Positions 1 to 44,635 of a DNA stretch of 44,635 bases are shown here, one piece after another; positions within the stretch are counted from its first letter, which is position 1, and each line of letters starts with the position of its first letter. The stretch lies in the IMG/VR virus record IMGVR_UViG_3300044733_002212, positions 1 through 44,635 of that record. One strand, given 5' to 3'. The position numbers and the translations under genes are program-made. This stretch comes from a virus. The notes below the pieces were generated by a model. It saw nothing but the letters and a program-made list of their open reading frames with translations. It was not told the DNA's origin and ran no database searches.

Positions 1-951
1 GATAGCGTTGATCGCGTTCTGGAGGCTTGTGACGATGGTGGTAACCGTCAGAGTTCCAGACTCTGCATTGCTAGGAGTCGTGTAGGTAGCAATCCCATCA
101 CTGGCATATGTGTAGACGAAGCTCTCTTCGGCAACACGAACAGTGAATGTTTTGCCAGCTTGTGTAACTTGAACTTCATCACCGACTCGCCAGCCAACGC
201 CTCCGTTCTTCAGGATGACACTGGCTGAATAGCGAGAGCGATAGGCGTTAGCCGCAGAATCAAGGTACGCAGCACACTGGTTGACAATACGGAATTGCAA
301 ACCTGTCTTAGCCCCCTGGGTCACTGCATGATCCTGTGCGGAGTTCTGAGTGCAGACACCTCCGTCAGCTACCTCGTAAGAGCCGGGGGTAATCTCAAGC
401 CTTGATGCTGAGTAAACCTTCGTAGGCGTGCTTCCAGCACCATCACGAGAGAGGTCAACACTGTAAGTAGTGTTGTATGCGACAGAGTTGATAATCACAA
501 GGGCCTCATCGGGCCTGGAGGTGGTATCCACCTCGTTCATTGTGATCTCACGTTCCTTGTTCGCGATTAGCGTATAATCTGCAAGTGGCAAGTACGACAG
601 GCTACTTGGATCAGTAAATGACAAGTAAGCATCAGCCCCAGGCCTAAGCGTTACCGTCTTTTCGATACCAGTAACAGCATCCCAAACCCTAACAATAAGG
701 CTAGGGTTACGGTAGATGCATACAATATACTTCTCGCTTTGATCCCTGAAGATCGGGAACCACTTAGCGTTGGCTGGGATATTGATAGCTAGTCGCCCAA
801 TGAACTCTGTAGCAGGCCTCTTCTTGCAGCCAAAGGTGGGATCGAGAAAAGCATTGACAGCTTCTCTAACCTGACCCGGAAGCTTAATGGGATCTGGCTG
901 CTGACTAACGCCACCAAGCAGATTAGGGATTGATTGAGAAACTGCTGCCAT
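1..951 (-). CDS. Tail tube protein B (T7 gp12-like), 5' part only
   Basis: The reading frame starts at ATG 951 and stays open for 317 codons to the window edge, so the C-terminal part is missing. The N-terminus contains NLLGGVSQQPD followed by a KLPGQ...NAFLDPTFGCKKRP stretch, which is characteristic of the T7 gp12 nozzle family. In T7 this protein forms the distal tail tube below the gp11 adaptor. It starts two bases after the stop of tail tube A, which is the T7 order gp10-gp11-gp12. The identification rests on the motif and synteny and is secure; only the end is unseen. Confidence 0.93.
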   Translation of the reverse strand, partial: MAAVSQSIPNLLGGVSQQPDPIKLPGQVREAVNAFLDPTFGCKKRPATEFIGRLAINIPANAKWFPIFRDQSEKYIVCIYRNPSLIVRVWDAVTGIEKTVTLRPGADAYLSFTDPSSLSYLPLADYTLIANKEREITMNEVDTTSRPDEALVIINSVAYNTTYSVDLSRDGAGSTPTKVYSASRLEITPGSYEVADGGVCTQNSAQDHAVTQGAKTGLQFRIVNQCAAYLDSAANAYRSRYSASVILKNGGVGWRVGDEVQVTQAGKTFTVRVAEESFVYTYASDGIATYTTPSNAESGTLTVTTIVTSLQNAINAI

Positions 952-953
952 TG

Positions 954-1559
954 TTAGATACTTCTACGACGACGATTTACTGCGTCATAAGGACGGTAGT
1001 GAATGGCGCTGGTTTCACCCGCGACATTGCTAAAGATGCTGTAGTCCGCCTGGCGTGTTTCGTACTCCATGCATGCTGCTCGTGCAACACTCTCCTCACG
1101 TTCTGAGTACTTCACAGCCTCTGCTGAGCCAACAGCACGGCCAGCAAACAGGTTCGCAGCTCGGATGGCTGCATACTGTTTAAAGACCTCAGGCATATCA
1201 ATAAAGTCAAACGTCCAAACCACATCCAGGTTCAACGTTTCTGAGAAAGTGAATGTATGAGCTTTCTTGTCATACAGCTTGCCATTTCGAATGATGATGT
1301 CCCGATCATCCCAGGGGACAAGATCAAGAGCTAGCAGGTTCGAAGGTACGACAATCTCACCGTTAGTGTCAGGAACGAACGGATAGTCCTGTTCGGTATT
1401 GAAGTGCCACTGCTCAGTCTGCAGTGCATTGGTCACTTCATCAAGGATGCTCTCAGCAAGCTTAATTGCAGGGTTGCTTGCATCAATACTAGTTACAGGC
1501 GACTGACCAACGTTCGAAAGAATGATGTTGATAGCCGCTAGCTTAGTGAGCTTTGCCAT
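954..1559 (-). CDS. Tail tube protein A (T7 gp11-like adaptor)
   Basis: This 201-residue protein lies directly between the capsid and tail tube B genes, the gp11 position in T7. The family forms the adaptor ring between portal and nozzle. The N-terminus (AAINIILSNVGQSPV) and the following acidic alpha-helical region, with a QTEQWHFNTE segment near residue 50, match the usual layout of phage gp11-like proteins. The C-terminus is basic (RRRRSI). The length agrees with the family (T7 gp11 is 196 residues). The assignment combines sequence pattern and position. Confidence 0.9.
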   Translation of the reverse strand: MAKLTKLAAINIILSNVGQSPVTSIDASNPAIKLAESILDEVTNALQTEQWHFNTEQDYPFVPDTNGEIVVPSNLLALDLVPWDDRDIIIRNGKLYDKKAHTFTFSETLNLDVVWTFDFIDMPEVFKQYAAIRAANLFAGRAVGSAEAVKYSEREESVARAACMEYETRQADYSIFSNVAGETSAIHYRPYDAVNRRRRSI

Positions 1560-1580
1560 TAATTTCTAGGGAATGGTATG

Positions 1581-1607
1581 CCCCGAGGGACCCGAAGGTC
1601 CCAGGGG
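1581..1607 (-). terminator. Stable UUCG-loop hairpin after the capsid gene
   Basis: On the minus strand a GGGACC/GGTCCC stem closes a TTCG tetraloop and is extended by a CCCC/GGGG stem across a small internal loop. It begins 7 bases after the capsid stop codon. There is no clear T-run afterwards, so it may be an attenuating terminator or an mRNA 3'-end stabiliser. T7 has its major terminator at the same place, just after gene 10, which supports a role in setting the capsid to tail transcript ratio. Confidence 0.6.
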
Positions 1608-1613
1608 CCGTTA

Positions 1614-2603
1614 TCAGGCCTTGGCTTGGATCGAGCCAGCCACAGAGGTACGCAGAGAACCGCAACCCATGGCGAGCTTGCCCACGATCAGGTCGCCCTG
1701 ATACTGCACATGGAAATCACCAGAGGTGGTTTCGATGCTGGGGGCCACAGCTTCCACGGTGCCGGCAGCTTCACGATGGAAGACCAGACCAGCACAGGTG
1801 GTGTTGGTGTGAGCGTAGTTGTTGTTTTCGCCGGAGATAGCGGCGCCACCAGCAGCCATGAAAGGCAGGTGGTTGGACTTGTACAGACGAATGCCGGCAA
1901 TGCTGTAGAGGCCTTTGCCGCTGTTCATATCGCCTTGGTCGTTGCCGAGCTCACGGTTGAGGATGTTGGTGTCAACCGAGGAGATCAGGCTGTAATACTG
2001 GCGGGGGCTAAGCACGGCCACACGACCTTCCTGGGGAGCATTGCGCTCGTCCAGAACAGCAGCAGCTTCAAAGAAGCCATCCACCAGGGCCTGGGCGTTG
2101 AACTGGTTGTTAGCACCAATCTTCACCTCGAAGCCACCAAGCTCGCCAGTCACGACAGAAGCTTCGCGGGAAGCGTTGTCGAGCACACGGGCAATGCGCT
2201 GGTCATAGAAGGCAGCCATGGCCTCACCAATCTGCTTCGAGATCTCGGCTCGCTGGCTGTACTGAGAGAGAACCTCGTCGAGGTCATACACAAACTGGCT
2301 GGAGACCAGCAGGTCATCCATCAGCAGGGTTTTCTCGTTGGCCTTCAGCGCGGTGTCGCCCAGCAGGGGGGTCCCCGGAGTATGGAAACCAGCGCCGAGT
2401 TTCCCCGTCATGAGGAACTGCTTGCTCTTACCACCACGCAGGCTGTAGGAGCGAATCAGGCCCTTAAAAATAGTAGCAGCGTTGAACGCAGTGAACACTT
2501 CACCGCTGAACAGAGTCAGAGCGGTGGCGTACTTAGTTGCGTAAGTATTACCTTGGTTACCGTTAACGGCATTAGGCCGTGTAAGGTTTGCAATGTTAGT
2601 CAT
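1614..2603 (-). CDS. Major capsid protein (T7 gp10-like)
   Basis: This 329-residue protein has the HK97-fold capsid features of T7-like phages: an N-terminal arm (NAVNGNQGNTYATKYATALT), a segment reading LIRSYSLRGGKSKQFLMTGK, and a C-terminal region with CGSLRTSVAGSIQ. The length is close to T7 gp10A (345 residues). It lies between the scaffold/oxygenase genes and the tail tube genes. A 277-base non-coding stretch lies upstream and a strong hairpin just downstream, as expected of a gene expressed at a high level of its own. Confidence 0.95.
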   Translation of the reverse strand: MTNIANLTRPNAVNGNQGNTYATKYATALTLFSGEVFTAFNAATIFKGLIRSYSLRGGKSKQFLMTGKLGAGFHTPGTPLLGDTALKANEKTLLMDDLLVSSQFVYDLDEVLSQYSQRAEISKQIGEAMAAFYDQRIARVLDNASREASVVTGELGGFEVKIGANNQFNAQALVDGFFEAAAVLDERNAPQEGRVAVLSPRQYYSLISSVDTNILNRELGNDQGDMNSGKGLYSIAGIRLYKSNHLPFMAAGGAAISGENNNYAHTNTTCAGLVFHREAAGTVEAVAPSIETTSGDFHVQYQGDLIVGKLAMGCGSLRTSVAGSIQAKA

Positions 2604-2880
2604 TTGAAAGAACTAGGAGAAAGTTTGTTTGTTCGGTCAGCCGATCAAATCCTTTTCAGATGAAAGTTGTCCTCCGCAGAGGGCTCTCTCCTACTCTTGA
2701 ATTGTCTCTAAAGACCTAGATCTTTCCTTGCAAGGATTGCCGTAACAATGCCACGGACACGGGCGATAGGAATAGGGTCCGACTATGAGGTGCCCTACTC
2801 CCCTTCCTTCCTGCCCTGTAAGAGCCTCGGATCAACCAAGAGCCAGGACAAGTTCGCCGTTATTAAGCCACGGGCGCGGG
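2604..2880 (-). promoter_or_regulatory. Non-coding leader upstream of the capsid gene
   Basis: This is one of the longer gaps in an otherwise tightly packed late block. I see no convincing gene in it on either strand. It contains a perfect CCTTGCAAGG palindrome at 2726-2735, a small CCTC/GAGG hairpin near 2669-2684, and an A/T-rich run just before the capsid ATG. There is no purine-rich ribosome binding site next to that ATG. By position it should hold a late promoter for the phage RNA polymerase, but I cannot define the promoter sequence. Confidence 0.4.
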
Positions 2881-3384
2881 CTAGCGTGGGATGTACTTGT
2901 ACTCCCAGCTCTCAGCAGGCTCCAGATGAAGCCCAATAGAAATCCGCAGTTTGTTTGGTTTGGTAGGAGTAAAGGGGCAGTGCAATAAGCTGGAATCAAA
3001 AATCACTGCCCGGTTTGGCTTGTAGTCAACTACGTCTTCCCCTACTACCAATGCCCCACCCCACTCCTCATTCCAAACAGGTGATGAGAAATGAATAAGG
3101 CTGGTATGCCCCTGGGGACCATCGATGTGCCAGTGCGAGTCAGTGCCTGCTGTTTGTCCATTCACACCAACCCTTTTCACCTTCATCGGACTGAAGTGGT
3201 TTCGAGGGATGTTGTGGTACAACAACCAGCCAAGCCTAGACTCAATGTCAGGCTTGAAGATTCGCCAAACACATGTTTTATCGTCATGACCGCTAAAGGG
3301 GGGATACTCCCAGTGCGGCCCTGACAACATCTGAAGCGCGATGTCCCAGCGTCTAGCATTTAGATAATCATCAATGATGATCAT
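2881..3384 (-). CDS. 2-oxoglutarate/Fe(II)-dependent oxygenase-like protein
   Basis: A compact 167-residue double-stranded beta-helix type protein. The metal triad is visible as H86-x-D88 (HWHID) and H135 (SSLLHCPF), with R147 (KLRISIGLHL) positioned to bind the 2-oxoglutarate carboxylate. Proteins of this class hydroxylate protein side chains or small molecules. Its start overlaps the stop of the next oxygenase by ATGA, and it is the last gene before the capsid leader, so it is made with scaffold and portal. The substrate is unknown; a virion protein is a reasonable inference from position. It belongs to a different subfamily from the three longer oxygenase-like proteins in the window. Confidence 0.8.
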   Translation of the reverse strand: MIIIDDYLNARRWDIALQMLSGPHWEYPPFSGHDDKTCVWRIFKPDIESRLGWLLYHNIPRNHFSPMKVKRVGVNGQTAGTDSHWHIDGPQGHTSLIHFSSPVWNEEWGGALVVGEDVVDYKPNRAVIFDSSLLHCPFTPTKPNKLRISIGLHLEPAESWEYKYIPR

Positions 3385-4013
3385 ATCTTGATGTAGTGGG
3401 TCATCTTTACTGTGTCAATAACTCGAGCCTCAATCACGAAGAAACGCTTCAAACGCTTCCCTTCGTATGGATCGGAGTTATGGATTAGGTTCGATGGGTG
3501 GACAACGAACATCCCCGTTTGAGGGAGAAGCGTATGAACCATCGTCCAGTTCTGCCTTCGTGACTTACCATTTGGGTTCGGGTCCTGCAGCTGTAGGCGG
3601 CCCATCGGGAACTTGTCATCCGAACCCTCTTTTTCGTTCTTGTCGAGATCCAGATAGTAGACACACACATAATGTGAGTCTTTATGGTTATGAGGCTTAG
3701 CTCGTTCACCAGGCTCCATCTTGCGGCAGACGCAGAGGAACTCAATGTCATACACGTCAGGCTCAAGATACTGATCAATGTGCATCATTGAGCGGACGCG
3801 AGTCTTGGCAAATTCCTTAAGCTTTTGTACAGCCGGATCCTCTTCAACAAAGAAGTTATAGCCAGGACGCTGAGGGTCCAGAATATCGATCACATGATCG
3901 TACCGTTGATAGTACTGCTCATGGAGCTCGATCAGCTTTTGCTTCTCTTCGTCCTCAAGAACTAGGTAGTCTTCCAGTACGTGTGTGGGCCACAGCGTAT
4001 GGAGTTTCGTCAC
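3381..4013 (-). CDS. 2OG-Fe(II) oxygenase-like protein, PF13759-like
   Basis: A 210-residue protein with H108-x-H110 (PHNHKDSHY) followed by a YVCVYYLDLD strand, and a distal H178 in VVHPSNLIHNS with basic residues after it (KRLKRF). This is the layout of the phage PF13759-type oxygenase family. It is clearly paralogous to the proteins at 30923-31558 and 29008-29589, sharing the HxH, YY-L and HPs..vH blocks. It overlaps the scaffold gene and the next oxygenase by 4 bases each, so all three are translationally coupled. The substrate is not known; capsid, portal or scaffold are candidates. Confidence 0.78.
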   Translation of the reverse strand: MTKLHTLWPTHVLEDYLVLEDEEKQKLIELHEQYYQRYDHVIDILDPQRPGYNFFVEEDPAVQKLKEFAKTRVRSMMHIDQYLEPDVYDIEFLCVCRKMEPGERAKPHNHKDSHYVCVYYLDLDKNEKEGSDDKFPMGRLQLQDPNPNGKSRRQNWTMVHTLLPQTGMFVVHPSNLIHNSDPYEGKRLKRFFVIEARVIDTVKMTHYIKI

Positions 4014-4843
4014 AGCAGATCCTTGCTAATAGATAGTCGCTGCTCCACATCAGCACGGAATGCAGGATCCGAGGAGTACAGCGGATTAGCAATGTCACGA
4101 GCAAGCTCAGCAGTGCTGCGGTAAGGCTTGATGCCAGTGTTCGAGGAGGCACGCCCACTGACCATCTGCCCTTCAAACCCCTCAGCCGCCGTGTATCGGT
4201 CCTTGAGGGCACTCACGGCAAAGCGGATCGCAGCAGCGTTACCAGAATCAGTAATGCTGTTGAAGGCTTCTACTTCACTACGATCAAGATTCTCAGCAGC
4301 CCACTGAACCATTTCCTGGTAGCCCTCGGGACCACCAGCAATTGCCATAATTTCAGCCGCTTCATTTTGAGCCAGCTGCTGTGCCTGCTGATACTTGCTT
4401 GCATTCTGGGTATAGAATGCCTCATATTCACGGATAAACTTCTCGGGGTCTGACTTAAGCTGTTCTGCGAGAGACTTGACAGTCTCATCACTCAGACCTT
4501 GACCCTGAGCATACTCATCGGCGGCCTTGGACAGGTTTCCATAGTCCTGCGGAGTGGCCTCTTCCTGGCCCTCTGAGGCGTCTTCAGTACCCTCTTCTGT
4601 GTCACCCTGGCCGAGCTTCTTTTGAAGCTCCTCATAGGCCTTAAGGAGGTCCTCCTGCGACTTGAACTTCCCGCCAATCAGATCGGCAGACTGGTTCTCA
4701 GAGTCAACTTGGTCATACAGGCGGGCCTTGTCGTCCTCCTGCATCTGCTGAATTTTTTCACCCTGAGCAAGAGCTTCGGCTTCAGCTGCTTGCTGCTGAG
4801 GAGTAGGTGCGTCCGGGTTAGTGTCGAAAGTTACGGTGGGCAT
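4010..4843 (-). CDS. Capsid assembly scaffold protein (T7 gp9-like)
   Basis: 277 residues, highly acidic and helix-rich, with long Q/E/A-rich stretches (AAEAEALAQGEKIQQMQED; KYQQAQQLAQNEAAEIMA) predicting coiled coils, as scaffold proteins have. The segment SADLIGGKFKSQEDLLKAYE is a recurrent block in scaffolds of T7-like cyanophages and relatives. It sits between portal and capsid as in T7 and is coupled to its neighbours by short overlaps. It acts transiently inside the procapsid. The C-terminus (RLSISKDLL) probably contacts the capsid, by analogy with other scaffolds. Confidence 0.88.
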   Translation of the reverse strand: MPTVTFDTNPDAPTPQQQAAEAEALAQGEKIQQMQEDDKARLYDQVDSENQSADLIGGKFKSQEDLLKAYEELQKKLGQGDTEEGTEDASEGQEEATPQDYGNLSKAADEYAQGQGLSDETVKSLAEQLKSDPEKFIREYEAFYTQNASKYQQAQQLAQNEAAEIMAIAGGPEGYQEMVQWAAENLDRSEVEAFNSITDSGNAAAIRFAVSALKDRYTAAEGFEGQMVSGRASSNTGIKPYRSTAELARDIANPLYSSDPAFRADVEQRLSISKDLL

Positions 4844-5088
4844 TAGTAGGTTTCGGTAGTGACGTTTCCAAAGGAGGGGCGGATCTTAGGCTTCTGGCTA
4901 TAAGTACCTGCATCGCCAGAGGGCTTGACGGTGGGCTTGATTGTGTAATCAACTTCCTTTTCAAGACTGGCTTCTACTTCGGTAGGGACCCAGGCTTCAC
5001 CTGTGTCGACCCCACCCTTGTAGGTTCCGTCAGAGTCCCGCGCCCGGCTCCGGCTGGACTGGCTCTGCTTGCTGTTGTTGGTTGGCAT
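4843..5088 (-). CDS. Small polar protein between portal and scaffold
   Basis: 81 residues, S/K/R/T-rich, with no hydrophobic core or motif I recognise. The first ATG is at 5088; a TTG three codons upstream is possible but less likely. The gene overlaps the portal 3' end by 59 bases in another frame and ends in a stop that overlaps the scaffold ATG. Retention of the frame across that junction and the tight coupling suggest a real head-assembly accessory or virion protein. The function is unknown. Confidence 0.55.
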   Translation of the reverse strand: MPTNNSKQSQSSRSRARDSDGTYKGGVDTGEAWVPTEVEASLEKEVDYTIKPTVKPSGDAGTYSQKPKIRPSFGNVTTETY

Positions 5089-6670
5089 ACTGATCAACTA
5101 ATTTTTCACCAAGAGGAGACTTGGCAAGCTGCCCCATCTGATTCATCAGGCTGGCTTGCATCATGTCCTCCTTCTGCTTACCAGCTTCCTGCTCCATAGT
5201 TGCAGGATCCTTCACCAGATTGAGAACATCAATGCCACTTGCAGCGGCAAGTCTCTTCAAGAATTCCGTAGGGTTAATAAATTGTGCAAGGGCTTCTGGA
5301 CCCATGCCTTGAGCAACGGTCTGCATGAACTCCATCAGGGCGATGCGCTCCTGACCTCGTCCAATTCCGTTCAAGCCAGCGACAACGGTTGGCATCACCA
5401 AACCTTTCGGAAGTGGTGGTACTGCTTTCTGTCTCTGGAGAATGTGCAACTTACGATTAAGGTAGGGACCCAACAGTTCAGTTGTCAGATTCCCGTAGAT
5501 TCCCCCCAATTGTTCGTTGAGTTCCTGTTGAATGGCAGAGATTTCGGTTGCGGTTGTGCGTTCTGACTGGCGAGGATTGAGGATCAGGAATGCATCTGAC
5601 AGTCGCGTTGTCAGATCTCTAATCATCTCCTGCACAGTACGGAAATCGGCGGTTTTACCCACTTGGATGACGCCAATATCATCGGGGCGCCCCTGGATGA
5701 TGGCGCCATTGCTGGCACGAGCTAGCGATTGCGGCTTGGTAGAAGCGGAAGGAGATACTGTGAAGATCACCTTCGCGGCAGCTGCACTGCCCTCCACCAG
5801 AGCCCTCATCAGGTTCTCCAGAGAGGTCAGGTCACCAAGGAACTCCTCGACGCGACCACGTCCAAACGGCTCGCCATCAACAACGTTGAAGCGGAGACCC
5901 AGCCACGGAGTGATGTTCTTTGGTGATGATCCATCAGTCCCTGGGATGGGCTTGCCATCAGCTTCCTGGAACCATTTCCATTGTCCATCCTGAAGCTTGG
6001 CCCAGGTATAGACATCAGCCTCCTCCCAGTTGTTGGAGCTCTTACCAGAGCCAACGCCATAGCGGGGGCCATCAGCACCTGGGGAGTTGCTGTCCTTCTC
6101 CTTGGTGTCCAGGAGGTGTTTCTGAAATTCAGCCGGAAGCAGGGTCCGATGTACAGACTCAACTGTTACGACTTCAATGAGATTGCCGTCACCATCACGG
6201 TTGACGACATAACGATCCAGTGGATAGACCTTAAGGGCTTTCTTCCCGACAAAGATAAGAACATTGCCAGTGACGACCAGATGCTTCATGGCTTGATGGA
6301 GCATCACCCGGTCAGAAGACTCTGCAATCTGCTGATGAATGATCCGCTCTAGCTTAGAGAGCGAGAGATCAATCTCACTGCGTACTTCTGGGGTGAGCTC
6401 TGGCAGCTGCATGAGTTCTGCATCAGAGATCTGCAGCTTAAAGAAGCTGGTATTTACGGGGAAGAGTGACAGCATCAGTTTTGCTGCCAGAACGTTTACG
6501 CCCTTTGCACCAACACTCTGCCAAGGAATGGGGAGTGCACCCCCCTTAGTCTGACCATCTTCGACAATCAGGTAAGGGAGCGTGAGTCGTGCACACTCCC
6601 TGGCAGAGTCAAGGTATTGCTGCCTATCCGCCGACAAAGTTTGGTAGCGAGATAAGGCTGAATCTTTCAT
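5030..6670 (-). CDS. Portal (head-tail connector) protein, T7 gp8-like
   Basis: 546 residues, close to T7 gp8 (536). The N-terminal region (RECARLTLPYLI, then a GAKGVNVLAAKLMLSLFP block at about residues 54-71) is the hallmark of T7-type connectors. A later segment, TTRLSDAFLILNPRQSERTT near residue 360, is also typical. The portal forms the dodecameric ring at one head vertex and is the channel through which terminase packages DNA. It is followed by scaffold and capsid in T7 order. The C-terminal tail is Q/P-rich and low in complexity. Confidence 0.95.
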   Translation of the reverse strand: MKDSALSRYQTLSADRQQYLDSARECARLTLPYLIVEDGQTKGGALPIPWQSVGAKGVNVLAAKLMLSLFPVNTSFFKLQISDAELMQLPELTPEVRSEIDLSLSKLERIIHQQIAESSDRVMLHQAMKHLVVTGNVLIFVGKKALKVYPLDRYVVNRDGDGNLIEVVTVESVHRTLLPAEFQKHLLDTKEKDSNSPGADGPRYGVGSGKSSNNWEEADVYTWAKLQDGQWKWFQEADGKPIPGTDGSSPKNITPWLGLRFNVVDGEPFGRGRVEEFLGDLTSLENLMRALVEGSAAAAKVIFTVSPSASTKPQSLARASNGAIIQGRPDDIGVIQVGKTADFRTVQEMIRDLTTRLSDAFLILNPRQSERTTATEISAIQQELNEQLGGIYGNLTTELLGPYLNRKLHILQRQKAVPPLPKGLVMPTVVAGLNGIGRGQERIALMEFMQTVAQGMGPEALAQFINPTEFLKRLAAASGIDVLNLVKDPATMEQEAGKQKEDMMQASLMNQMGQLAKSPLGEKLVDQYANQQQQAEPVQPEPGAGL

Positions 6671-6671
6671 T

Positions 6672-6962
6672 TTAGTTAGGAATGTTCAGGCTGCCCTTCT
6701 TCGAGTCAGTCTGGGTATTCACCGATTTATCAAGTGCAATCTTCAGCGGCGACGTACCGCTGCTTGCTTGCTGAAGTTGACCACGCTTGGAGGTCCGCTT
6801 CTGCATCTTCGCGTTGTCAGCACTACCAGCATTCACCGCAGCAGGAGCAGGCAGGGGAGCAGCTGGCTCAGGCATCGGAGGCGGGGTAGGCGCTGCAGGC
6901 GGCATCTCCGGGGGCGCCGGAGGAGCCGGCATGGACGGCATGGAGGGGGCACCACCACACAT
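6672..6962 (-). CDS. Proline-rich small virion/tail assembly protein (T7 gp7.3-like position)
   Basis: 96 residues. An extreme proline/alanine-rich N-terminal half (repeats of PAPPAPPEMPP type) is followed by a basic, polar C-terminal half (KMQKRTSKRGQLQQ) ending in SLNIPN. Short MC-initiated, proline-rich proteins with a basic tail occur immediately upstream of the portal in many T7-like phages. T7 gp7.3, in the same place, has a similar basic tail ending in INI. The equivalence is inferred from position and composition, not from strong similarity. The gene ends one base before the portal ATG. Confidence 0.6.
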   Translation of the reverse strand: MCGGAPSMPSMPAPPAPPEMPPAAPTPPPMPEPAAPLPAPAAVNAGSADNAKMQKRTSKRGQLQQASSGTSPLKIALDKSVNTQTDSKKGSLNIPN

Positions 6963-6966
6963 AGTT

Positions 6967-7149
6967 CTAATCCTCTTTTAATGAGTGGATGTAATCAACG
7001 ACCGAACGTTGGCCAGCTAGATACATGATCTTGGCCAGGTTATCGGATGGGTTTGGGTTGTAAAGTGGATAAAGCTCTTCGAGCTTTTCAAGGAGCTCTG
7101 CGATGATTCGATCACCGTCAAAGACATCCTTTACTTCTAGCTCAGCCAT
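6967..7149 (-). CDS. Small conserved-looking protein upstream of portal block
   Basis: 60 residues, acidic and helical (RIIAELLEKLEELYPLYNP), with a second helix around RSVVDYIHSLKED. The start overlaps the end of nrdB by 8 bases, so it is translated with the ribonucleotide reductase genes. It is followed by the proline-rich gene four bases later and so bridges the nucleotide and structural blocks. I do not recognise a domain; the composition suggests a small folded cytoplasmic protein. Confidence 0.6.
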   Translation of the reverse strand: MAELEVKDVFDGDRIIAELLEKLEELYPLYNPNPSDNLAKIMYLAGQRSVVDYIHSLKED

Positions 7150-7861
7150 AAGATGGGAGATCGTTATTAGAAGCCTCGAAAAAGGCTGGGAACCTGGCTC
7201 GCTGGGTGTCGGCTAATCCAGCTGCCTTGCCTTTGCTATACAGAGAGTCAGACTGGGATAACCAGAAATCCTTATCGAGCCACTTGTTCTCGGACTGACC
7301 CAGACCATCCATCACCCAATGCACGGTGGCTTTGCGGAGCTTGTTCAGGTTTGGGGTGCTCTTCAGCCCGAGGTCGTGAGCGACCATGCCATGGATCGCT
7401 ACGTGGGTCTGTTCGTCCCTGGAGATATCGGCCGCCAGGGTTCTCAAACCCATATCCCCGTTGAAGCGGAAGAACGGCAGCAGGACAAAGAACACACTGC
7501 GCTCAAGGATCGAAGCCTTGAGAATCGGATGCTCAGGAGCGTCCAGCCATGCACTGCGAATGACTGCAGCCTCACGCTCAGCCTTTGCATCAGTGCCGTG
7601 TGCAGCAACGATGTACGACAGGCCCAGGTCGTGCTTGTCCTCATCTTGCTGGTTAGACAGCAACGCTTCGACGACACCCGGCTTGTTAGGCAGCTCCTTA
7701 TCAAGTCCCTGCTGGAGGAACTCCTTAACAGGGAGCTCAAGAGTACGAAGGGCAAGGGCTCTGTAAAGAGACTCCTCGGCTCCATCAACGAACTGCCCCC
7801 GTTCTACTTGAACGGGAGTCCACTTCCTCTTTCTGGAAATTACATCAAGATAGCTAGACAT
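7142..7861 (-). CDS. nrdB: Ribonucleotide reductase class I small (beta) subunit, cyanophage type
   Basis: 239 residues, much shorter than E. coli NrdB (376). A ferritin-like diiron pattern is visible: E74-x-x-H77 (DEDKHD), E120 (ILERSVFF) and E150-x-x-H153 (DEQTHVAIHG), with an earlier acidic ligand near E29/E30. In standard class Ia proteins the radical tyrosine lies four residues after the first histidine; here that position is L81 (Y83 is nearby). It overlaps nrdA by one base, so the subunits are coupled. Related cyanopodovirus enzymes were once called class II and later reassigned to class I because of such a downstream beta subunit. The cofactor and radical type cannot be read from the sequence. 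Confidence 0.85.
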   Translation of the reverse strand: MSSYLDVISRKRKWTPVQVERGQFVDGAEESLYRALALRTLELPVKEFLQQGLDKELPNKPGVVEALLSNQQDEDKHDLGLSYIVAAHGTDAKAEREAAVIRSAWLDAPEHPILKASILERSVFFVLLPFFRFNGDMGLRTLAADISRDEQTHVAIHGMVAHDLGLKSTPNLNKLRKATVHWVMDGLGQSENKWLDKDFWLSQSDSLYSKGKAAGLADTQRARFPAFFEASNNDLPSYG

Positions 7862-9234
7862 TACTCAGCACAAGAAACACAATAGTCCTCATCTTGCTCA
7901 AATGAGAAGATGTCTTTATACTCATCATCAAGAATGGCCGAGGCATCATCCTTACGAAGAGTGTCGGGCATCACCTGCAATGCGTAGTAGAGAGACGTTT
8001 GCGGTGAAGCAAGCCAGTCCTCGATAAATGCGTTGTCATAAGTAACAACGTCACTCCACGAATTGAAGCTATACCCATGCAGCAGACCCGTGCTGTCAAG
8101 CATTTGCATGATGCCATTAGCTACGGACTTGTAGGCTTCCCAGCCGACCTCTGCAGCAATTTCGACAGGACCATAGTTGACGGACATAACGCCAAGCGTC
8201 CCAGAATCCCTGTCAACTTCCCTGGCTATAGGAGGGGCAATCTCAGGCGTTGTGACAAAACCGTCTAGATCTGTGTACCGGTAGCTACAGCTAGCAGTGG
8301 GGGCAATGGTGAATGCCCTCTCCATGCCGTAGTAGCGGGCAACAGCAGCGGCCTCAAGGATGCCTTTGTACATCGCTTGAGCCAGGCGATTGGCAGTGCT
8401 GTCGTTGTGCTGATAGCTGTTCACTTCAGCCAACGCAACGCCAAACTCTTGATAGGTCACCCCATAACGCCGTAGCAGGTTGGCGAGCCCCAGCATTCCG
8501 AGACCGACTTGCCGATCTTCGTCTGGAGAGAGGTACTCCCCGCTCTGTTCAACACCTGTTCGGGCGTGTAGTTCGCACAAGTCCCGCATTCCGTCTGGAA
8601 ATGCGCTCGGAAGGTCATCGAGCTCGCATGCGCCGAGGTTGACATGCTCCAATAGACAGGTTCCCCGTGATCGCAGATAGATTTCCAGGCAAACGTTACC
8701 CCGGATGCGATTTCCGTCATTATCAAACTTGACTTTGTTGAGCCAGATGTCACCACTTTGAATCTTCTTTAGAAGTGCTTCCTTGATCTCATCGCTGGCA
8801 CGATGCCACCAGAGGGGCGTGATATCCACACATCGCTTCACCCAGGGCAGTTCAGCCCTACTCACATTGATGAATTCAAGAATGTCTGGGTGGCTTAAGT
8901 CGAGGTGCAGAACCACTGCCCCGTTCTTGTAGATACCACCGCGCCGCAGTATCTCATTTAGGGAAGAATAGATCTTCCCAAAGGAAACAGGCCCGCTGGC
9001 CACAAGGCCTTTGCCGTTCTCCTCCCCCTTGGCACGCAGCTTGGAGAGGTGGACAGCAACGCCGGCACCATATCGGAGGGCGTGGGATACGAAGCGCCAA
9101 CTGGCTTCGATTCCATTGGGCCCCTCCATCTCGTCTTCCACCACGAAGACGGTGCAACTAACGGGGAGGCGGCTATCTGGATTGTCGATCCAGGTCTGTA
9201 CTCGGCCCGTTCGGGCAATCTTCGAGGTGGACAT
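7861..9234 (-). CDS. nrdA: Ribonucleotide reductase class I large (alpha) subunit, reduced form
   Basis: 457 residues against about 750 for cellular NrdA; the N-terminal ATP-cone region is absent. The catalytic parts are complete: C27 and C203 as the redox pair, N180-x-C182-x-E184 as the active-site triad with the thiyl cysteine, paired Y416-Y417 for long-range radical transfer from the beta subunit, and a C-terminal CVSC (452-455) that accepts electrons from thioredoxin. It makes dNDPs for phage replication. Without the ATP cone, overall activity inhibition by dATP is probably lost, which would suit a lytic phage. It is followed directly by nrdB and preceded by the MazG-like gene. Confidence 0.92.
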   Translation of the reverse strand: MSTSKIARTGRVQTWIDNPDSRLPVSCTVFVVEDEMEGPNGIEASWRFVSHALRYGAGVAVHLSKLRAKGEENGKGLVASGPVSFGKIYSSLNEILRRGGIYKNGAVVLHLDLSHPDILEFINVSRAELPWVKRCVDITPLWWHRASDEIKEALLKKIQSGDIWLNKVKFDNDGNRIRGNVCLEIYLRSRGTCLLEHVNLGACELDDLPSAFPDGMRDLCELHARTGVEQSGEYLSPDEDRQVGLGMLGLANLLRRYGVTYQEFGVALAEVNSYQHNDSTANRLAQAMYKGILEAAAVARYYGMERAFTIAPTASCSYRYTDLDGFVTTPEIAPPIAREVDRDSGTLGVMSVNYGPVEIAAEVGWEAYKSVANGIMQMLDSTGLLHGYSFNSWSDVVTYDNAFIEDWLASPQTSLYYALQVMPDTLRKDDASAILDDEYKDIFSFEQDEDYCVSCAE

Positions 9235-9236
9235 TG

Positions 9237-9623
9237 TCAGATAAGGTCGGTGAGGTATGGGGGTTGGTAATTGGGGCCTTTGATAACTTTTCCTGCCTCG
9301 TTCTTCAGAGGCTTTCCGTCCACAAGTTTGGACATGTTGCTCCGATGTACTCGAGCCAGAGCTTCATCGAGCTCCCAGCCGGCAGCAGCAGCAAACTGGA
9401 AGCAAACAAATACAAGGTCCGCAAGCTCTTTAAGGGCAGCTTCTCGAGACCTAAAGTTTGAAAGATCTTGGAGACACAGGTCATATGCCTCAAAGAACTC
9501 ATGCGTTTCTTCGCAGATAAGATCTGATTGAAGGTCAAGAATTGAGGGGGCAAAACAGGCAGTTGGTTGATCCATCGCCACCCTGAACTGGAGGGCTTGG
9601 CCAAGTAAATCAGGTGCGCTCAT
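9237..9623 (-). CDS. MazG-like / phosphoribosyl-ATP pyrophosphohydrolase-like protein
   Basis: 128 residues with the all-alpha NTP pyrophosphohydrolase signature: E38-E39-x-x-E42 (EETHE) and E66-x-x-D69 (ELADL), which together bind Mg2+. The tail contains RVHRSNMSKL and a GPNYQPP segment, as in PRA-PH/MazG-like proteins of T7-like phages. Family members hydrolyse nucleoside triphosphates or (p)ppGpp-like nucleotides, and in cyanophages they have been proposed to alter nutrient signalling or clean up nucleotides. It ends three bases before nrdA and overlaps the DUF3310 gene by 4 bases. The substrate is uncertain. Confidence 0.82.
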   Translation of the reverse strand: MSAPDLLGQALQFRVAMDQPTACFAPSILDLQSDLICEETHEFFEAYDLCLQDLSNFRSREAALKELADLVFVCFQFAAAAGWELDEALARVHRSNMSKLVDGKPLKNEAGKVIKGPNYQPPYLTDLI

Positions 9624-9835
9624 CGGTTGCGGGATTTGGATACAAGGAAGATCTTTTTCTCTAGATAAGCCTTAGCCTTGAGAAGATCATCGATCTCCTC
9701 TTCATGCGGCTTGTGACCAGCACGACAGAGATACTTGACTACATTGCCGGCAAAGTAATCAAGCTGTTGATCTGCGATAAAATCCCAGACCTCGATTACA
9801 CCACGGGCATAATGGTCTGGTGAATATTTACTCAT
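9620..9835 (-). CDS. DUF3310 family protein
   Basis: 71 residues from ATG 9835, chosen because it forms an ATGA overlap with the upstream small gene; a 76-residue form from 9850 is possible. The pattern SPDHY...EVWDFI...LDYFAGNVVKYLCRAG...DLLKAKAYLEK is diagnostic of DUF3310, a small alpha-helical domain common in phage replication operons. The family has no established biochemical role; it is often found near nucleotide metabolism genes and is sometimes described as nucleotide-kinase-like. It lies between NblA and MazG-like genes. Confidence 0.85.
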   Translation of the reverse strand: MSKYSPDHYARGVIEVWDFIADQQLDYFAGNVVKYLCRAGHKPHEEEIDDLLKAKAYLEKKIFLVSKSRNR

Positions 9836-9999
9836 GAGTAGCGGGACCATGGTGGTGGATTATGCGGCTCAAGTTCGTCCTCTATCTTTTGCAAGAAGGA
9901 CTTCATCCAGGGTTGCCAAACTTCTGGATGTCGGTTGTACATGCTCCTAGCAAGGAGAGTGCCTCGGACCAGGAGTAGTTCTCTGTACGTCAGCTTCAT
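9832..9999 (-). CDS. Small protein overlapping the nblA-like 3' end
   Basis: 55 residues from ATG 9999 (starts MKLTYRELLLVRG) to a TGA at 9832-9834 that overlaps the next ATG by ATGA. The ATGA junction and a sensible amphipathic composition (SMYNRHPEVWQPWMKSFLQK) support a real gene. It overlaps the nblA-like reading frame by 53 bases. I do not recognise the family; its position in the replication operon is the only clue to role. Confidence 0.6.
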   Translation of the reverse strand: MKLTYRELLLVRGTLLARSMYNRHPEVWQPWMKSFLQKIEDELEPHNPPPWSRYS

Positions 10000-10171
10000 T
10001 CCAATTCTTCACTAAGTTAGTGATGGTATTGTTGTACATAAAGTTTTGACGCAGCAGCATTGTGCAGAGGTTTATTAGATCTTTCTTTGAAGCATTGTCT
10101 GCAGCATCACCAAACTTGCGTAGCTGAAACTGCTGCTCCAATGTGAGATCTAAAACTGGGTAAGGGATCAT
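9947..10171 (-). CDS. nblA: NblA-like phycobilisome degradation adaptor
   Basis: 74 residues. The block LTLEQQFQLRKF at about 9-20, a polar linker, then an amphipathic helix ending NTITNLVKNW, reproduces the helix-loop-helix of NblA (LxLEQqFxiR...). NblA binds phycobiliproteins and Clp chaperones and triggers breakdown of phycobilisomes. Functional NblA has been described in freshwater and marine cyanophages. ATG 10171 forms ATGA with the exonuclease stop, so translation is coupled; an upstream in-frame start would extend the protein by 13 poorly matching residues. The C-terminal tail of about 16 residues is longer than usual and overlaps the next gene. Expected effect: release of amino acids and loss of host light harvesting during infection. 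Confidence 0.75.
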   Translation of the reverse strand: MIPYPVLDLTLEQQFQLRKFGDAADNASKKDLINLCTMLLRQNFMYNNTITNLVKNWNEADVQRTTPGPRHSPC

Positions 10172-10893
10172 GGTGTGTAGGGGATGGGCAGCTGCGTGGA
10201 TGAATCCCAATCAGACGCTTGAAGAATCCGAGCTAGCCGTAGATTGCGTAATGCGTCTTCTTCTGTTTGCTGAGCCTGAGCGTATGTCTTGAGGACGGCC
10301 GGCCAATAGTCGCCGTCTTTGACAGAATTCAAGATGGCTTCTGCTTTCTTCGGACCAACTCCAGGGCAACCTGAATAGCCATCGGTCTGGTCACCAGTAA
10401 GGCATTGCTCATAGAGCCTCCTTCGAGCCTCTTCGGGGCTCTGGGTAAACTCCTTTTTCAGGTTGTAGATCCTGCACGGGATCTGTTCCATATCCTTGTC
10501 TGGACTAACAAGGACAAAGTTTTTAAGCTTGCCATTTGTAGCCAGGATCCCGCACACATCATCTGCTTCTAAGCCAGGCTTCATCACAGACTTGAAATTG
10601 GATAGACCCCAGTTCTTTAATCGCAAGTAACCACAGGGCTTTCGCTTGGTGCGATTGCCCTTGTAAGCAGGGTCAATTGTCTTTCGAAAATTGTGCTTGT
10701 CTGTAAAGGTTAAGATTAGTTTGTTGGTTTCGAACCGCTCCTTGAGGCGCGTAAGTTCATTTTGAACAATCTTCTGTGCCTCTACAAAGTTGCCAATGAC
10801 GATTGAAAGCTCTTGGTCAAAGTCGAGCTCTTCTTCGACGGCTGACGCTGCTCTGTAAAAGAAGTAGTCAGCATCAATCAGAAGGGTTGTCAC
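10168..10893 (-). CDS. 5'-3' exonuclease (T7 gp6 / flap nuclease-like)
   Basis: 241 residues starting with the PIN/FEN acidic motif LLIDADYFFYRA (D7, D9). It has a middle GLEADDVCGIL acidic cluster, VSPDKDMEQI, and a helix-hairpin-helix-like GCPGVGPKKAEAIL near residue 180. These are the ordered motifs of 5'-nucleases in T7 and related phages, which remove RNA primers and degrade host DNA. It overlaps the endonuclease VII-like gene by 20 bases and the nblA-like gene by 4 bases. The assignment is firm. Confidence 0.92.
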   Translation of the reverse strand: MTTLLIDADYFFYRAASAVEEELDFDQELSIVIGNFVEAQKIVQNELTRLKERFETNKLILTFTDKHNFRKTIDPAYKGNRTKRKPCGYLRLKNWGLSNFKSVMKPGLEADDVCGILATNGKLKNFVLVSPDKDMEQIPCRIYNLKKEFTQSPEEARRRLYEQCLTGDQTDGYSGCPGVGPKKAEAILNSVKDGDYWPAVLKTYAQAQQTEEDALRNLRLARILQASDWDSSTQLPIPYTP

Positions 10894-11302
10894 TGTGTTT
10901 AGTGTTATTGAGAAGGTAAAGCAAAGCCTTGGACAGGATCACTGGGTCGTCGTGAAGGAGCCCAACGCCTGAATTGCAGGATTTGCATATGTAGCCACGA
11001 AACGACTCCCCATTGTGGCAATGGTCAAGTACCCATTTCTGGGTATGGACGCCACATATAGGGCAGTCGCCTGGCGGTGGTACTGGGTGTTGTGTTTTTA
11101 GTGATGTTCGAATCTGGTGCTGCAGTCGGTGGCAGGTCTTGCATCTGTTTCTCGTAGCGCGATGGCGGCCATCAGCTTTGACAAACTCTGTTTCTGACTT
11201 CCACTCCCCACAATGTTTGCACTGCTTAGTGGCAGTCCGCCCATGACTTTCCGATCTTAGATTCGGAATCCAGTCGGCACCTAAAAGAGAGAGCTGATTC
11301 AA
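10874..11302 (-). CDS. Recombination endonuclease VII-like (His-Me/HNH) nuclease
   Basis: 142 residues with two zinc-binding modules. The first has C28-x2-C31 and C54-x2-C57. The second carries C80-x2-C83, the catalytic segment D93-H94-C95-H96 (VLDHCHNG), and C106-x2-C109 followed by N110, matching the phage endonuclease VII family. It may resolve branched DNA or nick. The ATG at 11302 lies 77 bases inside the polymerase gene in another frame; no better start is present before the first cysteine pair. As endonuclease I is also present, this is a second possible junction-cutting enzyme, or a homing-type free nuclease settled beside the polymerase gene. Confidence 0.82.
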   Translation of the reverse strand: MNQLSLLGADWIPNLRSESHGRTATKQCKHCGEWKSETEFVKADGRHRATRNRCKTCHRLQHQIRTSLKTQHPVPPPGDCPICGVHTQKWVLDHCHNGESFRGYICKSCNSGVGLLHDDPVILSKALLYLLNNTKHSDNPSD

Positions 11303-12992
11303 CGTCTTTCATGGCTGCAGTGATAAGAAATGCGGCTTGTTCTGCTTGCTCTGGAGCTACAGAGATCTGCATTTCATCGTGTACAAAGGCAAGGGGCCAG
11401 TAGCAGATGCCTGCTTCCTGCAGAAGTTCATTCGCCCTTATCAGCCAAAGCTTGCAAATAATTGCTCCACATGACTGCAAAAGGTAATTCGTTGCTGCAT
11501 GCTTCTTGCCTTGTAGATGAATCGGACGACCGTCAATTCCGGTCAGTACATCCGCCTCAGCACGCCTTTCAATAGCCTCTGTCAGCTCCTTAAAGCCTTC
11601 CAGGCCGGCCATGATGCGCTGCCTGATTTGCTTGCCCTTCTTCTCTGCATCAGCTTTACTTGCCCCTGCAGTGAGTCCTAGCTTTCGGTTTCCACCGCCA
11701 TAAATTAGGCAGTAGGTACAAGACTTCCCAGTTTTCCTGTCAGTCCCGTAGATCTCTGCTAGTGCAGTGTGGATGTCGCCTTCGACGACTTCCTTTCCAA
11801 ACTTGCCATGATCAAACCTAGCTAAGTAATGGGCAAGGCAGCGCAGCTCCAAGCCAGAAGCATCAGCGCCAACTTGCAGCCGATCATTCCCCGGATGGAA
11901 TAATTCTCGGTACTCATGATCAGAAGGAACCTGCGCAATATTTGGACCCATGTGGGCCTGACGGCCCGTGTTCGTGTTCAGGATGCAGCTGTGATGAATG
12001 CGACCATCTCTGCCAACCTTTTTAAGCCAAGCGTTCTTGCCTTCACTGATCTGCCCCAGATGTTTCTGTAGCGTCAGGATGCGAGCAAACTTCTTGGATT
12101 CATCTGTGTTGAGCTCGAGAAGAATGTCCTCATCAATCTTCGGAATACCGGTTTCGGTTTTCTCAAGCGGCTCCCATCCACGAAACATCTGAAATGCCGT
12201 TGCAATATGCTGTCGGCTTGTGGGATTGAACTCCCGAAGTCTCGTAAATGGAACACCCTTGTGATACCCACGAGGACCGTTATTCACAGCAGGTGTGAAC
12301 TCACCGCCACTCACATAAGGGAATGTGGTTCGCATCTCGTCTGAGAGCTGTTCGAGTTCACCCTGCAGTTTCCACGTCAACTGCTCGGCTTTCTTGGTAT
12401 CAAACGGAAAGCCCTCTCGCTCTTGCCAGGCCATCAGCTTGGCAACCTTGTGCTCGGTGTCTATACATTGTCTATACTTGGAAAGCTTGGGCTCAAAGAA
12501 CTTCGCCAAAGCCGTCGATACTTCAACGTCTTTAACGCAGTACTCAAGCATCTCTGGGCTGTAGTTAGACCAATCCCCATCAAGCTGTTTGCCGTACTGG
12601 GATTTGTACACACCAAGCCTGTAGCCCCAGGCCTCGAGCGAGTGCCTACCCCAAAGCTGTGCAGGCATGTTGGGGGGATTCTCCCTCTTGTCCTTCAGCA
12701 GCATGTGCATAAAGAACAAACGAGACAAAATCAGGGTGTCATACACCTGCCCCTGGGGCTCAAAGAAGGGATAAACTTCTCGAATAGCCTCGAAGTCATA
12801 CCCAATAATGTTGTGCCCCCACAGTTCATCAGCTTCGGCCAGGATGTTTAGGCCTGTAGTCACTGATTCCTGGAGCCCAGTATCGTCATAGCGACGAACC
12901 TCACCGGTATCCAGATCTTGCGTTACTAAGCAATGAACAACAGAAAGCTGACGCAATAAGCCGTCTGTCTCAACGTCGAATACGAGCCTCAT
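11226..12992 (-). CDS. DNA polymerase family A with 3'-5' exonuclease (T7 gp5-like)
   Basis: 588 residues. The exonuclease domain shows D6-x-E8 (VFDVETDG), D66 (GYDFEAI) and Y151...D155 (YCVKDVEVS). The polymerase domain shows motif A with D377 (GADASGLELR), motif B K423-x3-Y427-x3-Y431-G (KSCTYCLIYGG) and motif C H538-D539-E540 (AFVHDEMQI). It replicates the phage genome together with the primase-helicase and SSB. It is shorter than T7 gp5 (704). The thioredoxin-like gene overlaps its start by 4 bases. Y427/Y431 keep the tyrosine form typical of T7 polymerase. Confidence 0.96.
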   Translation of the reverse strand: MRLVFDVETDGLLRQLSVVHCLVTQDLDTGEVRRYDDTGLQESVTTGLNILAEADELWGHNIIGYDFEAIREVYPFFEPQGQVYDTLILSRLFFMHMLLKDKRENPPNMPAQLWGRHSLEAWGYRLGVYKSQYGKQLDGDWSNYSPEMLEYCVKDVEVSTALAKFFEPKLSKYRQCIDTEHKVAKLMAWQEREGFPFDTKKAEQLTWKLQGELEQLSDEMRTTFPYVSGGEFTPAVNNGPRGYHKGVPFTRLREFNPTSRQHIATAFQMFRGWEPLEKTETGIPKIDEDILLELNTDESKKFARILTLQKHLGQISEGKNAWLKKVGRDGRIHHSCILNTNTGRQAHMGPNIAQVPSDHEYRELFHPGNDRLQVGADASGLELRCLAHYLARFDHGKFGKEVVEGDIHTALAEIYGTDRKTGKSCTYCLIYGGGNRKLGLTAGASKADAEKKGKQIRQRIMAGLEGFKELTEAIERRAEADVLTGIDGRPIHLQGKKHAATNYLLQSCGAIICKLWLIRANELLQEAGICYWPLAFVHDEMQISVAPEQAEQAAFLITAAMKDVESALSFRCRLDSESKIGKSWADCH

Positions 12993-13285
12993 CGTTTAGC
13001 AATTGCAGTGAGTGCCTGATACCACCAACGCTGTGTCAACGCAGAACTACCTACCTTCCGAGATAGCTCATTACTATCTGCATCCATAATCAACACTGTC
13101 GGGTACAGCTCTAATTCATAGGCTGCAACCAGTGCAGGAGCATTCTCTTTCTGGATCACGGATACGTAGTGCTCGTAGTCTGGATGTTGATCCAGCACGA
13201 TCTGAAGGGCATTGGCTGCCATGTCACATGGGCCGCAGCCTTGCTTCTTAAAGAAGACAAGCCGAGCGGGCTTAGAAGTCGTCAT
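12989..13285 (-). CDS. Thioredoxin-like protein
   Basis: 98 residues with the active site C17-G-P-C20 after a beta strand (RLVFFKKQGCGPC) and a later YPTVLIMD stretch carrying the conserved cis-proline region. It is shorter than E. coli thioredoxin (109) and lacks the usual tryptophan before the first cysteine. It overlaps DNA polymerase by ATGA and primase-helicase by 14 bases. Two roles are reasonable: reducing the NrdA C-terminal cysteines encoded downstream, or acting as a processivity factor for the T7-like polymerase, as host thioredoxin does for T7. Context alone cannot decide. Confidence 0.85.
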   Translation of the reverse strand: MTTSKPARLVFFKKQGCGPCDMAANALQIVLDQHPDYEHYVSVIQKENAPALVAAYELELYPTVLIMDADSNELSRKVGSSALTQRWWYQALTAIAKR

Positions 13286-14873
13286 AGCCAGTGGATGTTG
13301 CGGGTGGTGGTTGGGTTGACTCAGTAAGTCGACCAGTCTTGAGGTCGTAAACCAACGTTCCAGCTGGTCCGGTTTGACCGTTAAATCTGTTCTTAAGCAC
13401 TTTCATCTCACTGAAACAATCGCCAGATGAGATGTTGCGAAGCACGCAGACGACGATGTCAGACAGTTGGGCTATGGAGTGGGAGCCCCTGAGGTGTCCT
13501 AATGACACATCGGCCCCATCCTCGTGCGCCTTGTCGTTGGTGGTGCGCCGGAGATGACTGATCAACACCATGCCGATCCTTGTCTCTTCGACAAATGACC
13601 GCAGCTTGGTCATCGTCAAATCCAGCATTCGACGCTCGTCGTTTGATGCATTACCAGAGAGCAGAATTGACAGGTGATCCAGGATGATCCATTGCACTCC
13701 CTTGGCTTTCACCATGAAGCGAATGTCATTCAGGATCACGTCAGGATCTACGCTGCCAAACCCATCTCGTAAGAAAACGCGACCAGATCCAACAGAATGA
13801 TCAAAAGCACTGCGGAGATCAGATGGCTCGATTTCATTGGATAAATGTAGGGGTTTGTTAGCTTTAACCGTCATCAAGCGCAAGGCGGTGCGCTGGATGG
13901 ATTCTTCAAGGGCGATGTAGCCCACACTGAAGCCTTGATCGACCAAAGACATGGCGATCTCCCCGCAGAGGGTGCTCTTGCCCGCGCCAGAGCCGGCGGT
14001 GATCGTCACCAATTCGCCCAGCCTCAACCCCGAAGTGAGGTTGTTTAACCCCGGATAGGGGTAGTCGGCATCTTTGCCGTGCAATGGCGAGCTGACCAGA
14101 TCAAACAGGTCCTTGCCATCGATGATGGCTTGAGGCATGTAGGCCTTTCGGTTGAAGTAGGCCTGCCGAATTGCATCACTGTCACCGGCCACCAGGGCCT
14201 CGGAAGCATCCTTGTAGTTCCCTAAAGGAGCGATGAACACACGGTCAGCTGGGAACAAAGCAGCACATTCGGCTGTAGCCCTCTGTCCGGCTTCATCCTG
14301 GTCCAGCATGAGCACGATTTCATCGAAGCCCAGCAGCCACTTCAGTTGGTGCTTGAGGTCCTTAGCGGCAGCGTTGGCACCGTTGGGTACGGAGCAGACT
14401 GGCCAGTTTGGTCTTACCTGCCAGACGCTCAGAGCATCCATTTCCCCCTCGGTGATGACAATGGTTTTGCCAGAGCCAAAGAGGTGCTGTCCAAACAGCT
14501 GGTGGTCCGTGTTGCTGCCTACCCATTTAAAACTCTTCTCACGCCCACGCTCCTTGTAACCCACCAGGACTTTGTTGTCGTCGTAGTAGGGGAACCGAAC
14601 GGCATTGCCGGGGTCGATGCGGACGTTGAATTTCCTACAGGTTTCTTCGTGAAGCTTGCGGTTTTTAATTGGCCCAAATTCGCCTTCGTAGTTCACGGTG
14701 CGGTGCGGCTTGTTAGAAGGAAGGGCCTGCCCATCCCCACGTTGGTAGTACCCACAGGCAAAGCAGTAGGCACCACCATCCGTGTATCGCGCTAGAGCGT
14801 CAGAGGATGGGCAGTTAGGACAGGGCTCATGCCGTATAAACTCCGCCCCCTCAGAGGAGGAAGTCATCGGCAA
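13272..14873 (-). CDS. DNA primase-helicase (T7 gp4-like)
   Basis: 533 residues. The zinc-binding domain has C18, C21, C37 and C40 (CPNC...CFAC). TOPRIM motifs are E142 (ITEGEMDAL) and D191-x-D193 (MLDQDEAG). The RecA-like hexameric helicase has Walker A at 294-301 (GSGAGKST) and a Walker B-like WIILDHLSIL. It unwinds the fork and makes primers for the family A polymerase. The C-terminal end is acidic with a final aromatic residue (GYDDF), as in T7 gp4, where this tail contacts the polymerase. The start overlaps the upstream 47-residue gene by 23 bases. Confidence 0.96.
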   Translation of the reverse strand: MPMTSSSEGAEFIRHEPCPNCPSSDALARYTDGGAYCFACGYYQRGDGQALPSNKPHRTVNYEGEFGPIKNRKLHEETCRKFNVRIDPGNAVRFPYYDDNKVLVGYKERGREKSFKWVGSNTDHQLFGQHLFGSGKTIVITEGEMDALSVWQVRPNWPVCSVPNGANAAAKDLKHQLKWLLGFDEIVLMLDQDEAGQRATAECAALFPADRVFIAPLGNYKDASEALVAGDSDAIRQAYFNRKAYMPQAIIDGKDLFDLVSSPLHGKDADYPYPGLNNLTSGLRLGELVTITAGSGAGKSTLCGEIAMSLVDQGFSVGYIALEESIQRTALRLMTVKANKPLHLSNEIEPSDLRSAFDHSVGSGRVFLRDGFGSVDPDVILNDIRFMVKAKGVQWIILDHLSILLSGNASNDERRMLDLTMTKLRSFVEETRIGMVLISHLRRTTNDKAHEDGADVSLGHLRGSHSIAQLSDIVVCVLRNISSGDCFSEMKVLKNRFNGQTGPAGTLVYDLKTGRLTESTQPPPATSTGYDDF

Positions 14874-14994
14874 TCTCGATGTAATCGCGCATCACATCAA
14901 TGATGTGGGCGAAGGGATAGCCCTCCAGCTCAAACTGCTCAACCAGAGCATCGATGCGCTGAAACAAAAGGTCTTTGCTGTTGTCTTCAGTCAT
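14851..14994 (-). CDS. Small acidic protein upstream of primase-helicase
   Basis: 47 residues from ATG 14994 to TGA 14851-14853. The sequence is acidic and helical (FQRIDALVEQFELEGYP, then MRDYIEIADDFLL). It overlaps both neighbours, by 8 bases at its 5' end and 23 bases at its 3' end, which fits the coupling style of this operon and argues against chance. I do not recognise a family. A small acidic protein beside primase-helicase could be a replication accessory, but this is speculation. Confidence 0.55.
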   Translation of the reverse strand: MTEDNSKDLLFQRIDALVEQFELEGYPFAHIIDVMRDYIEIADDFLL

Positions 14995-15229
14995 TGACAA
15001 GCTCCTTGACAATGGCGTTCAGTTCAATCGCGAAATCTTCGTAGCGGCAGGCGGCTGCGTCGTGGTAGTTGATCCAGCTGGTGAGAGCACTGATCAACCC
15101 TGCAAGCACATTGGCCTTGTTGCCGTCATCATCACCAACGTCGGCGAGGACATCGGAGAACTGCTCGTCGTAGTACTCAACCGAGCCGTACTCAGGAGCT
15201 TTGGTGCTGGGGGTGTAAGAGGAGGTCAT
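14987..15229 (-). CDS. Hypothetical acidic protein between endonuclease I and primase
   Basis: 80 residues from ATG 15229, which makes ATGA with the endonuclease I stop; a longer form from 15268 would overlap the upstream gene by 43 bases. The protein is acidic (SDVLADVGDDDGNKANV) with a helical segment LAGLISALTSWINYHDAAAC and a final helix FAIELNAIVKEL. No motif recognised. Its setting among DNA metabolism genes is the only functional clue. Confidence 0.65.
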   Translation of the reverse strand: MTSSYTPSTKAPEYGSVEYYDEQFSDVLADVGDDDGNKANVLAGLISALTSWINYHDAAACRYEDFAIELNAIVKELVND

Positions 15230-15576
15230 GAAAGCCAGGTGGGTGGAATGTCGGGAAAGATGCACCATGGGAATCCGTGTCGATCACACCAATCCCCATA
15301 CGTGCTTTTGCTTGATTTAGTAAGCGTGTTATTACGCTGGAATATGAAACGTATATCTAAGTGCGGATGTTGAGCCTTGACAGCCAGCATCTTCCTCCGA
15401 TCAGAGGGCTTAAAGAATCCCTTGCATTCGAGAATGATGTCGTTCTTGAGGAAGAAATCTGGCGTGTACTTTGACTCGGTTACATACGCGAACTTCTGTG
15501 CCTCATAGAGGTAGGGCACATTTGACTTATCGAAGTATTTAGAAACACGCTCCTCCAGGCCGGAGCGCAAATTCAC
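15226..15576 (-). CDS. Endonuclease I, Holliday junction resolvase (T7 gp3-like)
   Basis: 116 residues with the PD-(D/E)XK layout of T7 endonuclease I: an acidic residue in GLEERV (E8/E9), D40 in YTPDFFL, then E50-x-K52 in IILECKG. T7 gp3 (149 residues) cuts branched DNA and degrades host DNA. It follows SSB with a one-base stop/start overlap, matching the T7 order gp2.5-gp3. It is shorter than T7 gp3 but contains the whole core. Confidence 0.92.
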   Translation of the reverse strand: MNLRSGLEERVSKYFDKSNVPYLYEAQKFAYVTESKYTPDFFLKNDIILECKGFFKPSDRRKMLAVKAQHPHLDIRFIFQRNNTLTKSSKSTYGDWCDRHGFPWCIFPDIPPTWLS

Positions 15577-16154
15577 TAGAAGTCGTAGTCGCCGTTATCA
15601 GGTTCAGTGGCGGCCTCGGGCACCCGCACCTGTGGTGCACTTGCCTTGTAGCCATCGATGGCGGGTGCCGATGCGAACAGAGCTGCCACGTCATCGCCCT
15701 CCAATGCCCCGGAGTCCAGGACGTTATTGGTATTGAGCTCAATCACCTGCACACCCAGCACCACGAGCTTTGTGCCGAGTGCTGGTTTGGTGTAGGGGCT
15801 CTGCTGAACGATGATCCGCACCTTGGTCCCTTTGCGGATCGAGGCCAGGACATCCTTCTCAAGAGGAGTCCCCTCCGTGTCGACAAAGACCACGGCAGCA
15901 CGCCCGGTCTCGCCGAGATAGGAGTACTTGACCAGCCCCTCCTCATCCCAGGAGGGACGGTTGAGGTTCATCCTTGAGGGGTTGGGGACTTTCGTCTTCG
16001 CCCATTCCAGGAGCTCCTCGCGATCCTTACTCACCTGTTCAAAGGTTTCTTGAGGAATCTTGAAGCTGAACGTGCAGTTGTTGTACTGACCCCCTGGCTC
16101 ATCCACACGGATGTAACCAGTGAGCGCAGTGTTGAAGATGTAGCGGTTTGCCAT
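15576..16154 (-). CDS. Single-stranded DNA binding protein (T7 gp2.5-like)
   Basis: 192 residues. The N-terminal part is an OB-fold-like region rich in beta strands (YIFNTALTGYIRVDEPG...FSFKIP). The C-terminus is acidic with a final aromatic residue (EPDNGDYDF), which in T7 gp2.5 contacts polymerase and primase-helicase. It is immediately followed by endonuclease I, as in T7. It coats exposed single strands at the fork. Length and gene order support the call despite low motif content. Confidence 0.88.
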   Translation of the reverse strand: MANRYIFNTALTGYIRVDEPGGQYNNCTFSFKIPQETFEQVSKDREELLEWAKTKVPNPSRMNLNRPSWDEEGLVKYSYLGETGRAAVVFVDTEGTPLEKDVLASIRKGTKVRIIVQQSPYTKPALGTKLVVLGVQVIELNTNNVLDSGALEGDDVAALFASAPAIDGYKASAPQVRVPEAATEPDNGDYDF

Positions 16155-16172
16155 GAAAGTTGCAGTGGTGAA

Positions 16173-16310
16173 TTAGCGGCCTTGGCCCCTGTAGGCCTTA
16201 CGTCCTTTCTTTGGAAGCGAATTTCTCCCAGTACCCTGGTGCGTTGTCTTGGGCGGGCCTGGTATCCAAGCGAGCTTTTGTACGCTCTTAGTTGTCGTTT
16301 TCGTCTTCAT
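16173..16310 (-). CDS. Small basic protein upstream of SSB
   Basis: 45 residues, strongly basic, with a lysine/threonine-rich N-terminus (MKTKTTTKSVQKLAW) and a glycine/arginine tail (KKGRKAYRGQGR). It overlaps the upstream acidic gene by 23 bases and ends 18 bases before the SSB ATG. Composition suggests nucleic acid binding. The family is not recognised and the call rests on operon position and composition. Confidence 0.55.
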   Translation of the reverse strand: MKTKTTTKSVQKLAWIPGPPKTTHQGTGRNSLPKKGRKAYRGQGR

Positions 16311-16437
16311 AGAAAGGAGACTTGAAACGAGTCGGGTTTGGGTAGAATGTCGGGATATTCATGAGGTCTTCCTCAAGCTGATCAATTGCTTGAAGTAAGT
16401 CCTCAGTTGTGTATGTTCCAGGTACGAGGTTTTTCAC
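16288..16437 (-). CDS. Small acidic protein with GTG start
   Basis: 49 residues from a GTG at 16437 that overlaps the upstream TGA as GTGA, the coupling used throughout this operon. An internal ATG at 16362 preceded by a GAGG sequence could also be used and would give 24 residues. The protein reads KNLVPGTYTTEDLLQAIDQL and ends EDENDN. No known family. Confidence 0.5.
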   Translation of the reverse strand: MKNLVPGTYTTEDLLQAIDQLEEDLMNIPTFYPNPTRFKSPFYEDENDN

Positions 16438-16586
16438 AGGTCGTACATGCGATGCATGGCAATCCACTCCTCGTACTCTTCTTCTGGCATCTCCGGCATC
16501 AGCGGATCGCCAAATGCGAGGAAGTTGCTGTAGCTCTCAGGGTCAAGAGCCTCGATTTCCTCTTGCGTTAGATCCCGTGGGTACAT
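16434..16586 (-). CDS. First gene of the replication operon, small acidic protein
   Basis: 50 residues from ATG 16586 (starts MYPRDLTQEEIEAL), acidic, with a repeated methionine/proline/glutamate stretch (PLMPEMPEEEYEEW). It is the first gene after the terminator and attP-like segment, so a promoter for the replication block should lie between 16587 and 16617 or read through from the integrase side. The function is not recognised. Confidence 0.6.
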   Translation of the reverse strand: MYPRDLTQEEIEALDPESYSNFLAFGDPLMPEMPEEEYEEWIAMHRMYDL

Positions 16587-16617
16587 TTTTGGTTTAGTGA
16601 GATCGAGAAAAACCCAA

Positions 16618-16640
16618 TAAAAAAGAGGCTTGTTAGCCCC
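16618..16640 (-). terminator. Rho-independent terminator before the replication operon
   Basis: On the minus strand a GGGGCT/AGCCTC stem closes an AACA loop and is followed by six T residues (16619-16624). It lies downstream of the integrase and attP-like segment and ends the early transcript before the gene at 16586. The loop region contains one copy of the CTAACAAGCC decamer that recurs elsewhere in the window. Confidence 0.85.
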
Positions 16641-16682
16641 TTTCGCTTCTTGAGTTTGATGAGTGGGATTCGAACTCCTAAG

Positions 16683-16722
16683 AACCTGAAACTAGCGCGT
16701 CTACCAATTCCGCCACATCCGC
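16683..16722 (-). other. attP: Candidate attP: 5' half of a tRNA-Leu gene
   Basis: On the minus strand the segment begins GCGGATGTGGCGGAATTGG and continues through a D-arm to a CTAGTTTCAGGT anticodon region, that is, a leucine tRNA with a CAG anticodon. After that the pairing of the anticodon stem, variable arm and acceptor is lost, although a T-loop-like TTCGAATCC follows at about 16664-16672, so it is not a working tRNA gene. Cyanophage P-SSP7 carries a 42-bp match to its host's tRNA-Leu just downstream of its integrase gene. The same arrangement here (integrase ends at 16817) makes this the likely attachment site. Confidence 0.75.
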
Positions 16723-16730
16723 AGTGGCAT

Positions 16731-16816
16731 CTCGGGCTTCCCCGAGCGGCTCTCAGAACGTAGCAGACCGGCGAAACGGCCCGTTTTCACGGACCGCTAG
16801 TCGCGCTAGACCCGGC
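16731..16816 (-). other. Structured 3' flank of the integrase gene
   Basis: This gap between the integrase stop and the attP-like segment contains a CTCGGG/CCCGAG hairpin (16731-16746), an imperfect GAAACG/CGTTTTC inverted repeat (16773-16788) and a CTAG-spaced repeat near 16797-16809. None has a T-run. They could be weak terminators for integrase mRNA or arm-type recombinase and accessory protein sites flanking attP. No gene is visible here. Confidence 0.4.
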
Positions 16817-17659
16817 TCAGAGCGAACTAATCGCGCTCTTGCAGGCCTCATCAGTGGCCTTTACATAACGTAACGATGTCTCCACATCGGCATGCCCCAT
16901 CAGCTCCATGATCGTGCGGGGGTGGGTGGTCTCCCCCAGCCAGGTGCCGAAGCTGTGGCGCAGGCTGTGCCAGACATAGTCCTCCCCATAGCCGCAGAAG
17001 TCGCGAACCTTCTTGAACGCTCGGTAGAGCTGATCTTTGTTGGACCAGTCGTCTTGAAACAAGTACGGCTGCTCTAAACGGTTCTTGACAACGGGATGCA
17101 GCAGCTGGTGCAGCGGCACCGCCCGCACATTGCGGCCCTTGGTCTCCCGACCTGGCTTGCCCCCAACCCACACCACGTTGGCGGAGAAGTCGAGGTCTTC
17201 TGCTTTGAGCTTGAGCAGCTCGCCCTGGCGCACGCCTGTGTAGGCGCTGAACACCAAGGCATCGGCCAGGTCCTGCCGGTCAAACACATCAACGGCCACA
17301 AAGGCCATGCGGGCCACTTGGTCCTTGCTGAAGTAGGTCAGGCGGTGCTGACCCTCCTTGAGCCGGTCCACGCTTGGCCAAATGACATTGTGTTCTTCCG
17401 CCTTGAGCGTCCACTTGATGGCGGTCGATCCAACGGAGAGAATCCTGTTGATGGTTGAGTTGGAGCGGCGTTGATCCTGGAGCTCCGAGATGAACTCGTG
17501 CCACCAGGCCACCTTTCCCATTCTGCTGAGTGGGAGTGATCGGCCACAGTATTTGGTGATGTGACCGGCATTGATTGCGTTGGTCTTTGCTGAAGGTAGC
17601 CGCTTCCACTTGGTTTTCCAGGTGTAGTCAAAGGCTTGTCCCCAGGTGTAGCTGCTCAT
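16817..17659 (-). CDS. int: Tyrosine recombinase / phage integrase
   Basis: 280 residues. The catalytic set is complete: R144 (YTGVRQGEL), H231-x-x-R234 (HSLRHSFGTWL), H256 (LMGHADVETS) and nucleophile Y265 (SLRYVK), with a lysine in the beta hairpin near 168-174. The N-terminal 100 residues form the core-binding SAM-like domain. Integrases of this type in T7-like cyanophages are proposed to allow rare lysogeny, but integration is seldom observed. The start overlaps the MarR-like gene by ATGA, and the attP-like tRNA-Leu segment lies just downstream. Confidence 0.95.
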   Translation of the reverse strand: MSSYTWGQAFDYTWKTKWKRLPSAKTNAINAGHITKYCGRSLPLSRMGKVAWWHEFISELQDQRRSNSTINRILSVGSTAIKWTLKAEEHNVIWPSVDRLKEGQHRLTYFSKDQVARMAFVAVDVFDRQDLADALVFSAYTGVRQGELLKLKAEDLDFSANVVWVGGKPGRETKGRNVRAVPLHQLLHPVVKNRLEQPYLFQDDWSNKDQLYRAFKKVRDFCGYGEDYVWHSLRHSFGTWLGETTHPRTIMELMGHADVETSLRYVKATDEACKSAISSL

Positions 17660-18144
17660 GCATCATCCCCCGCTGTGATGAAGTCGCGGGCCTGGGCTTC
17701 AAATGAAGCGATGCTCATCGACATGTGCTGTTCAATTAAGTTGGCGAATTGCTGGCCTTTGGGTGTAAGGAAGCATCGAAACTTTTTGTAATCAGCAGCG
17801 TCTCTTTCCCTCCTCACCAATTTGAGACCTTGTCGGTGCTCCAGTCGGTGATGGCTCCCCAGCCAACTAACGTTGCGGCTAACGGCGGAGGCGGAGAGCT
17901 TGGTGAAAGCCACCACCTCCTCCTGCAAACAACCGTCGTGGCTGGCGATATAGAAGAAGCACGACGCCAGCTGCAATGGAAACTCCTTCTCGCCCGTAGA
18001 GCGGAGGATCTCCATGATCAGGTAGCAGCGGTAACAGGCCTCCGAGGTCAGCTTCACGAGCTCATCCCAAGCTGATGCAAGGAGATTAGCAAGATCCTCC
18101 ACGGGTGGAGGCTTATGCAGGGAGTGCATAGGTTTTTCTAACAC
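17656..18144 (-). CDS. MarR-like winged helix DNA-binding protein
   Basis: 162 residues. The centre has a winged helix: a helix with LASCFFYIASHDG, a recognition-type helix LSASAVSRNVSWL at about 87-99, then a wing KLVRRERDAADYKKFRCFLTPKG in the form typical of MarR proteins (the basic D..D.R wing). It is coupled to integrase by ATGA and follows the RNA polymerase and a small gene. It may regulate integrase or host genes; a lysis-lysogeny role is inference from position. Confidence 0.75.
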   Translation of the reverse strand: MLEKPMHSLHKPPPVEDLANLLASAWDELVKLTSEACYRCYLIMEILRSTGEKEFPLQLASCFFYIASHDGCLQEEVVAFTKLSASAVSRNVSWLGSHHRLEHRQGLKLVRRERDAADYKKFRCFLTPKGQQFANLIEQHMSMSIASFEAQARDFITAGDDA

Positions 18145-18165
18145 ACAACCCCAACTTTAGTTGCA

Positions 18166-18336
18166 CTAGTGGGATCGTGTCAAGGGAGGGGGTCCTCCAA
18201 AGTCCACGTCCCACTGCCAGCACTCCTCCAGGTAGTCCCCAACCTTGGCCAGGGCTCGTGCCTTGTCGTGTTGGTTGCCATCCACGTAGTTGTGGATGCG
18301 CTCGACAAGGGTCATGTTTTCATGGTCGGTAAACAT
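18166..18336 (-). CDS. Small protein between RNA polymerase and MarR-like gene
   Basis: 56 residues from ATG 18336 (MFTDHENMTLVERIHNY) to TAG 18166-18168. The helical, charged N-terminal part and a proline-rich end (FGGPPPLTRSH) look like a real small protein. A copy of the decamer CTAACAAGCC ends 5 bases before the ATG, the same spacing class seen before the gene at 22220. No domain recognised. Confidence 0.6.
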   Translation of the reverse strand: MFTDHENMTLVERIHNYVDGNQHDKARALAKVGDYLEECWQWDVDFGGPPPLTRSH

Positions 18337-18366
18337 GATGCGGCTTGTTAGCTTCGTTTAGTGGGA

Positions 18367-20757
18367 TTAACAGAAGAAGTAAACACTGCTCCTGCAGTGC
18401 GTTAAGTCCAGGTCACCAATCACCATGCCGTCTGGCACCTCGGTGTTGAGGATTTCAGCGAGCTTGAGTAATGGTTTGGTTTCGTAGATCTTAACGAACT
18501 CATCACGGATCACCTCAGACATGTAGTCCATGTCGGTGGCGGTCGTGAGGATAGAGTCGTGGATCAGCATGAACGGCTGGTCATAGCCAGCAAAGCTGTT
18601 GTGGAGCAGGGCAGCATCGGCGCTGTGGATGAAGTTGGGAGCTGTTGCGTGGCAGTGCTTGCTGAGGTCGGCTTCGCCGAAACCATCGCCTACACTGCTG
18701 GAAATTACATCTCCCAGCAGCTGAGTGCGGACTTTGACCATGTTCAGCTTTCGCTTATCCTGTCGGACAGGAAAGCCTGATGGCGAGATCCAAATCAGCT
18801 CTTCTTTACCACTCAAGATAAACTCACGCACGCTCTCCTTAATCCACTCCATCACAGCGATGGGACCTGGAATCACCTGAGCCAACGCTTGCAGCATCGT
18901 TCTGGTGAAGATCGACAACTCCTCAGCGGTGGGCTTGCGGTTGCGCCCGGTCTCTCGTTCGTGATCGAGGATCGCTTTGCGGATGTAACCCCTGTTGGAA
19001 TGCGGAGTCGCCGCATAACAGACGGTCATGGTGACCCTCTTGGTCAGTGGGCGACCCACCTCAGCAGCCCATTGCGCCAGCTCCGGGTGAGGACCCTTTA
19101 GCAGCTCAATGGTCTTGTTCAGCACCGCCCGATAGGCGTCAGCTGGGGCAGGGGTGGGCGAGACGTTGACCATGGCCCCTGACTTTGCATCCAGCGTCAT
19201 CGCAGCAAGGTGCTGCAGGCCGCTGCATGTTGCATCAGTGGCCACAGGCAGGTTCGTGGTCGCCTTGGTTCCAGCAATCACACAGGCGTGGTACTCCGCA
19301 CAGGCGGCCAACCCACACCAGGGCTCATCAAACCCCTCGAGCTCCGCCAGATGCGACTCAGGGTCGGTCGCAATGGCCGTGATGAGCTCGTGGTGGGCTT
19401 GAGTCCAGGCCACACGCTCCTCAAGGCTGAGCTTGTCCTTTCCAGCTGTGTTGGCCAGGTGGACAGCGAGCCAGAACTGGGCGCGGCTTGTTAGAGGACG
19501 CTCCTTGGCAAAGAGGTACAGGCTCTTTTCCATGTCCGTGCCCTGTGGTGACATAAAAGACACCAGTGGGTAGACACGGCCCCGATAGTCAAACGACCAC
19601 GGGATGTAGAGCACAGGCTCATCCTTGAACATGTCTGCAACAGACAATGTTTCAAGGGTTCTGAAGCGCCTGCCACGCAGTGAGGCGTTGCGGTTCTCCT
19701 GATCAACCCTGGCCTTACGCCATTCGAACAGGATGTCCTTGTCCTCAGTCTCGGGTTTAGGCAGTGGTGTCTCGTTGGCTTGCAGCACGAACGTGCCGAG
19801 GGTCAATTCCCGTTGCTCGAGATGCTTCATCAACCGGTATGTAACCGGGTTGACTTTGTACCCCACGCATTGAAGGGTGTTGAGCATGTCGAGCGGGGTC
19901 TTCCCCAGCGTAAGTGGACACCTTTGCCCTCGAACCAGCGAGAACCCTTGCCGCAGCTCGTTTGTCAGGTATCCGCCCCGTTCGGTCTGGGACCACGGAG
20001 CAGGCTCACAAAGCATTGGCCAAGACAGGGGTGCCTGCAGCTCAGCCAGCTGCATGATCAGGCCCTTGAGGCTTGTTAGCTCAGGGCTCATGACCACAAG
20101 ACGGAGGGCATTCTTCTTGCCCTTCTGGTTGCTCACCTTGATCTCAAACCACTTGACGGTTGAGGCGATGCAGTCCAGCAGAAATGCACCGATTTGGTGA
20201 CGCTTAGGCTGCGACCACTGATCCCATTTGAAACCACGTCGGTTCATCAGGACCTTGGACAGCCGTTCCTTTTGATGGGTTCCTGTCGTGGCGAGGAAGT
20301 ACTTCGCCTTGATCAGCTTGAACTCATTGGGGGCCACCTGCTCGTACCACCGGAAGCGGGCCTCCGATTCGATGGCATTGCCGATGCTCACACACACGTT
20401 GGTGTACGTGTTGCGATAGCCCCCCTTCTCATCACGCCCACGGGCGATCAGGTCCAAGGCCTTCTTGGCCGCAATGGCAGCCATGACCTCAGGCTCGATG
20501 CACTGCAAGACCTCATACAGGTGGGCACCACCCATGTAGGCCTTGCCCTTGGTGAGGCGTTCTTGTTTGGCTTGGATCCTCGCTGCGATGTCGCTGACTT
20601 GCTGGTTGACCAGCTTGCGACCCCACAGGGTGCCGGATCCGTATTCGCGTTGTTCGTCGTGAGCTGTCCGCTGGCGCAGCCGTTCAGCCCCACGCTTGGC
20701 AGCGAGGGCCTCGAGCTCCCACTGACGGGCCCACGAGCTCAGGTGCTCGTGCTCCAT
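18367..20757 (-). CDS. Single-subunit phage RNA polymerase (T7 gp1-like)
   Basis: 796 residues (T7: 883). Conserved motifs occur in order: FDYRGRVYP, motif A with the catalytic aspartate in ATDATCSGLQHLAAM, motif B in RVTMTVCYAATPHSNRGYI, the TAPNFIHSADAALL block, and motif C H733-D734 (LIHDSIL). The end is YFFC, close to the aromatic FAFA foot of T7 RNAP. It transcribes the middle and late genes from phage promoters. It is the largest gene of the early block and is itself presumably read by host RNA polymerase. Confidence 0.97.
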   Translation of the reverse strand: MEHEHLSSWARQWELEALAAKRGAERLRQRTAHDEQREYGSGTLWGRKLVNQQVSDIAARIQAKQERLTKGKAYMGGAHLYEVLQCIEPEVMAAIAAKKALDLIARGRDEKGGYRNTYTNVCVSIGNAIESEARFRWYEQVAPNEFKLIKAKYFLATTGTHQKERLSKVLMNRRGFKWDQWSQPKRHQIGAFLLDCIASTVKWFEIKVSNQKGKKNALRLVVMSPELTSLKGLIMQLAELQAPLSWPMLCEPAPWSQTERGGYLTNELRQGFSLVRGQRCPLTLGKTPLDMLNTLQCVGYKVNPVTYRLMKHLEQRELTLGTFVLQANETPLPKPETEDKDILFEWRKARVDQENRNASLRGRRFRTLETLSVADMFKDEPVLYIPWSFDYRGRVYPLVSFMSPQGTDMEKSLYLFAKERPLTSRAQFWLAVHLANTAGKDKLSLEERVAWTQAHHELITAIATDPESHLAELEGFDEPWCGLAACAEYHACVIAGTKATTNLPVATDATCSGLQHLAAMTLDAKSGAMVNVSPTPAPADAYRAVLNKTIELLKGPHPELAQWAAEVGRPLTKRVTMTVCYAATPHSNRGYIRKAILDHERETGRNRKPTAEELSIFTRTMLQALAQVIPGPIAVMEWIKESVREFILSGKEELIWISPSGFPVRQDKRKLNMVKVRTQLLGDVISSSVGDGFGEADLSKHCHATAPNFIHSADAALLHNSFAGYDQPFMLIHDSILTTATDMDYMSEVIRDEFVKIYETKPLLKLAEILNTEVPDGMVIGDLDLTHCRSSVYFFC
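19900..19923 (-). repeat. 24-nt sequence repeated after terL
   Basis: Positions 19900-19923, inside the RNA polymerase gene, match 24428-24451, just downstream of terL, in the same orientation with one mismatch; the inner 18 bases are identical. In the polymerase gene it encodes RCPLTLG. Within a 45-kb sequence such a match is unlikely by chance. See the findings. Confidence 0.85.
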
Positions 20758-20774
20758 GTCTTTAGTGGGATCCT

Positions 20775-21008
20775 CTACCAGTCGAAATCAGTGTCTTCCT
20801 TCAGTATCCACTGGATACAGTTCGGGTTGTCATGAATTGCTTGAACCATCTCCTGGGCTTGGAGTCTGGCGTGCAATTTGTTGAATGCATAGCAGCAATA
20901 TTCATATCCATCGCTGCTACGGTCAAGGTATCTGACCGTGTACGGGTGCAAGGTATACATGTCTACGTCGGAGGTGGGTTGGTTCAGAGTCGGTGCAGCA
21001 AGGTTCAT
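20775..21008 (-). CDS. Small early protein with strong ribosome binding site
   Basis: 77 residues from ATG 21008, chosen because GGAGG lies 6 bases before it (TGGAGGACAACC ATG); this is one of the few textbook ribosome binding sites in the window. Upstream in-frame starts would add 28 poorly matching residues. The protein has an aromatic centre (HPYTVRYLDRSSDGYEYCCY) and a helix ARLQAQEMVQAIHD, ending TDFDW. It lies directly upstream of the RNA polymerase gene. The function is not recognised. Confidence 0.7.
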   Translation of the reverse strand: MNLAAPTLNQPTSDVDMYTLHPYTVRYLDRSSDGYEYCCYAFNKLHARLQAQEMVQAIHDNPNCIQWILKEDTDFDW

Positions 21009-21033
21009 GGTTGTCCTCCAGGAGCATGATAGA

Positions 21034-21237
21034 TCAGAGCCGTGCCATATAGGCCTTAACCAGATCTTCATCAGAAAGATCCAGCAATCCATGGAATAGC
21101 TGTTCCCAGTGCTCTGGGGATTCAGCGTCCAAGCCCGCCAGATCGCAGGCCATCTGTAGGGGTGAGGGCTCAGGCTCCTCCTGCCACCAGGCCGGCCAGA
21201 GCCAGCCGGATGCAGGTGAGTTATGCATGTTCTGCAT
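21034..21237 (-). CDS. Small early protein, tryptophan-rich
   Basis: 67 residues if started at ATG 21237, two bases after the upstream stop (TAACTATG). It contains a W-rich start (GWLWPAWWQEEPEP) and an acidic helical end (LFHGLLDLSDEDLVKAYM). A longer frame to 21279 would overlap the upstream gene. It looks like a short host-takeover type protein, but no family is recognised. Confidence 0.55.
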   Translation of the reverse strand: MQNMHNSPASGWLWPAWWQEEPEPSPLQMACDLAGLDAESPEHWEQLFHGLLDLSDEDLVKAYMARL

Positions 21238-21239
21238 AG

Positions 21240-21449
21240 TTAGTACTGGGCCCCCTGTCCCTTGAACTCTTTGAGGCACTCCATGAAGATCCCTGCAGCC
21301 TGTTTGCGGGTGATCAAACCCTCAGCAACAGAATCAACCAGCTTCGGGGCCAGGGCCAGGCAAATAGCAGGCATGGACTGGCGTGGTGGCTCTGGAACAG
21401 AGCGCGGGGGCGTGGTGCTGAGCGTGAAAGCGGTGATTAGTGCAAGCAT
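21240..21449 (-). CDS. Small early protein with hydrophobic N-terminus
   Basis: 69 residues. A hydrophobic start (MLALITAFTLSTTPP) could be a short signal or membrane segment, followed by PAICLALAPKLVDSVAEG and a basic/acidic helical end. A CTAACAAGCC decamer lies 11 bases upstream of the ATG. The terminator at 21492-21523 separates it from the upstream genes, so it probably starts a new transcript or depends on read-through. Function unknown. Confidence 0.5.
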   Translation of the reverse strand: MLALITAFTLSTTPPRSVPEPPRQSMPAICLALAPKLVDSVAEGLITRKQAAGIFMECLKEFKGQGAQY

Positions 21450-21491
21450 GGTGCGGTTGAGGCTTGTTAGATCGGGCGCCCATCGCTGGGC

Positions 21492-21523
21492 AAAAGAAAA
21501 GGCCCTAGCGGATTGCCAGGGCC
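21492..21523 (-). terminator. Strong Rho-independent terminator in the early block
   Basis: A 9-bp stem (GGCCCTGGC with GCTAGGGCC, one G-T pair) closes an AATCC loop and is followed by TTTTCTTTT on the minus strand. The stop codon of the 36-residue membrane protein gene (TAG, 21505-21507) lies inside the stem. It should end or attenuate the first early transcript before the genes that lead to the RNA polymerase. Confidence 0.9.
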
Positions 21524-21615
21524 AACAGCGTTGATAGGAAGAACGCGATAGATAAAAGGCCTAGGAACTTAGTCTGCTGACGTAGAACCCAGGTCTCAAA
21601 CAACGGATCATCCAT
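21505..21615 (-). CDS. 36-residue single-span membrane protein
   Basis: ATG 21615 to TAG 21505. A short soluble start (MDDPLFETWVLRQQTKF) is followed by one hydrophobic segment (LGLLSIAFFLSTLLALAI) ending in arginine. It overlaps the upstream gene by 8 bases. The positive-outside/inside cues are weak, but one membrane span is clear. Small early membrane proteins of phages often affect host envelope or superinfection; here this is only a possibility. Confidence 0.55.
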   Translation of the reverse strand: MDDPLFETWVLRQQTKFLGLLSIAFFLSTLLALAIR

Positions 21616-21823
21616 ACATACCATCGAGCTCGGGAAACAGTGCAGCCTTGGCAGCACATACTGAATCGAACCCGTCTGAGACCTTGCCACCGTTGATGGC
21701 GTACCAGTAGCCACGGCGCTCATCGCTGAGAATCTGTGCCACAACTTGGTTGTCGTGATAGATCCGTTCGTGGTACAGGCCCGAATGATGTGGGATCCTG
21801 TCTGCGGTGAAGAGTGCAGTCAT
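21608..21823 (-). CDS. Small early soluble protein
   Basis: 71 residues from ATG 21823, which forms ATGA with the upstream membrane protein gene. The composition (YHERIYHDNQVVAQILSDE, then RGYWYAINGGKVSDGFDS) suggests a compact beta-rich fold, with a WYAI...G...F pattern like small phage or cyanobacterial proteins of unknown function. It is part of the first early cluster with both small membrane proteins. No function recognised. Confidence 0.65.
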   Translation of the reverse strand: MTALFTADRIPHHSGLYHERIYHDNQVVAQILSDERRGYWYAINGGKVSDGFDSVCAAKAALFPELDGMYG

Positions 21824-21963
21824 TTGCTTTGGGTGGGTATGGGTGTACCGGAATGGCTGTAAGGGTTGGCCGTGAGCTCGCCCAGTCCCACGATCACCAG
21901 CACACAGGTCAGACCCGTGGCCACGAATCCCGTAATGATTCCTTCCATTTGCAGTAACCTCAT
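21820..21963 (-). CDS. 47-residue single-span membrane protein
   Basis: From ATG 21963 (or ATG 21948, five codons in) to TGA 21820-21822. It has one strongly hydrophobic segment (IITGFVATGLTCVLVIVGLG) and a short polar, proline-containing tail ending QSK. It is coupled to the next gene by ATGA. It was found by reading the gap between the neighbours. The function is unknown; it is paired with another tiny membrane protein two genes later. Confidence 0.6.
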   Translation of the reverse strand: MRLLQMEGIITGFVATGLTCVLVIVGLGELTANPYSHSGTPIPTQSK

Positions 21964-21980
21964 GCGTTTAATGGGATTGA

Positions 21981-22220
21981 TTAAGCAGCAAATATGAGGT
22001 CGGCGGCCACAAGGATGAGCTCATCCCGATCTGTTGCATCGATCACCTCTTCGGTTTCGAGGAACAAATCCCGGAAGTCGTACCAGGGGTCGCCGGAGCG
22101 ATCACCGCAGGCATCGATCAGATAGAAGCACTTGTCGCCGTCATCGTCACGAGCACTCTCGATGGTGTAGCCGGTGGCATCCTCGAGCAGATTGCTGTAG
22201 GCCTTTTGTGCTTGGTTCAT
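21981..22220 (-). CDS. Small acidic early protein
   Basis: 79 residues, acidic (ESARDDDGDKCFYLIDACG; LETEEVIDATDRDELI). A decamer CTAACAAGCC ends 6 bases before the ATG in place of a purine-rich ribosome binding site. It follows a 314-base region without genes, so it probably begins the main early transcript. No family is recognised; acidic early proteins of T7-like phages often mimic DNA or bind host enzymes, which is a possibility only. Confidence 0.6.
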   Translation of the reverse strand: MNQAQKAYSNLLEDATGYTIESARDDDGDKCFYLIDACGDRSGDPWYDFRDLFLETEEVIDATDRDELILVAADLIFAA

Positions 22221-22236
22221 GTCGGTGGCTTGTTAG

Positions 22237-22550
22237 ATGGTGCAAGCGGTGCGCTTGCGTGTCCTTAGTCTGCCCTCGCTTGCGCTTAGTGCAATTGATG
22301 ATGAAACAACTTGTAACAATCCAGCATTTCACGCAGCCGTTCTCTGGAGCTCCGGCGAGGTGGCCACATGTCCGCTGGCCACAGGACGATCATATATATG
22401 GGTCTTAAGGGCTGACCCGCTTGCGGCCCGGCCTCGCAGCTCGAGCTGGACCGATGGTGCCCCACCCACAGCCTTAGTGCAAGTGACGCAGAGCACATTT
22501 CAGCTTTTCACCAGGATTCGATACAACGAATAAGGAGCAGGCTGTTTGTG
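22237..22550. promoter_or_regulatory. Early non-coding region between the first two early genes
   Basis: No convincing gene. The minus strand contains TTGCACTAAG twice (22285-22294 and 22473-22482 on the plus strand as CTTAGTGCAA), a GCAAGC/GCTTGC hairpin near 22242-22256, and an A/T-rich stretch (22300-22325) that could hold a host-type promoter for the gene at 22220. I cannot place -35 and -10 boxes with confidence. Confidence 0.35.
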
Positions 22551-22787
22551 TTAGCTATCCTCATCACTGGTTTGTATCATCGAGAGCTCGGCACGTAGCG
22601 CAGGATCGATAATCCATTCTTCCTCAATTGCCCAAACATTTAACACATTATCCCTGGCCTCTTTGTCTTCCTCGCAGTTAGCGTTGTCAGGTACTTTGTC
22701 AGCCAGGTATTCAATCCGCTTCCAAGTTTCAGCGAGGGTTCTTTGTATCATCTCCCGTTGTATTCTGTTCTTTTGAGATTGCTTCAT
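22551..22787 (-). CDS. First early gene, small charged helical protein
   Basis: 78 residues: MKQSQKNRIQREMIQRTLAE, then a charged helical middle (NCEEDKEARDNVLNVW) and an acidic end (SMIQTSDEDS). It looks like a continuous alpha-helical protein. It is the most upstream minus-strand gene of the early block, with TAATTAT and TAGCAT elements 15-30 bases before the ATG that could serve as a host sigma70 -10 box. The function is not recognised. Confidence 0.65.
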   Translation of the reverse strand: MKQSQKNRIQREMIQRTLAETWKRIEYLADKVPDNANCEEDKEARDNVLNVWAIEEEWIIDPALRAELSMIQTSDEDS

Positions 22788-23051
22788 TGTGCAATGCTAC
22801 AGATAATTAGAAAAGTGCAGGTCAGCACAGGGATCTCACCGCCCGCGCCCACCAACGCCACAGGCCCACAGCCCCGCATTAGATACCCAATCTGATGAGA
22901 ACCCTTGCAAACACTGGGCTCTGAAGGCCTGGCGCGACCTGAAGGGGGGTGGGGTGGTCGAATTTCTGAAGGGGAGGGGGGCCATGGGGGGAGTCCGCCG
23001 CTCTGCCCTAGGCGTGATCCCTTCGGAAATTTGTGCCGAATTACTCCGGGC
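22788..23051. other. G-rich non-coding region between early and late ends
   Basis: About 260 bases with no convincing gene. The plus strand is unusually rich in G runs (GGGGGG TGGGG at about 22935-22947, GGGGAGGGGGGCCATGGGGGG at about 22971-22991). Minus-strand open frames exist but have proline-rich, non-globular translations. It lies where the right (late) and left (early) ends of a linear T7-like genome should meet, so it may include the terminal repeat or a packaging cut site. Confidence 0.35.
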
Positions 23052-23079
23052 TTGACGTGATTGTCCTGCTGGGTATAGA
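23052..23079 (+). promoter_or_regulatory. Sigma70-type promoter for the plus-strand gene
   Basis: TTGACG at 23052-23057 and TATAGA at 23074-23079 are separated by 16 bases, close to the bacterial consensus TTGACA-N17-TATAAT. The predicted start is near 23086, leaving about 57 bases of leader before ATG 23143. It would be read by the host RNA polymerase. It is the best promoter I can find in the window and the only one pointing to the right. Confidence 0.65.
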
Positions 23080-23142
23080 AAAGTGGGTGGGCCGGCGAGC
23101 TGTAACTCCCGACCCGTGACCAGTCCAACCGCAATTGAACTG

Positions 23143-23334
23143 ATGGCCGCATCATGGCTACCCCAGTCAACCCCGACGGGATCTGTGATCACCCGTAAAC
23201 CCGTTCGCATCACTGCAACGGTGTCATGGGCGACTTACCAGTCCCTGATTGAGGAGAGCACCCTAGAGGGCAGGAGCTTAAGCAACCTGACCTCTTATGT
23301 CTTGGAGACCCACGTCAAGGCTGGTAAGGGCTAG
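23143..23334 (+). CDS. Ribbon-helix-helix (CopG/Arc-like) DNA-binding protein
   Basis: 63 residues from ATG 23143; a GTG at 23083 in the same frame is less likely because it coincides with the predicted transcript start. The C-terminal 40 residues follow the ribbon-helix-helix pattern: a beta strand VRITATVSW, helix ATYQSLIEEST, the GRSLSNL turn, and helix TSYVLETHV. Such dimers bind operator DNA and include phage repressors such as Arc. This is the only gene on the plus strand. It converges on the gene at 23339 with four bases between stops. It resembles small CopG-like proteins of marine cyanobacteria, so acquisition from a host is possible. Confidence 0.75.
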   Translation: MAASWLPQSTPTGSVITRKPVRITATVSWATYQSLIEESTLEGRSLSNLTSYVLETHVKAGKG

Positions 23335-23338
23335 GCCC

Positions 23339-23605
23339 TCACTCCGGGTACTTGGTGGTGATCCTCATCTCATCGAAGAACCCACTACCAGTCTCGGAGT
23401 AGACACCCACAGGTCTTGGGGGCGGGAGCTCCTGCTGCTCGAAGGCCTTGATGGCCTCGTCAACAGCAGCTGTGGCCTTGTAATCGATCACCTTGGCTTG
23501 CAACCAAACCAAAGCCCCATAGACCAAGAAGTCCAGGGGCTTCACCAGATAGGGCTGTAAGCCTCTGTAAGCCGCTTTAAACTCATTCAGGACCAATCTA
23601 TCCAT
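23339..23605 (-). CDS. Small protein downstream of thyX
   Basis: 88 residues from ATG 23605, one base after the thyX stop. The first half is hydrophobic and aromatic (FKAAYRGLQPYLVKPLDFLV then YGALVWLQAKVIDYK) and could be an amphipathic or membrane-associated helix pair; the second half is polar with a PPPRPVGVY stretch. It is probably co-transcribed with thyX. The family is not recognised. Confidence 0.6.
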   Translation of the reverse strand: MDRLVLNEFKAAYRGLQPYLVKPLDFLVYGALVWLQAKVIDYKATAAVDEAIKAFEQQELPPPRPVGVYSETGSGFFDEMRITTKYPE

Positions 23606-23606
23606 A

Positions 23607-24233
23607 TCACCCCCACATGGCCTTACAGACGCCTGGGAGGGCCTCATAGAGACGGCTCTTACACCTAAGGGCGATCTCCTTGTGTTCGACCTGGGTGCCG
23701 TTAGCGGTCCTGAGGTCGATGTAATGGAGCCACGACCGCACACTCCCAGCCATGTACAGGCGGGTAGGCGTACAGAGGGGGAGGAGTTCACGAGCACACT
23801 CCTTCGCCACACCGAGCTCTAGGAGGTTCTGGTAGGCCTTAAAGGAGGTAACCAGCACATCAGCGGCGATGGCTTGGCAGTGATCAAGGGTGTCAGCACT
23901 GAGATCATCAATGCTGTTCTGACGGTTCTTGGTGTCTTGCCTACGGAAGGTAGGAAGCTCAGGCCTAAGGGTTACCTCGGCATACCGCTGAGAGAACTCT
24001 TGGAAGGAGAAGCTTCGATGCCGAAGGATCTGAGCGGCAATGGAGCGGGTGGTGTTGATCTCCATCACCACATGAGCCATCTCGAAAGGAGACCAGTGCT
24101 TATGGGTAATGAGGTATCGAATCAGTCTCTCACTGTCAGGGTTGTCCTGGTTGACGGGATTGGATACCCGTGCACAGTAAGCAATAAGCTCTTCTGCTTT
24201 AGGAGAGACTGAGATGATCTTTACATCAGTCAT
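23607..24233 (-). CDS. thyX: Flavin-dependent thymidylate synthase
   Basis: 208 residues with the ThyX signature R71-H-R73-x7-S81 (RHRSFSFQEFS) followed by QRYAEV, and the second conserved region ELLPLCTPTRLYMAGSVRSW. It makes dTMP from dUMP with folate and FAD, feeding phage DNA synthesis together with the ribonucleotide reductase. In this phage it lies after terL, at the late end. Other T7-like cyanophages carry auxiliary metabolic genes such as talC at this place, so it is a usual site for cargo. An A/T-rich upstream stretch probably holds its promoter. Confidence 0.96.
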   Translation of the reverse strand: MTDVKIISVSPKAEELIAYCARVSNPVNQDNPDSERLIRYLITHKHWSPFEMAHVVMEINTTRSIAAQILRHRSFSFQEFSQRYAEVTLRPELPTFRRQDTKNRQNSIDDLSADTLDHCQAIAADVLVTSFKAYQNLLELGVAKECARELLPLCTPTRLYMAGSVRSWLHYIDLRTANGTQVEHKEIALRCKSRLYEALPGVCKAMWG

Positions 24234-24371
24234 ATCAGGTATAACGGTAATACAAAGTATGCGGTTTATGTACGATATGTACTACTAGATATAACTACTG
24301 GCTATAGGGATGGTGTTGATTGTTTGTATTCTCTTCCCCCTCCCCCCTATAGTCCCCCCTCCCCGAGAGGA

Positions 24372-24396
24372 AAGGGCCCCGTCTTTCAGGGCCCTT
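24372..24396 (-). terminator. Hairpin terminator after terL
   Basis: AAGGGCCC and GGGCCCTT form a perfect 8-bp stem around an 9-base loop; the minus strand continues TCCTCTC, so only a short T-rich tail follows. It lies about 60 bases beyond the terL stop and would end the late transcript. Confidence 0.65.
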
Positions 24397-24427
24397 ATCA
24401 CCGCAATATCCACACTGAGGAGCACCA

Positions 24428-24451
24428 CTTCCTCAGCGTAAGTGGACACCT
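24428..24451 (-). repeat. Second copy of the 24-nt repeat (other copy in the RNA polymerase gene)
   Basis: Matches 19900-19923 with one mismatch in the same orientation. It lies 6 bases downstream of the terL stop, between terL and its terminator, so it would be in the 3' end of the late mRNA. Confidence 0.85.
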
Positions 24452-24456
24452 ATGGG

Positions 24457-26190
24457 TCAACGAGAGGGAGAAACCCAGTCGTAGACAGGTTTATTGGCAC
24501 GTATTGCCTGTTTGAAGCTAAGGCCCAATACGAGGCAGTCGGTAGCCAGTTGAGGTGTCTCTAGAAAGGCGTCTTGCATGGCTGTCCATTCTTCGTGTTT
24601 TCGAATGGCTTGGGCCTGGAAGGCGCTTTGTGCGAGGGCATCGATGAAGTATTTGACGCCTTGAGCGAGGGCGTCAATGCGGTCATCGTGTTTGACGGCT
24701 CCCTTCTCCCGACACATGCGGGACATCTGGTACATGAGCATGTACTCGAGGCGCTTTTCAGGGGGAGCGTCTTGGTTGGAGGTGTAGTCGTATTCGAAGA
24801 CTTTGGGGTCAACGATCAGCTTGTGCTGGTTCATGACCGGCTCAAGGGTATCGATGATGCGTTCTTCCTTACGAACTGTGGCTCTGACCTCTTCGATGTC
24901 GAGGGAAGCTTGGGCTTGGATGGCGTGTCGCTTCAGAAGCTCAGCGACCATGCCATCGCCGAAGTTAGATTCGACTAAGAGCTTGCCAGCACTAAAGCGT
25001 TTAGCAAGGCGAATGATATCGGAGAGAGTCTCGTCGGAGTATCCGTCTTTGTAGGCCTTAAAGGCTCGGAAGAACACGTAGCCATTAGCCTGGCTAAGGA
25101 CGCAGGCCACAGTTTCATCAGTGCCTCGTCCTGACGGGTCAATCGATACAATCGTTTCATCGTAAGGAACGATTCCCTCGTCAATGAACATTGGTCCATA
25201 GAAGCGATCGCCAGGTAGACCGACAGCAGAGAGTTCCTTAAGGCAATAGCGAGGATCAGAGGACCAAGCGTAACGTTCAGCACATTCAGGGCCTAGTGGT
25301 GTAACGATTAGGTCAGCGAACTTCAGGGGGAACTTTTCAGCATCAGACAGGCTGGTATCCAGCATGAACTGAAGCATGAAGTTTGAGCGGCCCATGGCAG
25401 CTTCACGCTCCATGAGATCGGAGTCTGTGAAGCGGCTATCTGTAGGCTCCCAGGGCTTAGCCCCGGTTTCGATATCTTCGACCAGCTGAGGCGCTAGAAG
25501 GCCTTCGTAACGGCTATGGTCTCTGGGATACCTAGCAGGCCAGACAAAGGGCTTGTAGGACCTCTCAGCGAGCTTTCTGTAAACAGTAAAGGTGGACTGT
25601 GGGGTCCCCAGGAACATGATCCGACTGGTGTCATCGGGGGTCAGGATCGACTCAGCTTCTGTGACCAGCTGCAGCAGCTTTTCGCGCTGCATGTCGGTGG
25701 CAGAGTTGAGGGGGACCTCCACGTCATCAAAGATCATCAAATGGGCACGGGATCCAGTCATCTGACCGGTGATGCCCACACTTTTGACAGAGGGTGCCTG
25801 GTGAGGCTTTGCTGGCCCTACGTCGAAGGAGATCCGCGACCACCTCTGGTCTTCGGACTTCGGACCCAGATGGGAGAGCCAGGAAATATCGAGAATGAGC
25901 TTCTGACAGAAGATCGAGAAGTTGTCGGCTCGTTCCTTCGAAGCCGAGATCACCATCACCTTCCGATCCGGGTTGATGTAGAGGGTCCATAGGACAAAGG
26001 CGGCAGTAATCCAGCTTTTGCCAACGCCTCGAAAGGCAGATATCTGTAGACGCTTCGGACCGTGCTGCAGGTAGTCAGCAATGCACAGCTGAGCCCTGGT
26101 GGGCTTGGGGAGTCCTAGCTCCCGCCAGACCAGCGTGAGGAAGACCTTAAAGTCCTCTCTCAGGCGTTTATCAAGTTCGTGTACGTTCAT
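24457..26190 (-). CDS. terL: Terminase large subunit (T7 gp19-like)
   Basis: 577 residues. The packaging ATPase has Walker A at 51-60 (SAFRGVGKSW) and Walker B at 151-158 (LMIFDDVE), followed by LGTPQST (coupling motif). The RNase H-like nuclease has D351 (SIDPSGRGTDE), E407 (LLVESNFGDG) and D502/D503/D506 (HDDRIDALAQG). It cuts concatemers and pumps DNA through the portal. ATG 26190 overlaps the lysozyme-like gene by ATGA. Length and motifs match T7-type terminases (T7: 586). Confidence 0.97.
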   Translation of the reverse strand: MNVHELDKRLREDFKVFLTLVWRELGLPKPTRAQLCIADYLQHGPKRLQISAFRGVGKSWITAAFVLWTLYINPDRKVMVISASKERADNFSIFCQKLILDISWLSHLGPKSEDQRWSRISFDVGPAKPHQAPSVKSVGITGQMTGSRAHLMIFDDVEVPLNSATDMQREKLLQLVTEAESILTPDDTSRIMFLGTPQSTFTVYRKLAERSYKPFVWPARYPRDHSRYEGLLAPQLVEDIETGAKPWEPTDSRFTDSDLMEREAAMGRSNFMLQFMLDTSLSDAEKFPLKFADLIVTPLGPECAERYAWSSDPRYCLKELSAVGLPGDRFYGPMFIDEGIVPYDETIVSIDPSGRGTDETVACVLSQANGYVFFRAFKAYKDGYSDETLSDIIRLAKRFSAGKLLVESNFGDGMVAELLKRHAIQAQASLDIEEVRATVRKEERIIDTLEPVMNQHKLIVDPKVFEYDYTSNQDAPPEKRLEYMLMYQMSRMCREKGAVKHDDRIDALAQGVKYFIDALAQSAFQAQAIRKHEEWTAMQDAFLETPQLATDCLVLGLSFKQAIRANKPVYDWVSPSR

Positions 26191-26939
26191 ACGAATGGCG
26201 CCTTGGCACCGGTCGGCAGGATGCGCTCCCAGATCGGTGAGGGGCGATAGTCAGGACTTCCCGGCTGCTTGATCATTCCAGGATTCCAACCGGGAGTCGG
26301 GAGGGGTGTGTGAGGGCCTTGAGGTATGCCTTCACTTTTTAGAAAGGGAATCTGGAAGAGGTTCTTTTTTGTGGTATCAGCTCCAGGCGGCTCTGTGAAC
26401 AACTGGAAAACCTGCTGGGCAGCGTTCTGCCTCCTATCGAGGTGTGGCACTGAAGGGCGGAAGTACCCCTGCCCAGACTTGGCAGAACCAGTGAAGTACT
26501 GCGCAAAGAAAGCGGGTGAGCCTTTTGCAGGTGCGTTTTCAAAGACCCTGGAGTAACCAATGAGGCTTGCTCCTGGCCTTGGATCGTGTTTGCCCATGTA
26601 TTCCTGAGCGAAATACTTGAGCTGCCACTGCATCGAATTAGGATTCTCACCAGCTTTGATTGCCTGATCCCTGGCCTTGTCGTAAGCGACACGACGTGCC
26701 CCTGTGTACTGGGAGATTCCTCTACCCAGGCCAGCACCCTTCTCAACGATGTCCAGGCCTTTAAGGTTTGGTCTGCCGGTCTCGACGATCCAAGAGCCGA
26801 TAAGGCCGGCTGCCTGTTCAGGGGTGAATTTTGGAATCTTGCCGCCAGTTTCCTTTTGAGCCTGACCACTGGTTAGGTACTTCCAAGCGGTCTCTAGTTC
26901 AGCTGATCTGCTGATAGCGAAGTAGTTTCGAGGTGCCAT
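26187..26939 (-). CDS. Phage lysozyme-like (Phage_lysozyme2 type) protein
   Basis: 250 residues from ATG 26939. An upstream start at 27065 would run through a predicted terminator, so I reject it. Residues about 38-130 resemble the tail lysozyme domain (FTPEQAAGLIGSWIVETGRP, E53 as probable catalytic acid; GRGISQYTGARR; WQLKYFAQEY). It should cut peptidoglycan, either as endolysin or as a virion enzyme. The C-terminal 90 residues are proline-rich and without a visible domain. It is coupled to terL, an unusual position for an endolysin in T7-like phages. A related domain occurs in the internal protein at 40712-43723. Confidence 0.75.
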   Translation of the reverse strand: MAPRNYFAISRSAELETAWKYLTSGQAQKETGGKIPKFTPEQAAGLIGSWIVETGRPNLKGLDIVEKGAGLGRGISQYTGARRVAYDKARDQAIKAGENPNSMQWQLKYFAQEYMGKHDPRPGASLIGYSRVFENAPAKGSPAFFAQYFTGSAKSGQGYFRPSVPHLDRRQNAAQQVFQLFTEPPGADTTKKNLFQIPFLKSEGIPQGPHTPLPTPGWNPGMIKQPGSPDYRPSPIWERILPTGAKAPFV

Positions 26940-26950
26940 TGGATAGATAT

Positions 26951-26994
26951 AAAAAGAGCCCTCTAGAAGCCCCGTGGAGAGGCCTCTAGAAGGC
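26951..26994 (-). terminator. Terminator between HNH/small gene block and lysozyme-terL
   Basis: On the minus strand a GCC-TCTAGA-GGC arm pairs with GCT-TCTAGA-GGGC (two mismatches) and TCTTTTTATAT follows. A second GC-rich hairpin (GGAGGCC/GGCC-TTCC) lies at about 27026-27046 without T residues. The two occupy the 125-base gap after the gene at 27065 and fit termination or RNA processing before the lysozyme-terL pair. Confidence 0.7.
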
Positions 26995-27064
26995 GTAAGG
27001 ATTGGAGACACCAGAGAGGCAATCAGGAGGCCTTGTAGGGCCTTCCTGACGCCCCTGAAGGGCA

Positions 27065-27295
27065 CTAAGCTTTAACGCTGGTGGCCAAGCCGATGCTTGA
27101 AGCAGTCACAACATTGGCGCGGGCAGCACAAGCACTCAGCACATCAATCACATCTTCAATGCGATTGGCAGTGGTCAGAGCGCCCAGGGCCGTCACAGCA
27201 GTGGCGTCCAGCTTGGTTTTACCCTCGGCTTCAGCCTTGCAAGTAGAGAGAAGAGAAGCCGGCTTCACGCTGGCAGTAAAAACTTGAGCAGTCAT
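27065..27295 (-). CDS. Small alanine/threonine-rich protein
   Basis: 76 residues, rich in A, T, V and S, with helix-like segments (KLDATAVTALGALTTANRIE; DVLSACAARANVV). It starts three bases after the HNH stop. The composition resembles small virion or decoration proteins, but there is no motif. The position between HNH nuclease and lysozyme-terL is the only context. Confidence 0.6.
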   Translation of the reverse strand: MTAQVFTASVKPASLLSTCKAEAEGKTKLDATAVTALGALTTANRIEDVIDVLSACAARANVVTASSIGLATSVKA

Positions 27296-27297
27296 TT

Positions 27298-27564
27298 TTA
27301 AGCAGTTTGATAGTACATAAATTCGTCAACCGACAATGATCCCTTGGCCTGGTTACAGCGACGACAGGCAGTGACACAATTGGCGGCTGTTGTCTCACCT
27401 CCCTTGCTCCGGGGGCGGACATGGTCAATCGTCAAATCGGTGGTAGAACCGCAATAAACGCAGCGATTATTGTCCCTGAGCTTGATCTCATCTCTCCACA
27501 TTCGTTTCGCATCGGAACTGCGAAAGGTGAGGAGGTCATGCATGAGGCTTCGGGGGCTGTCCAT
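27298..27564 (-). CDS. HNH endonuclease beside the terminase genes
   Basis: 88 residues, a minimal HNH domain: C35-x2-C38 (CVYC), D47-H48 (LTIDHVRPRSKGG), N62, and C67-x2-C70-N71 (ACRRCNQAKGS). All zinc and catalytic positions are present. Small HNH proteins adjacent to terminase genes are required for genome cleavage in several phages, which would fit here between terS and terL. It could alternatively be a free-standing homing nuclease. The start is the first ATG, ten bases after the preceding stop. Confidence 0.88.
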   Translation of the reverse strand: MDSPRSLMHDLLTFRSSDAKRMWRDEIKLRDNNRCVYCGSTTDLTIDHVRPRSKGGETTAANCVTACRRCNQAKGSLSVDEFMYYQTA

Positions 27565-27574
27565 CGGTGGCTCA

Positions 27575-27823
27575 TTACTTCAAAGTTGATTTACCGTTCT
27601 TGCCATTACGAGCGCGATTACGACGGGGCGATTCCAATACCATCCGCCCGCTCTTCGTATGACTCAGATCTTTACCGCCCTTTCCGGCTATGCCACGGCG
27701 GCGCCTCTCCGTCCAGCGTTCTTCTGACTTTTGCTTAACGCCGGGTTTCTTGTTGTATTTACGCTGGTATGCGTTCTTTTTAGCCCTTAGCTTGGGGTTC
27801 TTCTTGTAAGGGTTGTATGGCAT
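27575..27823 (-). CDS. Small very basic protein
   Basis: 82 residues, about a third K/R (NPKLRAKKNAYQRKYNKK; RNRARNGKNGKS). The central RRGIAGKGGKDLSH...RNRARNG resembles a family of short basic phage proteins found near terminase genes, possibly degenerate nuclease relatives. It overlaps terS by one base (TAATG). Nucleic acid binding is likely from charge; the function is unknown. Confidence 0.65.
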   Translation of the reverse strand: MPYNPYKKNPKLRAKKNAYQRKYNKKPGVKQKSEERWTERRRRGIAGKGGKDLSHTKSGRMVLESPRRNRARNGKNGKSTLK

Positions 27824-28053
27824 TAGATATGCTCCTGGACATCCTCAAACGTCAGCTCAGGGATCAAACCAGCAAGACTTGCCAGAGGTGAACCTTCGAC
27901 TGCAACGCCTGTAATGTCGTTGGCCTTGAGCCAGTCACAAGCGGCCCGTAGATCGGCCGTGGATGCTTCACCCGACTTGATCCTGCCGATCAGTTCTTTT
28001 GTTAAAAGTGAATGGAGCTCGTCGAATGCGTCTTCACCTGCTCGCTTAGTCAT
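27823..28053 (-). CDS. terS: Terminase small subunit (T7 gp18-like)
   Basis: 76 residues, helical and acidic, with the pattern FDELHSLLTKELIGRIKSGE then ADLRAACDWLKANDI, which is typical of small terminase subunits of T7-like cyanophages. T7 gp18 has 89 residues. It recognises concatemeric DNA and stimulates the large subunit. Here terS and terL are separated by three small genes and the lysozyme-like gene, unlike T7, where only gp18.5/18.7 intervene. Confidence 0.8.
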   Translation of the reverse strand: MTKRAGEDAFDELHSLLTKELIGRIKSGEASTADLRAACDWLKANDITGVAVEGSPLASLAGLIPELTFEDVQEHI

Positions 28054-28061
28054 AGTGACTC

Positions 28062-28295
28062 CTAGTGTTGCTTGAACACAATCTGATCAAGCTTGTTCTC
28101 AATGCGGATCATGTGATCTTCCATCTTGGCAAGCGCACCGGCTAACTCTTCTTTTGGTACATAGCGTTCAGCCATGCGGAGTTCAACTCGGTCCATGCGC
28201 TTGTCAACTTCCATGATCCTGTTGTTAAGTCGTGTATTGATGGCTACGAGGCCCGTAAACGCCGCAACGGCAGCGGAGATAATTGCTTCAATCAT
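28062..28295 (-). CDS. Small membrane-anchored coiled-coil protein
   Basis: 77 residues. One N-terminal hydrophobic segment (IEAIISAAVAAFTGLVAI) is followed by a heptad-like charged helix (IMEVDKRMDRVELRMAER; KMEDHMIRIENKLDQIV). It is coupled to the C39-like protease gene by ATGA. This architecture and position suit a lysis-cassette protein (holin-like, or an i-spanin analogue like T7 gp18.5). The specific role is inference. Confidence 0.65.
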   Translation of the reverse strand: MIEAIISAAVAAFTGLVAINTRLNNRIMEVDKRMDRVELRMAERYVPKEELAGALAKMEDHMIRIENKLDQIVFKQH

Positions 28296-28837
28296 TTGGA
28301 TCTAAATGTCATAAACCATCCAGAACCATCACCTTCTACCGCCCATCGGCGCATCCAGTTAGTCCATGTGTACTTGACTTGGTAACCTCCATGCCCACGG
28401 CTGACATACCCTCCAGCGACGTTGTTCATCTCCCCGAAAGGATCATGAAAAACACCGTGGAGTCCGTCATCTCCAATTAGCAACATCCAATGCCCACCAC
28501 CCTGCGGCTTTGACACAGGGCCTTTATGGAGAACACCAGTCGCGACTGGATAGCCTTTCTTTAGCTCAGACAGCAGTGCGGAGCGAGTACCATTCTGATA
28601 GAAACAAGCAAGCACTCCATAGTCGGAACATGCCCGCAGGTGCGAGGTGTACTGGGTAGTGTCCCCGTATTTCAATACAGTCTTTAAGTAATCATCATCA
28701 GCATTACTGCCTTTGAGGGCATCAGGCTGGAGATACTTGATGGCCATAGCGCACGTAGAGCTAAAGCACATCCGATCTCCATGCCTGGTAGCACTATCGG
28801 TTTGCGAGTAATACTGCTTTACGGGAAGCAGCACCAT
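28292..28837 (-). CDS. Peptidase C39-like cysteine protease
   Basis: 181 residues with a papain-like order: glutamine near residues 8-12 (VKQYYSQTD), catalytic C29 (FSSTCAMAIKYL), H116 (GGGHWMLLIGDD) and D132 (VFHDPFGE). This is the C39_2 fold used by bacterial and phage peptide hydrolases. It could be an endolysin cutting peptide cross-links, or a maturation protease. Neighbours on both sides have hydrophobic segments, which favours a lysis role. There is no signal peptide. Secure as a fold prediction, less so as function. Confidence 0.72.
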   Translation of the reverse strand: MVLLPVKQYYSQTDSATRHGDRMCFSSTCAMAIKYLQPDALKGSNADDDYLKTVLKYGDTTQYTSHLRACSDYGVLACFYQNGTRSALLSELKKGYPVATGVLHKGPVSKPQGGGHWMLLIGDDGLHGVFHDPFGEMNNVAGGYVSRGHGGYQVKYTWTNWMRRWAVEGDGSGWFMTFRSK

Positions 28838-28841
28838 CGCT

Positions 28842-29042
28842 TCAACCCTTAAAGATATTCTTGATTTGTTGAATCTTGTCGTCTTCCTTGCGAACCACCT
28901 TCAGGTAGGTCACGAGGGAAAGCAGCACCTGAGCAATGCTGTTTTCCTTCAGCTTGCTGGCGCCGACAACTTCAGAACCCAGAAACAGGGCGAAGAAAAC
29001 GAGGGCCTCATACGAGACCTTCAGGCCGAATAGAGTAATCAT
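28842..29042 (-). CDS. Small membrane protein, holin candidate
   Basis: 66 residues from ATG 29042. A longer start at 29144 would lie deep inside the oxygenase gene and is less likely. It has one hydrophobic segment (VSYEALVFFALFLGSEVVG) and a charged C-terminus (VVRKEDDKIQQIKNIFKG). The LFLGSEVVGASKLKENS segment resembles a short protein widespread in cyanophages. It overlaps the upstream oxygenase gene by 35 bases and is followed by the C39-like protease. A holin role is inference. Confidence 0.65.
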   Translation of the reverse strand: MITLFGLKVSYEALVFFALFLGSEVVGASKLKENSIAQVLLSLVTYLKVVRKEDDKIQQIKNIFKG

Positions 29043-29589
29043 TGTAATTGGGATTGAATGAGGTGAAATCTGTAGCGAAGCAGAGACGCTCTTCGTTGGT
29101 GTTATTAGGAAGAGTGCTATGCACAATGTGGCCCGGATGAACAACCATCATTCCGGGGTATGGGCTGATCCGTTTAAATACATTCCCACCAGAACCTGTT
29201 TGTGGGTCTTCATAAGCGCACCACATGGACCCTGCTGCGGGATCTTGGATTAGCAAGTCACCAGAGCCAGGGGGAACCTTGAGGTAGTAGATAGCAACCA
29301 ACAGGTCCCATGGGTGAGTGTGAGGTGTAACCGCGAAATTTCCGCGCTGCGCTTGTAGCCAACCGCGCTTAACCTTGAAGGTTTCTGGCCTCCCCACAGT
29401 GGTCATCACCTCGTTAGCTCGACTCTCAAAACAAGAGGCAAGGAGCTTGAAGCCTGGAGTATTAACAAGCCTCCAGGCGTTATCGGTTGTAGCCGGTGTG
29501 GTTAGGTGAGTCCACTCCTCTAAGCACTGATCCAGCAACTCACTATGATCAAACACCCCAACAGGTGTCGGAAATAAAAGGTGAATCAT
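29008..29589 (-). CDS. 2OG-Fe(II) oxygenase-like protein, last gene of the modification cassette
   Basis: 193 residues. The metal site is seen as H90-x-H92-x2-D95 (TPHTHPWDLLVAIYYL) with distal H157 (VVHPGHIVHSTLPNN) and R168 (ERLCFATDF). The PPGSGDLLIQDP turn is typical of PF13759-like oxygenases. It overlaps the radical SAM gene by ATGA, so both are made together. It is a paralogue of the proteins at 30923-31558 and 3381-4013. Expected chemistry is Fe(II)- and 2-oxoglutarate-dependent hydroxylation. Its target is not known; fibre or other tail proteins encoded just upstream are the prime candidates. Confidence 0.82.
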   Translation of the reverse strand: MIHLLFPTPVGVFDHSELLDQCLEEWTHLTTPATTDNAWRLVNTPGFKLLASCFESRANEVMTTVGRPETFKVKRGWLQAQRGNFAVTPHTHPWDLLVAIYYLKVPPGSGDLLIQDPAAGSMWCAYEDPQTGSGGNVFKRISPYPGMMVVHPGHIVHSTLPNNTNEERLCFATDFTSFNPNYNDYSIRPEGLV

Positions 29590-30923
29590 GCAGGAATAAG
29601 CTCAACAGGGCGCAGACCAAATGGGTCCTGACGCTCCGGTCGAATATCTCCAACAATATTGGTAAGAATTAGACCAGTGGCGATAAAGAGTGCTTCAGCG
29701 AAGAAAGCCACATGGTCGAAGTAAGCATTATTACAGCTGACCTCGAACAACTCGCCTTGCAGGAACATGCAAGATCCCATGCAGCCTTGAAGCATGGGGC
29801 ACCCAGCACACTCAGCTCGGTGCTTCCAATGCGTAGCTGTATTGAGCTTGACATTCTCCATATCAAGCATATGACCAATCTTATGGCTTTGACCGTTGCC
29901 GGCAAAAGCCACTTCGGAGGTGTTCTGACAAGTCAGGACATTGCCTCGCAGGTCAACAGCAATTTGATCCTCACTGTCCATGGAGCATTTCTGGCCGAGA
30001 ACACGAGCTGGACGAAGCTTTTTCCATGAATCCAGCCAGGTTGAAAGCCGAAACTGCAACACATCAAAATTCCTAAGAATGTCACTGTTGTGCATCTCGG
30101 CGAAACCTTGGTTCGCAAACTTCTGGTACTCCTCGGGGCGTAGAGACATACTCTTACCACCTTCGTCATAGGCATCAACCATGCCACCCTCACCCAGCGA
30201 CACATCAGGATTGCCAGTAAGTTCCCGGAAGAAATTAGCAGCTGCAACCCGCGACGTATTTAGACGGTTGAGCATAGGGTTGAAGGACATCCGTCCTACC
30301 CTTCCCATCTTCTCGTAAAGATAAAGCCAGACTTCTTTCTTAGAAGGGATGGTAAGAGGGTCAGGGCCCCGAACAGCTTGCCCAGGTCCATCATGAGAAA
30401 TAGCCATGCTGAATCCCAGGTCATAAAGCCAATCAACCCATTCCTTGGTGAGCAGTGATCCGTTTGTGATGACGGACATCCGAATGTTTGGATAAGCTGC
30501 ACGGATGCGCTCGGCCAATGGCTTGAACGTCTTTGCATATACCAGTGGCTCTCCACCCCAGAATTCAATCTTGCGACCCAGACCTCCTTCCGGTGGCTTA
30601 AACCAGGAGGTAAGGCTGGTCATGAATTCATCCACAAGAGGTACAGACATCTCGTCTGCATGCGGTACAAACCGCTGTGAGCAGTATTCGCAGGAGTAGT
30701 TACAGCTCAAGCCCATCTGGATCTTGATCATCTTCGGCATGCTGCTCTTGCCAAGCGGTGTTTGCTCGGACACTGCAGCTACAGAACCGCCAAATTGCTG
30801 GGGTTCTACAGCCACAACAAACTCGCCCGCTTCATTACGCAGCTCGCTCGTTTGGTTGTTGTAGTAGAGCTTATGCTCCTTCTTGGTGGCAGGATCTTGG
30901 AGGTGAAGAGTGAAGGTGGACAT
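29586..30923 (-). CDS. Radical SAM/SPASM protein (anSME- or peptide-maturase-like)
   Basis: 445 residues. The radical SAM [4Fe-4S] motif is C74-x3-C78-x2-C81 (CNYSCEYC), followed by the GGEP motif at 123-126 (EFWGGEPLV) and a VITNGSLLT strand. The SPASM domain is complete: C313-x13-G-x4-C332, then C372-x2-C375-x5-C381-x3-C385 and C397, enough for two auxiliary clusters. The first 60 residues form a separate small domain, possibly a substrate-binding region. Family members mature sulfatases (formylglycine) or ribosomal peptides (thioether and C-C links). It is sandwiched with one- and four-base overlaps between two oxygenase-like genes in the tail fibre operon. No peptide precursor is adjacent except the Cys-rich fibre. 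Confidence 0.93.
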   Translation of the reverse strand: MSTFTLHLQDPATKKEHKLYYNNQTSELRNEAGEFVVAVEPQQFGGSVAAVSEQTPLGKSSMPKMIKIQMGLSCNYSCEYCSQRFVPHADEMSVPLVDEFMTSLTSWFKPPEGGLGRKIEFWGGEPLVYAKTFKPLAERIRAAYPNIRMSVITNGSLLTKEWVDWLYDLGFSMAISHDGPGQAVRGPDPLTIPSKKEVWLYLYEKMGRVGRMSFNPMLNRLNTSRVAAANFFRELTGNPDVSLGEGGMVDAYDEGGKSMSLRPEEYQKFANQGFAEMHNSDILRNFDVLQFRLSTWLDSWKKLRPARVLGQKCSMDSEDQIAVDLRGNVLTCQNTSEVAFAGNGQSHKIGHMLDMENVKLNTATHWKHRAECAGCPMLQGCMGSCMFLQGELFEVSCNNAYFDHVAFFAEALFIATGLILTNIVGDIRPERQDPFGLRPVELIPA

Positions 30924-31558
30924 TACAGAAGTTCAAAGTTTGGCATTTGGATTTGTTCTCGGAGCCTCATATTGGCAACAACTAATACGCGATCTCTCTC
31001 GCCCTGATATGCCTCACTTTCGTGGAAGACATGGGATGGGTGAATGATTAACATCCCTGGATGTGGCGAGATAATATGATTCTGCGTATGGTTGAATGCT
31101 CTTGAGCGGTAGCTAACCGGATCAATGACCATAAAGCGACCACCGGCATCTCGCATCACTGCAGGATCACCAGAGTCAGTTACATCGAGGTCGGCATAAA
31201 AAACTGCGACATAGTCACAGCCACGATGGCAGTGGACCTTTGATCGCTCGCCCTTTTTCATGACACGGGCAAACATGAAGGTGTCGATGCCTACTGTGTG
31301 TGATTCAGGGTGGCCCTCTACCTGTAAATAAGCCTTCATTCTCTGATGAAGTAACTTACGGTAGGCTTGAACACCAGGGCAAGGAGACCGCAACATGCAG
31401 TACATCTCCCTGGTGTTCATAAGCTGCTCTGGTAAATAACTATTCTGCGAGAAGTAGTTCTTTGCGGTGGATATAAGTGCTTTATGATTGTGATTAGTTA
31501 GCTCTGGCAGTAAGTTGTCAACACCAATATTGACAGGCCAAAGCTGTCTAATTTGCAT
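30923..31558 (-). CDS. 2OG-Fe(II) oxygenase-like protein in the fibre operon
   Basis: 211 residues with H109-x-H111 and D115 (VHCHRGCDYVAVFYADLD), and distal H179 (IIHPSHVFHESEAYQGER) with R188/R190 as possible 2-oxoglutarate ligands. It matches the protein at 3381-4013 in length, motif spacing and flanking words, so one probably arose by duplication. It overlaps the upstream beta-rich gene and the radical SAM gene by one base each (TAATG). The substrate is unknown; its placement points to a tail protein. Confidence 0.8.
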   Translation of the reverse strand: MQIRQLWPVNIGVDNLLPELTNHNHKALISTAKNYFSQNSYLPEQLMNTREMYCMLRSPCPGVQAYRKLLHQRMKAYLQVEGHPESHTVGIDTFMFARVMKKGERSKVHCHRGCDYVAVFYADLDVTDSGDPAVMRDAGGRFMVIDPVSYRSRAFNHTQNHIISPHPGMLIIHPSHVFHESEAYQGERDRVLVVANMRLREQIQMPNFELL

Positions 31559-32271
31559 TAGGTAAGGTGAATTAAGACTTCGGATTCGCCAGTCCAGTAC
31601 TTATAGCCAGCCTTGACCTTAATGACCTCTCCAGGCAGCAGCGATTCGGTCTTGAGCAAAACGATGCCAGAGGTCGTAATTCTGGTACGCGCAAGCATAC
31701 CGCTAAAAGTCTCTAGATAAATCGTAGTGCCAGGAATATGCTGTTGAATTGAGAGTTCAACGTCCTTACCAGCAGTTACTTCTGAGGGTGCAGAGATTGA
31801 GACGGACTGGGTAGATGTTACCTCAGAGACGGTATCGAGTTCTTGAATAACATCAAGACTAGATACATCAAGGTTGCCATCATCAAAGACAAAGATTGAG
31901 ATATTCTCGGTTGAGCTGGTTTTAGCTGGGGTCCAAATTAAAGCCAATCGCAAGAGATCATCTTTAAACGCCCTTGGATTTGACTTAGTAAAGAAGGTTT
32001 GCGTGATGACCTGCTCTACAGTGAAAGACAAATTAGTTTCAGCCTTGGAACTAATCAAGACGAAACCATTGTCTTCGCTTTTGCTGAGAATATCGTCCCA
32101 GGCAAAAGAAAACTGATTAAATTCAGACGTGACCCGCTCAGGACCTTCCCCGTCAATGAAGACAGGTACATCTAGAATGATACCTTCATTGTTAACGGTA
32201 ATTTTACCGCCCGACAGCCTGCTAGTAGACCCCGCAAAGCTTTTGCGTTTGTCAATTGTATATATTTTCAT
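31558..32271 (-). CDS. Beta-rich (Ig-like) tail-associated protein
   Basis: 237 residues without any cysteine. Strand-rich throughout, with a C-terminal region (SVSISAPSEVTAGKDVELSI, then LLPGEVIKVKAGYKYWTGES) that looks like an Ig-like or carbohydrate-binding beta sandwich. It lies 6 bases after the Cys-rich fibre gene and overlaps the oxygenase gene by one base. Probably a virion protein, perhaps an accessory of the fibre. Alternatives are a chaperone or docking protein for the modification enzymes. Confidence 0.6.
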   Translation of the reverse strand: MKIYTIDKRKSFAGSTSRLSGGKITVNNEGIILDVPVFIDGEGPERVTSEFNQFSFAWDDILSKSEDNGFVLISSKAETNLSFTVEQVITQTFFTKSNPRAFKDDLLRLALIWTPAKTSSTENISIFVFDDGNLDVSSLDVIQELDTVSEVTSTQSVSISAPSEVTAGKDVELSIQQHIPGTTIYLETFSGMLARTRITTSGIVLLKTESLLPGEVIKVKAGYKYWTGESEVLIHLT

Positions 32272-32277
32272 GGGAGA

Positions 32278-33483
32278 TTAGCAGTTACAAGCGCATGCAC
32301 AGTTCCATCTGTGACCACAGTTATAATTTCCACAAGCGCCAATATTACCACCCTGGTCTAGAAAATAAGTACCGCCACAGTTGTGACATGCGTAGTCACA
32401 ATCACCATGACAGTTGCAGGCATTCAGATTAGCCAACTGGGCATTGATGGTATTGAAAAAGTGACTGTTGTAATCAGCAGTACCAATACCAGTGACGTGG
32501 CCGTTAGAAAGGGTGATGCTGCTGATAACAGCTCCAGTACTTACACTAGCGTTGCCCTGGCTAGAGACAGTTGCGTGGCTGAGGGTAATGTTACCGCTTA
32601 GGGCACCACCGCCTGAGAGTTGTGAACCAGCACTAACTGTCCGACCTGTTGGAACAGAGGCATTCTGTGCATTGGTCTGTGCAGTATTCGCGTATCCCTG
32701 TGCAGTTGTGTTGGCACTAGAGAGAGTAGTCGAGTTAGCTGCAGTTACAAACGCTGTCGTAGCAATCTGGGTAGTGTTAGTACCTGCAGTTGCTGTAGGG
32801 GCTGTAGGAGTACCACCTAGCCCAGGCGATGTAGCAAAAACCAGCGATCCAGTGCCGGTTTCATCGGAGATAGCTGCAGCCAAGTTGGCGGAAGTGTCCG
32901 ATAGTCCGTAACCAGCAAACGTCGTTGGGTTGCTAGCGCCCGTTACACGGCCCTTAGCATCGACAGTGACAGAGCGGTATGTGCCAGCAGTTGCACCGGA
33001 AGCAGAAAGCTTCTCAGTCGTCACTGAACCATCAGCAAGGTCGCCAGTTGCAATGGTGCCATTGGCAATCATCGCGCTTGTTACCGTGCCCGTATCAGAG
33101 GTGGTGACAATGCCGGCAGGAAGCGGAGCAGTGGTTGCAGCAGTGACTTGGCCCTGTGCGTTAATGGAAAGGACAGGAACAGCTGTAGAGGCTCCGTAAT
33201 TACCAGCAGTTACGCCGGTAGAGGCCAGCTTTCCAGAAGCAATAGCTGCAGAGGCGTTGATGTCTGCATCAACAATGGTCCCATCAGCAAGATGGGTTGA
33301 AGTAACGGACCCAGCGGGGAGGTTGCTGAGGTCCTGGCGGAGCAGAGGGCGACCACCAGCCGTTGTACCGTCATGTACAACAACTGTATCTTTGGTGGTA
33401 TCAACAGTGATCTCACCCTCAGCACCAGTAAAAGTGTTGTGTTGCGTCGTAGTTCCGCGACGCAGTCTAAGAAGTTTTGCCAT
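32278..33483 (-). CDS. Second tail fibre-like protein with cysteine-rich C-terminal tip
   Basis: 401 residues. The N-terminus (AKLLRLRRGTTTQHNTFTGA) is the short fibre/hyaluronidase-type start found in phage fibres. The body is a repetitive T/A/S/G-rich beta structure with AINAQGQVT and VDAKGRVTGA modules. There is no cysteine in residues 1-355, then 11 cysteines in 356-401 (positions 356, 358, 362, 366, 369, 384, 389, 395, 397, 399, 401) plus three histidines; the last residue is cysteine. The tip could bind metal, be disulfide-linked, or be a substrate for the radical SAM and oxygenase enzymes encoded in the same operon. The gene starts 5 bases after the main fibre. Confidence 0.85.
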   Translation of the reverse strand: MAKLLRLRRGTTTQHNTFTGAEGEITVDTTKDTVVVHDGTTAGGRPLLRQDLSNLPAGSVTSTHLADGTIVDADINASAAIASGKLASTGVTAGNYGASTAVPVLSINAQGQVTAATTAPLPAGIVTTSDTGTVTSAMIANGTIATGDLADGSVTTEKLSASGATAGTYRSVTVDAKGRVTGASNPTTFAGYGLSDTSANLAAAISDETGTGSLVFATSPGLGGTPTAPTATAGTNTTQIATTAFVTAANSTTLSSANTTAQGYANTAQTNAQNASVPTGRTVSAGSQLSGGGALSGNITLSHATVSSQGNASVSTGAVISSITLSNGHVTGIGTADYNSHFFNTINAQLANLNACNCHGDCDYACHNCGGTYFLDQGGNIGACGNYNCGHRWNCACACNC

Positions 33484-33488
33484 TTCTA

Positions 33489-35834
33489 CTAAATAGTTCC
33501 GAAGTCGATCGTGAGATCAGCGCCGTCGATAACGGCAGCATTATTGATATTTTTTCCGTTGGCGTTTAGGTTGCCACCTAGAGTAGGGGTGGTATCTGAC
33601 TGGATTTGGGAAATACCAGCAGCGATAGAGCTGAAAATACTACCGTTAAAGTACTTAAGTACACTATTGACGGTGTCAAACCACAAGCGCCCCATTGTTG
33701 GAGACGTAGGCTGAGCAGCACTGATGGTATATTCTGCTGCATAGCGATTTACATCAGCTATCGAGCCACCAACATAATTGACGTTGGCAATTGAACCAGC
33801 TACCGTATTGACATTAGAGATTGCACCTGAAACCGTATTAACGCTATTAATTGACCCGGCAACAGTTGTAACATTTGCAGAAACACCAGCGACGGTATTT
33901 ACGCTGATAATGCTATTCTCAACAGTATTAATGTCAGCGATATTATCGACGATAACATTAACGTCTGCTATATTGGTCGCAACCGTTTGAATTTGGGAAA
34001 TGCTGTTACCACAGGTTTCCAAAGCTCCACCACTTTGACCCGCCAGAAGGGGGTCAGCTACGGAACCGAGGTCACTCTCAGTCGAGAGGTCGTTAGCAAC
34101 GACAGCAATATCGTTAAGGTCGGACTGGTTGGGGGTAATTGCACCCCATACATCGCCATCCCAAGCCTTGATGACCTGGGCCAGCGTGTCAAACCATAGG
34201 TCGCCAGGCTGGATGGGGGAGCTGTCGTAGCGGGTCGTAGGGGCATTAGGACCAATCTGATAAAGATCAGAGAAGTTGTTAATGTCTACAACATTGATCG
34301 CAGCAGTTTGTACTGCAGCAATACTCCCAGCAACAGTGCTGACTTCCGTAGCCTTCGGCGTAAGCCGGTGGAAGGTGTAAGTGTGAAGGGTAGCGGTGGT
34401 TTCTACAAGGACACCAAAGCCAGCAGGAAGATTGCTGGTAACCCCAGTGATAGTGACATTATTGCCGGCACCAGCACCATTAGGGATAGTGACCGTACCG
34501 CTGGAAGGGGTGTAAGAAGCACTGAGTTCTTTGATACTGATGATGGTTCCTGCACCGTCCGGGCTATTGATGTCCGGGTTAGCTGCAGGGAAGCTGGTCT
34601 CGTTGGCAATAGGCACAAAGCCGCCAACATCGTCGACCAGATCGATGATGCGCTTGTCGATAGCCGCCGTAGAGGCGATCCGCTGATCACTAGATGACCA
34701 AGTATCTCCAGAGAAGATGGTTTCGCTAGTGTCCTGACGGAAATAGCGCAGGTCTGAGGCAGAGGTCGTGAATACACTGCTGTCATTGACAGTGGCACCC
34801 AGGACCTCAGCATTAGTTACAACAGCACCGTCTGTCAGCTTTGCAAGAGCAATAGTGCCGTCAGCAATCTTGTCGTTGGTGACCGACTGATCAGCTAGTT
34901 TGCCAGTTGTGACATTAAGATCTGCGATCTTTGCCGTTGTTACGTTCTGATCGGCAATCTTTGCAGTGACAACGTTAGCGTCAAGTATCTTTGCAGTCGT
35001 GACATTGCCGTCAGCAATCTTAACCGTAGTTACATTACTGTCGGCGATCTTTGCCGTAGTAACATTCTGATCAGCAATCTTGGGCGTAGTGACGTTGCTG
35101 TCAGCAATCTTGCCTGTTGTGACATTTAGATCAGCGATCTTGGCGGTAGTGACACCGAGATCATTAATCTTTGCCGTTGTGACATTCAGGTTGGCAATCT
35201 TATCCGTCGTGACGTTGCTATCAGCAATCTTAGCTGTAGTAACGTTTTGATCAGCAATCTTTGCCGTAGTGACGTTTGAGTTGGCAATCTTCGCGGTCGT
35301 GACATTGCTGTCAGCGATCATTGAAGTTGCAACAGTCCCTACATCTCCGGTGCTAACGAGGTTGCCACTGGAGTTAGGGAGATTGAGAGTACGATCGGCA
35401 GTGGGATCACCGCCCAGCAAGCTGGTTTCGAACGCATCATCGGTTGCACCCTCAAAGATCAGGCCCTGGCCCGCTGTAAACGATAGGTTGCCGAAAAGCT
35501 CACCACCAGAACGGTCAAGCCGACGCTCAACCGTCTCCTGGGTGTTGTACAGAACTTGGTTGAAGTTCGCGTTCAGGTCTTGGGCACGAACAGTCGAGCC
35601 TGGGTAGAAAGTCGCCTTAGCCGTATCCGCATTGGTAACGCGATAGATGCGAATCTTGGTCCCGTTAGTGGGCGCAGCGTTAAACTGAACCGTAGTAGCG
35701 TTGGCGAGCGTATATGCAATTGTGTCAACACCGTCAAGGCTAACCTTGATATCGGTAGTTGCTAGGTATGGGAAGGTAAAAGAGTAGAGAACGGCAGAAC
35801 CGTTCCCTACATAGGTATTCTCAGCTAGAGCCAT
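33489..35834 (-). CDS. Main tail fibre protein (T7 gp17-like N-terminus)
   Basis: 781 residues. The first 150 match the T7 gp17 tail-attachment domain (TYVGNGSAVLYSFTFPYL; IRIYRVTNAD; AQDLNANFNQVLY). Residues 171-340 form 17 tandem decapeptides of the type NVTTAKIADS. A second region (about 600-700) has VNTVAGSI-type repeats. Two copies of a LWFDT...K..G module (about 549 and 720) suggest an internally duplicated domain. The C-terminus NANGKNINNAAVIDG is a common fibre ending. It binds the host surface; receptor specificity may be shared with the second fibre. Confidence 0.92.
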   Translation of the reverse strand: MALAENTYVGNGSAVLYSFTFPYLATTDIKVSLDGVDTIAYTLANATTVQFNAAPTNGTKIRIYRVTNADTAKATFYPGSTVRAQDLNANFNQVLYNTQETVERRLDRSGGELFGNLSFTAGQGLIFEGATDDAFETSLLGGDPTADRTLNLPNSSGNLVSTGDVGTVATSMIADSNVTTAKIANSNVTTAKIADQNVTTAKIADSNVTTDKIANLNVTTAKINDLGVTTAKIADLNVTTGKIADSNVTTPKIADQNVTTAKIADSNVTTVKIADGNVTTAKILDANVVTAKIADQNVTTAKIADLNVTTGKLADQSVTNDKIADGTIALAKLTDGAVVTNAEVLGATVNDSSVFTTSASDLRYFRQDTSETIFSGDTWSSSDQRIASTAAIDKRIIDLVDDVGGFVPIANETSFPAANPDINSPDGAGTIISIKELSASYTPSSGTVTIPNGAGAGNNVTITGVTSNLPAGFGVLVETTATLHTYTFHRLTPKATEVSTVAGSIAAVQTAAINVVDINNFSDLYQIGPNAPTTRYDSSPIQPGDLWFDTLAQVIKAWDGDVWGAITPNQSDLNDIAVVANDLSTESDLGSVADPLLAGQSGGALETCGNSISQIQTVATNIADVNVIVDNIADINTVENSIISVNTVAGVSANVTTVAGSINSVNTVSGAISNVNTVAGSIANVNYVGGSIADVNRYAAEYTISAAQPTSPTMGRLWFDTVNSVLKYFNGSIFSSIAAGISQIQSDTTPTLGGNLNANGKNINNAAVIDGADLTIDFGTI
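34815..35324 (-). repeat. Tandem 30-bp repeats encoding 17 decapeptides in the tail fibre
   Basis: About 510 bases encode repeats of consensus NVTTAKIAD(S/Q/L), with K at position 6 and I at position 7 nearly invariant. The nucleotide repeats are imperfect, with many silent changes, so they are kept by selection on protein rather than recently amplified. The unit fits a triple-stranded beta-helix or similar fibrous shaft. Confidence 0.9.
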
Positions 35835-38800
35835 TACGGATTGCCAATTTGGACGAGTTGGTTAATGGCCGTGAATTTGCGTAAGAGTTCGGCATCAGCA
35901 CCCTGAGAAGAAAGATGCTTCATCGCAATTTCCTTTGAGTTATTTCGGATAGAACGGATGTCTCCGTGAATATCACGATCTAGGATTACTTTTGCCGCAA
36001 ATGATCTCCCCTCCTGGGCTCCGCCAGGGTTCTCTTTCCTCAGCTTGTTGAACTTGTTCCAGAGATTGTTAAACCTCTCTGATTTGAAATAAGTTTCAAG
36101 CTGTCCCCTTAGATTCCCCTGAGTGTGCATAGCCAAAGAGAGAGCTGATTGCTCCTGAAGTCCTAGATTCACACCTTTGTAGGTCCGATAGGAGTCCTCG
36201 GGTTTGATTTCATACCCGACCATCTTTAGCTTCTGCTTGACTTTGTCTTTCGGATCAACAGGTAGGACAGCTCCCGGCCATAGGAACTCATTTAAGAGCG
36301 AGGCACCTACATGTGACCAGTAGTCATCTGTTTTACCGAGTGCCGCAACCCGAGGCTGTGGTTTACCTGTGAGTTCGTCGTAGATCGGTGGGAGTCCAAC
36401 TCCGCCAATGGTGCGTTGCCCTAACTTTGCCATAAACGTTGTGGCATTATTACCATCGTCTCTGCTGGCTTGAAAGAAAGGAGCAAAGTACCCAGCAACT
36501 GCGGGGACTACTGTCGGCATGGGTATCGAAGCAATCGTGCTTGCAAAAGCATTTACACGACTCGGGTCCATGTTCTTCACATCCAACAGCTCAGATGCCT
36601 GAAGCAGGCCTTGGTTGAATGACTGATCCAAGGTGGACATACCCATGGTAAAGACCATCTCAGTCAGAAACTTGTCGTAATCCCCACGAGTCAGGATCTC
36701 ATCCCTAAAGCCATTAACAGCATCTGCTAGTGGCGTTAAGACCATTGAAAGCAGAGGGATCCGGTTATATGGGATAGCAATGTATCCCGTCTCAGTTCCA
36801 GGAGCAGGGGCGATGAAGGATTGCCTAGGTTTGTCTTTCTCATTGACCCCGGTTAAGCCACCCATCGCCGCATACAAAACACCAGTCAAAGCTGTCAGTT
36901 CGGCTAGTGCAAATGACGACTGAAGCTGAATTCGAGCTGCGTCACCCATCTCCCCGGACATTATTGCCTTGTAACGAGGGAAGAGTGCCTGCATTGCTGC
37001 AGTACCACCAACTCTGGTAGTTGCACCAGCTAAGTAGACGCCCCCCCTTTCAAGGGCGTTGTAGGACATCCGAGTGAAGGGTGAGAAGAATCTGAAGATG
37101 GCCGACTCATCTGCACCGGCCTTAATGCCTCTAAATCCAGCATCAATGGCATTCCCGAGCAATCCGTTGTCAATAAAGTCTTTATCAAGCGGATCGGGGA
37201 TATCGTTCTGGAAGGTGCGAGCTCGAGCGATGTATTGAACTTCTGGATCAATAATCTTGCCGTGCTGAATGCCTTGTGTGAAAACAAGGTTGAAATGCCT
37301 GTCTACCAGTCGCTTGAGGGTGTCTTTATCACTAAGAAGGTTCATCTGCTGGGCTTCTTGGAAAGCCCTTCCAGTAGCAACCTGAGCAGCTGTGACAGCC
37401 TTAGCCCCTTCGTCTTGAGCGACTAACAACCGTTGTGGCATACCCAGAAGGGGATTATTGGCCAGTTGCTCAAGCTTATATGTGATGAACTCACCAAACT
37501 TCTCTGACATAGGAGACTTGGCATCGTTCATCGATCGCACCATTTGCATGTGTCGATCTTCAATCTGGGCTGCACGCTCTACATGGGACAGGGTGTTGTC
37601 ACCGTAGCGGACGTGGCCATCAAGCAGTGGCTTGTTAGCTTTGAAAGCTCGCCCCATATCGGACAAGGATGAACTTAGATGACTCCAACCTCCGACAAGT
37701 TGACCTAAGGCGTATGAGCGCTCTCCACTCCATGCTGATCCAATAGGCTCCCCGACAAGGGTCACCAAGTTGGATACAAGTGAGGTAATCTGAGTCCTCG
37801 GTCGAGAGAGGCGGAATGCGTACCAGATGGTACTAACGGCCTCTTGAAAGTCCTTGTTCCGTGCTTTCTTCAATGCAGCACTGAGGACTGTAGAGTTGGA
37901 CAGTGCTTCCCTTGGGTCAGAATATGCAATATAGTTGACGTATTGCTTAAGAAGGTTCAGAGAATCTTCGTCACCATTCTTTGCTCCTTCCCACATCTCA
38001 CGCAGGGTCTTTCCAGGATCTTCATCAGTCCATCTGACCTTCGTGAGATCTGAGGCGCTTGCCGTATGATATGAGTCAGGAAAAGGCGCTGATTTTGCAT
38101 TTCGTACATCAGCATCTTTTAATGCCTCAAGAGTCTTACGCTGCTGTGCATATCCCTCAACGGCCCAGCGACGCTTTGCACGCCGCATTGGAATCAGAAA
38201 GAGGTTAGCTGTGTCATGGAGTGACAGCAGGTTTTCAAAAGCCTGCATGAAATCGATGTTTAAATTCTCAAGATTTAGAACATCGCGTGCCTGCTTTTGA
38301 ATCCTAATCCCTAACTCTTCAGCAACTAAACTTGCAGCAAGGAAGCCCTCCTTTTCTACCTGAAGATACTCAGACATTGCAATCTTGAGTTCGTCAGGAA
38401 CTGGGCCATCCTTTATTGGGCTGGTAAAGTTCTTAGCAAAACTCTTGGCAATTGTGTCAATATCAGTTTCGAATAGCCCAGAATTGTGCTTCCACCAATC
38501 CAGGACACGATCAATCGACTCGCGCATGTCTGTGGGGAAATCCCGCAGCCTCTTGAGCGTTGATGTAGCCTCTTTGAGGACAGTCTGAAGCCCCTCCTCA
38601 TCTACAACGGCACGCCAGTTAGTGAAGTAATGGCGGCCTGCCATGAGTGTGTCATCGGATGCTAGGGCCGATGGTCTGAGGACCTCAGCGGTAAGGGCTA
38701 CTGGGTTGACACTTGTAGCCTGGTTTGCTGATGGTTCGACATTCCTAGCTTTATTAACGGCTTCAGTAATGAGTTGGCCCTCATCCCCCTTTAAAGACAA

Positions 38801-40708
38801 ATTGAGTGGATCGAGGTATCTCCCCTTCCCATCCGGGTGGGCACGCACAACTCCATATTGGTGACCATGAAACTCATCTACATCACCAAATCCCAAGCGT
38901 TTATAGATTTTGCCTCTAGTGTTTGGAAGCGGAACTTCTGGGGGGTTTGTATACCAGTCATACCCTTGCGTGATTGCAGCAAGACGTTCCGCCCTTTCGA
39001 GCTGATCATCAGCGTTCAGGCTGTCCCAATAATCTCCAGGTGTAGCATAGGATTCAGAGCCATCTGCAGCTGTCCAAGGAAATTGATCAGAGTTCTGCTT
39101 AATCCAGTCCTCTCTTGCTTGCGCAAGAAACTTCCCAACACGCTCTTCTTCTGCAAATCCCCTTGCCAACTCTTCAGCTTGAGTAACACGCCTTTTTGCT
39201 GCCTTACTACCTCTTACGGAGTCATCGATTGGAGCATTACTGAGAATAGTCCCAGGCTCCATTGTTGACAGCCACTTGTTGAATGTAGATATTACCTGCT
39301 TTCCGCTAAACCCAATCTTTGAGGATTCCCAGCTTACATCCCAGATGGATGTGCCGAGATTGTCTAGGGTAATAGCGTATTGAGGCGTGGCAAACTTTTC
39401 CTTGCTGAATGCAAATGCAATTGTATTGTCATTGCCTAGGTCCAGCTTCTGCGTAACAACGTCAGTAAGACCCATTAACGTGGACATGGGCATATTACGC
39501 TGAAGCGCAAATTGCTGATCCTTCAAGCCGGATGTAAAATCCTTAAGTTCCTTAAAAGATTCAAAAGTACTAGTCCAGTTTTGATTTGCCTCATCAATCT
39601 GCCGATTAAGATCCTGCCACTGCTCGGTTAGAGCATTTACATCTACAGGGTCCTCTTGCGCTTTAACGACCGGTACGCTGCTGTCAATATCAGCAACATC
39701 ATGAGGTTCTGCTAGATCAGAATACTTAGGTGTGTTGACATTGCTGATGGTCTCCCTAACTTCTGCTGAGTTGGTGCCCAGCACACGGGCGACTCGCTCA
39801 TAAACAGGGGAAAACTTTTCAGCTGCTATTGGAGCAACACGCTTTAGTATTTGATCTGCAGCTATGTTGATTCCGAAGTTCTGAAGAAAGCCGATACTTC
39901 CTGTTAACGCCTTACCAGTGATGGTTTTACCTTCAATCATCTCCTGGGTGAGCTGGGTGCCGTCGTACCCCAAGTAGGAGGCGAGGTTACCCACTTGAAC
40001 AGCAAGTTCGCGTCCAGCAATCAGCTCGTCAACGTTGTCCTGCGCAACGGTTTCAGCAAATGATTCAACACCTAGAGCTGTCGTTGTACTTGCAGCCGGA
40101 CCAGCTACACCACCAGTCAATATCGAGGGGAGGACAATCTCGGTAATCTTAAAGATTGTATCGCTGACGGGATGGTCTTTAACGATTTCAGGAGAACGGG
40201 ACCATGGTGCATTTTGACCAGCTAACGAGGCAGCAAGTGTAAATGGCAGCGCAATGCCAGCTTGCATACCTGTAGAAACGGCCTCGAGGTTCGTGTTTAA
40301 ACCCTGCGCGGCTTGTTCAAATGAACTCCCGTTCTCCTTAACTTCGTTTGCTCTTTGCTCTTCAAATTGTTTAAGCTCTCCAGAACTCTTGACAAAGTCG
40401 TCAGTTGCCTGTGTTGCAGACTTAACCGGGCCAAAGTTCTGAGGGGTGATCTGATTTATCCCAGCTGCGATTGCGTTAATACCATCGCTAACTGCATCAT
40501 TCCATGCGTAGTTAAGAGCTTGGCCTACTTGAGTAACGAACCCATCCGGTCGTTGCTGTGGCTGTGCTGTCTTAGCTACATCACGAGGGGTCTGAGGGGC
40601 AGCCGCAGCTGCCTGACGCTTTTGCTCTTCATCTTGACGACGGACCTCGGCCCGACGTGCTTCTAGCTCAGCTCTGCGCCGTTGCTCCTCTTCATAGTTG
40701 TAAGACAT
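35834..40708 (-). CDS. Large internal virion protein (T7 gp16-like)
   Basis: 1624 residues, the largest gene, at the gp16 position before the tail fibre. It has a charged coiled N-terminus (EEQRRRAELEARRAEVRRQ), hydrophobic segments near 160 and 195-230 (LPFTLAASLAG; VLPSILTGGVAGPAASTT) and long helical regions. In T7, gp16 is ejected and spans the envelope to pull in DNA; T7 gp16 carries a transglycosylase, which I do not see here, and the lytic domain seems to be in the preceding protein instead. Homology over the whole length is inferred from size and order. Confidence 0.85.
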   Translation of the reverse strand: MSYNYEEEQRRRAELEARRAEVRRQDEEQKRQAAAAAPQTPRDVAKTAQPQQRPDGFVTQVGQALNYAWNDAVSDGINAIAAGINQITPQNFGPVKSATQATDDFVKSSGELKQFEEQRANEVKENGSSFEQAAQGLNTNLEAVSTGMQAGIALPFTLAASLAGQNAPWSRSPEIVKDHPVSDTIFKITEIVLPSILTGGVAGPAASTTTALGVESFAETVAQDNVDELIAGRELAVQVGNLASYLGYDGTQLTQEMIEGKTITGKALTGSIGFLQNFGINIAADQILKRVAPIAAEKFSPVYERVARVLGTNSAEVRETISNVNTPKYSDLAEPHDVADIDSSVPVVKAQEDPVDVNALTEQWQDLNRQIDEANQNWTSTFESFKELKDFTSGLKDQQFALQRNMPMSTLMGLTDVVTQKLDLGNDNTIAFAFSKEKFATPQYAITLDNLGTSIWDVSWESSKIGFSGKQVISTFNKWLSTMEPGTILSNAPIDDSVRGSKAAKRRVTQAEELARGFAEEERVGKFLAQAREDWIKQNSDQFPWTAADGSESYATPGDYWDSLNADDQLERAERLAAITQGYDWYTNPPEVPLPNTRGKIYKRLGFGDVDEFHGHQYGVVRAHPDGKGRYLDPLNLSLKGDEGQLITEAVNKARNVEPSANQATSVNPVALTAEVLRPSALASDDTLMAGRHYFTNWRAVVDEEGLQTVLKEATSTLKRLRDFPTDMRESIDRVLDWWKHNSGLFETDIDTIAKSFAKNFTSPIKDGPVPDELKIAMSEYLQVEKEGFLAASLVAEELGIRIQKQARDVLNLENLNIDFMQAFENLLSLHDTANLFLIPMRRAKRRWAVEGYAQQRKTLEALKDADVRNAKSAPFPDSYHTASASDLTKVRWTDEDPGKTLREMWEGAKNGDEDSLNLLKQYVNYIAYSDPREALSNSTVLSAALKKARNKDFQEAVSTIWYAFRLSRPRTQITSLVSNLVTLVGEPIGSAWSGERSYALGQLVGGWSHLSSSLSDMGRAFKANKPLLDGHVRYGDNTLSHVERAAQIEDRHMQMVRSMNDAKSPMSEKFGEFITYKLEQLANNPLLGMPQRLLVAQDEGAKAVTAAQVATGRAFQEAQQMNLLSDKDTLKRLVDRHFNLVFTQGIQHGKIIDPEVQYIARARTFQNDIPDPLDKDFIDNGLLGNAIDAGFRGIKAGADESAIFRFFSPFTRMSYNALERGGVYLAGATTRVGGTAAMQALFPRYKAIMSGEMGDAARIQLQSSFALAELTALTGVLYAAMGGLTGVNEKDKPRQSFIAPAPGTETGYIAIPYNRIPLLSMVLTPLADAVNGFRDEILTRGDYDKFLTEMVFTMGMSTLDQSFNQGLLQASELLDVKNMDPSRVNAFASTIASIPMPTVVPAVAGYFAPFFQASRDDGNNATTFMAKLGQRTIGGVGLPPIYDELTGKPQPRVAALGKTDDYWSHVGASLLNEFLWPGAVLPVDPKDKVKQKLKMVGYEIKPEDSYRTYKGVNLGLQEQSALSLAMHTQGNLRGQLETYFKSERFNNLWNKFNKLRKENPGGAQEGRSFAAKVILDRDIHGDIRSIRNNSKEIAMKHLSSQGADAELLRKFTAINQLVQIGNP

Positions 40709-40711
40709 TTC

Positions 40712-43700
40712 CTACTTAAAAGACACATGAATGTGATCGTCATGATCTGGGATGGCGTTACTCCCAGGCCTACCGATAAATCTGCCATCTCTATAGAACC
40801 CTTTCTTATTCCAGTAGAGTTCTGCGATGCCCAACTGGGCTTGATTAGAGACCAGATAATTCCACGCCTTTGAGAGTTGCTGTGGTGTGTTGTGGGACAG
40901 TGCGATGTCCAAAGCCTGGTTACTATGGTGATAAGAGCCCGCTGTGCGGCCACTTACACCTGCTGGAGCTACACGTTGGCCACCAGAAGCCACATAGCCA
41001 CGATTTAGGTCAAAGTTTGGGTGCTGCCAAATACCTGACACACCCATACTCAAAAGATTTCGACCAACATTTACAGTACGTTTGACGGCCGGTTGAGACA
41101 GTCCACTGTATGTTCCTTGATTCTCGAGTTGCTTTAGGATCCGATCTGCATAGGTAAACCGACTACCAACATCCCCATAGACCCAATACCCATACACAGC
41201 CTGCTCAAGCTGCCTAGGAGTTGAGTTTGGATTCATAAAGGTACGCCATGCCTGTGGATAGTTCTTACGCATATCCATAATCATGTAGTCCAACTGCTCC
41301 GCATCAGAGATACGAGTAATTGGTCTACCGAAGTGCTTTTGAATTGCGTCGAGGCGACCTGCCCTCCAACTTGCTAATCCACCGGCCTTAGCCCCTAAGT
41401 CATCCCACGGAGCTTTTTGCCCGTTAAAGGCTCCATTCTCCTGCTGTAGACTTCCGCTCATGTAGGCGGCTGCCTTAGTTGGAGTCCCATGACGTGACTT
41501 GAGATAGTTAGCAACCTGAAGTGGGTTGGTAAAGTCTCCATTCGCAGGGGGACTACCGCCCATGCTCACAGGTGCCTGAAGCATCTTTGGCTCTTGGCCG
41601 TAAGCCCTCAGTTGACTGTTGAGCAACGCCAAAGGAGTTACGTTCAATTCCTGAGCACGTCTAGATAGAACCTTCTGAACATCACCCCTGTCCCATGCTT
41701 CGGAGAGAATTGCGACTTGGTCTTGGTCAAAGACCTTGTCTCCACGGTTTAGTCGGAACTGCGAACGAATTGTTGGGCCAACAGCCTGACTCCCCGAGGT
41801 GAATCTTGTCCAATCACGGCTACCTGTCCACTTGTCTATATCAGGGCTATAACTCAATTTCTGAGGCAGAGCCTTGAGACGGTTAAGTGGAGTTTTGTTG
41901 GTTGGGTCGGAGAGATTACCAGTAACAGTTGGAACGTAGTATTTTCCAGCTGCATCACTTACATTTGATTTAAAGAAGTCCCGCTCAACCTGTGAAAGAG
42001 CATTAGTAAGAGCAGGTCCCTTGAGGTCGGGATTTTGCTTCCGAAACAGGATAAGTTGAGCCTCAAGATCAGACTTGTACTGAGCCTGAATACGCTTAAC
42101 CTGATCCAGCGGCAAGTAGGGTGTATTAACACCAGGGATAAAAGAACCTGTAGGATCTTTCTTCCACCCCGCTACTTGTTCAAGCTTGACGTTAAAGGAG
42201 GTAGAGCCGGCACTAAGGGTGTCTTGTACCTCTGAAGAACGCTGCGTCTCAGCAGACTTGAGCATACCCTCAGCCGTTGAATAATCCTCCGGCTTCATCA
42301 TGCTTCGATAACGCTCAAGCTCTTCTGTTGAAGAGATCTCTCTCTCTTGAATTGCCTTGAAAACTTGAGCTTTGGTATATTGAGAGTTCTGAGGCTGACC
42401 TAGATCGTAGGCAGTTTGACTGATCTTGTAGGACTCTTCATAGAAGCCAGCCTTGGCGAAGATATCCTGATGCTTTGCGATAATTTCCTGTCTCTGAGCT
42501 GGGTCTTGGACACCATTCAGCTCTTTATACAGGTTTTGGTTTAAGGTGATAAGTTGTTGACGCTTGAGCTTTTCACCCTCGCTTTGTGCAAGCTGTTTGG
42601 CAGCCTGGAATTCAGGAGCATACGTTTTACCCAGCTGAGTACCCTCTTGCCCAGGTACAGCTAGCACCATCTCAAACTGCTTAACTCTCTCTAGTCCGTC
42701 AGGCTCTAAGGCCATCCTCCCAAGCAGTCTTGTAAGCGTCCAAGCATTTTCCTCTCGAGCACTGTTAAAGCCGTGATCTTTCAGGCGTGTTTCAGAGGAA
42801 GCTTTTTCCCAAAGCTGCTGGTTATTAAAGTTCTTAGTACCGTATAGATTATAAATATAACTTTCTGTTCCAAGCCTGTTGTCTTGCTGTTGCGTCTTAA
42901 TCGCTTGATTAACTACTGTATAACGTATCTCATCATCAGCAGCCCTCAGCGTTTGCGCATACATCAGCTGAGTATTGCGGTCTGCATTGAACAAACCAGT
43001 CATGCCAAAGTACTGCCGCTTTAGCTCTGAGATGAGCCTTGTAGCTTCAGTTAAATTCCTTGCCTTGAGATTTGACGGCAGCTTATTTAAGGCTTCCAGC
43101 AGAAATGGTCTGTAATTGCTCACGGCCTCCGCTGCTGAAAAGCGCATGCCCTCCAACTGCTTGAAGATCGAACTGTCCTGCAGCTGCATGGCCAGTGAGC
43201 GGCTTTCTACGTCGCCACTCTTCCGTAATTCGTTCGCAACTGCTGTTGTTCCTTGAGCGTCTGCTGTGATAGCTGCTTGCTGCAGACCAACATTTTGTTG
43301 TTCTTGCGGAGTGACATTCCAAGCAGACTCAATAAAAGCATTCTCTTTCTGCGCCCTATCCTTAAGCTCATTGATTTGCTGAAAGGATTGAACGGCTGTC
43401 TGAGAAAAGCCAAGCAAACCAAGCAAAGCCTTGCTGGTGGTAGCTGACTGAGTTTGAGAAAGAGAAGCGTTGTAACTTGCAATCTCCTTGTTAGCCGCTA
43501 AGAGTCGATTATCAATCTCCATTTGGCGGTTAGCAGCACGAGCCAAGACTTCGACTTGAGCTAGTTGTGCTGCAGACTGCTGTTTGATTTGCTCAGAAGG
43601 ATCATATGAACGAACAGGTTCATAGGCTACCGACTGGGCTTGAGGCTCAAAATTAGAACCATATTGATCAGGCGAATAAATTCGACCTTTAACGTCCTGA

Positions 43701-43723
43701 GATCTCTTTTCCATTATGCCCAT
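40712..43723 (-). CDS. Internal virion protein with lysozyme and M15-like peptidase domains (gp15-like position)
   Basis: 1003 residues. The first 700 are long helical, Q/E/K-rich (internal core protein type). Residues about 733-870 resemble a phage tail lysozyme domain (NPLQVANYLKSRHGT...YMSGSLQQENGAF, E762 as likely acid). Residues about 895-1003 resemble a zinc D-Ala-D-Ala carboxypeptidase of the M15 type: H932/H933...D939 (SYHHSNQALDIAL) and H997-x-H999 (DHDDHIHVSF). The protein would be ejected and open the host wall with both a glycan and a peptide hydrolase. T7 gp15 (747 residues) has no such domains, so the lytic activity has moved here from gp16. Confidence 0.85.
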   Translation of the reverse strand: MGIMEKRSQDVKGRIYSPDQYGSNFEPQAQSVAYEPVRSYDPSEQIKQQSAAQLAQVEVLARAANRQMEIDNRLLAANKEIASYNASLSQTQSATTSKALLGLLGFSQTAVQSFQQINELKDRAQKENAFIESAWNVTPQEQQNVGLQQAAITADAQGTTAVANELRKSGDVESRSLAMQLQDSSIFKQLEGMRFSAAEAVSNYRPFLLEALNKLPSNLKARNLTEATRLISELKRQYFGMTGLFNADRNTQLMYAQTLRAADDEIRYTVVNQAIKTQQQDNRLGTESYIYNLYGTKNFNNQQLWEKASSETRLKDHGFNSAREENAWTLTRLLGRMALEPDGLERVKQFEMVLAVPGQEGTQLGKTYAPEFQAAKQLAQSEGEKLKRQQLITLNQNLYKELNGVQDPAQRQEIIAKHQDIFAKAGFYEESYKISQTAYDLGQPQNSQYTKAQVFKAIQEREISSTEELERYRSMMKPEDYSTAEGMLKSAETQRSSEVQDTLSAGSTSFNVKLEQVAGWKKDPTGSFIPGVNTPYLPLDQVKRIQAQYKSDLEAQLILFRKQNPDLKGPALTNALSQVERDFFKSNVSDAAGKYYVPTVTGNLSDPTNKTPLNRLKALPQKLSYSPDIDKWTGSRDWTRFTSGSQAVGPTIRSQFRLNRGDKVFDQDQVAILSEAWDRGDVQKVLSRRAQELNVTPLALLNSQLRAYGQEPKMLQAPVSMGGSPPANGDFTNPLQVANYLKSRHGTPTKAAAYMSGSLQQENGAFNGQKAPWDDLGAKAGGLASWRAGRLDAIQKHFGRPITRISDAEQLDYMIMDMRKNYPQAWRTFMNPNSTPRQLEQAVYGYWVYGDVGSRFTYADRILKQLENQGTYSGLSQPAVKRTVNVGRNLLSMGVSGIWQHPNFDLNRGYVASGGQRVAPAGVSGRTAGSYHHSNQALDIALSHNTPQQLSKAWNYLVSNQAQLGIAELYWNKKGFYRDGRFIGRPGSNAIPDHDDHIHVSFK

Positions 43724-44445
43724 CGATACGAAGGAATGCCGAGGCCTAGATTTGTACCAAATCCTGTAGGTTCGGGTGCAAAGCGAGGAGCCTGCACAGG
43801 AGCAGAGACCCTAGATAGCGCCATGTTGTTATCAGACTCTTGCTTAAGCTGAGCCATAGAAACATTTACGCCATACTGATCGGTTGCGCTCCGAAGAGAT
43901 GCGGACTGTTGAGCAGCAGCAATTCCGGCTTGACGTTGGGTGTCCATTGCAAGAAGACCCACCGATTGGCCAGTAGCACCTGTAGAAAGAACACGGCCAA
44001 GGGATCCGATTGACTTGGCATAGATCTCTTGACTCTTAAAAGCCGCCTTGTCGCGAGCCTCTTTAAGCTTCATCTGCTCAGCTGTATAAACACGATTTAC
44101 GGCTTCACTGCTGTTAAATACGTTCTGGTTGTAAGCAAGCATTTGCGCTTGCTGAGCACGGACATCACCCTGATGCTTGATGGCTTGAGCCTCTCGCTCG
44201 TAGAATGCTTGGCGTTGAGCATTTTGGTAAGCGAGATTGTTTTGTTGCTGGGTAGCTGCAACCTGATAATTAAATTGAGCCTGCTGTACTTGCTGTGCTT
44301 GTGCCTGTTGGTAGTAGCTAAGGCCAAGACCTGCAACAGAAGTAAATGCTCCAAAGGCAGCAGCAGAAATGCCAGCAGCTGCACTGGCCCCCATGCTGGC
44401 AACACTTGAGCCAGCAATCGCAGCGCCTATCGCTGGGATGCACAT
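43714..44445 (-). CDS. Internal virion protein (T7 gp14-like)
   Basis: 243 residues with a hydrophobic glycine/alanine-rich N-terminus (IPAIGAAIAGSSVASMGA... GISAAAFGAF) and a long glutamine/alanine-rich helix (YYQQAQAQQVQQAQFNYQ). This matches the T7 gp14 class (196 residues), which forms the ejected pore in the outer membrane. It overlaps the gp15-position gene by 10 bases and the gp13-like gene by 19 bases. Confidence 0.85.
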   Translation of the reverse strand: MCIPAIGAAIAGSSVASMGASAAAGISAAAFGAFTSVAGLGLSYYQQAQAQQVQQAQFNYQVAATQQQNNLAYQNAQRQAFYEREAQAIKHQGDVRAQQAQMLAYNQNVFNSSEAVNRVYTAEQMKLKEARDKAAFKSQEIYAKSIGSLGRVLSTGATGQSVGLLAMDTQRQAGIAAAQQSASLRSATDQYGVNVSMAQLKQESDNNMALSRVSAPVQAPRFAPEPTGFGTNLGLGIPSYRWA

Positions 44446-44635
44446 AGTTTTACTATCTCCAAATAAGGAAGGAAATATGGTCTGGTATTAACTACCCGCA
44501 ATGCTTTAAAGCCCAGCATTTTGAGTAGCTTGTGGTGATAGTGGTTCCTTGCGTCTGCGAGGTTCCACAGAAGCTCATAGTTCTGTTCGTGCTCTGAGAG
44601 CCACCTACGAGCCCCTCTAACGAAGGTGTGAGGCT
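44427..44635 (-). CDS. gp13-like (acetyltransferase-like, DUF2833 type) protein, 3' part only
   Basis: An open frame enters from the right window edge and ends at TAG 44427-44429, covering the last 68 residues. It contains VRGARRWLSEHEQNYELLWN and YHHKLLKMLGFKALR, the C-terminal signature of T7 gp13-type proteins, which have a GNAT-like fold and act in virion assembly. It is followed by the gp14-like gene, as in T7. Together with tail tube B at the other end, this shows that the window breaks between genes 12 and 13. Confidence 0.82.
   Translation of the reverse strand, partial: PHTFVRGARRWLSEHEQNYELLWNLADARNHYHHKLLKMLGFKALRVVNTRPYFLPYLEIVKLCASQR

Follow-up and report, generated by a model that had tools for sequence, protein, structure and literature searches.

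NblA is an adaptor that brings phycobilisome proteins to ClpC, with an N-terminal motif that binds ClpC and a C-terminal motif that binds phycobiliproteins (PMC4103541, PMC7966870). The presence of nblA in T7-like cyanophages is already published, and the gene described here is known in kind. According to the account in PMC9602691, Nadel et al. (2019) predicted the gene in 14 isolates of cyanopodoviruses, and expression of a marine viral nblA in S. elongatus led to phycobilin loss. Oceanic viral NblA is further described as harmful to host photosynthesis (Nadel et al. 2025, as cited in PMC12892361).

The window, that is, the whole stretch of DNA analyzed, comprises positions 1 to 44,635 (44,635 nt) of the IMG/VR record IMGVR_UViG_3300044733_002212. 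Its ends fall in the tail region, where one end cuts a gene (1-953) and the other carries large virion genes, roles that we infer from the T7 gene order. On the minus strand, an open reading frame running from 10171 down to 9947 encodes the 74-residue protein MIPYPVLDLTLEQQFQLRKFGDAADNASKKDLINLCTMLLRQNFMYNNTITNLVKNWNEADVQRTTPGPRHSPC, which contains both LTLEQQFQLR and NLVKNW. There is an in-frame TTG upstream, at 10210; nevertheless, the alignment with close homologues begins at the ATG of 10171. The gene and its neighbors are the following:

7142-7861, minus strand: ribonucleotide reductase beta subunit according to the PHROGs listing (phrog_6799)
7861-9234, minus strand: ribonucleotide reductase large subunit (phrog_367)
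9237-9623, minus strand: MazG-like nucleotide pyrophosphohydrolase (phrog_671)
9620-9850, minus strand: DUF3310-like gene (PHROGs: nucleotide kinase part; phrog_236)
9832-9999, minus strand: MKLT small gene, function unassigned (phrog_17835; synteny)
9947-10171, minus strand: nblA, 74 aa (PF04485 match, helix-loop-helix model, purifying selection)
10168-10171, minus strand: ATGA overlap of the exonuclease stop and the nblA start (sequence; same junction in the contigs of the sublineage)
10168-10893, minus strand: T7-like exonuclease (63-68% identity to those of five clade-A isolates; 54% to that of S-CBP2, the sixth compared)
10874-11302, minus strand: endonuclease VII (phrog_2633)
11226-12992, minus strand: T7-like DNA polymerase, a single intact frame as in clade A (similarity to clade-A records)

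The identification of this frame as NblA, made in the initial annotation, is strongly supported at the level of family identity by sequence comparison. The Pfam profile PF04485 (NblA) aligns with residues 8-56 through 49 of its 50 positions (1-49), with an E-value of 6.7e-10 and 39.7 bits, above the gathering cut-off of 25 bits. With a profile built only from three crystallized cyanobacterial NblAs, the window protein scores 37.0 bits and the best of 5,000 shuffled versions of it 9.8 bits, and no other open reading frame of the window is among the top matches of this profile. All 38 phage relatives match PF04485, and across these 38 NblAs, T10, E12, Q13, F15, and W57 are invariant, while R18, N52, L53, and K55 are nearly so, with L53 and K55 kept in at least 90%. 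The N-terminal motif that binds ClpC is conserved in the sequence, with LxLEQQF common to the window protein and the solved NblAs. At the other end of the protein, the positions of L51 and K53 in Anabaena NblA, which we take to be the residues for phycobilisome binding, are occupied by L53 and K55, and these candidate binding residues are, thus, conserved in sequence. Both Anabaena residues are said, in work by Bienert and co-workers from 2006, to be needed for this binding. The helix-loop-helix of NblA that had been proposed from the motifs also appears in an AlphaFold2 monomer model (alignment of 38 rows, all from the window and the contigs), which predicts two confident helices at residues 11-24 and 29-55 with a mean pLDDT of 84.6. 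Foldseek and VIA-align searches with this model gave no NblA among the matches, a two-helix model being too small to inform such comparisons.

The placement of nblA in a replication module has stood, given that the gene is flanked by the exonuclease gene on one side and by the MKLT, DUF3310-like, MazG, and ribonucleotide reductase genes on the other. Just upstream of the nblA start there is no purine-rich ribosome site and, given the ATGA overlap, translation of nblA is likely coupled to that of the exonuclease. Because the gene sits in the replication module, it is also likely to be expressed together with DNA replication. At its 3' end, nblA shares 53 nt with the MKLT gene, and the protein tail beyond residue 57, which is encoded within this overlap, may be free of selection for NblA function. 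The profile scan of IMG/VR gave at least 457 NblA relatives, and in the best 80 of these, whose loci were compared, nblA directly follows the exonuclease gene in nearly all that hold both genes. A DUF3310-like gene lies downstream in nearly all compared loci, and in Syn5 and SS120-1 the MKLT gene comes directly after the exonuclease gene. A different arrangement was seen in a set of T7-like contigs (L068-L101 and L104-L105), where nblA is replaced by a gene of 87-101 aa with a hydrophobic start, which begins inside the exonuclease end.

The proposal that the window derives from a T7-like cyanophage agrees with its backbone genes, in that its exonuclease, capsid, and terminase have their closest counterparts in clade-A T7-like cyanophages:

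1614-2603, minus strand: major capsid protein (nearest clade A; 78% to SS120-1)
12989-13285, minus strand: thioredoxin-like gene, a clade-A marker (phrog_22; marker according to PMC9381782)
24457-26190, minus strand: terminase large subunit (nearest clade A; 81%)

In a tree of exonucleases, the window falls in clade A (99%), within a sublineage of seven rows (96%) whose members all carry nblA. The RNA polymerase is nearest to that of S-TIP28 (55%), after which clades A and B score alike. Clade A is characterized by the presence of the thioredoxin gene and the absence of psbA and hli (PMC9381782), and the window has the thioredoxin gene, while a profile search of the record, which is not closed, matched neither psbA (PF00124) nor hli (PF00504), as the initial annotation had noted. 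No nblA was found in any of the six clade-A isolates checked (SS120-1, Syn5, S-CBP42, S-TIP28, P60, and S-CBP2). Among 41 clade-A-like loci collected through the exonuclease and not through nblA, four carry the gene, three of them from the sublineage of the window and the fourth, L060, whose NblA sequence recurs unchanged on a phage contig of the single-cell genome AG-670-B23 (Synechococcus). The small sublineage of the window and the lineage of L060 are, in this respect, exceptions within clade A, and this setting of nblA appears to be mildly new. The NblAs of the window and its group stand outside the clade-B NblA branch (100/99) in a tree that is built on few alignment columns and rooted arbitrarily. 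For this reason, recent transfer from the sampled clade-B phages is not indicated, within the limits of the short alignment and the arbitrary root.

The host can be approached through the integrase region of the window:

16684-16722, minus strand: putative attP (39-nt identity with the 5' portion of picocyanobacterial tRNA-Leu(CAG))
16817-17659, minus strand: integrase (phrog_1, E 2.4e-41)

The putative attP lies between the integrase gene and the gene of an ssDNA-binding protein. Of 61 genomes of the picocyanobacterial order, 33 contain the 31-nt core of this site: 32 of the 36 with at least 2.1 Mb and, with one mismatch, one of the 25 smaller ones, which are presumably mostly Prochlorococcus. 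One of the matches (G025) shares its contig with a T7-like phage region. The concentration of the core in the larger genomes points to a host of the Synechococcus lineage, with phycobilisomes, which makes the Synechococcus host of the initial annotation probable. For T7-like cyanophages, integration at tRNA-Leu that does not lead to stable lysogeny is known (PMC8776855). A recognizable NblA of their own is rare in the sampled picocyanobacterial genomes. Only 2 of the 61 genomes gave a PF04485 match, in one case on a T7-like phage contig, and a profile of phage NblAs run on the same genomes gave nothing else convincing. These hosts seem to lack a recognizable NblA or to have a very divergent one. 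On the same counts, recent capture of the gene from a picocyanobacterial host is rejected.

The usual slot of psbA and hli, between the scaffold and capsid genes, was positioned from the gene order of S-TIP37. It lies within the window at 2604-4009 and contains other genes, which largely answers whether psbA could stand in the missing part of the genome:

2881-3384, minus strand: second gene of the psbA/hli slot (phrog_274, E 8.6e-15)
3381-4013, minus strand: 2OG-Fe(II) oxygenase, in the slot of clade-B hli and psbA (phrog_81; PF13759)

Matches to PF13759 occur three times in the window phage (3453-3722, 29068-29361, and 30977-31270), and in only one of 13 related records checked. The co-occurrence of psbA, hli, and nblA was examined in 38 records. 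All three genes occur together in complete T7-like genomes, namely S-TIP37, S-RIP2, S-CBP3, S-SBP1, and three contigs (G017, G022, and G024), while S-B28 and S-RIP1 have psbA and hli plus an nblA that is found by the phage profile and missed by Pfam. In S-RIP1, nblA is broken by a frameshift, extending over two frames at 2876-3109 with an HNH-type gene directly after, and the split may reflect a pseudogene or an error in sequencing. Conversely, nblA is present and both psbA and hli are absent in S-SRP01 and four contigs (G016, G019, G020, and G021), the clade-A-like contig G004 has psbA without nblA, and psbA is found in none of the six clade-A isolates. From this pattern, psbA and nblA vary separately. 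The absence of psbA is chiefly a trait of the clade, given that clade-A phages are generally without psbA whether or not they carry nblA, and the clade split for psbA and hli has also been stated by Maidanik et al. (PMC9381782). The suggestion in the initial annotation that nblA marks shutdown of the antenna instead of upkeep of photosystem II is, therefore, not upheld: in clade-B phages, nblA is usually accompanied by psbA and hli and, as a general rule, a trade-off between nblA and psbA/hli is rejected on the 38 records by the co-occurrence of the genes and by clade-A phages that have neither.

Taken together, the sequence features make it very probable that the gene encodes a working NblA, acting as an adaptor between ClpC and the phycobilisome during phage replication. 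As a helix-loop-helix adaptor, it would bind the Hsp100 chaperone ClpC through its N-terminal motif and phycobiliproteins through its C-terminal end. It would be translated from a replication-phase transcript, probably coupled to the exonuclease by the ATGA overlap, and in a host of the Synechococcus lineage it would send phycobilisomes to the Clp protease. Dismantling of the antenna would then release amino acids and lower light capture while phage DNA is synthesized. The scarcity of a recognizable NblA in the sampled picocyanobacterial genomes counts against this reading, as it bears on how the host ClpC and phycobilisome would accept the adaptor. The timing, the binding of ClpC and of the phycobilisome, the loss of the antenna, and the benefit to the phage are each proposed by inference, and for the loss of the antenna the analogy is with related marine and freshwater viral NblAs, which, in the account of PMC9602691, cause phycobilin loss on expression.

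It is hardly credible that the frame arose by chance or is a remnant in decay and gives no functional protein. It is a short frame that overlaps its neighbors on both sides, and the same place is unannotated in several GenBank records and frameshifted in S-RIP1, which would suit such an origin. Against this, its profile score lies far above those of the shuffles, the frame is open in all contigs of the sublineage, and dN/dS is well under 1 where nblA does not overlap the next gene, with values of about 0.08-0.44 over the first 57 codons in comparisons within the sublineage, dS being saturated in some pairs. These values argue that nblA is selected as a protein and, together with the 5,000 shuffles, speak firmly against a chance match. 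A homologue that still uses ClpC and has changed its cargo, delivering mainly proteins other than phycobiliproteins, deserves more weight and yet appears unlikely. The phage NblAs form a branch of their own, with conserved residues, such as QNF and W57, that are absent from the compared cyanobacterial NblAs, and a T7-like phage contig with nblA is found inside a single-cell genome of Prochlorococcus, a genus that is not known to have phycobilisomes. On that contig (Prochlorococcus sp. AG-363-G03, QCFJ01000008.1), the T7-like stretch at about 1289-2372 holds exonuclease, nblA, and DUF3310 genes. Nonetheless, the residues aligned with those for phycobilisome binding are retained, and the viral NblAs tested to date, as reported in PMC9602691, do cause phycobilin loss. 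A working adaptor for the phycobilisome remains the preferred reading. It is conceivable, and put forward with some doubt, that a clade-A sublineage without psbA and hli acquired nblA at the exonuclease junction separately from clade B, and would dismantle the antenna without phage-borne repair of the photosystem.

Known relatives of the gene differ from it in setting to various extents. A tblastn search with the window NblA found relatives in 26 phage records. T7-like contigs with exonuclease and nblA also occur in gammaproteobacterial, flavobacterial, and planctomycete MAGs (L184, L186, and L187), the last with a clade-A-like exonuclease and the MKLT gene, and these are most likely misbinned phage contigs. 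The solved cyanobacterial NblAs (3cs5, 1ojh, and 2q8v) belong to the same family and share the core motif, matching the window protein with E-values of 1.3e-4 at best and weaker, but the cyanobacterial genes are host genes induced by starvation, whereas the window nblA is a gene of a phage operon. The Microcystis phages (Ma-LMM01, MaMV type) have an NblA of the same Pfam family with a weak tblastn match (E 0.5). Unlike the window, they are myoviruses with large genomes in which nblA adjoins ribonucleotide reductase, and their NblA groups with the cyanobacterial NblAs in the tree.

Closer in arrangement are the clade-B phages (S-TIP37, S-RIP2, KBS-P-1A, S-CBP3, S-SBP1, and S-SRP01), where the NblA core is about 41-51% identical to that of the window and nblA likewise directly follows the exonuclease gene. 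In these phages, which are not clade A and most of which carry psbA and hli, unlike the window phage, nblA instead starts inside the exonuclease end, encodes an NblA extended at its N terminus by a proline-rich segment, and directly adjoins DUF3310. The gene is unannotated in S-TIP37, S-RIP2, S-CBP3, and S-SBP1, and nblA after the exonuclease has, thus, been overlooked in several GenBank records. The six clade-A isolates resemble the window in their exonuclease, capsid, and terminase, which are the nearest, and in having no psbA, and most of them share the thioredoxin and MKLT genes with it, but in all six the exonuclease gene is followed by the MKLT gene or a membrane-protein gene in place of nblA. 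The clade-A nblA, therefore, widens the range of phages carrying this gene, and nblA-positive phages without psbA and hli can now be compared with those having both. If the separate acquisition suggested above is true, the clade-A nblA sublineage would be a natural contrast to clade B that separates the effect of NblA from the maintenance of photosystem II.

Follow-up and report, generated by a model that had tools for sequence, protein, structure and literature searches.

Among radical SAM/SPASM enzymes, the SCIFF and ranthipeptide maturases, such as CteB and PapB, have small leader/core precursors as substrates, Cys-rich and encoded next door; QhpD, the maturase of quinohemoprotein amine dehydrogenase, acts on a protein subunit and not on a free natural product; and the anaerobic sulfatase maturases (anSMEs) are partnered with sulfatases. 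The chemistries of this group include thioether formation by CteB, oxidation by anSME, cyclopropane formation by TigE and epimerization by EpeE. Phage receptor-binding tips are generally regarded as plain protein that in some cases carries a metal or a glycan. Tips of the T4 gp37 and Salmonella phage S16 gp38 type are specialized, repetitive, distal and receptor-binding, and known fibre tips are built with iron-holding HxH layers or with polyglycine helices. To our knowledge, no enzyme is paired with tips of the gp37/gp38 type. Here, we describe a viral locus in which a Cys-rich tail-fibre tip is encoded alongside a SPASM enzyme, a system of which we found no published account in the open-access literature, the part that was searched.

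The window, meaning the whole stretch of 44,635 nucleotides that was analysed (IMG/VR record IMGVR_UViG_3300044733_002212), comes from a T7-like phage, as it carries a T7-type RNA polymerase and a T7 tail-fibre N-domain, and the closest phages are Synechococcus podoviruses. A first-pass annotation had described a cassette of five consecutive open reading frames, all of which were found in the proposed order on the minus strand:

33489-35834, minus strand: T7-type tail fibre, 781 aa (PF03906, E 1.7e-16), directly upstream of the cassette
33483-32278, minus strand: cassette gene 1, Cys-rich distal tail fibre, 401 aa, with an Mtd_N attachment domain, a repetitive shaft and a Cys-rich C-terminal tip; proposed substrate
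32418-32278, minus strand: Cys-rich tip of that fibre, residues 356-401 plus stop, holding all 11 fibre cysteines
32271-31558, minus strand: gene 2, beta-rich protein P0002, 237 aa, with a C-terminal Ig-like domain (residues 155-237); conserved neighbour of Cys-tip fibres with a free C-terminus
31558-30923, minus strand: gene 3, 2OG-Fe(II) oxygenase 1 (PF13759, E 3.2e-11)
30923-29586, minus strand: gene 4, radical SAM/SPASM maturase, 445 aa (PF04055, TIGR04085); proposed tip-modifying enzyme
29589-29008, minus strand: gene 5, 2OG-Fe(II) oxygenase 2 (PF13759, E 1.8e-13)

The junctions within the cassette measure +6, -1, -1 and -4 bases in gene order. The T7-type tail fibre gene occupies the same upstream position in relative L006, and its product is the probable anchor for the fibre encoded by gene 1. 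This second fibre begins with Mtd_N (PF18454; E 3.6e-14, 52.8 bits against a cut-off of 26.3), and its PHROG match is a tail protein. The earlier description of 11 cysteines restricted to its final 46 residues was exact in both count and placement; were cysteines placed at random, the chance of this arrangement would be 1.4e-11. The residues preceding them read ANDANANNAAN, hence Asn, Ala or Asp only. Across the tips of the family, the residue before Cys was N, A, D or Q in 94% of 1037 cases, compared with 27.5% in other genes of the same loci, a bias expected of an enzyme-selected substrate. The window fibre terminates at the tip, without a Hint or Peptidase_S74 domain behind it, while in some relatives the Cys run abuts a Hint (six cases) or S74 (three cases) domain, as found after the tip in L001 and L020. 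The proposed substrate, a 401-aa Mtd_N fibre, differs from a RiPP precursor, which is short and has a leader and a released core; in some relatives, the Cys-rich candidate substrates are 112 to 140 aa long.

We then determined how often tip and enzyme occur together. Starting from the enzyme, a Cys-rich protein of the NCNCxCNC type was encoded nearby in 82 of 85 dereplicated loci, and in 50/52 when the count was restricted to loci fetched by the radical SAM query. The phage representatives lacking a clear tip were L017, L019 and L101, the last of which lies at a contig edge, and among loci from bacterial genomes, 17/80 had no obvious Cys tip, some being truncated and some belonging to chromosomal RiPP-like clusters. 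For the opposite direction, an unbiased DNA pattern scan for NCNCxCNC yielded 52 plausible tip genes, 47 of which had the enzyme in the same record (41 in the fetched stretch and 6 elsewhere). The remaining five tip genes were L164; L188, a duplicate of a locus that has the enzyme; L151 and L182, in which the sequence stops close to the tip gene; and L167, a 61-aa open reading frame. Thus, the co-occurrence search that had been suggested as a check returned a pairing nearly without exception in both directions, with the reservation that the loci are related by descent and the counts therefore overstate the independent evidence. Two comparisons within fibre families ruled out operon neighbourhood alone as the cause of this pairing. 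Among fibres sharing one common C-terminal domain, the enzyme accompanied 50/52 Cys-rich tips, both misses being truncated, and 0/4 Gly-rich tips (Fisher p 4e-5). Among 70 complete fibres with the Mtd_N start of the window fibre, the sole Cys-tipped one was also the sole carrier of the enzyme. Cys tips thereby differ from tips of the gp37/gp38 type, for which we know of no enzyme partner; here, the Gly-rich forms of these proteins occur without the enzyme. Taken together, these gene-content comparisons strongly support an action of the radical SAM/SPASM enzyme on the Cys-rich fibre tip. The pairing was found in several phage types, in two cultured Achromobacter phages (JWF and 2-1) and in apparent prophages of cultured bacteria, with Limnohabitans and Thalassobacter stenotrophicus CECT 5294 among the prophage carriers, and is thus not confined to T7-like phages.

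The enzyme scored above the cut-offs of both PF04055 and the TIGR04085 SPASM model. A complete radical SAM motif and seven SPASM cysteines had been noted at the outset; Cys 74, 78 and 81 (CX3CX2C) and Cys 313, 332, 372, 375, 381, 385 and 397 were present and invariant in 84-85 of 85 relatives. An AlphaFold2 model, built from a family alignment without the deposited-phage row, reached a pLDDT of 90 and a pTM of 0.89, and its closest structures were CteB, ChlB, anSME and TigE, all of them peptide- or protein-modifying SPASM enzymes. None of the solved structural relatives has a Cys-rich fibre-tip substrate. CteB was the best match (Z 24.1 over 369 residues, N-terminus included). The VIA-align range to CteB, examined with a possible leader-binding RRE domain in mind, starts at residue 1. 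Among the NCBIfam neighbours of the enzyme are the thioether maturases PapB, QhpD and SCIFF. All 20 members matched the PapB model, with no named equivalog assigned, and all 20 matched TIGR03906, the QhpD model; however, the window enzyme reached 50 bits against the curated PapB cut-off of 340 and 44 bits against the QhpD equivalog cut-off of 453, and it also fell far below the CcpM cut-off. Like the SCIFF/ranthipeptide maturases, it combines the radical SAM and SPASM folds with the full set of cluster cysteines and has a Cys-rich substrate candidate next door. It differs from them in being phage-encoded and in facing a tail fibre or virion-type protein instead of a small precursor, and from QhpD in that its candidate substrate is a tip with CxC runs. 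Next to some chromosomal relatives lie genes for a YcaO-nitroreductase or a C39-ABC transporter, an arrangement like that of RiPP clusters. By sequence and predicted fold, the enzyme is placed in the peptide-maturase branch of the SPASM proteins.

Thioether cross-linking is the likeliest chemistry by analogy with these relatives. A different product on the tip, such as epimerized residues, formylglycine formed from Cys, C-C links or cyclopropanes, appears rather unlikely. Such products would fit the further structural relatives anSME (Z 20.9), TigE (18.7) and EpeE (13.1), but the thioether-forming CteB matches best. Formylglycine formation is made less likely by the residue that follows the SPASM Cys at the anSME catalytic position: the catalytic base of anSME there is Asp (Asp277 in anSMEcpe), and it is replaced by Gln333 in the window and by Gln in 82/84 of the family. 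Although the enzyme resembles anSME in full-length alignment and fold, an identity with anSME was ruled out by this replacement together with a low score on TIGR03942 (57.3 bits against a cut-off of 349), and its partner is a Cys-rich fibre tip and not a sulfatase. The orthologue in Achromobacter phage JWF is annotated as an anSME.

We also considered that the tip might be a metal-binding needle, in which alternating cysteines of three chains point inward and coordinate a metal, with the enzyme making a smaller change or aiding maturation. The dominance of CxC spacing in the tips (469 intervals) fits a beta-strand with every second residue turned inward, and in the T4 gp37 tip His-x-His layers hold iron. 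However, a needle would leave unexplained both the near-exceptionless pairing with the enzyme and the residue bias before each Cys, and we regard it as improbable.

Both oxygenases scored above the PF13759 (2OG-FeII_Oxy_5) gathering score of 27 bits, and the HxH...H motif originally pointed out in the two proteins is, with an Arg, conserved across the family. Any 2OG oxygenase was present in 38/85 representatives of the radical SAM enzyme. Relative L006 (enzyme 87% identical) has kept the orthologue of oxygenase 2 and lacks oxygenase 1, and the neighbourhood table of L008 (61% identical) contains no 2OG oxygenase. Judged by gene content, the oxygenases are accessory. The original idea, in which a phage encodes an enzyme for modifying its own fibre tip, is partly supported: for the radical SAM/SPASM protein by its peptide-maturase branch and by reciprocal co-occurrence, which goes against the refuting case of tip and enzyme occurring apart at equal frequency, whereas the oxygenases are weaker members of the system. 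In other phages, tryptophan halogenases co-occurred with Trp-ended tips, with a Fisher p of 2.9e-13 that overstates the evidence, since few independent origins are involved and only 2-3 changes are needed on the enzyme tree. When further Trp-ended tips were sought, a strict pattern gave no in-frame tip, and an S74-form pattern gave three stretches and nothing new. An alternative would make the oxygenases and the radical SAM enzyme auxiliary metabolic genes that work, for instance, via 2-oxoglutarate and nitrogen status, an idea put forward for cyanomyoviruses (PMC3037559). This alternative draws on the frequency of 2OG oxygenases in cyanophages but is very unlikely given the tight overlap of these genes with the fibre, the recurrence of the pairing in phages of non-cyanobacterial hosts and the peptide-maturase fold of the enzyme.

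P0002 had no sequence match in Pfam, PHROG or PDB and no relative among deposited phages. In its AlphaFold2 model (pLDDT 87.8, pTM 0.82), the Ig-like domain matched intimin and the phage Chi neck (Z about 10), but an identification from fold was rejected, as this domain is common and the comparison covered little of the N-terminal part. Candidate roles are those of a cap, a chaperone or a minor virion protein. In Alteromonas phage A5, a fibre gene has a cognate chaperone cap, a possible analogy for P0002, and the abstract of that study mentions neither a radical SAM enzyme nor a Cys tip (PMC10579305). That the substrate of the radical SAM enzyme is instead P0002 or a set of host proteins, with the tip as a mere operonic neighbour in the tail module, is highly improbable: P0002-family genes adjoin the enzyme in 39/85 loci, but the remaining 46/85 lack one even though a Cys tip is present in nearly all of them, fibres that end in other kinds of tip come without the enzyme, and the tip gene stands before or after the enzyme gene depending on the phage.

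We therefore consider it probable that the whole locus serves tail-fibre tip maturation, in which the radical SAM enzyme modifies the Cys tip, likely by forming thioethers. The distal fibre would be synthesized with many x-Cys units (x being Asn, Ala or Asp) in its C-terminal tip. The adjacent enzyme, which forms a phage branch within the peptide-maturase (RiPP) lineage, would bind this tip in the cytoplasm, either ahead of assembly or while assembly proceeds. It would abstract hydrogens from the tip, and the Cys sulfurs would most likely become linked to carbon atoms of Asn, Asp or Ala residues, so that a floppy, thiol-rich fibre end would turn into an adhesive tip that is rigid and redox-stable. 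P0002 probably assists the fibre or is located at the fibre tip, and optional tailoring may be provided by the 2OG oxygenases or, in other phages, by a tryptophan halogenase. In relatives with a Hint or S74 domain behind the Cys run, this domain is expected to be cut off, so that the modified tip becomes the fibre end. We infer that the modified tip is present in virions and affects adsorption. More tentatively, and with slightly less than even confidence, we propose that phages took RiPP-type biosynthesis into tail assembly: the tip segment would be a RiPP-like core, cross-linked by the radical SAM/SPASM enzyme, optionally hydroxylated by 2OG oxygenases and halogenated on a terminal Trp, and exposed by Hint/S74 self-cleavage as a non-proteinogenic host-contact surface.

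The almost constant association of Cys tip and enzyme suggests that chemical remodelling of the host-contacting tip is carried out by many phages. A dedicated maturase that accompanies a tip sequence in several phage types would bring enzymatic chemistry into host recognition. If this is true, so-called auxiliary genes, including those for radical SAM enzymes, 2OG oxygenases and tryptophan halogenases, would be explained as virion-tailoring genes, and fibres obtained by recombinant expression may not be in their active form. Because there are cultured carriers, the pairing is directly testable.

The window contig (G000) belongs to a T7-like phage of the cyanopodovirus type, with a T7-type RNA polymerase and a T7 tail-fibre N-domain, and its closest DNA relatives are the Synechococcus podoviruses S-CBP42 and Syn5. 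ORF coordinates, junctions (+6, -1, -1 and -4 bases, in order) and the cysteine count confirmed the five-gene cassette described in the first-pass annotation, with all fibre cysteines near the C-terminus. A T7-type fibre gene lies upstream, and the genes run in the following order.

33489-35834, T7-type fibre, upstream of the second fibre
32278-33483, second fibre, which carries an Mtd_N domain for attachment and has 11 cysteines, all within the last 46 residues (the tip)
31558-32271, minus strand, beta-rich protein P0002
30923-31558, minus strand, 2OG oxygenase (PF13759)
29586-30923, minus strand, radical SAM/SPASM protein of 445 aa (rSAM)
29008-29589, minus strand, another 2OG oxygenase (PF13759)

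Two further 2OG-Fe(II) oxygenases (2881-4013, minus strand; one PF13640-like just below the cut-off, one PF13759) are flanked by the capsid assembly protein and major capsid genes, so that this phage carries at least four, every one adjoining virion structural genes. For 2OG oxygenases in cyanophages, an explanation in terms of nitrogen status has been put forward (PMC3037559). The window also contains a phage-integrase family gene (16817-17659, minus strand), within a T7-like phage, and a 457-aa ORF (7861-9234, minus strand) whose match to PF02867, the ribonucleotide reductase barrel domain, covers just the domain's first fifth.

A search of viral contigs with rSAM matched 122 stretches; almost all of the 80 examined encoded an NCNCDCNC-type protein on the same strand a few genes away. 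After dereplication at 90% identity, a Cys tip was present in 82 of 85 rSAM loci, and in 50 of 52 once loci found via the tip pattern were excluded. The rSAM gene lay before or after the tip gene. For 57 tips the tip gene's product was a fibre that terminates with the Cys run; in others the protein continued after the run into a C-terminal "SKIIC" domain (22), a directly attached Hint domain (6) or a chaperone-like S74 domain (3). In two cultured Achromobacter phages, rSAMs 43 to 44% identical adjoin a fibre in which NCNCDCNC(NC)SC runs straight into FPAGT, where a Hint domain begins. The first Hint cysteine is itself the end of the Cys run in four loci (L001:7844-9295, L012, L015 and L024), where self-cleavage could free the modified tip or ligate it.

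For the reverse direction, a scan with an exact DNA pattern encoding N-C-N-C-x-C-N-C, made irrespective of the enzyme, yielded 52 plausible genes. rSAM was found in the fetched stretch for 41 and elsewhere in the record for 6 more. The five remaining were L188, a second copy of a locus having rSAM; L151 and L182, where the stretch ends close to the tip gene; L164; and L167, whose candidate is a 61-aa ORF. Cys tips and rSAM, whose co-occurrence the first-pass annotation had proposed to search for, thus pair both ways. Among SKIIC-domain proteins, rSAM accompanied 50 of 52 with a Cys-rich tip, both misses being truncated, versus 0 of 4 with a Gly-rich tip (Fisher p 4e-5). Among 70 fibres with the same Mtd_N start as the window's and a complete C-terminus, a single one, a close window relative, had a Cys tip, and only it had rSAM. 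Both controls indicate that the enzyme tracks the Cys tip, not the remaining fibre or tail module. Because many of the loci in these comparisons are kin to each other, none of the counts represents independent events.

The tips look enzyme-selected in their sequence. Across 1037 cases, the residue preceding a tip cysteine was Asn (67%), Ala (14%), Asp (8%) or Gln (5%), a set that made up 27.5% in neighbouring genes, while the following residue was less restricted. All 11 window cysteines conform, their preceding residues being A N D A N A N N A A N, and the most frequent spacing between tip cysteines is two. A 123-aa protein with 20 cysteines (CQKCQTCQGC...NCNCDCNCNC; L100:2383-2754, L137:211-582) has one or two weaker relatives of rSAM as neighbours.

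All ten cluster cysteines of rSAM are invariant. Its predicted structure (pLDDT 90) best matched CteB (Z 24.1 over 369 residues), followed by ChlB, anSME and TigE, and the Asp after a SPASM cysteine in anSME is Gln in this family. Tested members fell near the PapB, QhpD, geopeptide and Nif11 maturases (NCBIfam), and the window protein scored far under every curated maturase cut-off. The enzyme, PHROG 1802, is thus an unnamed family of the peptide-maturase branch.

P0002-family proteins, with a confidently predicted fold and an Ig-like C-domain, occurred in 39 of the 85 representatives, mostly beside fibres with a free C-terminus. Phages like the Achromobacter phage JWF have a similar-sized gene in that slot, which the P0002 profile did not match. 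2OG oxygenases of three types occurred in 38 of 85; of the two in the window, its close relative L006 carries just one. One type is the Asp/Asn beta-hydroxylase family PF05118, which is suggestive because the tips are Asn/Asp-rich. A subset of loci carried PF04820 Trp halogenases, and 11 of 12 distinct tips from halogenase loci had a Trp just after the last cysteine, at the C-terminus or just before the S74 cut site, versus 0 of 78 others. A halogenase adjoins a tip with Trp in one of these two positions in L023, L041, L061, L070, L022, L027, L075 and L078. This pairing is a lead rather than proof, because the tree permits as few as 2 to 3 changes and L009 is an exception. A PP-loop-like protein of no Pfam family lay a few genes from rSAM in 12 of 85 loci (e.g., L097, with an SGGIDST motif, L063 and L054).

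In bacterial genomes, a Cys-rich ORF was found in 61 of 80 rSAM loci by script and in two more by eye. These include loci in cultured Limnohabitans, Thalassovita, Nereida, Thalassobacter and Magnetospirillum, read as apparent prophages because of their fibre context. Some diverged chromosomal relatives instead have YcaO-nitroreductase fusions as neighbours (in Variovorax and Ramlibacter), and others an ABC transporter with a C39 peptidase, surroundings like those of RiPP clusters. Of four chromosomal relatives in Ramlibacter and Variovorax (L331, L340, L343 and L344), the first three adjoin the fusion genes and possibly represent an undescribed RiPP class.

We consider it very probable that rSAM acts on the tip, presumably by direct contact. 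The maturase would most likely cross-link tip cysteines to neighbouring carbons, with roughly even chances that the product is a thioether, leaving the distal end rigid and redox-stable; accessory enzymes would attach hydroxyl or halogen, and self-cleaving domains, where present, would expose the tip, which would be carried on the virion and may function in adsorption. Full-text searches of open-access PMC papers returned no report of radical SAM modification of phage fibres. Both the enzyme type and the substrate type are already known; what appears new is that they are used on a virion tip.

Follow-up and report, generated by a model that had tools for sequence, protein, structure and literature searches.

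The DNA analysed here (the window) is a stretch of 44,635 nt from a virus, with a GC content of about 52%; no tRNA genes were found in these 44,635 nt. Its large terminase subunit shares 81.5% identity with those of the Synechococcus phages S-CBP42 and P60 and 79.3% with that of Syn5. This means that the window is from a T7-like cyanopodovirus, that is, a virus of marine cyanobacteria. In S-CBP42, the internal virion protein gene is followed by the tail fibre, one small gene, and the endolysin. The tail fibre and the endolysin of the window flank a five-gene cassette: a second fibre, a gene of 237 residues, a 2OG-Fe(II) oxygenase, a radical SAM gene, and a second 2OG-Fe(II) oxygenase, in this order. 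The radical SAM/Cys-tip cassette was not found in the isolate S-CBP42. The features of this region are as follows.

33489-35834, minus strand: first tail fibre, the upstream border of the cassette
32278-33483, minus strand: candidate substrate, a tail-fibre protein of 401 residues with Mtd_N at residues 6-41 (PF18454, E 3.6e-14) and a Cys-rich C-terminus
32281-32430, minus strand: Cys-rich tip of the candidate fibre, its last 50 residues with 11 Cys, ending in NCACACNC (Cys scan)
31558-32271, minus strand: conserved partner gene, located between the fibre and the enzyme; a beta protein of 237 residues with a C-terminal Ig-like domain (residues 154-237)
30923-31558, minus strand: oxygenase-like gene of the 2OG-Fe(II) type, next to the enzyme on its upstream side (PF13759, E 3.2e-11)
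29586-30923, minus strand: radical SAM/SPASM enzyme of 445 residues (ORF, profile matches, model)
29008-29589, minus strand: oxygenase-like gene of the 2OG-Fe(II) type, next to the enzyme on its downstream side (phrog_81, E 2e-24)
28842-29144: small ORF ahead of the endolysin
28292-28837, minus strand: endolysin, the downstream border of the cassette (phrog_10051, E 1.7e-57)

The enzyme gene is part of the late module and sits between tail fibre and endolysin. The last four genes of the cassette overlap their neighbours by 1-4 bases, and the first of these four starts 6 bases past the stop codon of the fibre. The late-operon location given in an earlier note on this DNA is borne out by this position and by the overlaps. 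The cassette genes are probably read as one unit. A scan for promoters and terminators gave seven promoter-like sites, compared with a mean of 8.9 in shuffled sequence, that is, no enrichment.

Relatives of the partner gene were found in 22 sources. In VIA, its Ig-like domain resembles the invasin and intimin domains, with Z of 8.7-9.6. Among the first VIA rows for the partner were the neck protein of phage Chi and Ig domains of the invasin/intimin type (Z 8.7-9.9); SoxYZ rows were at 7.3-7.6. A role as a sulfur carrier was rejected, since SoxY and SoxZ appeared in Foldseek only at E above 0.01 and were outscored in VIA by the Ig-type folds. The partner may be a generic Ig-like domain protein, perhaps one more component of the tail, or a carrier.

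Genes for 2OG oxygenases were present in 57 of 82 sources. They might hydroxylate the same virion protein or another one; this family is widespread among phages, and the connection is a weak one. An oxygenase-like gene of the same profile family as both cassette oxygenases is also present near the capsid genes (3381-4013). The neighbouring ORF 2881-3384 reads as another oxygenase, and it matched itself alone. Elsewhere in the window, an integrase-like gene (16817-17659) adjoins the RNA polymerase gene, an arrangement as in S-CBP42.

The radical SAM/SPASM enzyme and its relatives

The enzyme ORF spans exactly 29586-30923 and starts with ATG. The radical SAM motif CNYSCEYC is at residues 74-81. 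In the SPASM region, C-x13-G-x4-C is at 313-332, C-x2-C-x5-C-x3-C at 372-385, and the final Cys at 397; in other words, the seven Cys positions are 313, 332, 372, 375, 381, 385, and 397. All ten cluster cysteines (three and seven) were invariant in 68 of 68 sequences, namely the window enzyme and 67 relatives with pairwise identity below 80%. The protein belongs to Radical_SAM PF04055 (39.3 bits; cut-off 29.5), to the NCBIfam SPASM family TIGR04085 (30.8 bits; cut-off 27), and to PHROG 1802, "radical SAM domain-containing protein" (E 1e-59 over residues 25-403). These results agree with the earlier reading of the ORF as a complete radical SAM/SPASM enzyme with its three radical SAM and seven SPASM cysteines intact. 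PHROG 1802, of which the enzyme is a clear member, gives no function; the pairing with a Cys-rich tip is added here. A viperin-type antiviral enzyme was also considered and rejected: NF038283 gave 52.8 bits against a cut-off of 180, and a full SPASM region is present.

An extra N-terminal stretch of about 60 residues had been described as well, and it is real in the AlphaFold model of the enzyme (pLDDT 92.8, pTM 0.91). In the model, residues 1-60 contain strands only: three strands at residues 3-29 are followed by an extended stretch, and no helix is formed before residue 82. The VIA alignment to 5wgg begins at residue 1. The modelled N-terminal domain is not an obvious RiPP recognition element of the winged-helix type that binds leader peptides.

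The closest solved fold was 5wgg (Z 24.7, rmsd 3.9, 359 of 445 residues aligned), and 5why was next (Z 24.1). The titles of both entries concern thioether bond formation, and the enzyme in them is presumably CteB. Further matches were ChlB (Z 21.2), anSME (20.8), TigE (19.1), SuiB (15.5), and EpeE (13.4), which we take to be enzymes of several different chemistries. Sequence identity between the solved enzymes and the window enzyme was about 20% at most. A close viral model in BFVD is a "Fe-S oxidoreductase" of Podoviridae sp. ctXdu7.

The checks suggested in the earlier note, namely SPASM subfamily profiles, a phylogeny, and a scan for CxPxR, were carried out. In a quick ML tree, whose long branches make the deeper joins unsafe, the window enzyme was inside a phage group, whereas eight anSME and six SCIFF maturases were separate, each with support of 100. 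Judged by sequence, the enzyme belongs to a phage group of SPASM enzymes apart from the sulfatase maturases. Among 369 bacterial genomes of the class of G021, it was found at E 1e-60 in one, which was the seed itself; the family appears to be rare in this class. The SCIFF (ranthipeptide) maturases (5wgg, 5why; TIGR03974) share with the window enzyme the best fold, the radical SAM and SPASM parts, and a Cys-rich substrate nearby. They differ in forming a separate clade and in their substrate, which is a free small peptide there and presumably the end of a virion fibre here. Of the 56 NCBIfam matches, the best 25 (down to 26 bits) did not include TIGR03974, whose cut-off is 425, so that the enzyme does not score as a SCIFF maturase. 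Nor does it score as a PapB ranthipeptide maturase (NF047865, 50.4 bits; cut-off 340).

It should be mentioned that the homologue in Achromobacter phage JWF is annotated as an anaerobic sulfatase maturase in KP202971. The full-length fold with SPASM is shared with anSME (4k36-4k39; Z 20.8), and the window has one CxPxR motif. The score against TIGR03942 was, however, only 57.3 bits (cut-off 349.45), and the enzyme was outside the anSME clade in the quick tree. The single CxPxR is in ORF 23607-24233, which is presumably ThyX; there is none in the candidate substrate. The earlier note had held that placement in a sulfatase maturase clade together with a sulfatase in the genome would speak against its reading: the enzyme was placed outside this clade, and a search of the window with PF00884 at E 10 found no sulfatase. 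A sulfatase maturase, which would also leave the two-way pairing described below unexplained, is hardly credible and was rejected.

The Cys-rich fibre tip

The second fibre (32278-33483) is the third gene upstream of the enzyme. Its N-terminal region is the major-tropism-determinant domain (PF18454), and it also matches tail proteins. Among the other 48 main ORFs of the window, none had more than five Cys in 50 residues.

The composition of the tip was derived from 34 non-redundant genes of the forward set described below, the window gene included. The middle residue of C-x-C was Asn in 101, Ala in 63, and Asp in 33 of 211 cases, with 14 others; these three residues make up 197 of the 211, compared with 21 of 67 in other parts of these loci. 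Other Cys spacings besides C-x-C are also seen in the tips. The last C-x-C was four residues or less from the C-terminus in 19 of the 34 genes, and in the other 15 it was followed by 95-205 residues.

In the few cases examined, the nature of the following region varied. The gp028 protein of phage JWF has a Hint domain after the run (47.5 bits; cut-off 32.1), L010, L013, and L022 have Hint matches below the cut-off, and L018 has an S74 chaperone (22.5; cut-off 22). The domain of about 170 residues after the run in L040 gave no Pfam match. Hint and S74 domains are capable of self-cleavage, and their removal would make the Cys run the C-terminus in such relatives too.

Several variants of the run were seen. 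CQxCQxCQ repeats ahead of NCNCDCNCNCSDDS occur at L089:2383-2754, L109:211-582, and L167:13487-13930, and might represent a variant substrate. Genes of 67-79 residues at L095:11423-11662, L153:6394-6597, L102:2432-2635, L173:787-990, and L198:5101-5322 have a CNCNCNC run preceded by HTH and a DDY stretch, so that His and Cys occur together. L143 and L146 show three matches to the Cys-run motif across about 0.6 kb, which might be consecutive tip genes. The window enzyme is 100% identical (best segment) to those of L002 and L003, yet the fibre tip of the window differs at several residues. The fibre tip may be fast-evolving.

Co-occurrence of the enzyme and the Cys-rich tip

In the forward direction, an IMG/VR protein search with the enzyme gave 122 relatives, the best 80 of which were taken as loci. 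The strict test was the presence of a same-strand gene, at most 7 kb upstream or 4 kb downstream, having at least two C-x-C and at least four Cys in 40 residues. It was passed at 67 of these 80 loci, and at 37 of 43 when identity was limited to less than 80%; many of the loci are related, so that the counts are not independent events. Eleven of the 13 misses (L004, L005, L064-L067, L069, L074, L075, L077, and L081) hold a Cys-rich gene that was under the threshold or masked by an overlapping ORF. Two of these, L065 and L069, are weak, with four Cys in 50 residues mixed with His. Accordingly, a Cys-rich gene on the same strand was present in 78 of the best 80 loci, two of them weak. In L015 and L017 the enzyme was present, no Cys-rich gene was found in the surrounding region, and the CxC pattern of the contig was at noise level; counts of this short pattern are mostly noise. 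The same test was passed by 1 of 577 far genes on the same strand ("far" meaning a limit of 4 kb, slightly unlike the "near" window), by 6 of 249 genes on the opposite strand, and by 8 of 1061 terminase-matched ORFs (79 loci).

To avoid circularity, a reverse search was run from the DNA motif. IMG/VR stretches reading NCNC[NTDA]CNC were chosen without the enzyme, which gave at least 120 stretches, 118 of them new; six loci (L100, L101, L115, L120, L161, and L187) are in contigs already known to hold the enzyme. The first 78 loci contained 65 in-frame ORFs, and the enzyme profile was found beside 52 of them among the matches listed, on the same strand in all 52 and at E below 1e-90 in 42. A whole-contig search found the enzyme in 7 of the remaining 13. 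For the other 40 loci, 39 were in frame and 28 had the enzyme profile among the matches listed, 27 of them on the same strand; the odd one, L188, is a weak enzyme match beside a chance-like ORF. The whole-contig search added 3 of the remaining 11. Taken together, the enzyme was in the contig for 90 of 104 in-frame genes (80 in the locus itself and 10 by whole-contig search), and on the same strand in 79 of the 80 loci with a nearby enzyme, both among the matches listed. In the tree, some of these enzymes fall on branches farther out within this broad group.

The enzyme-less 14 of 104 are of two kinds. Five (L122, L135, L166, L195, and L197) are chance-like, with non-C-terminal runs or tiny ORFs. 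The other nine have C-terminal runs near the downstream end of the contig, which is reached after 161-1198 bases in L130, L134, L151, L154, L163, L165, L176, and L178, and after about 2.4 kb in L194. Since a downstream enzyme mostly begins within 2.5 kb of the Cys-run gene, these nine weigh little.

The reverse search in cellular genomes gave 39 loci, 14 of them in frame. Seven had the enzyme: six in-frame loci (L284, L291, L303, L305, L307, and L310) and L283, whose match sits at the edge of the stretch. The eight other in-frame loci (L282, L286, L293, L298, L309, L312, L313, and L315) were without the enzyme in the stretch. They have the appearance of repeats, except that L286 and L312 resemble small RiPP-like peptides. 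The latter two (L286:5542-5967 and L312:95-409) are small clostridial ORFs with YNCNCNC runs, and resemble free RiPP precursors rather than fibres. L303:5879-7999, from a bacterial MAG, is a tandem pair of genes of about 345 residues, each with a YNCNCNCNCC run and with several radical SAM genes adjoining. Two to five consecutive radical SAM matches lie beside Cys-run genes in L095, L153, L139, L124, L125, L158, and L303 (G025:C5:27014-33649).

Loci sharing the terminase of the window were taken regardless of the enzyme (best 80 of 599), and those 30 that extended 5.1 kb or more in the upstream direction were examined closely. In 29 of them, both the enzyme and a gene with eight Cys in 50 residues were absent; in the remaining one, L229, which is the same contig as L005, both were present.

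At the level of sequence, the pairing of enzyme and Cys-rich tip is strongly supported, being near one-to-one in both directions. No description of such a pairing with a fibre was found in a literature search that covered titles, the starts of abstracts, and passages of open-licence papers; absence from print is not implied. The earlier note had expected an active enzyme whose substrate, made late, is a virion or lysis protein. The virion part of this expectation is supported by the Cys-tipped fibre (32278-33483) and the two-way co-occurrence, and the pairing sharpens it to a candidate that the note had not named; the lysis part found no support.

A different view is that the enzyme is an auxiliary metabolic or Fe-S gene, present in a variable fibre module by location only. 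Viral radical SAM genes are interpreted as metabolic in passages of earlier papers (PMC5332604, PMC9301287). Position by itself, however, leaves unexplained the specific pairing with Cys runs and the joint absence in 29 of 30 syntenic loci. A metabolic gene in a hotspot is thus very improbable, and was rejected on the ground of the two-way pairing.

Possible modification of the tip

It is quite likely that the enzyme modifies the Cys tip of the fibre from the same operon, the two being paired as enzyme and substrate. A phage-encoded RiPP-like protein maturase seems to be the best explanation of the enzyme, the chemistry being suggested by the fold. As in RiPP systems, the candidate substrate is ribosomal, is encoded near the modifying enzyme, and has conserved core residues that can be modified. 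The family and the reaction type are known; no description of their apparent use on a phage fibre end was found in the literature covered here.

The reaction might proceed as follows. SAM would be cleaved at the CxxxCxxC cluster to form a radical, as expected for this family when the motif is intact. The barrel would then take up the [N/D/A]-C repeat at the C-terminus of the fibre, the cysteines of which could meet the SPASM auxiliary clusters, as suggested by the closest folds. In the least certain step, the radical might attack a carbon of Asn, Asp, or a neighbour, and the Cys sulfur might join it as a thioether, which would lead to a knotted, rigid tip. A trailing domain such as Hint or S74 is possibly removed, judging from the architecture of the relatives, so that the modified run would be the mature C-terminus. 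The modified tip might then contact the host surface, in keeping with the Mtd_N and tail matches of the fibre. The cyanobacterial hosts produce oxygen, which is an awkward setting for oxygen-sensitive clusters.

Thioether chemistry on the tip is plausible, if somewhat short of probable. The two closest folds come from work on thioether formation, and the Asn and Asp beside Cys fit the thioethers that link Cys to Asn or Asp in ranthipeptides, according to passages of PMC8326336. Ala is also common between the cysteines, which suggests that not every position is an acceptor. Since Ala, in the middle of 63 of 211 C-x-C, is without a functional group, the product might instead be an epimerised residue, a carbon-carbon cross-link, or Cys oxidised to an aldehyde. 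The fold matches span several chemistries (ChlB, anSME, TigE, SuiB, and EpeE), and the fold of anSME, an enzyme that forms no cross-link, is almost as similar as the best of them. Against the thioether evidence above, such a product on the Cys tip seems rather unlikely.

The C-x-C run could also be a metal- or cluster-binding ladder on the three-fold axis of the fibre, the enzyme doing something else or helping the loading. In a strand, the alternation places every Cys on one face, and the mixed His and Cys of the L065 and L069 tips would fit metal binding equally. A likeness is seen in the receptor-binding fibre of phage T4, where alternating metal-ligand residues of the gp37 tip (HxH motifs) bind iron, and such motifs are found in other phage fibres, as described in passages of PMC11705849. 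The gp37 tip differs from the present one in having His instead of Cys. To our knowledge, no dedicated enzyme serves the gp37 tip. A metal ladder requires no radical SAM enzyme, yet the pairing with one is near one-to-one in both directions; furthermore, the other Cys spacings in the tips do not suit it. It is therefore considered improbable.

Returning to the modified tip, it is conceivable, with some doubt, that in many tailed phages a dedicated SPASM enzyme of a largely phage-restricted group stitches the C-terminal [Asn/Asp/Ala]-Cys repeat of the receptor-binding fibre, so that a polycyclic thioether tip is formed; self-removal of Hint or S74 would follow in some of these phages. Receptor-binding tips decide which hosts can be infected, and a tip covalently cross-linked by an enzyme would be a new construction route as well as a new use of RiPP-type chemistry, here serving virion building. 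It would also account for part of the viral radical SAM genes now called metabolic, and would give a testable function to genes left open or read as auxiliary metabolism. According to passages of the respective papers, Campylobacter phages have 11-12 radical SAM genes (PMC2853527), a marine T4-like genome has 12 (PMC5332604), pelagimyophages carry radical SAM cassettes in the host-recognition cluster (PMC7029224), and 261 "ahbD" calls were made in Baltic Sea viruses (PMC9301287).

The pairing provides a simple sequence rule by which enzyme and substrate can be located together, and Achromobacter phage JWF (NC_029075) is a cultured phage with both. Its gp030 is 43.6% identical to the window enzyme, and gp028, two genes upstream, is a tail-fibre-like protein with NCNCDCNCNCSC. 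The Hint domain follows the run in gp028, whereas the run itself is the C-terminus in the window.
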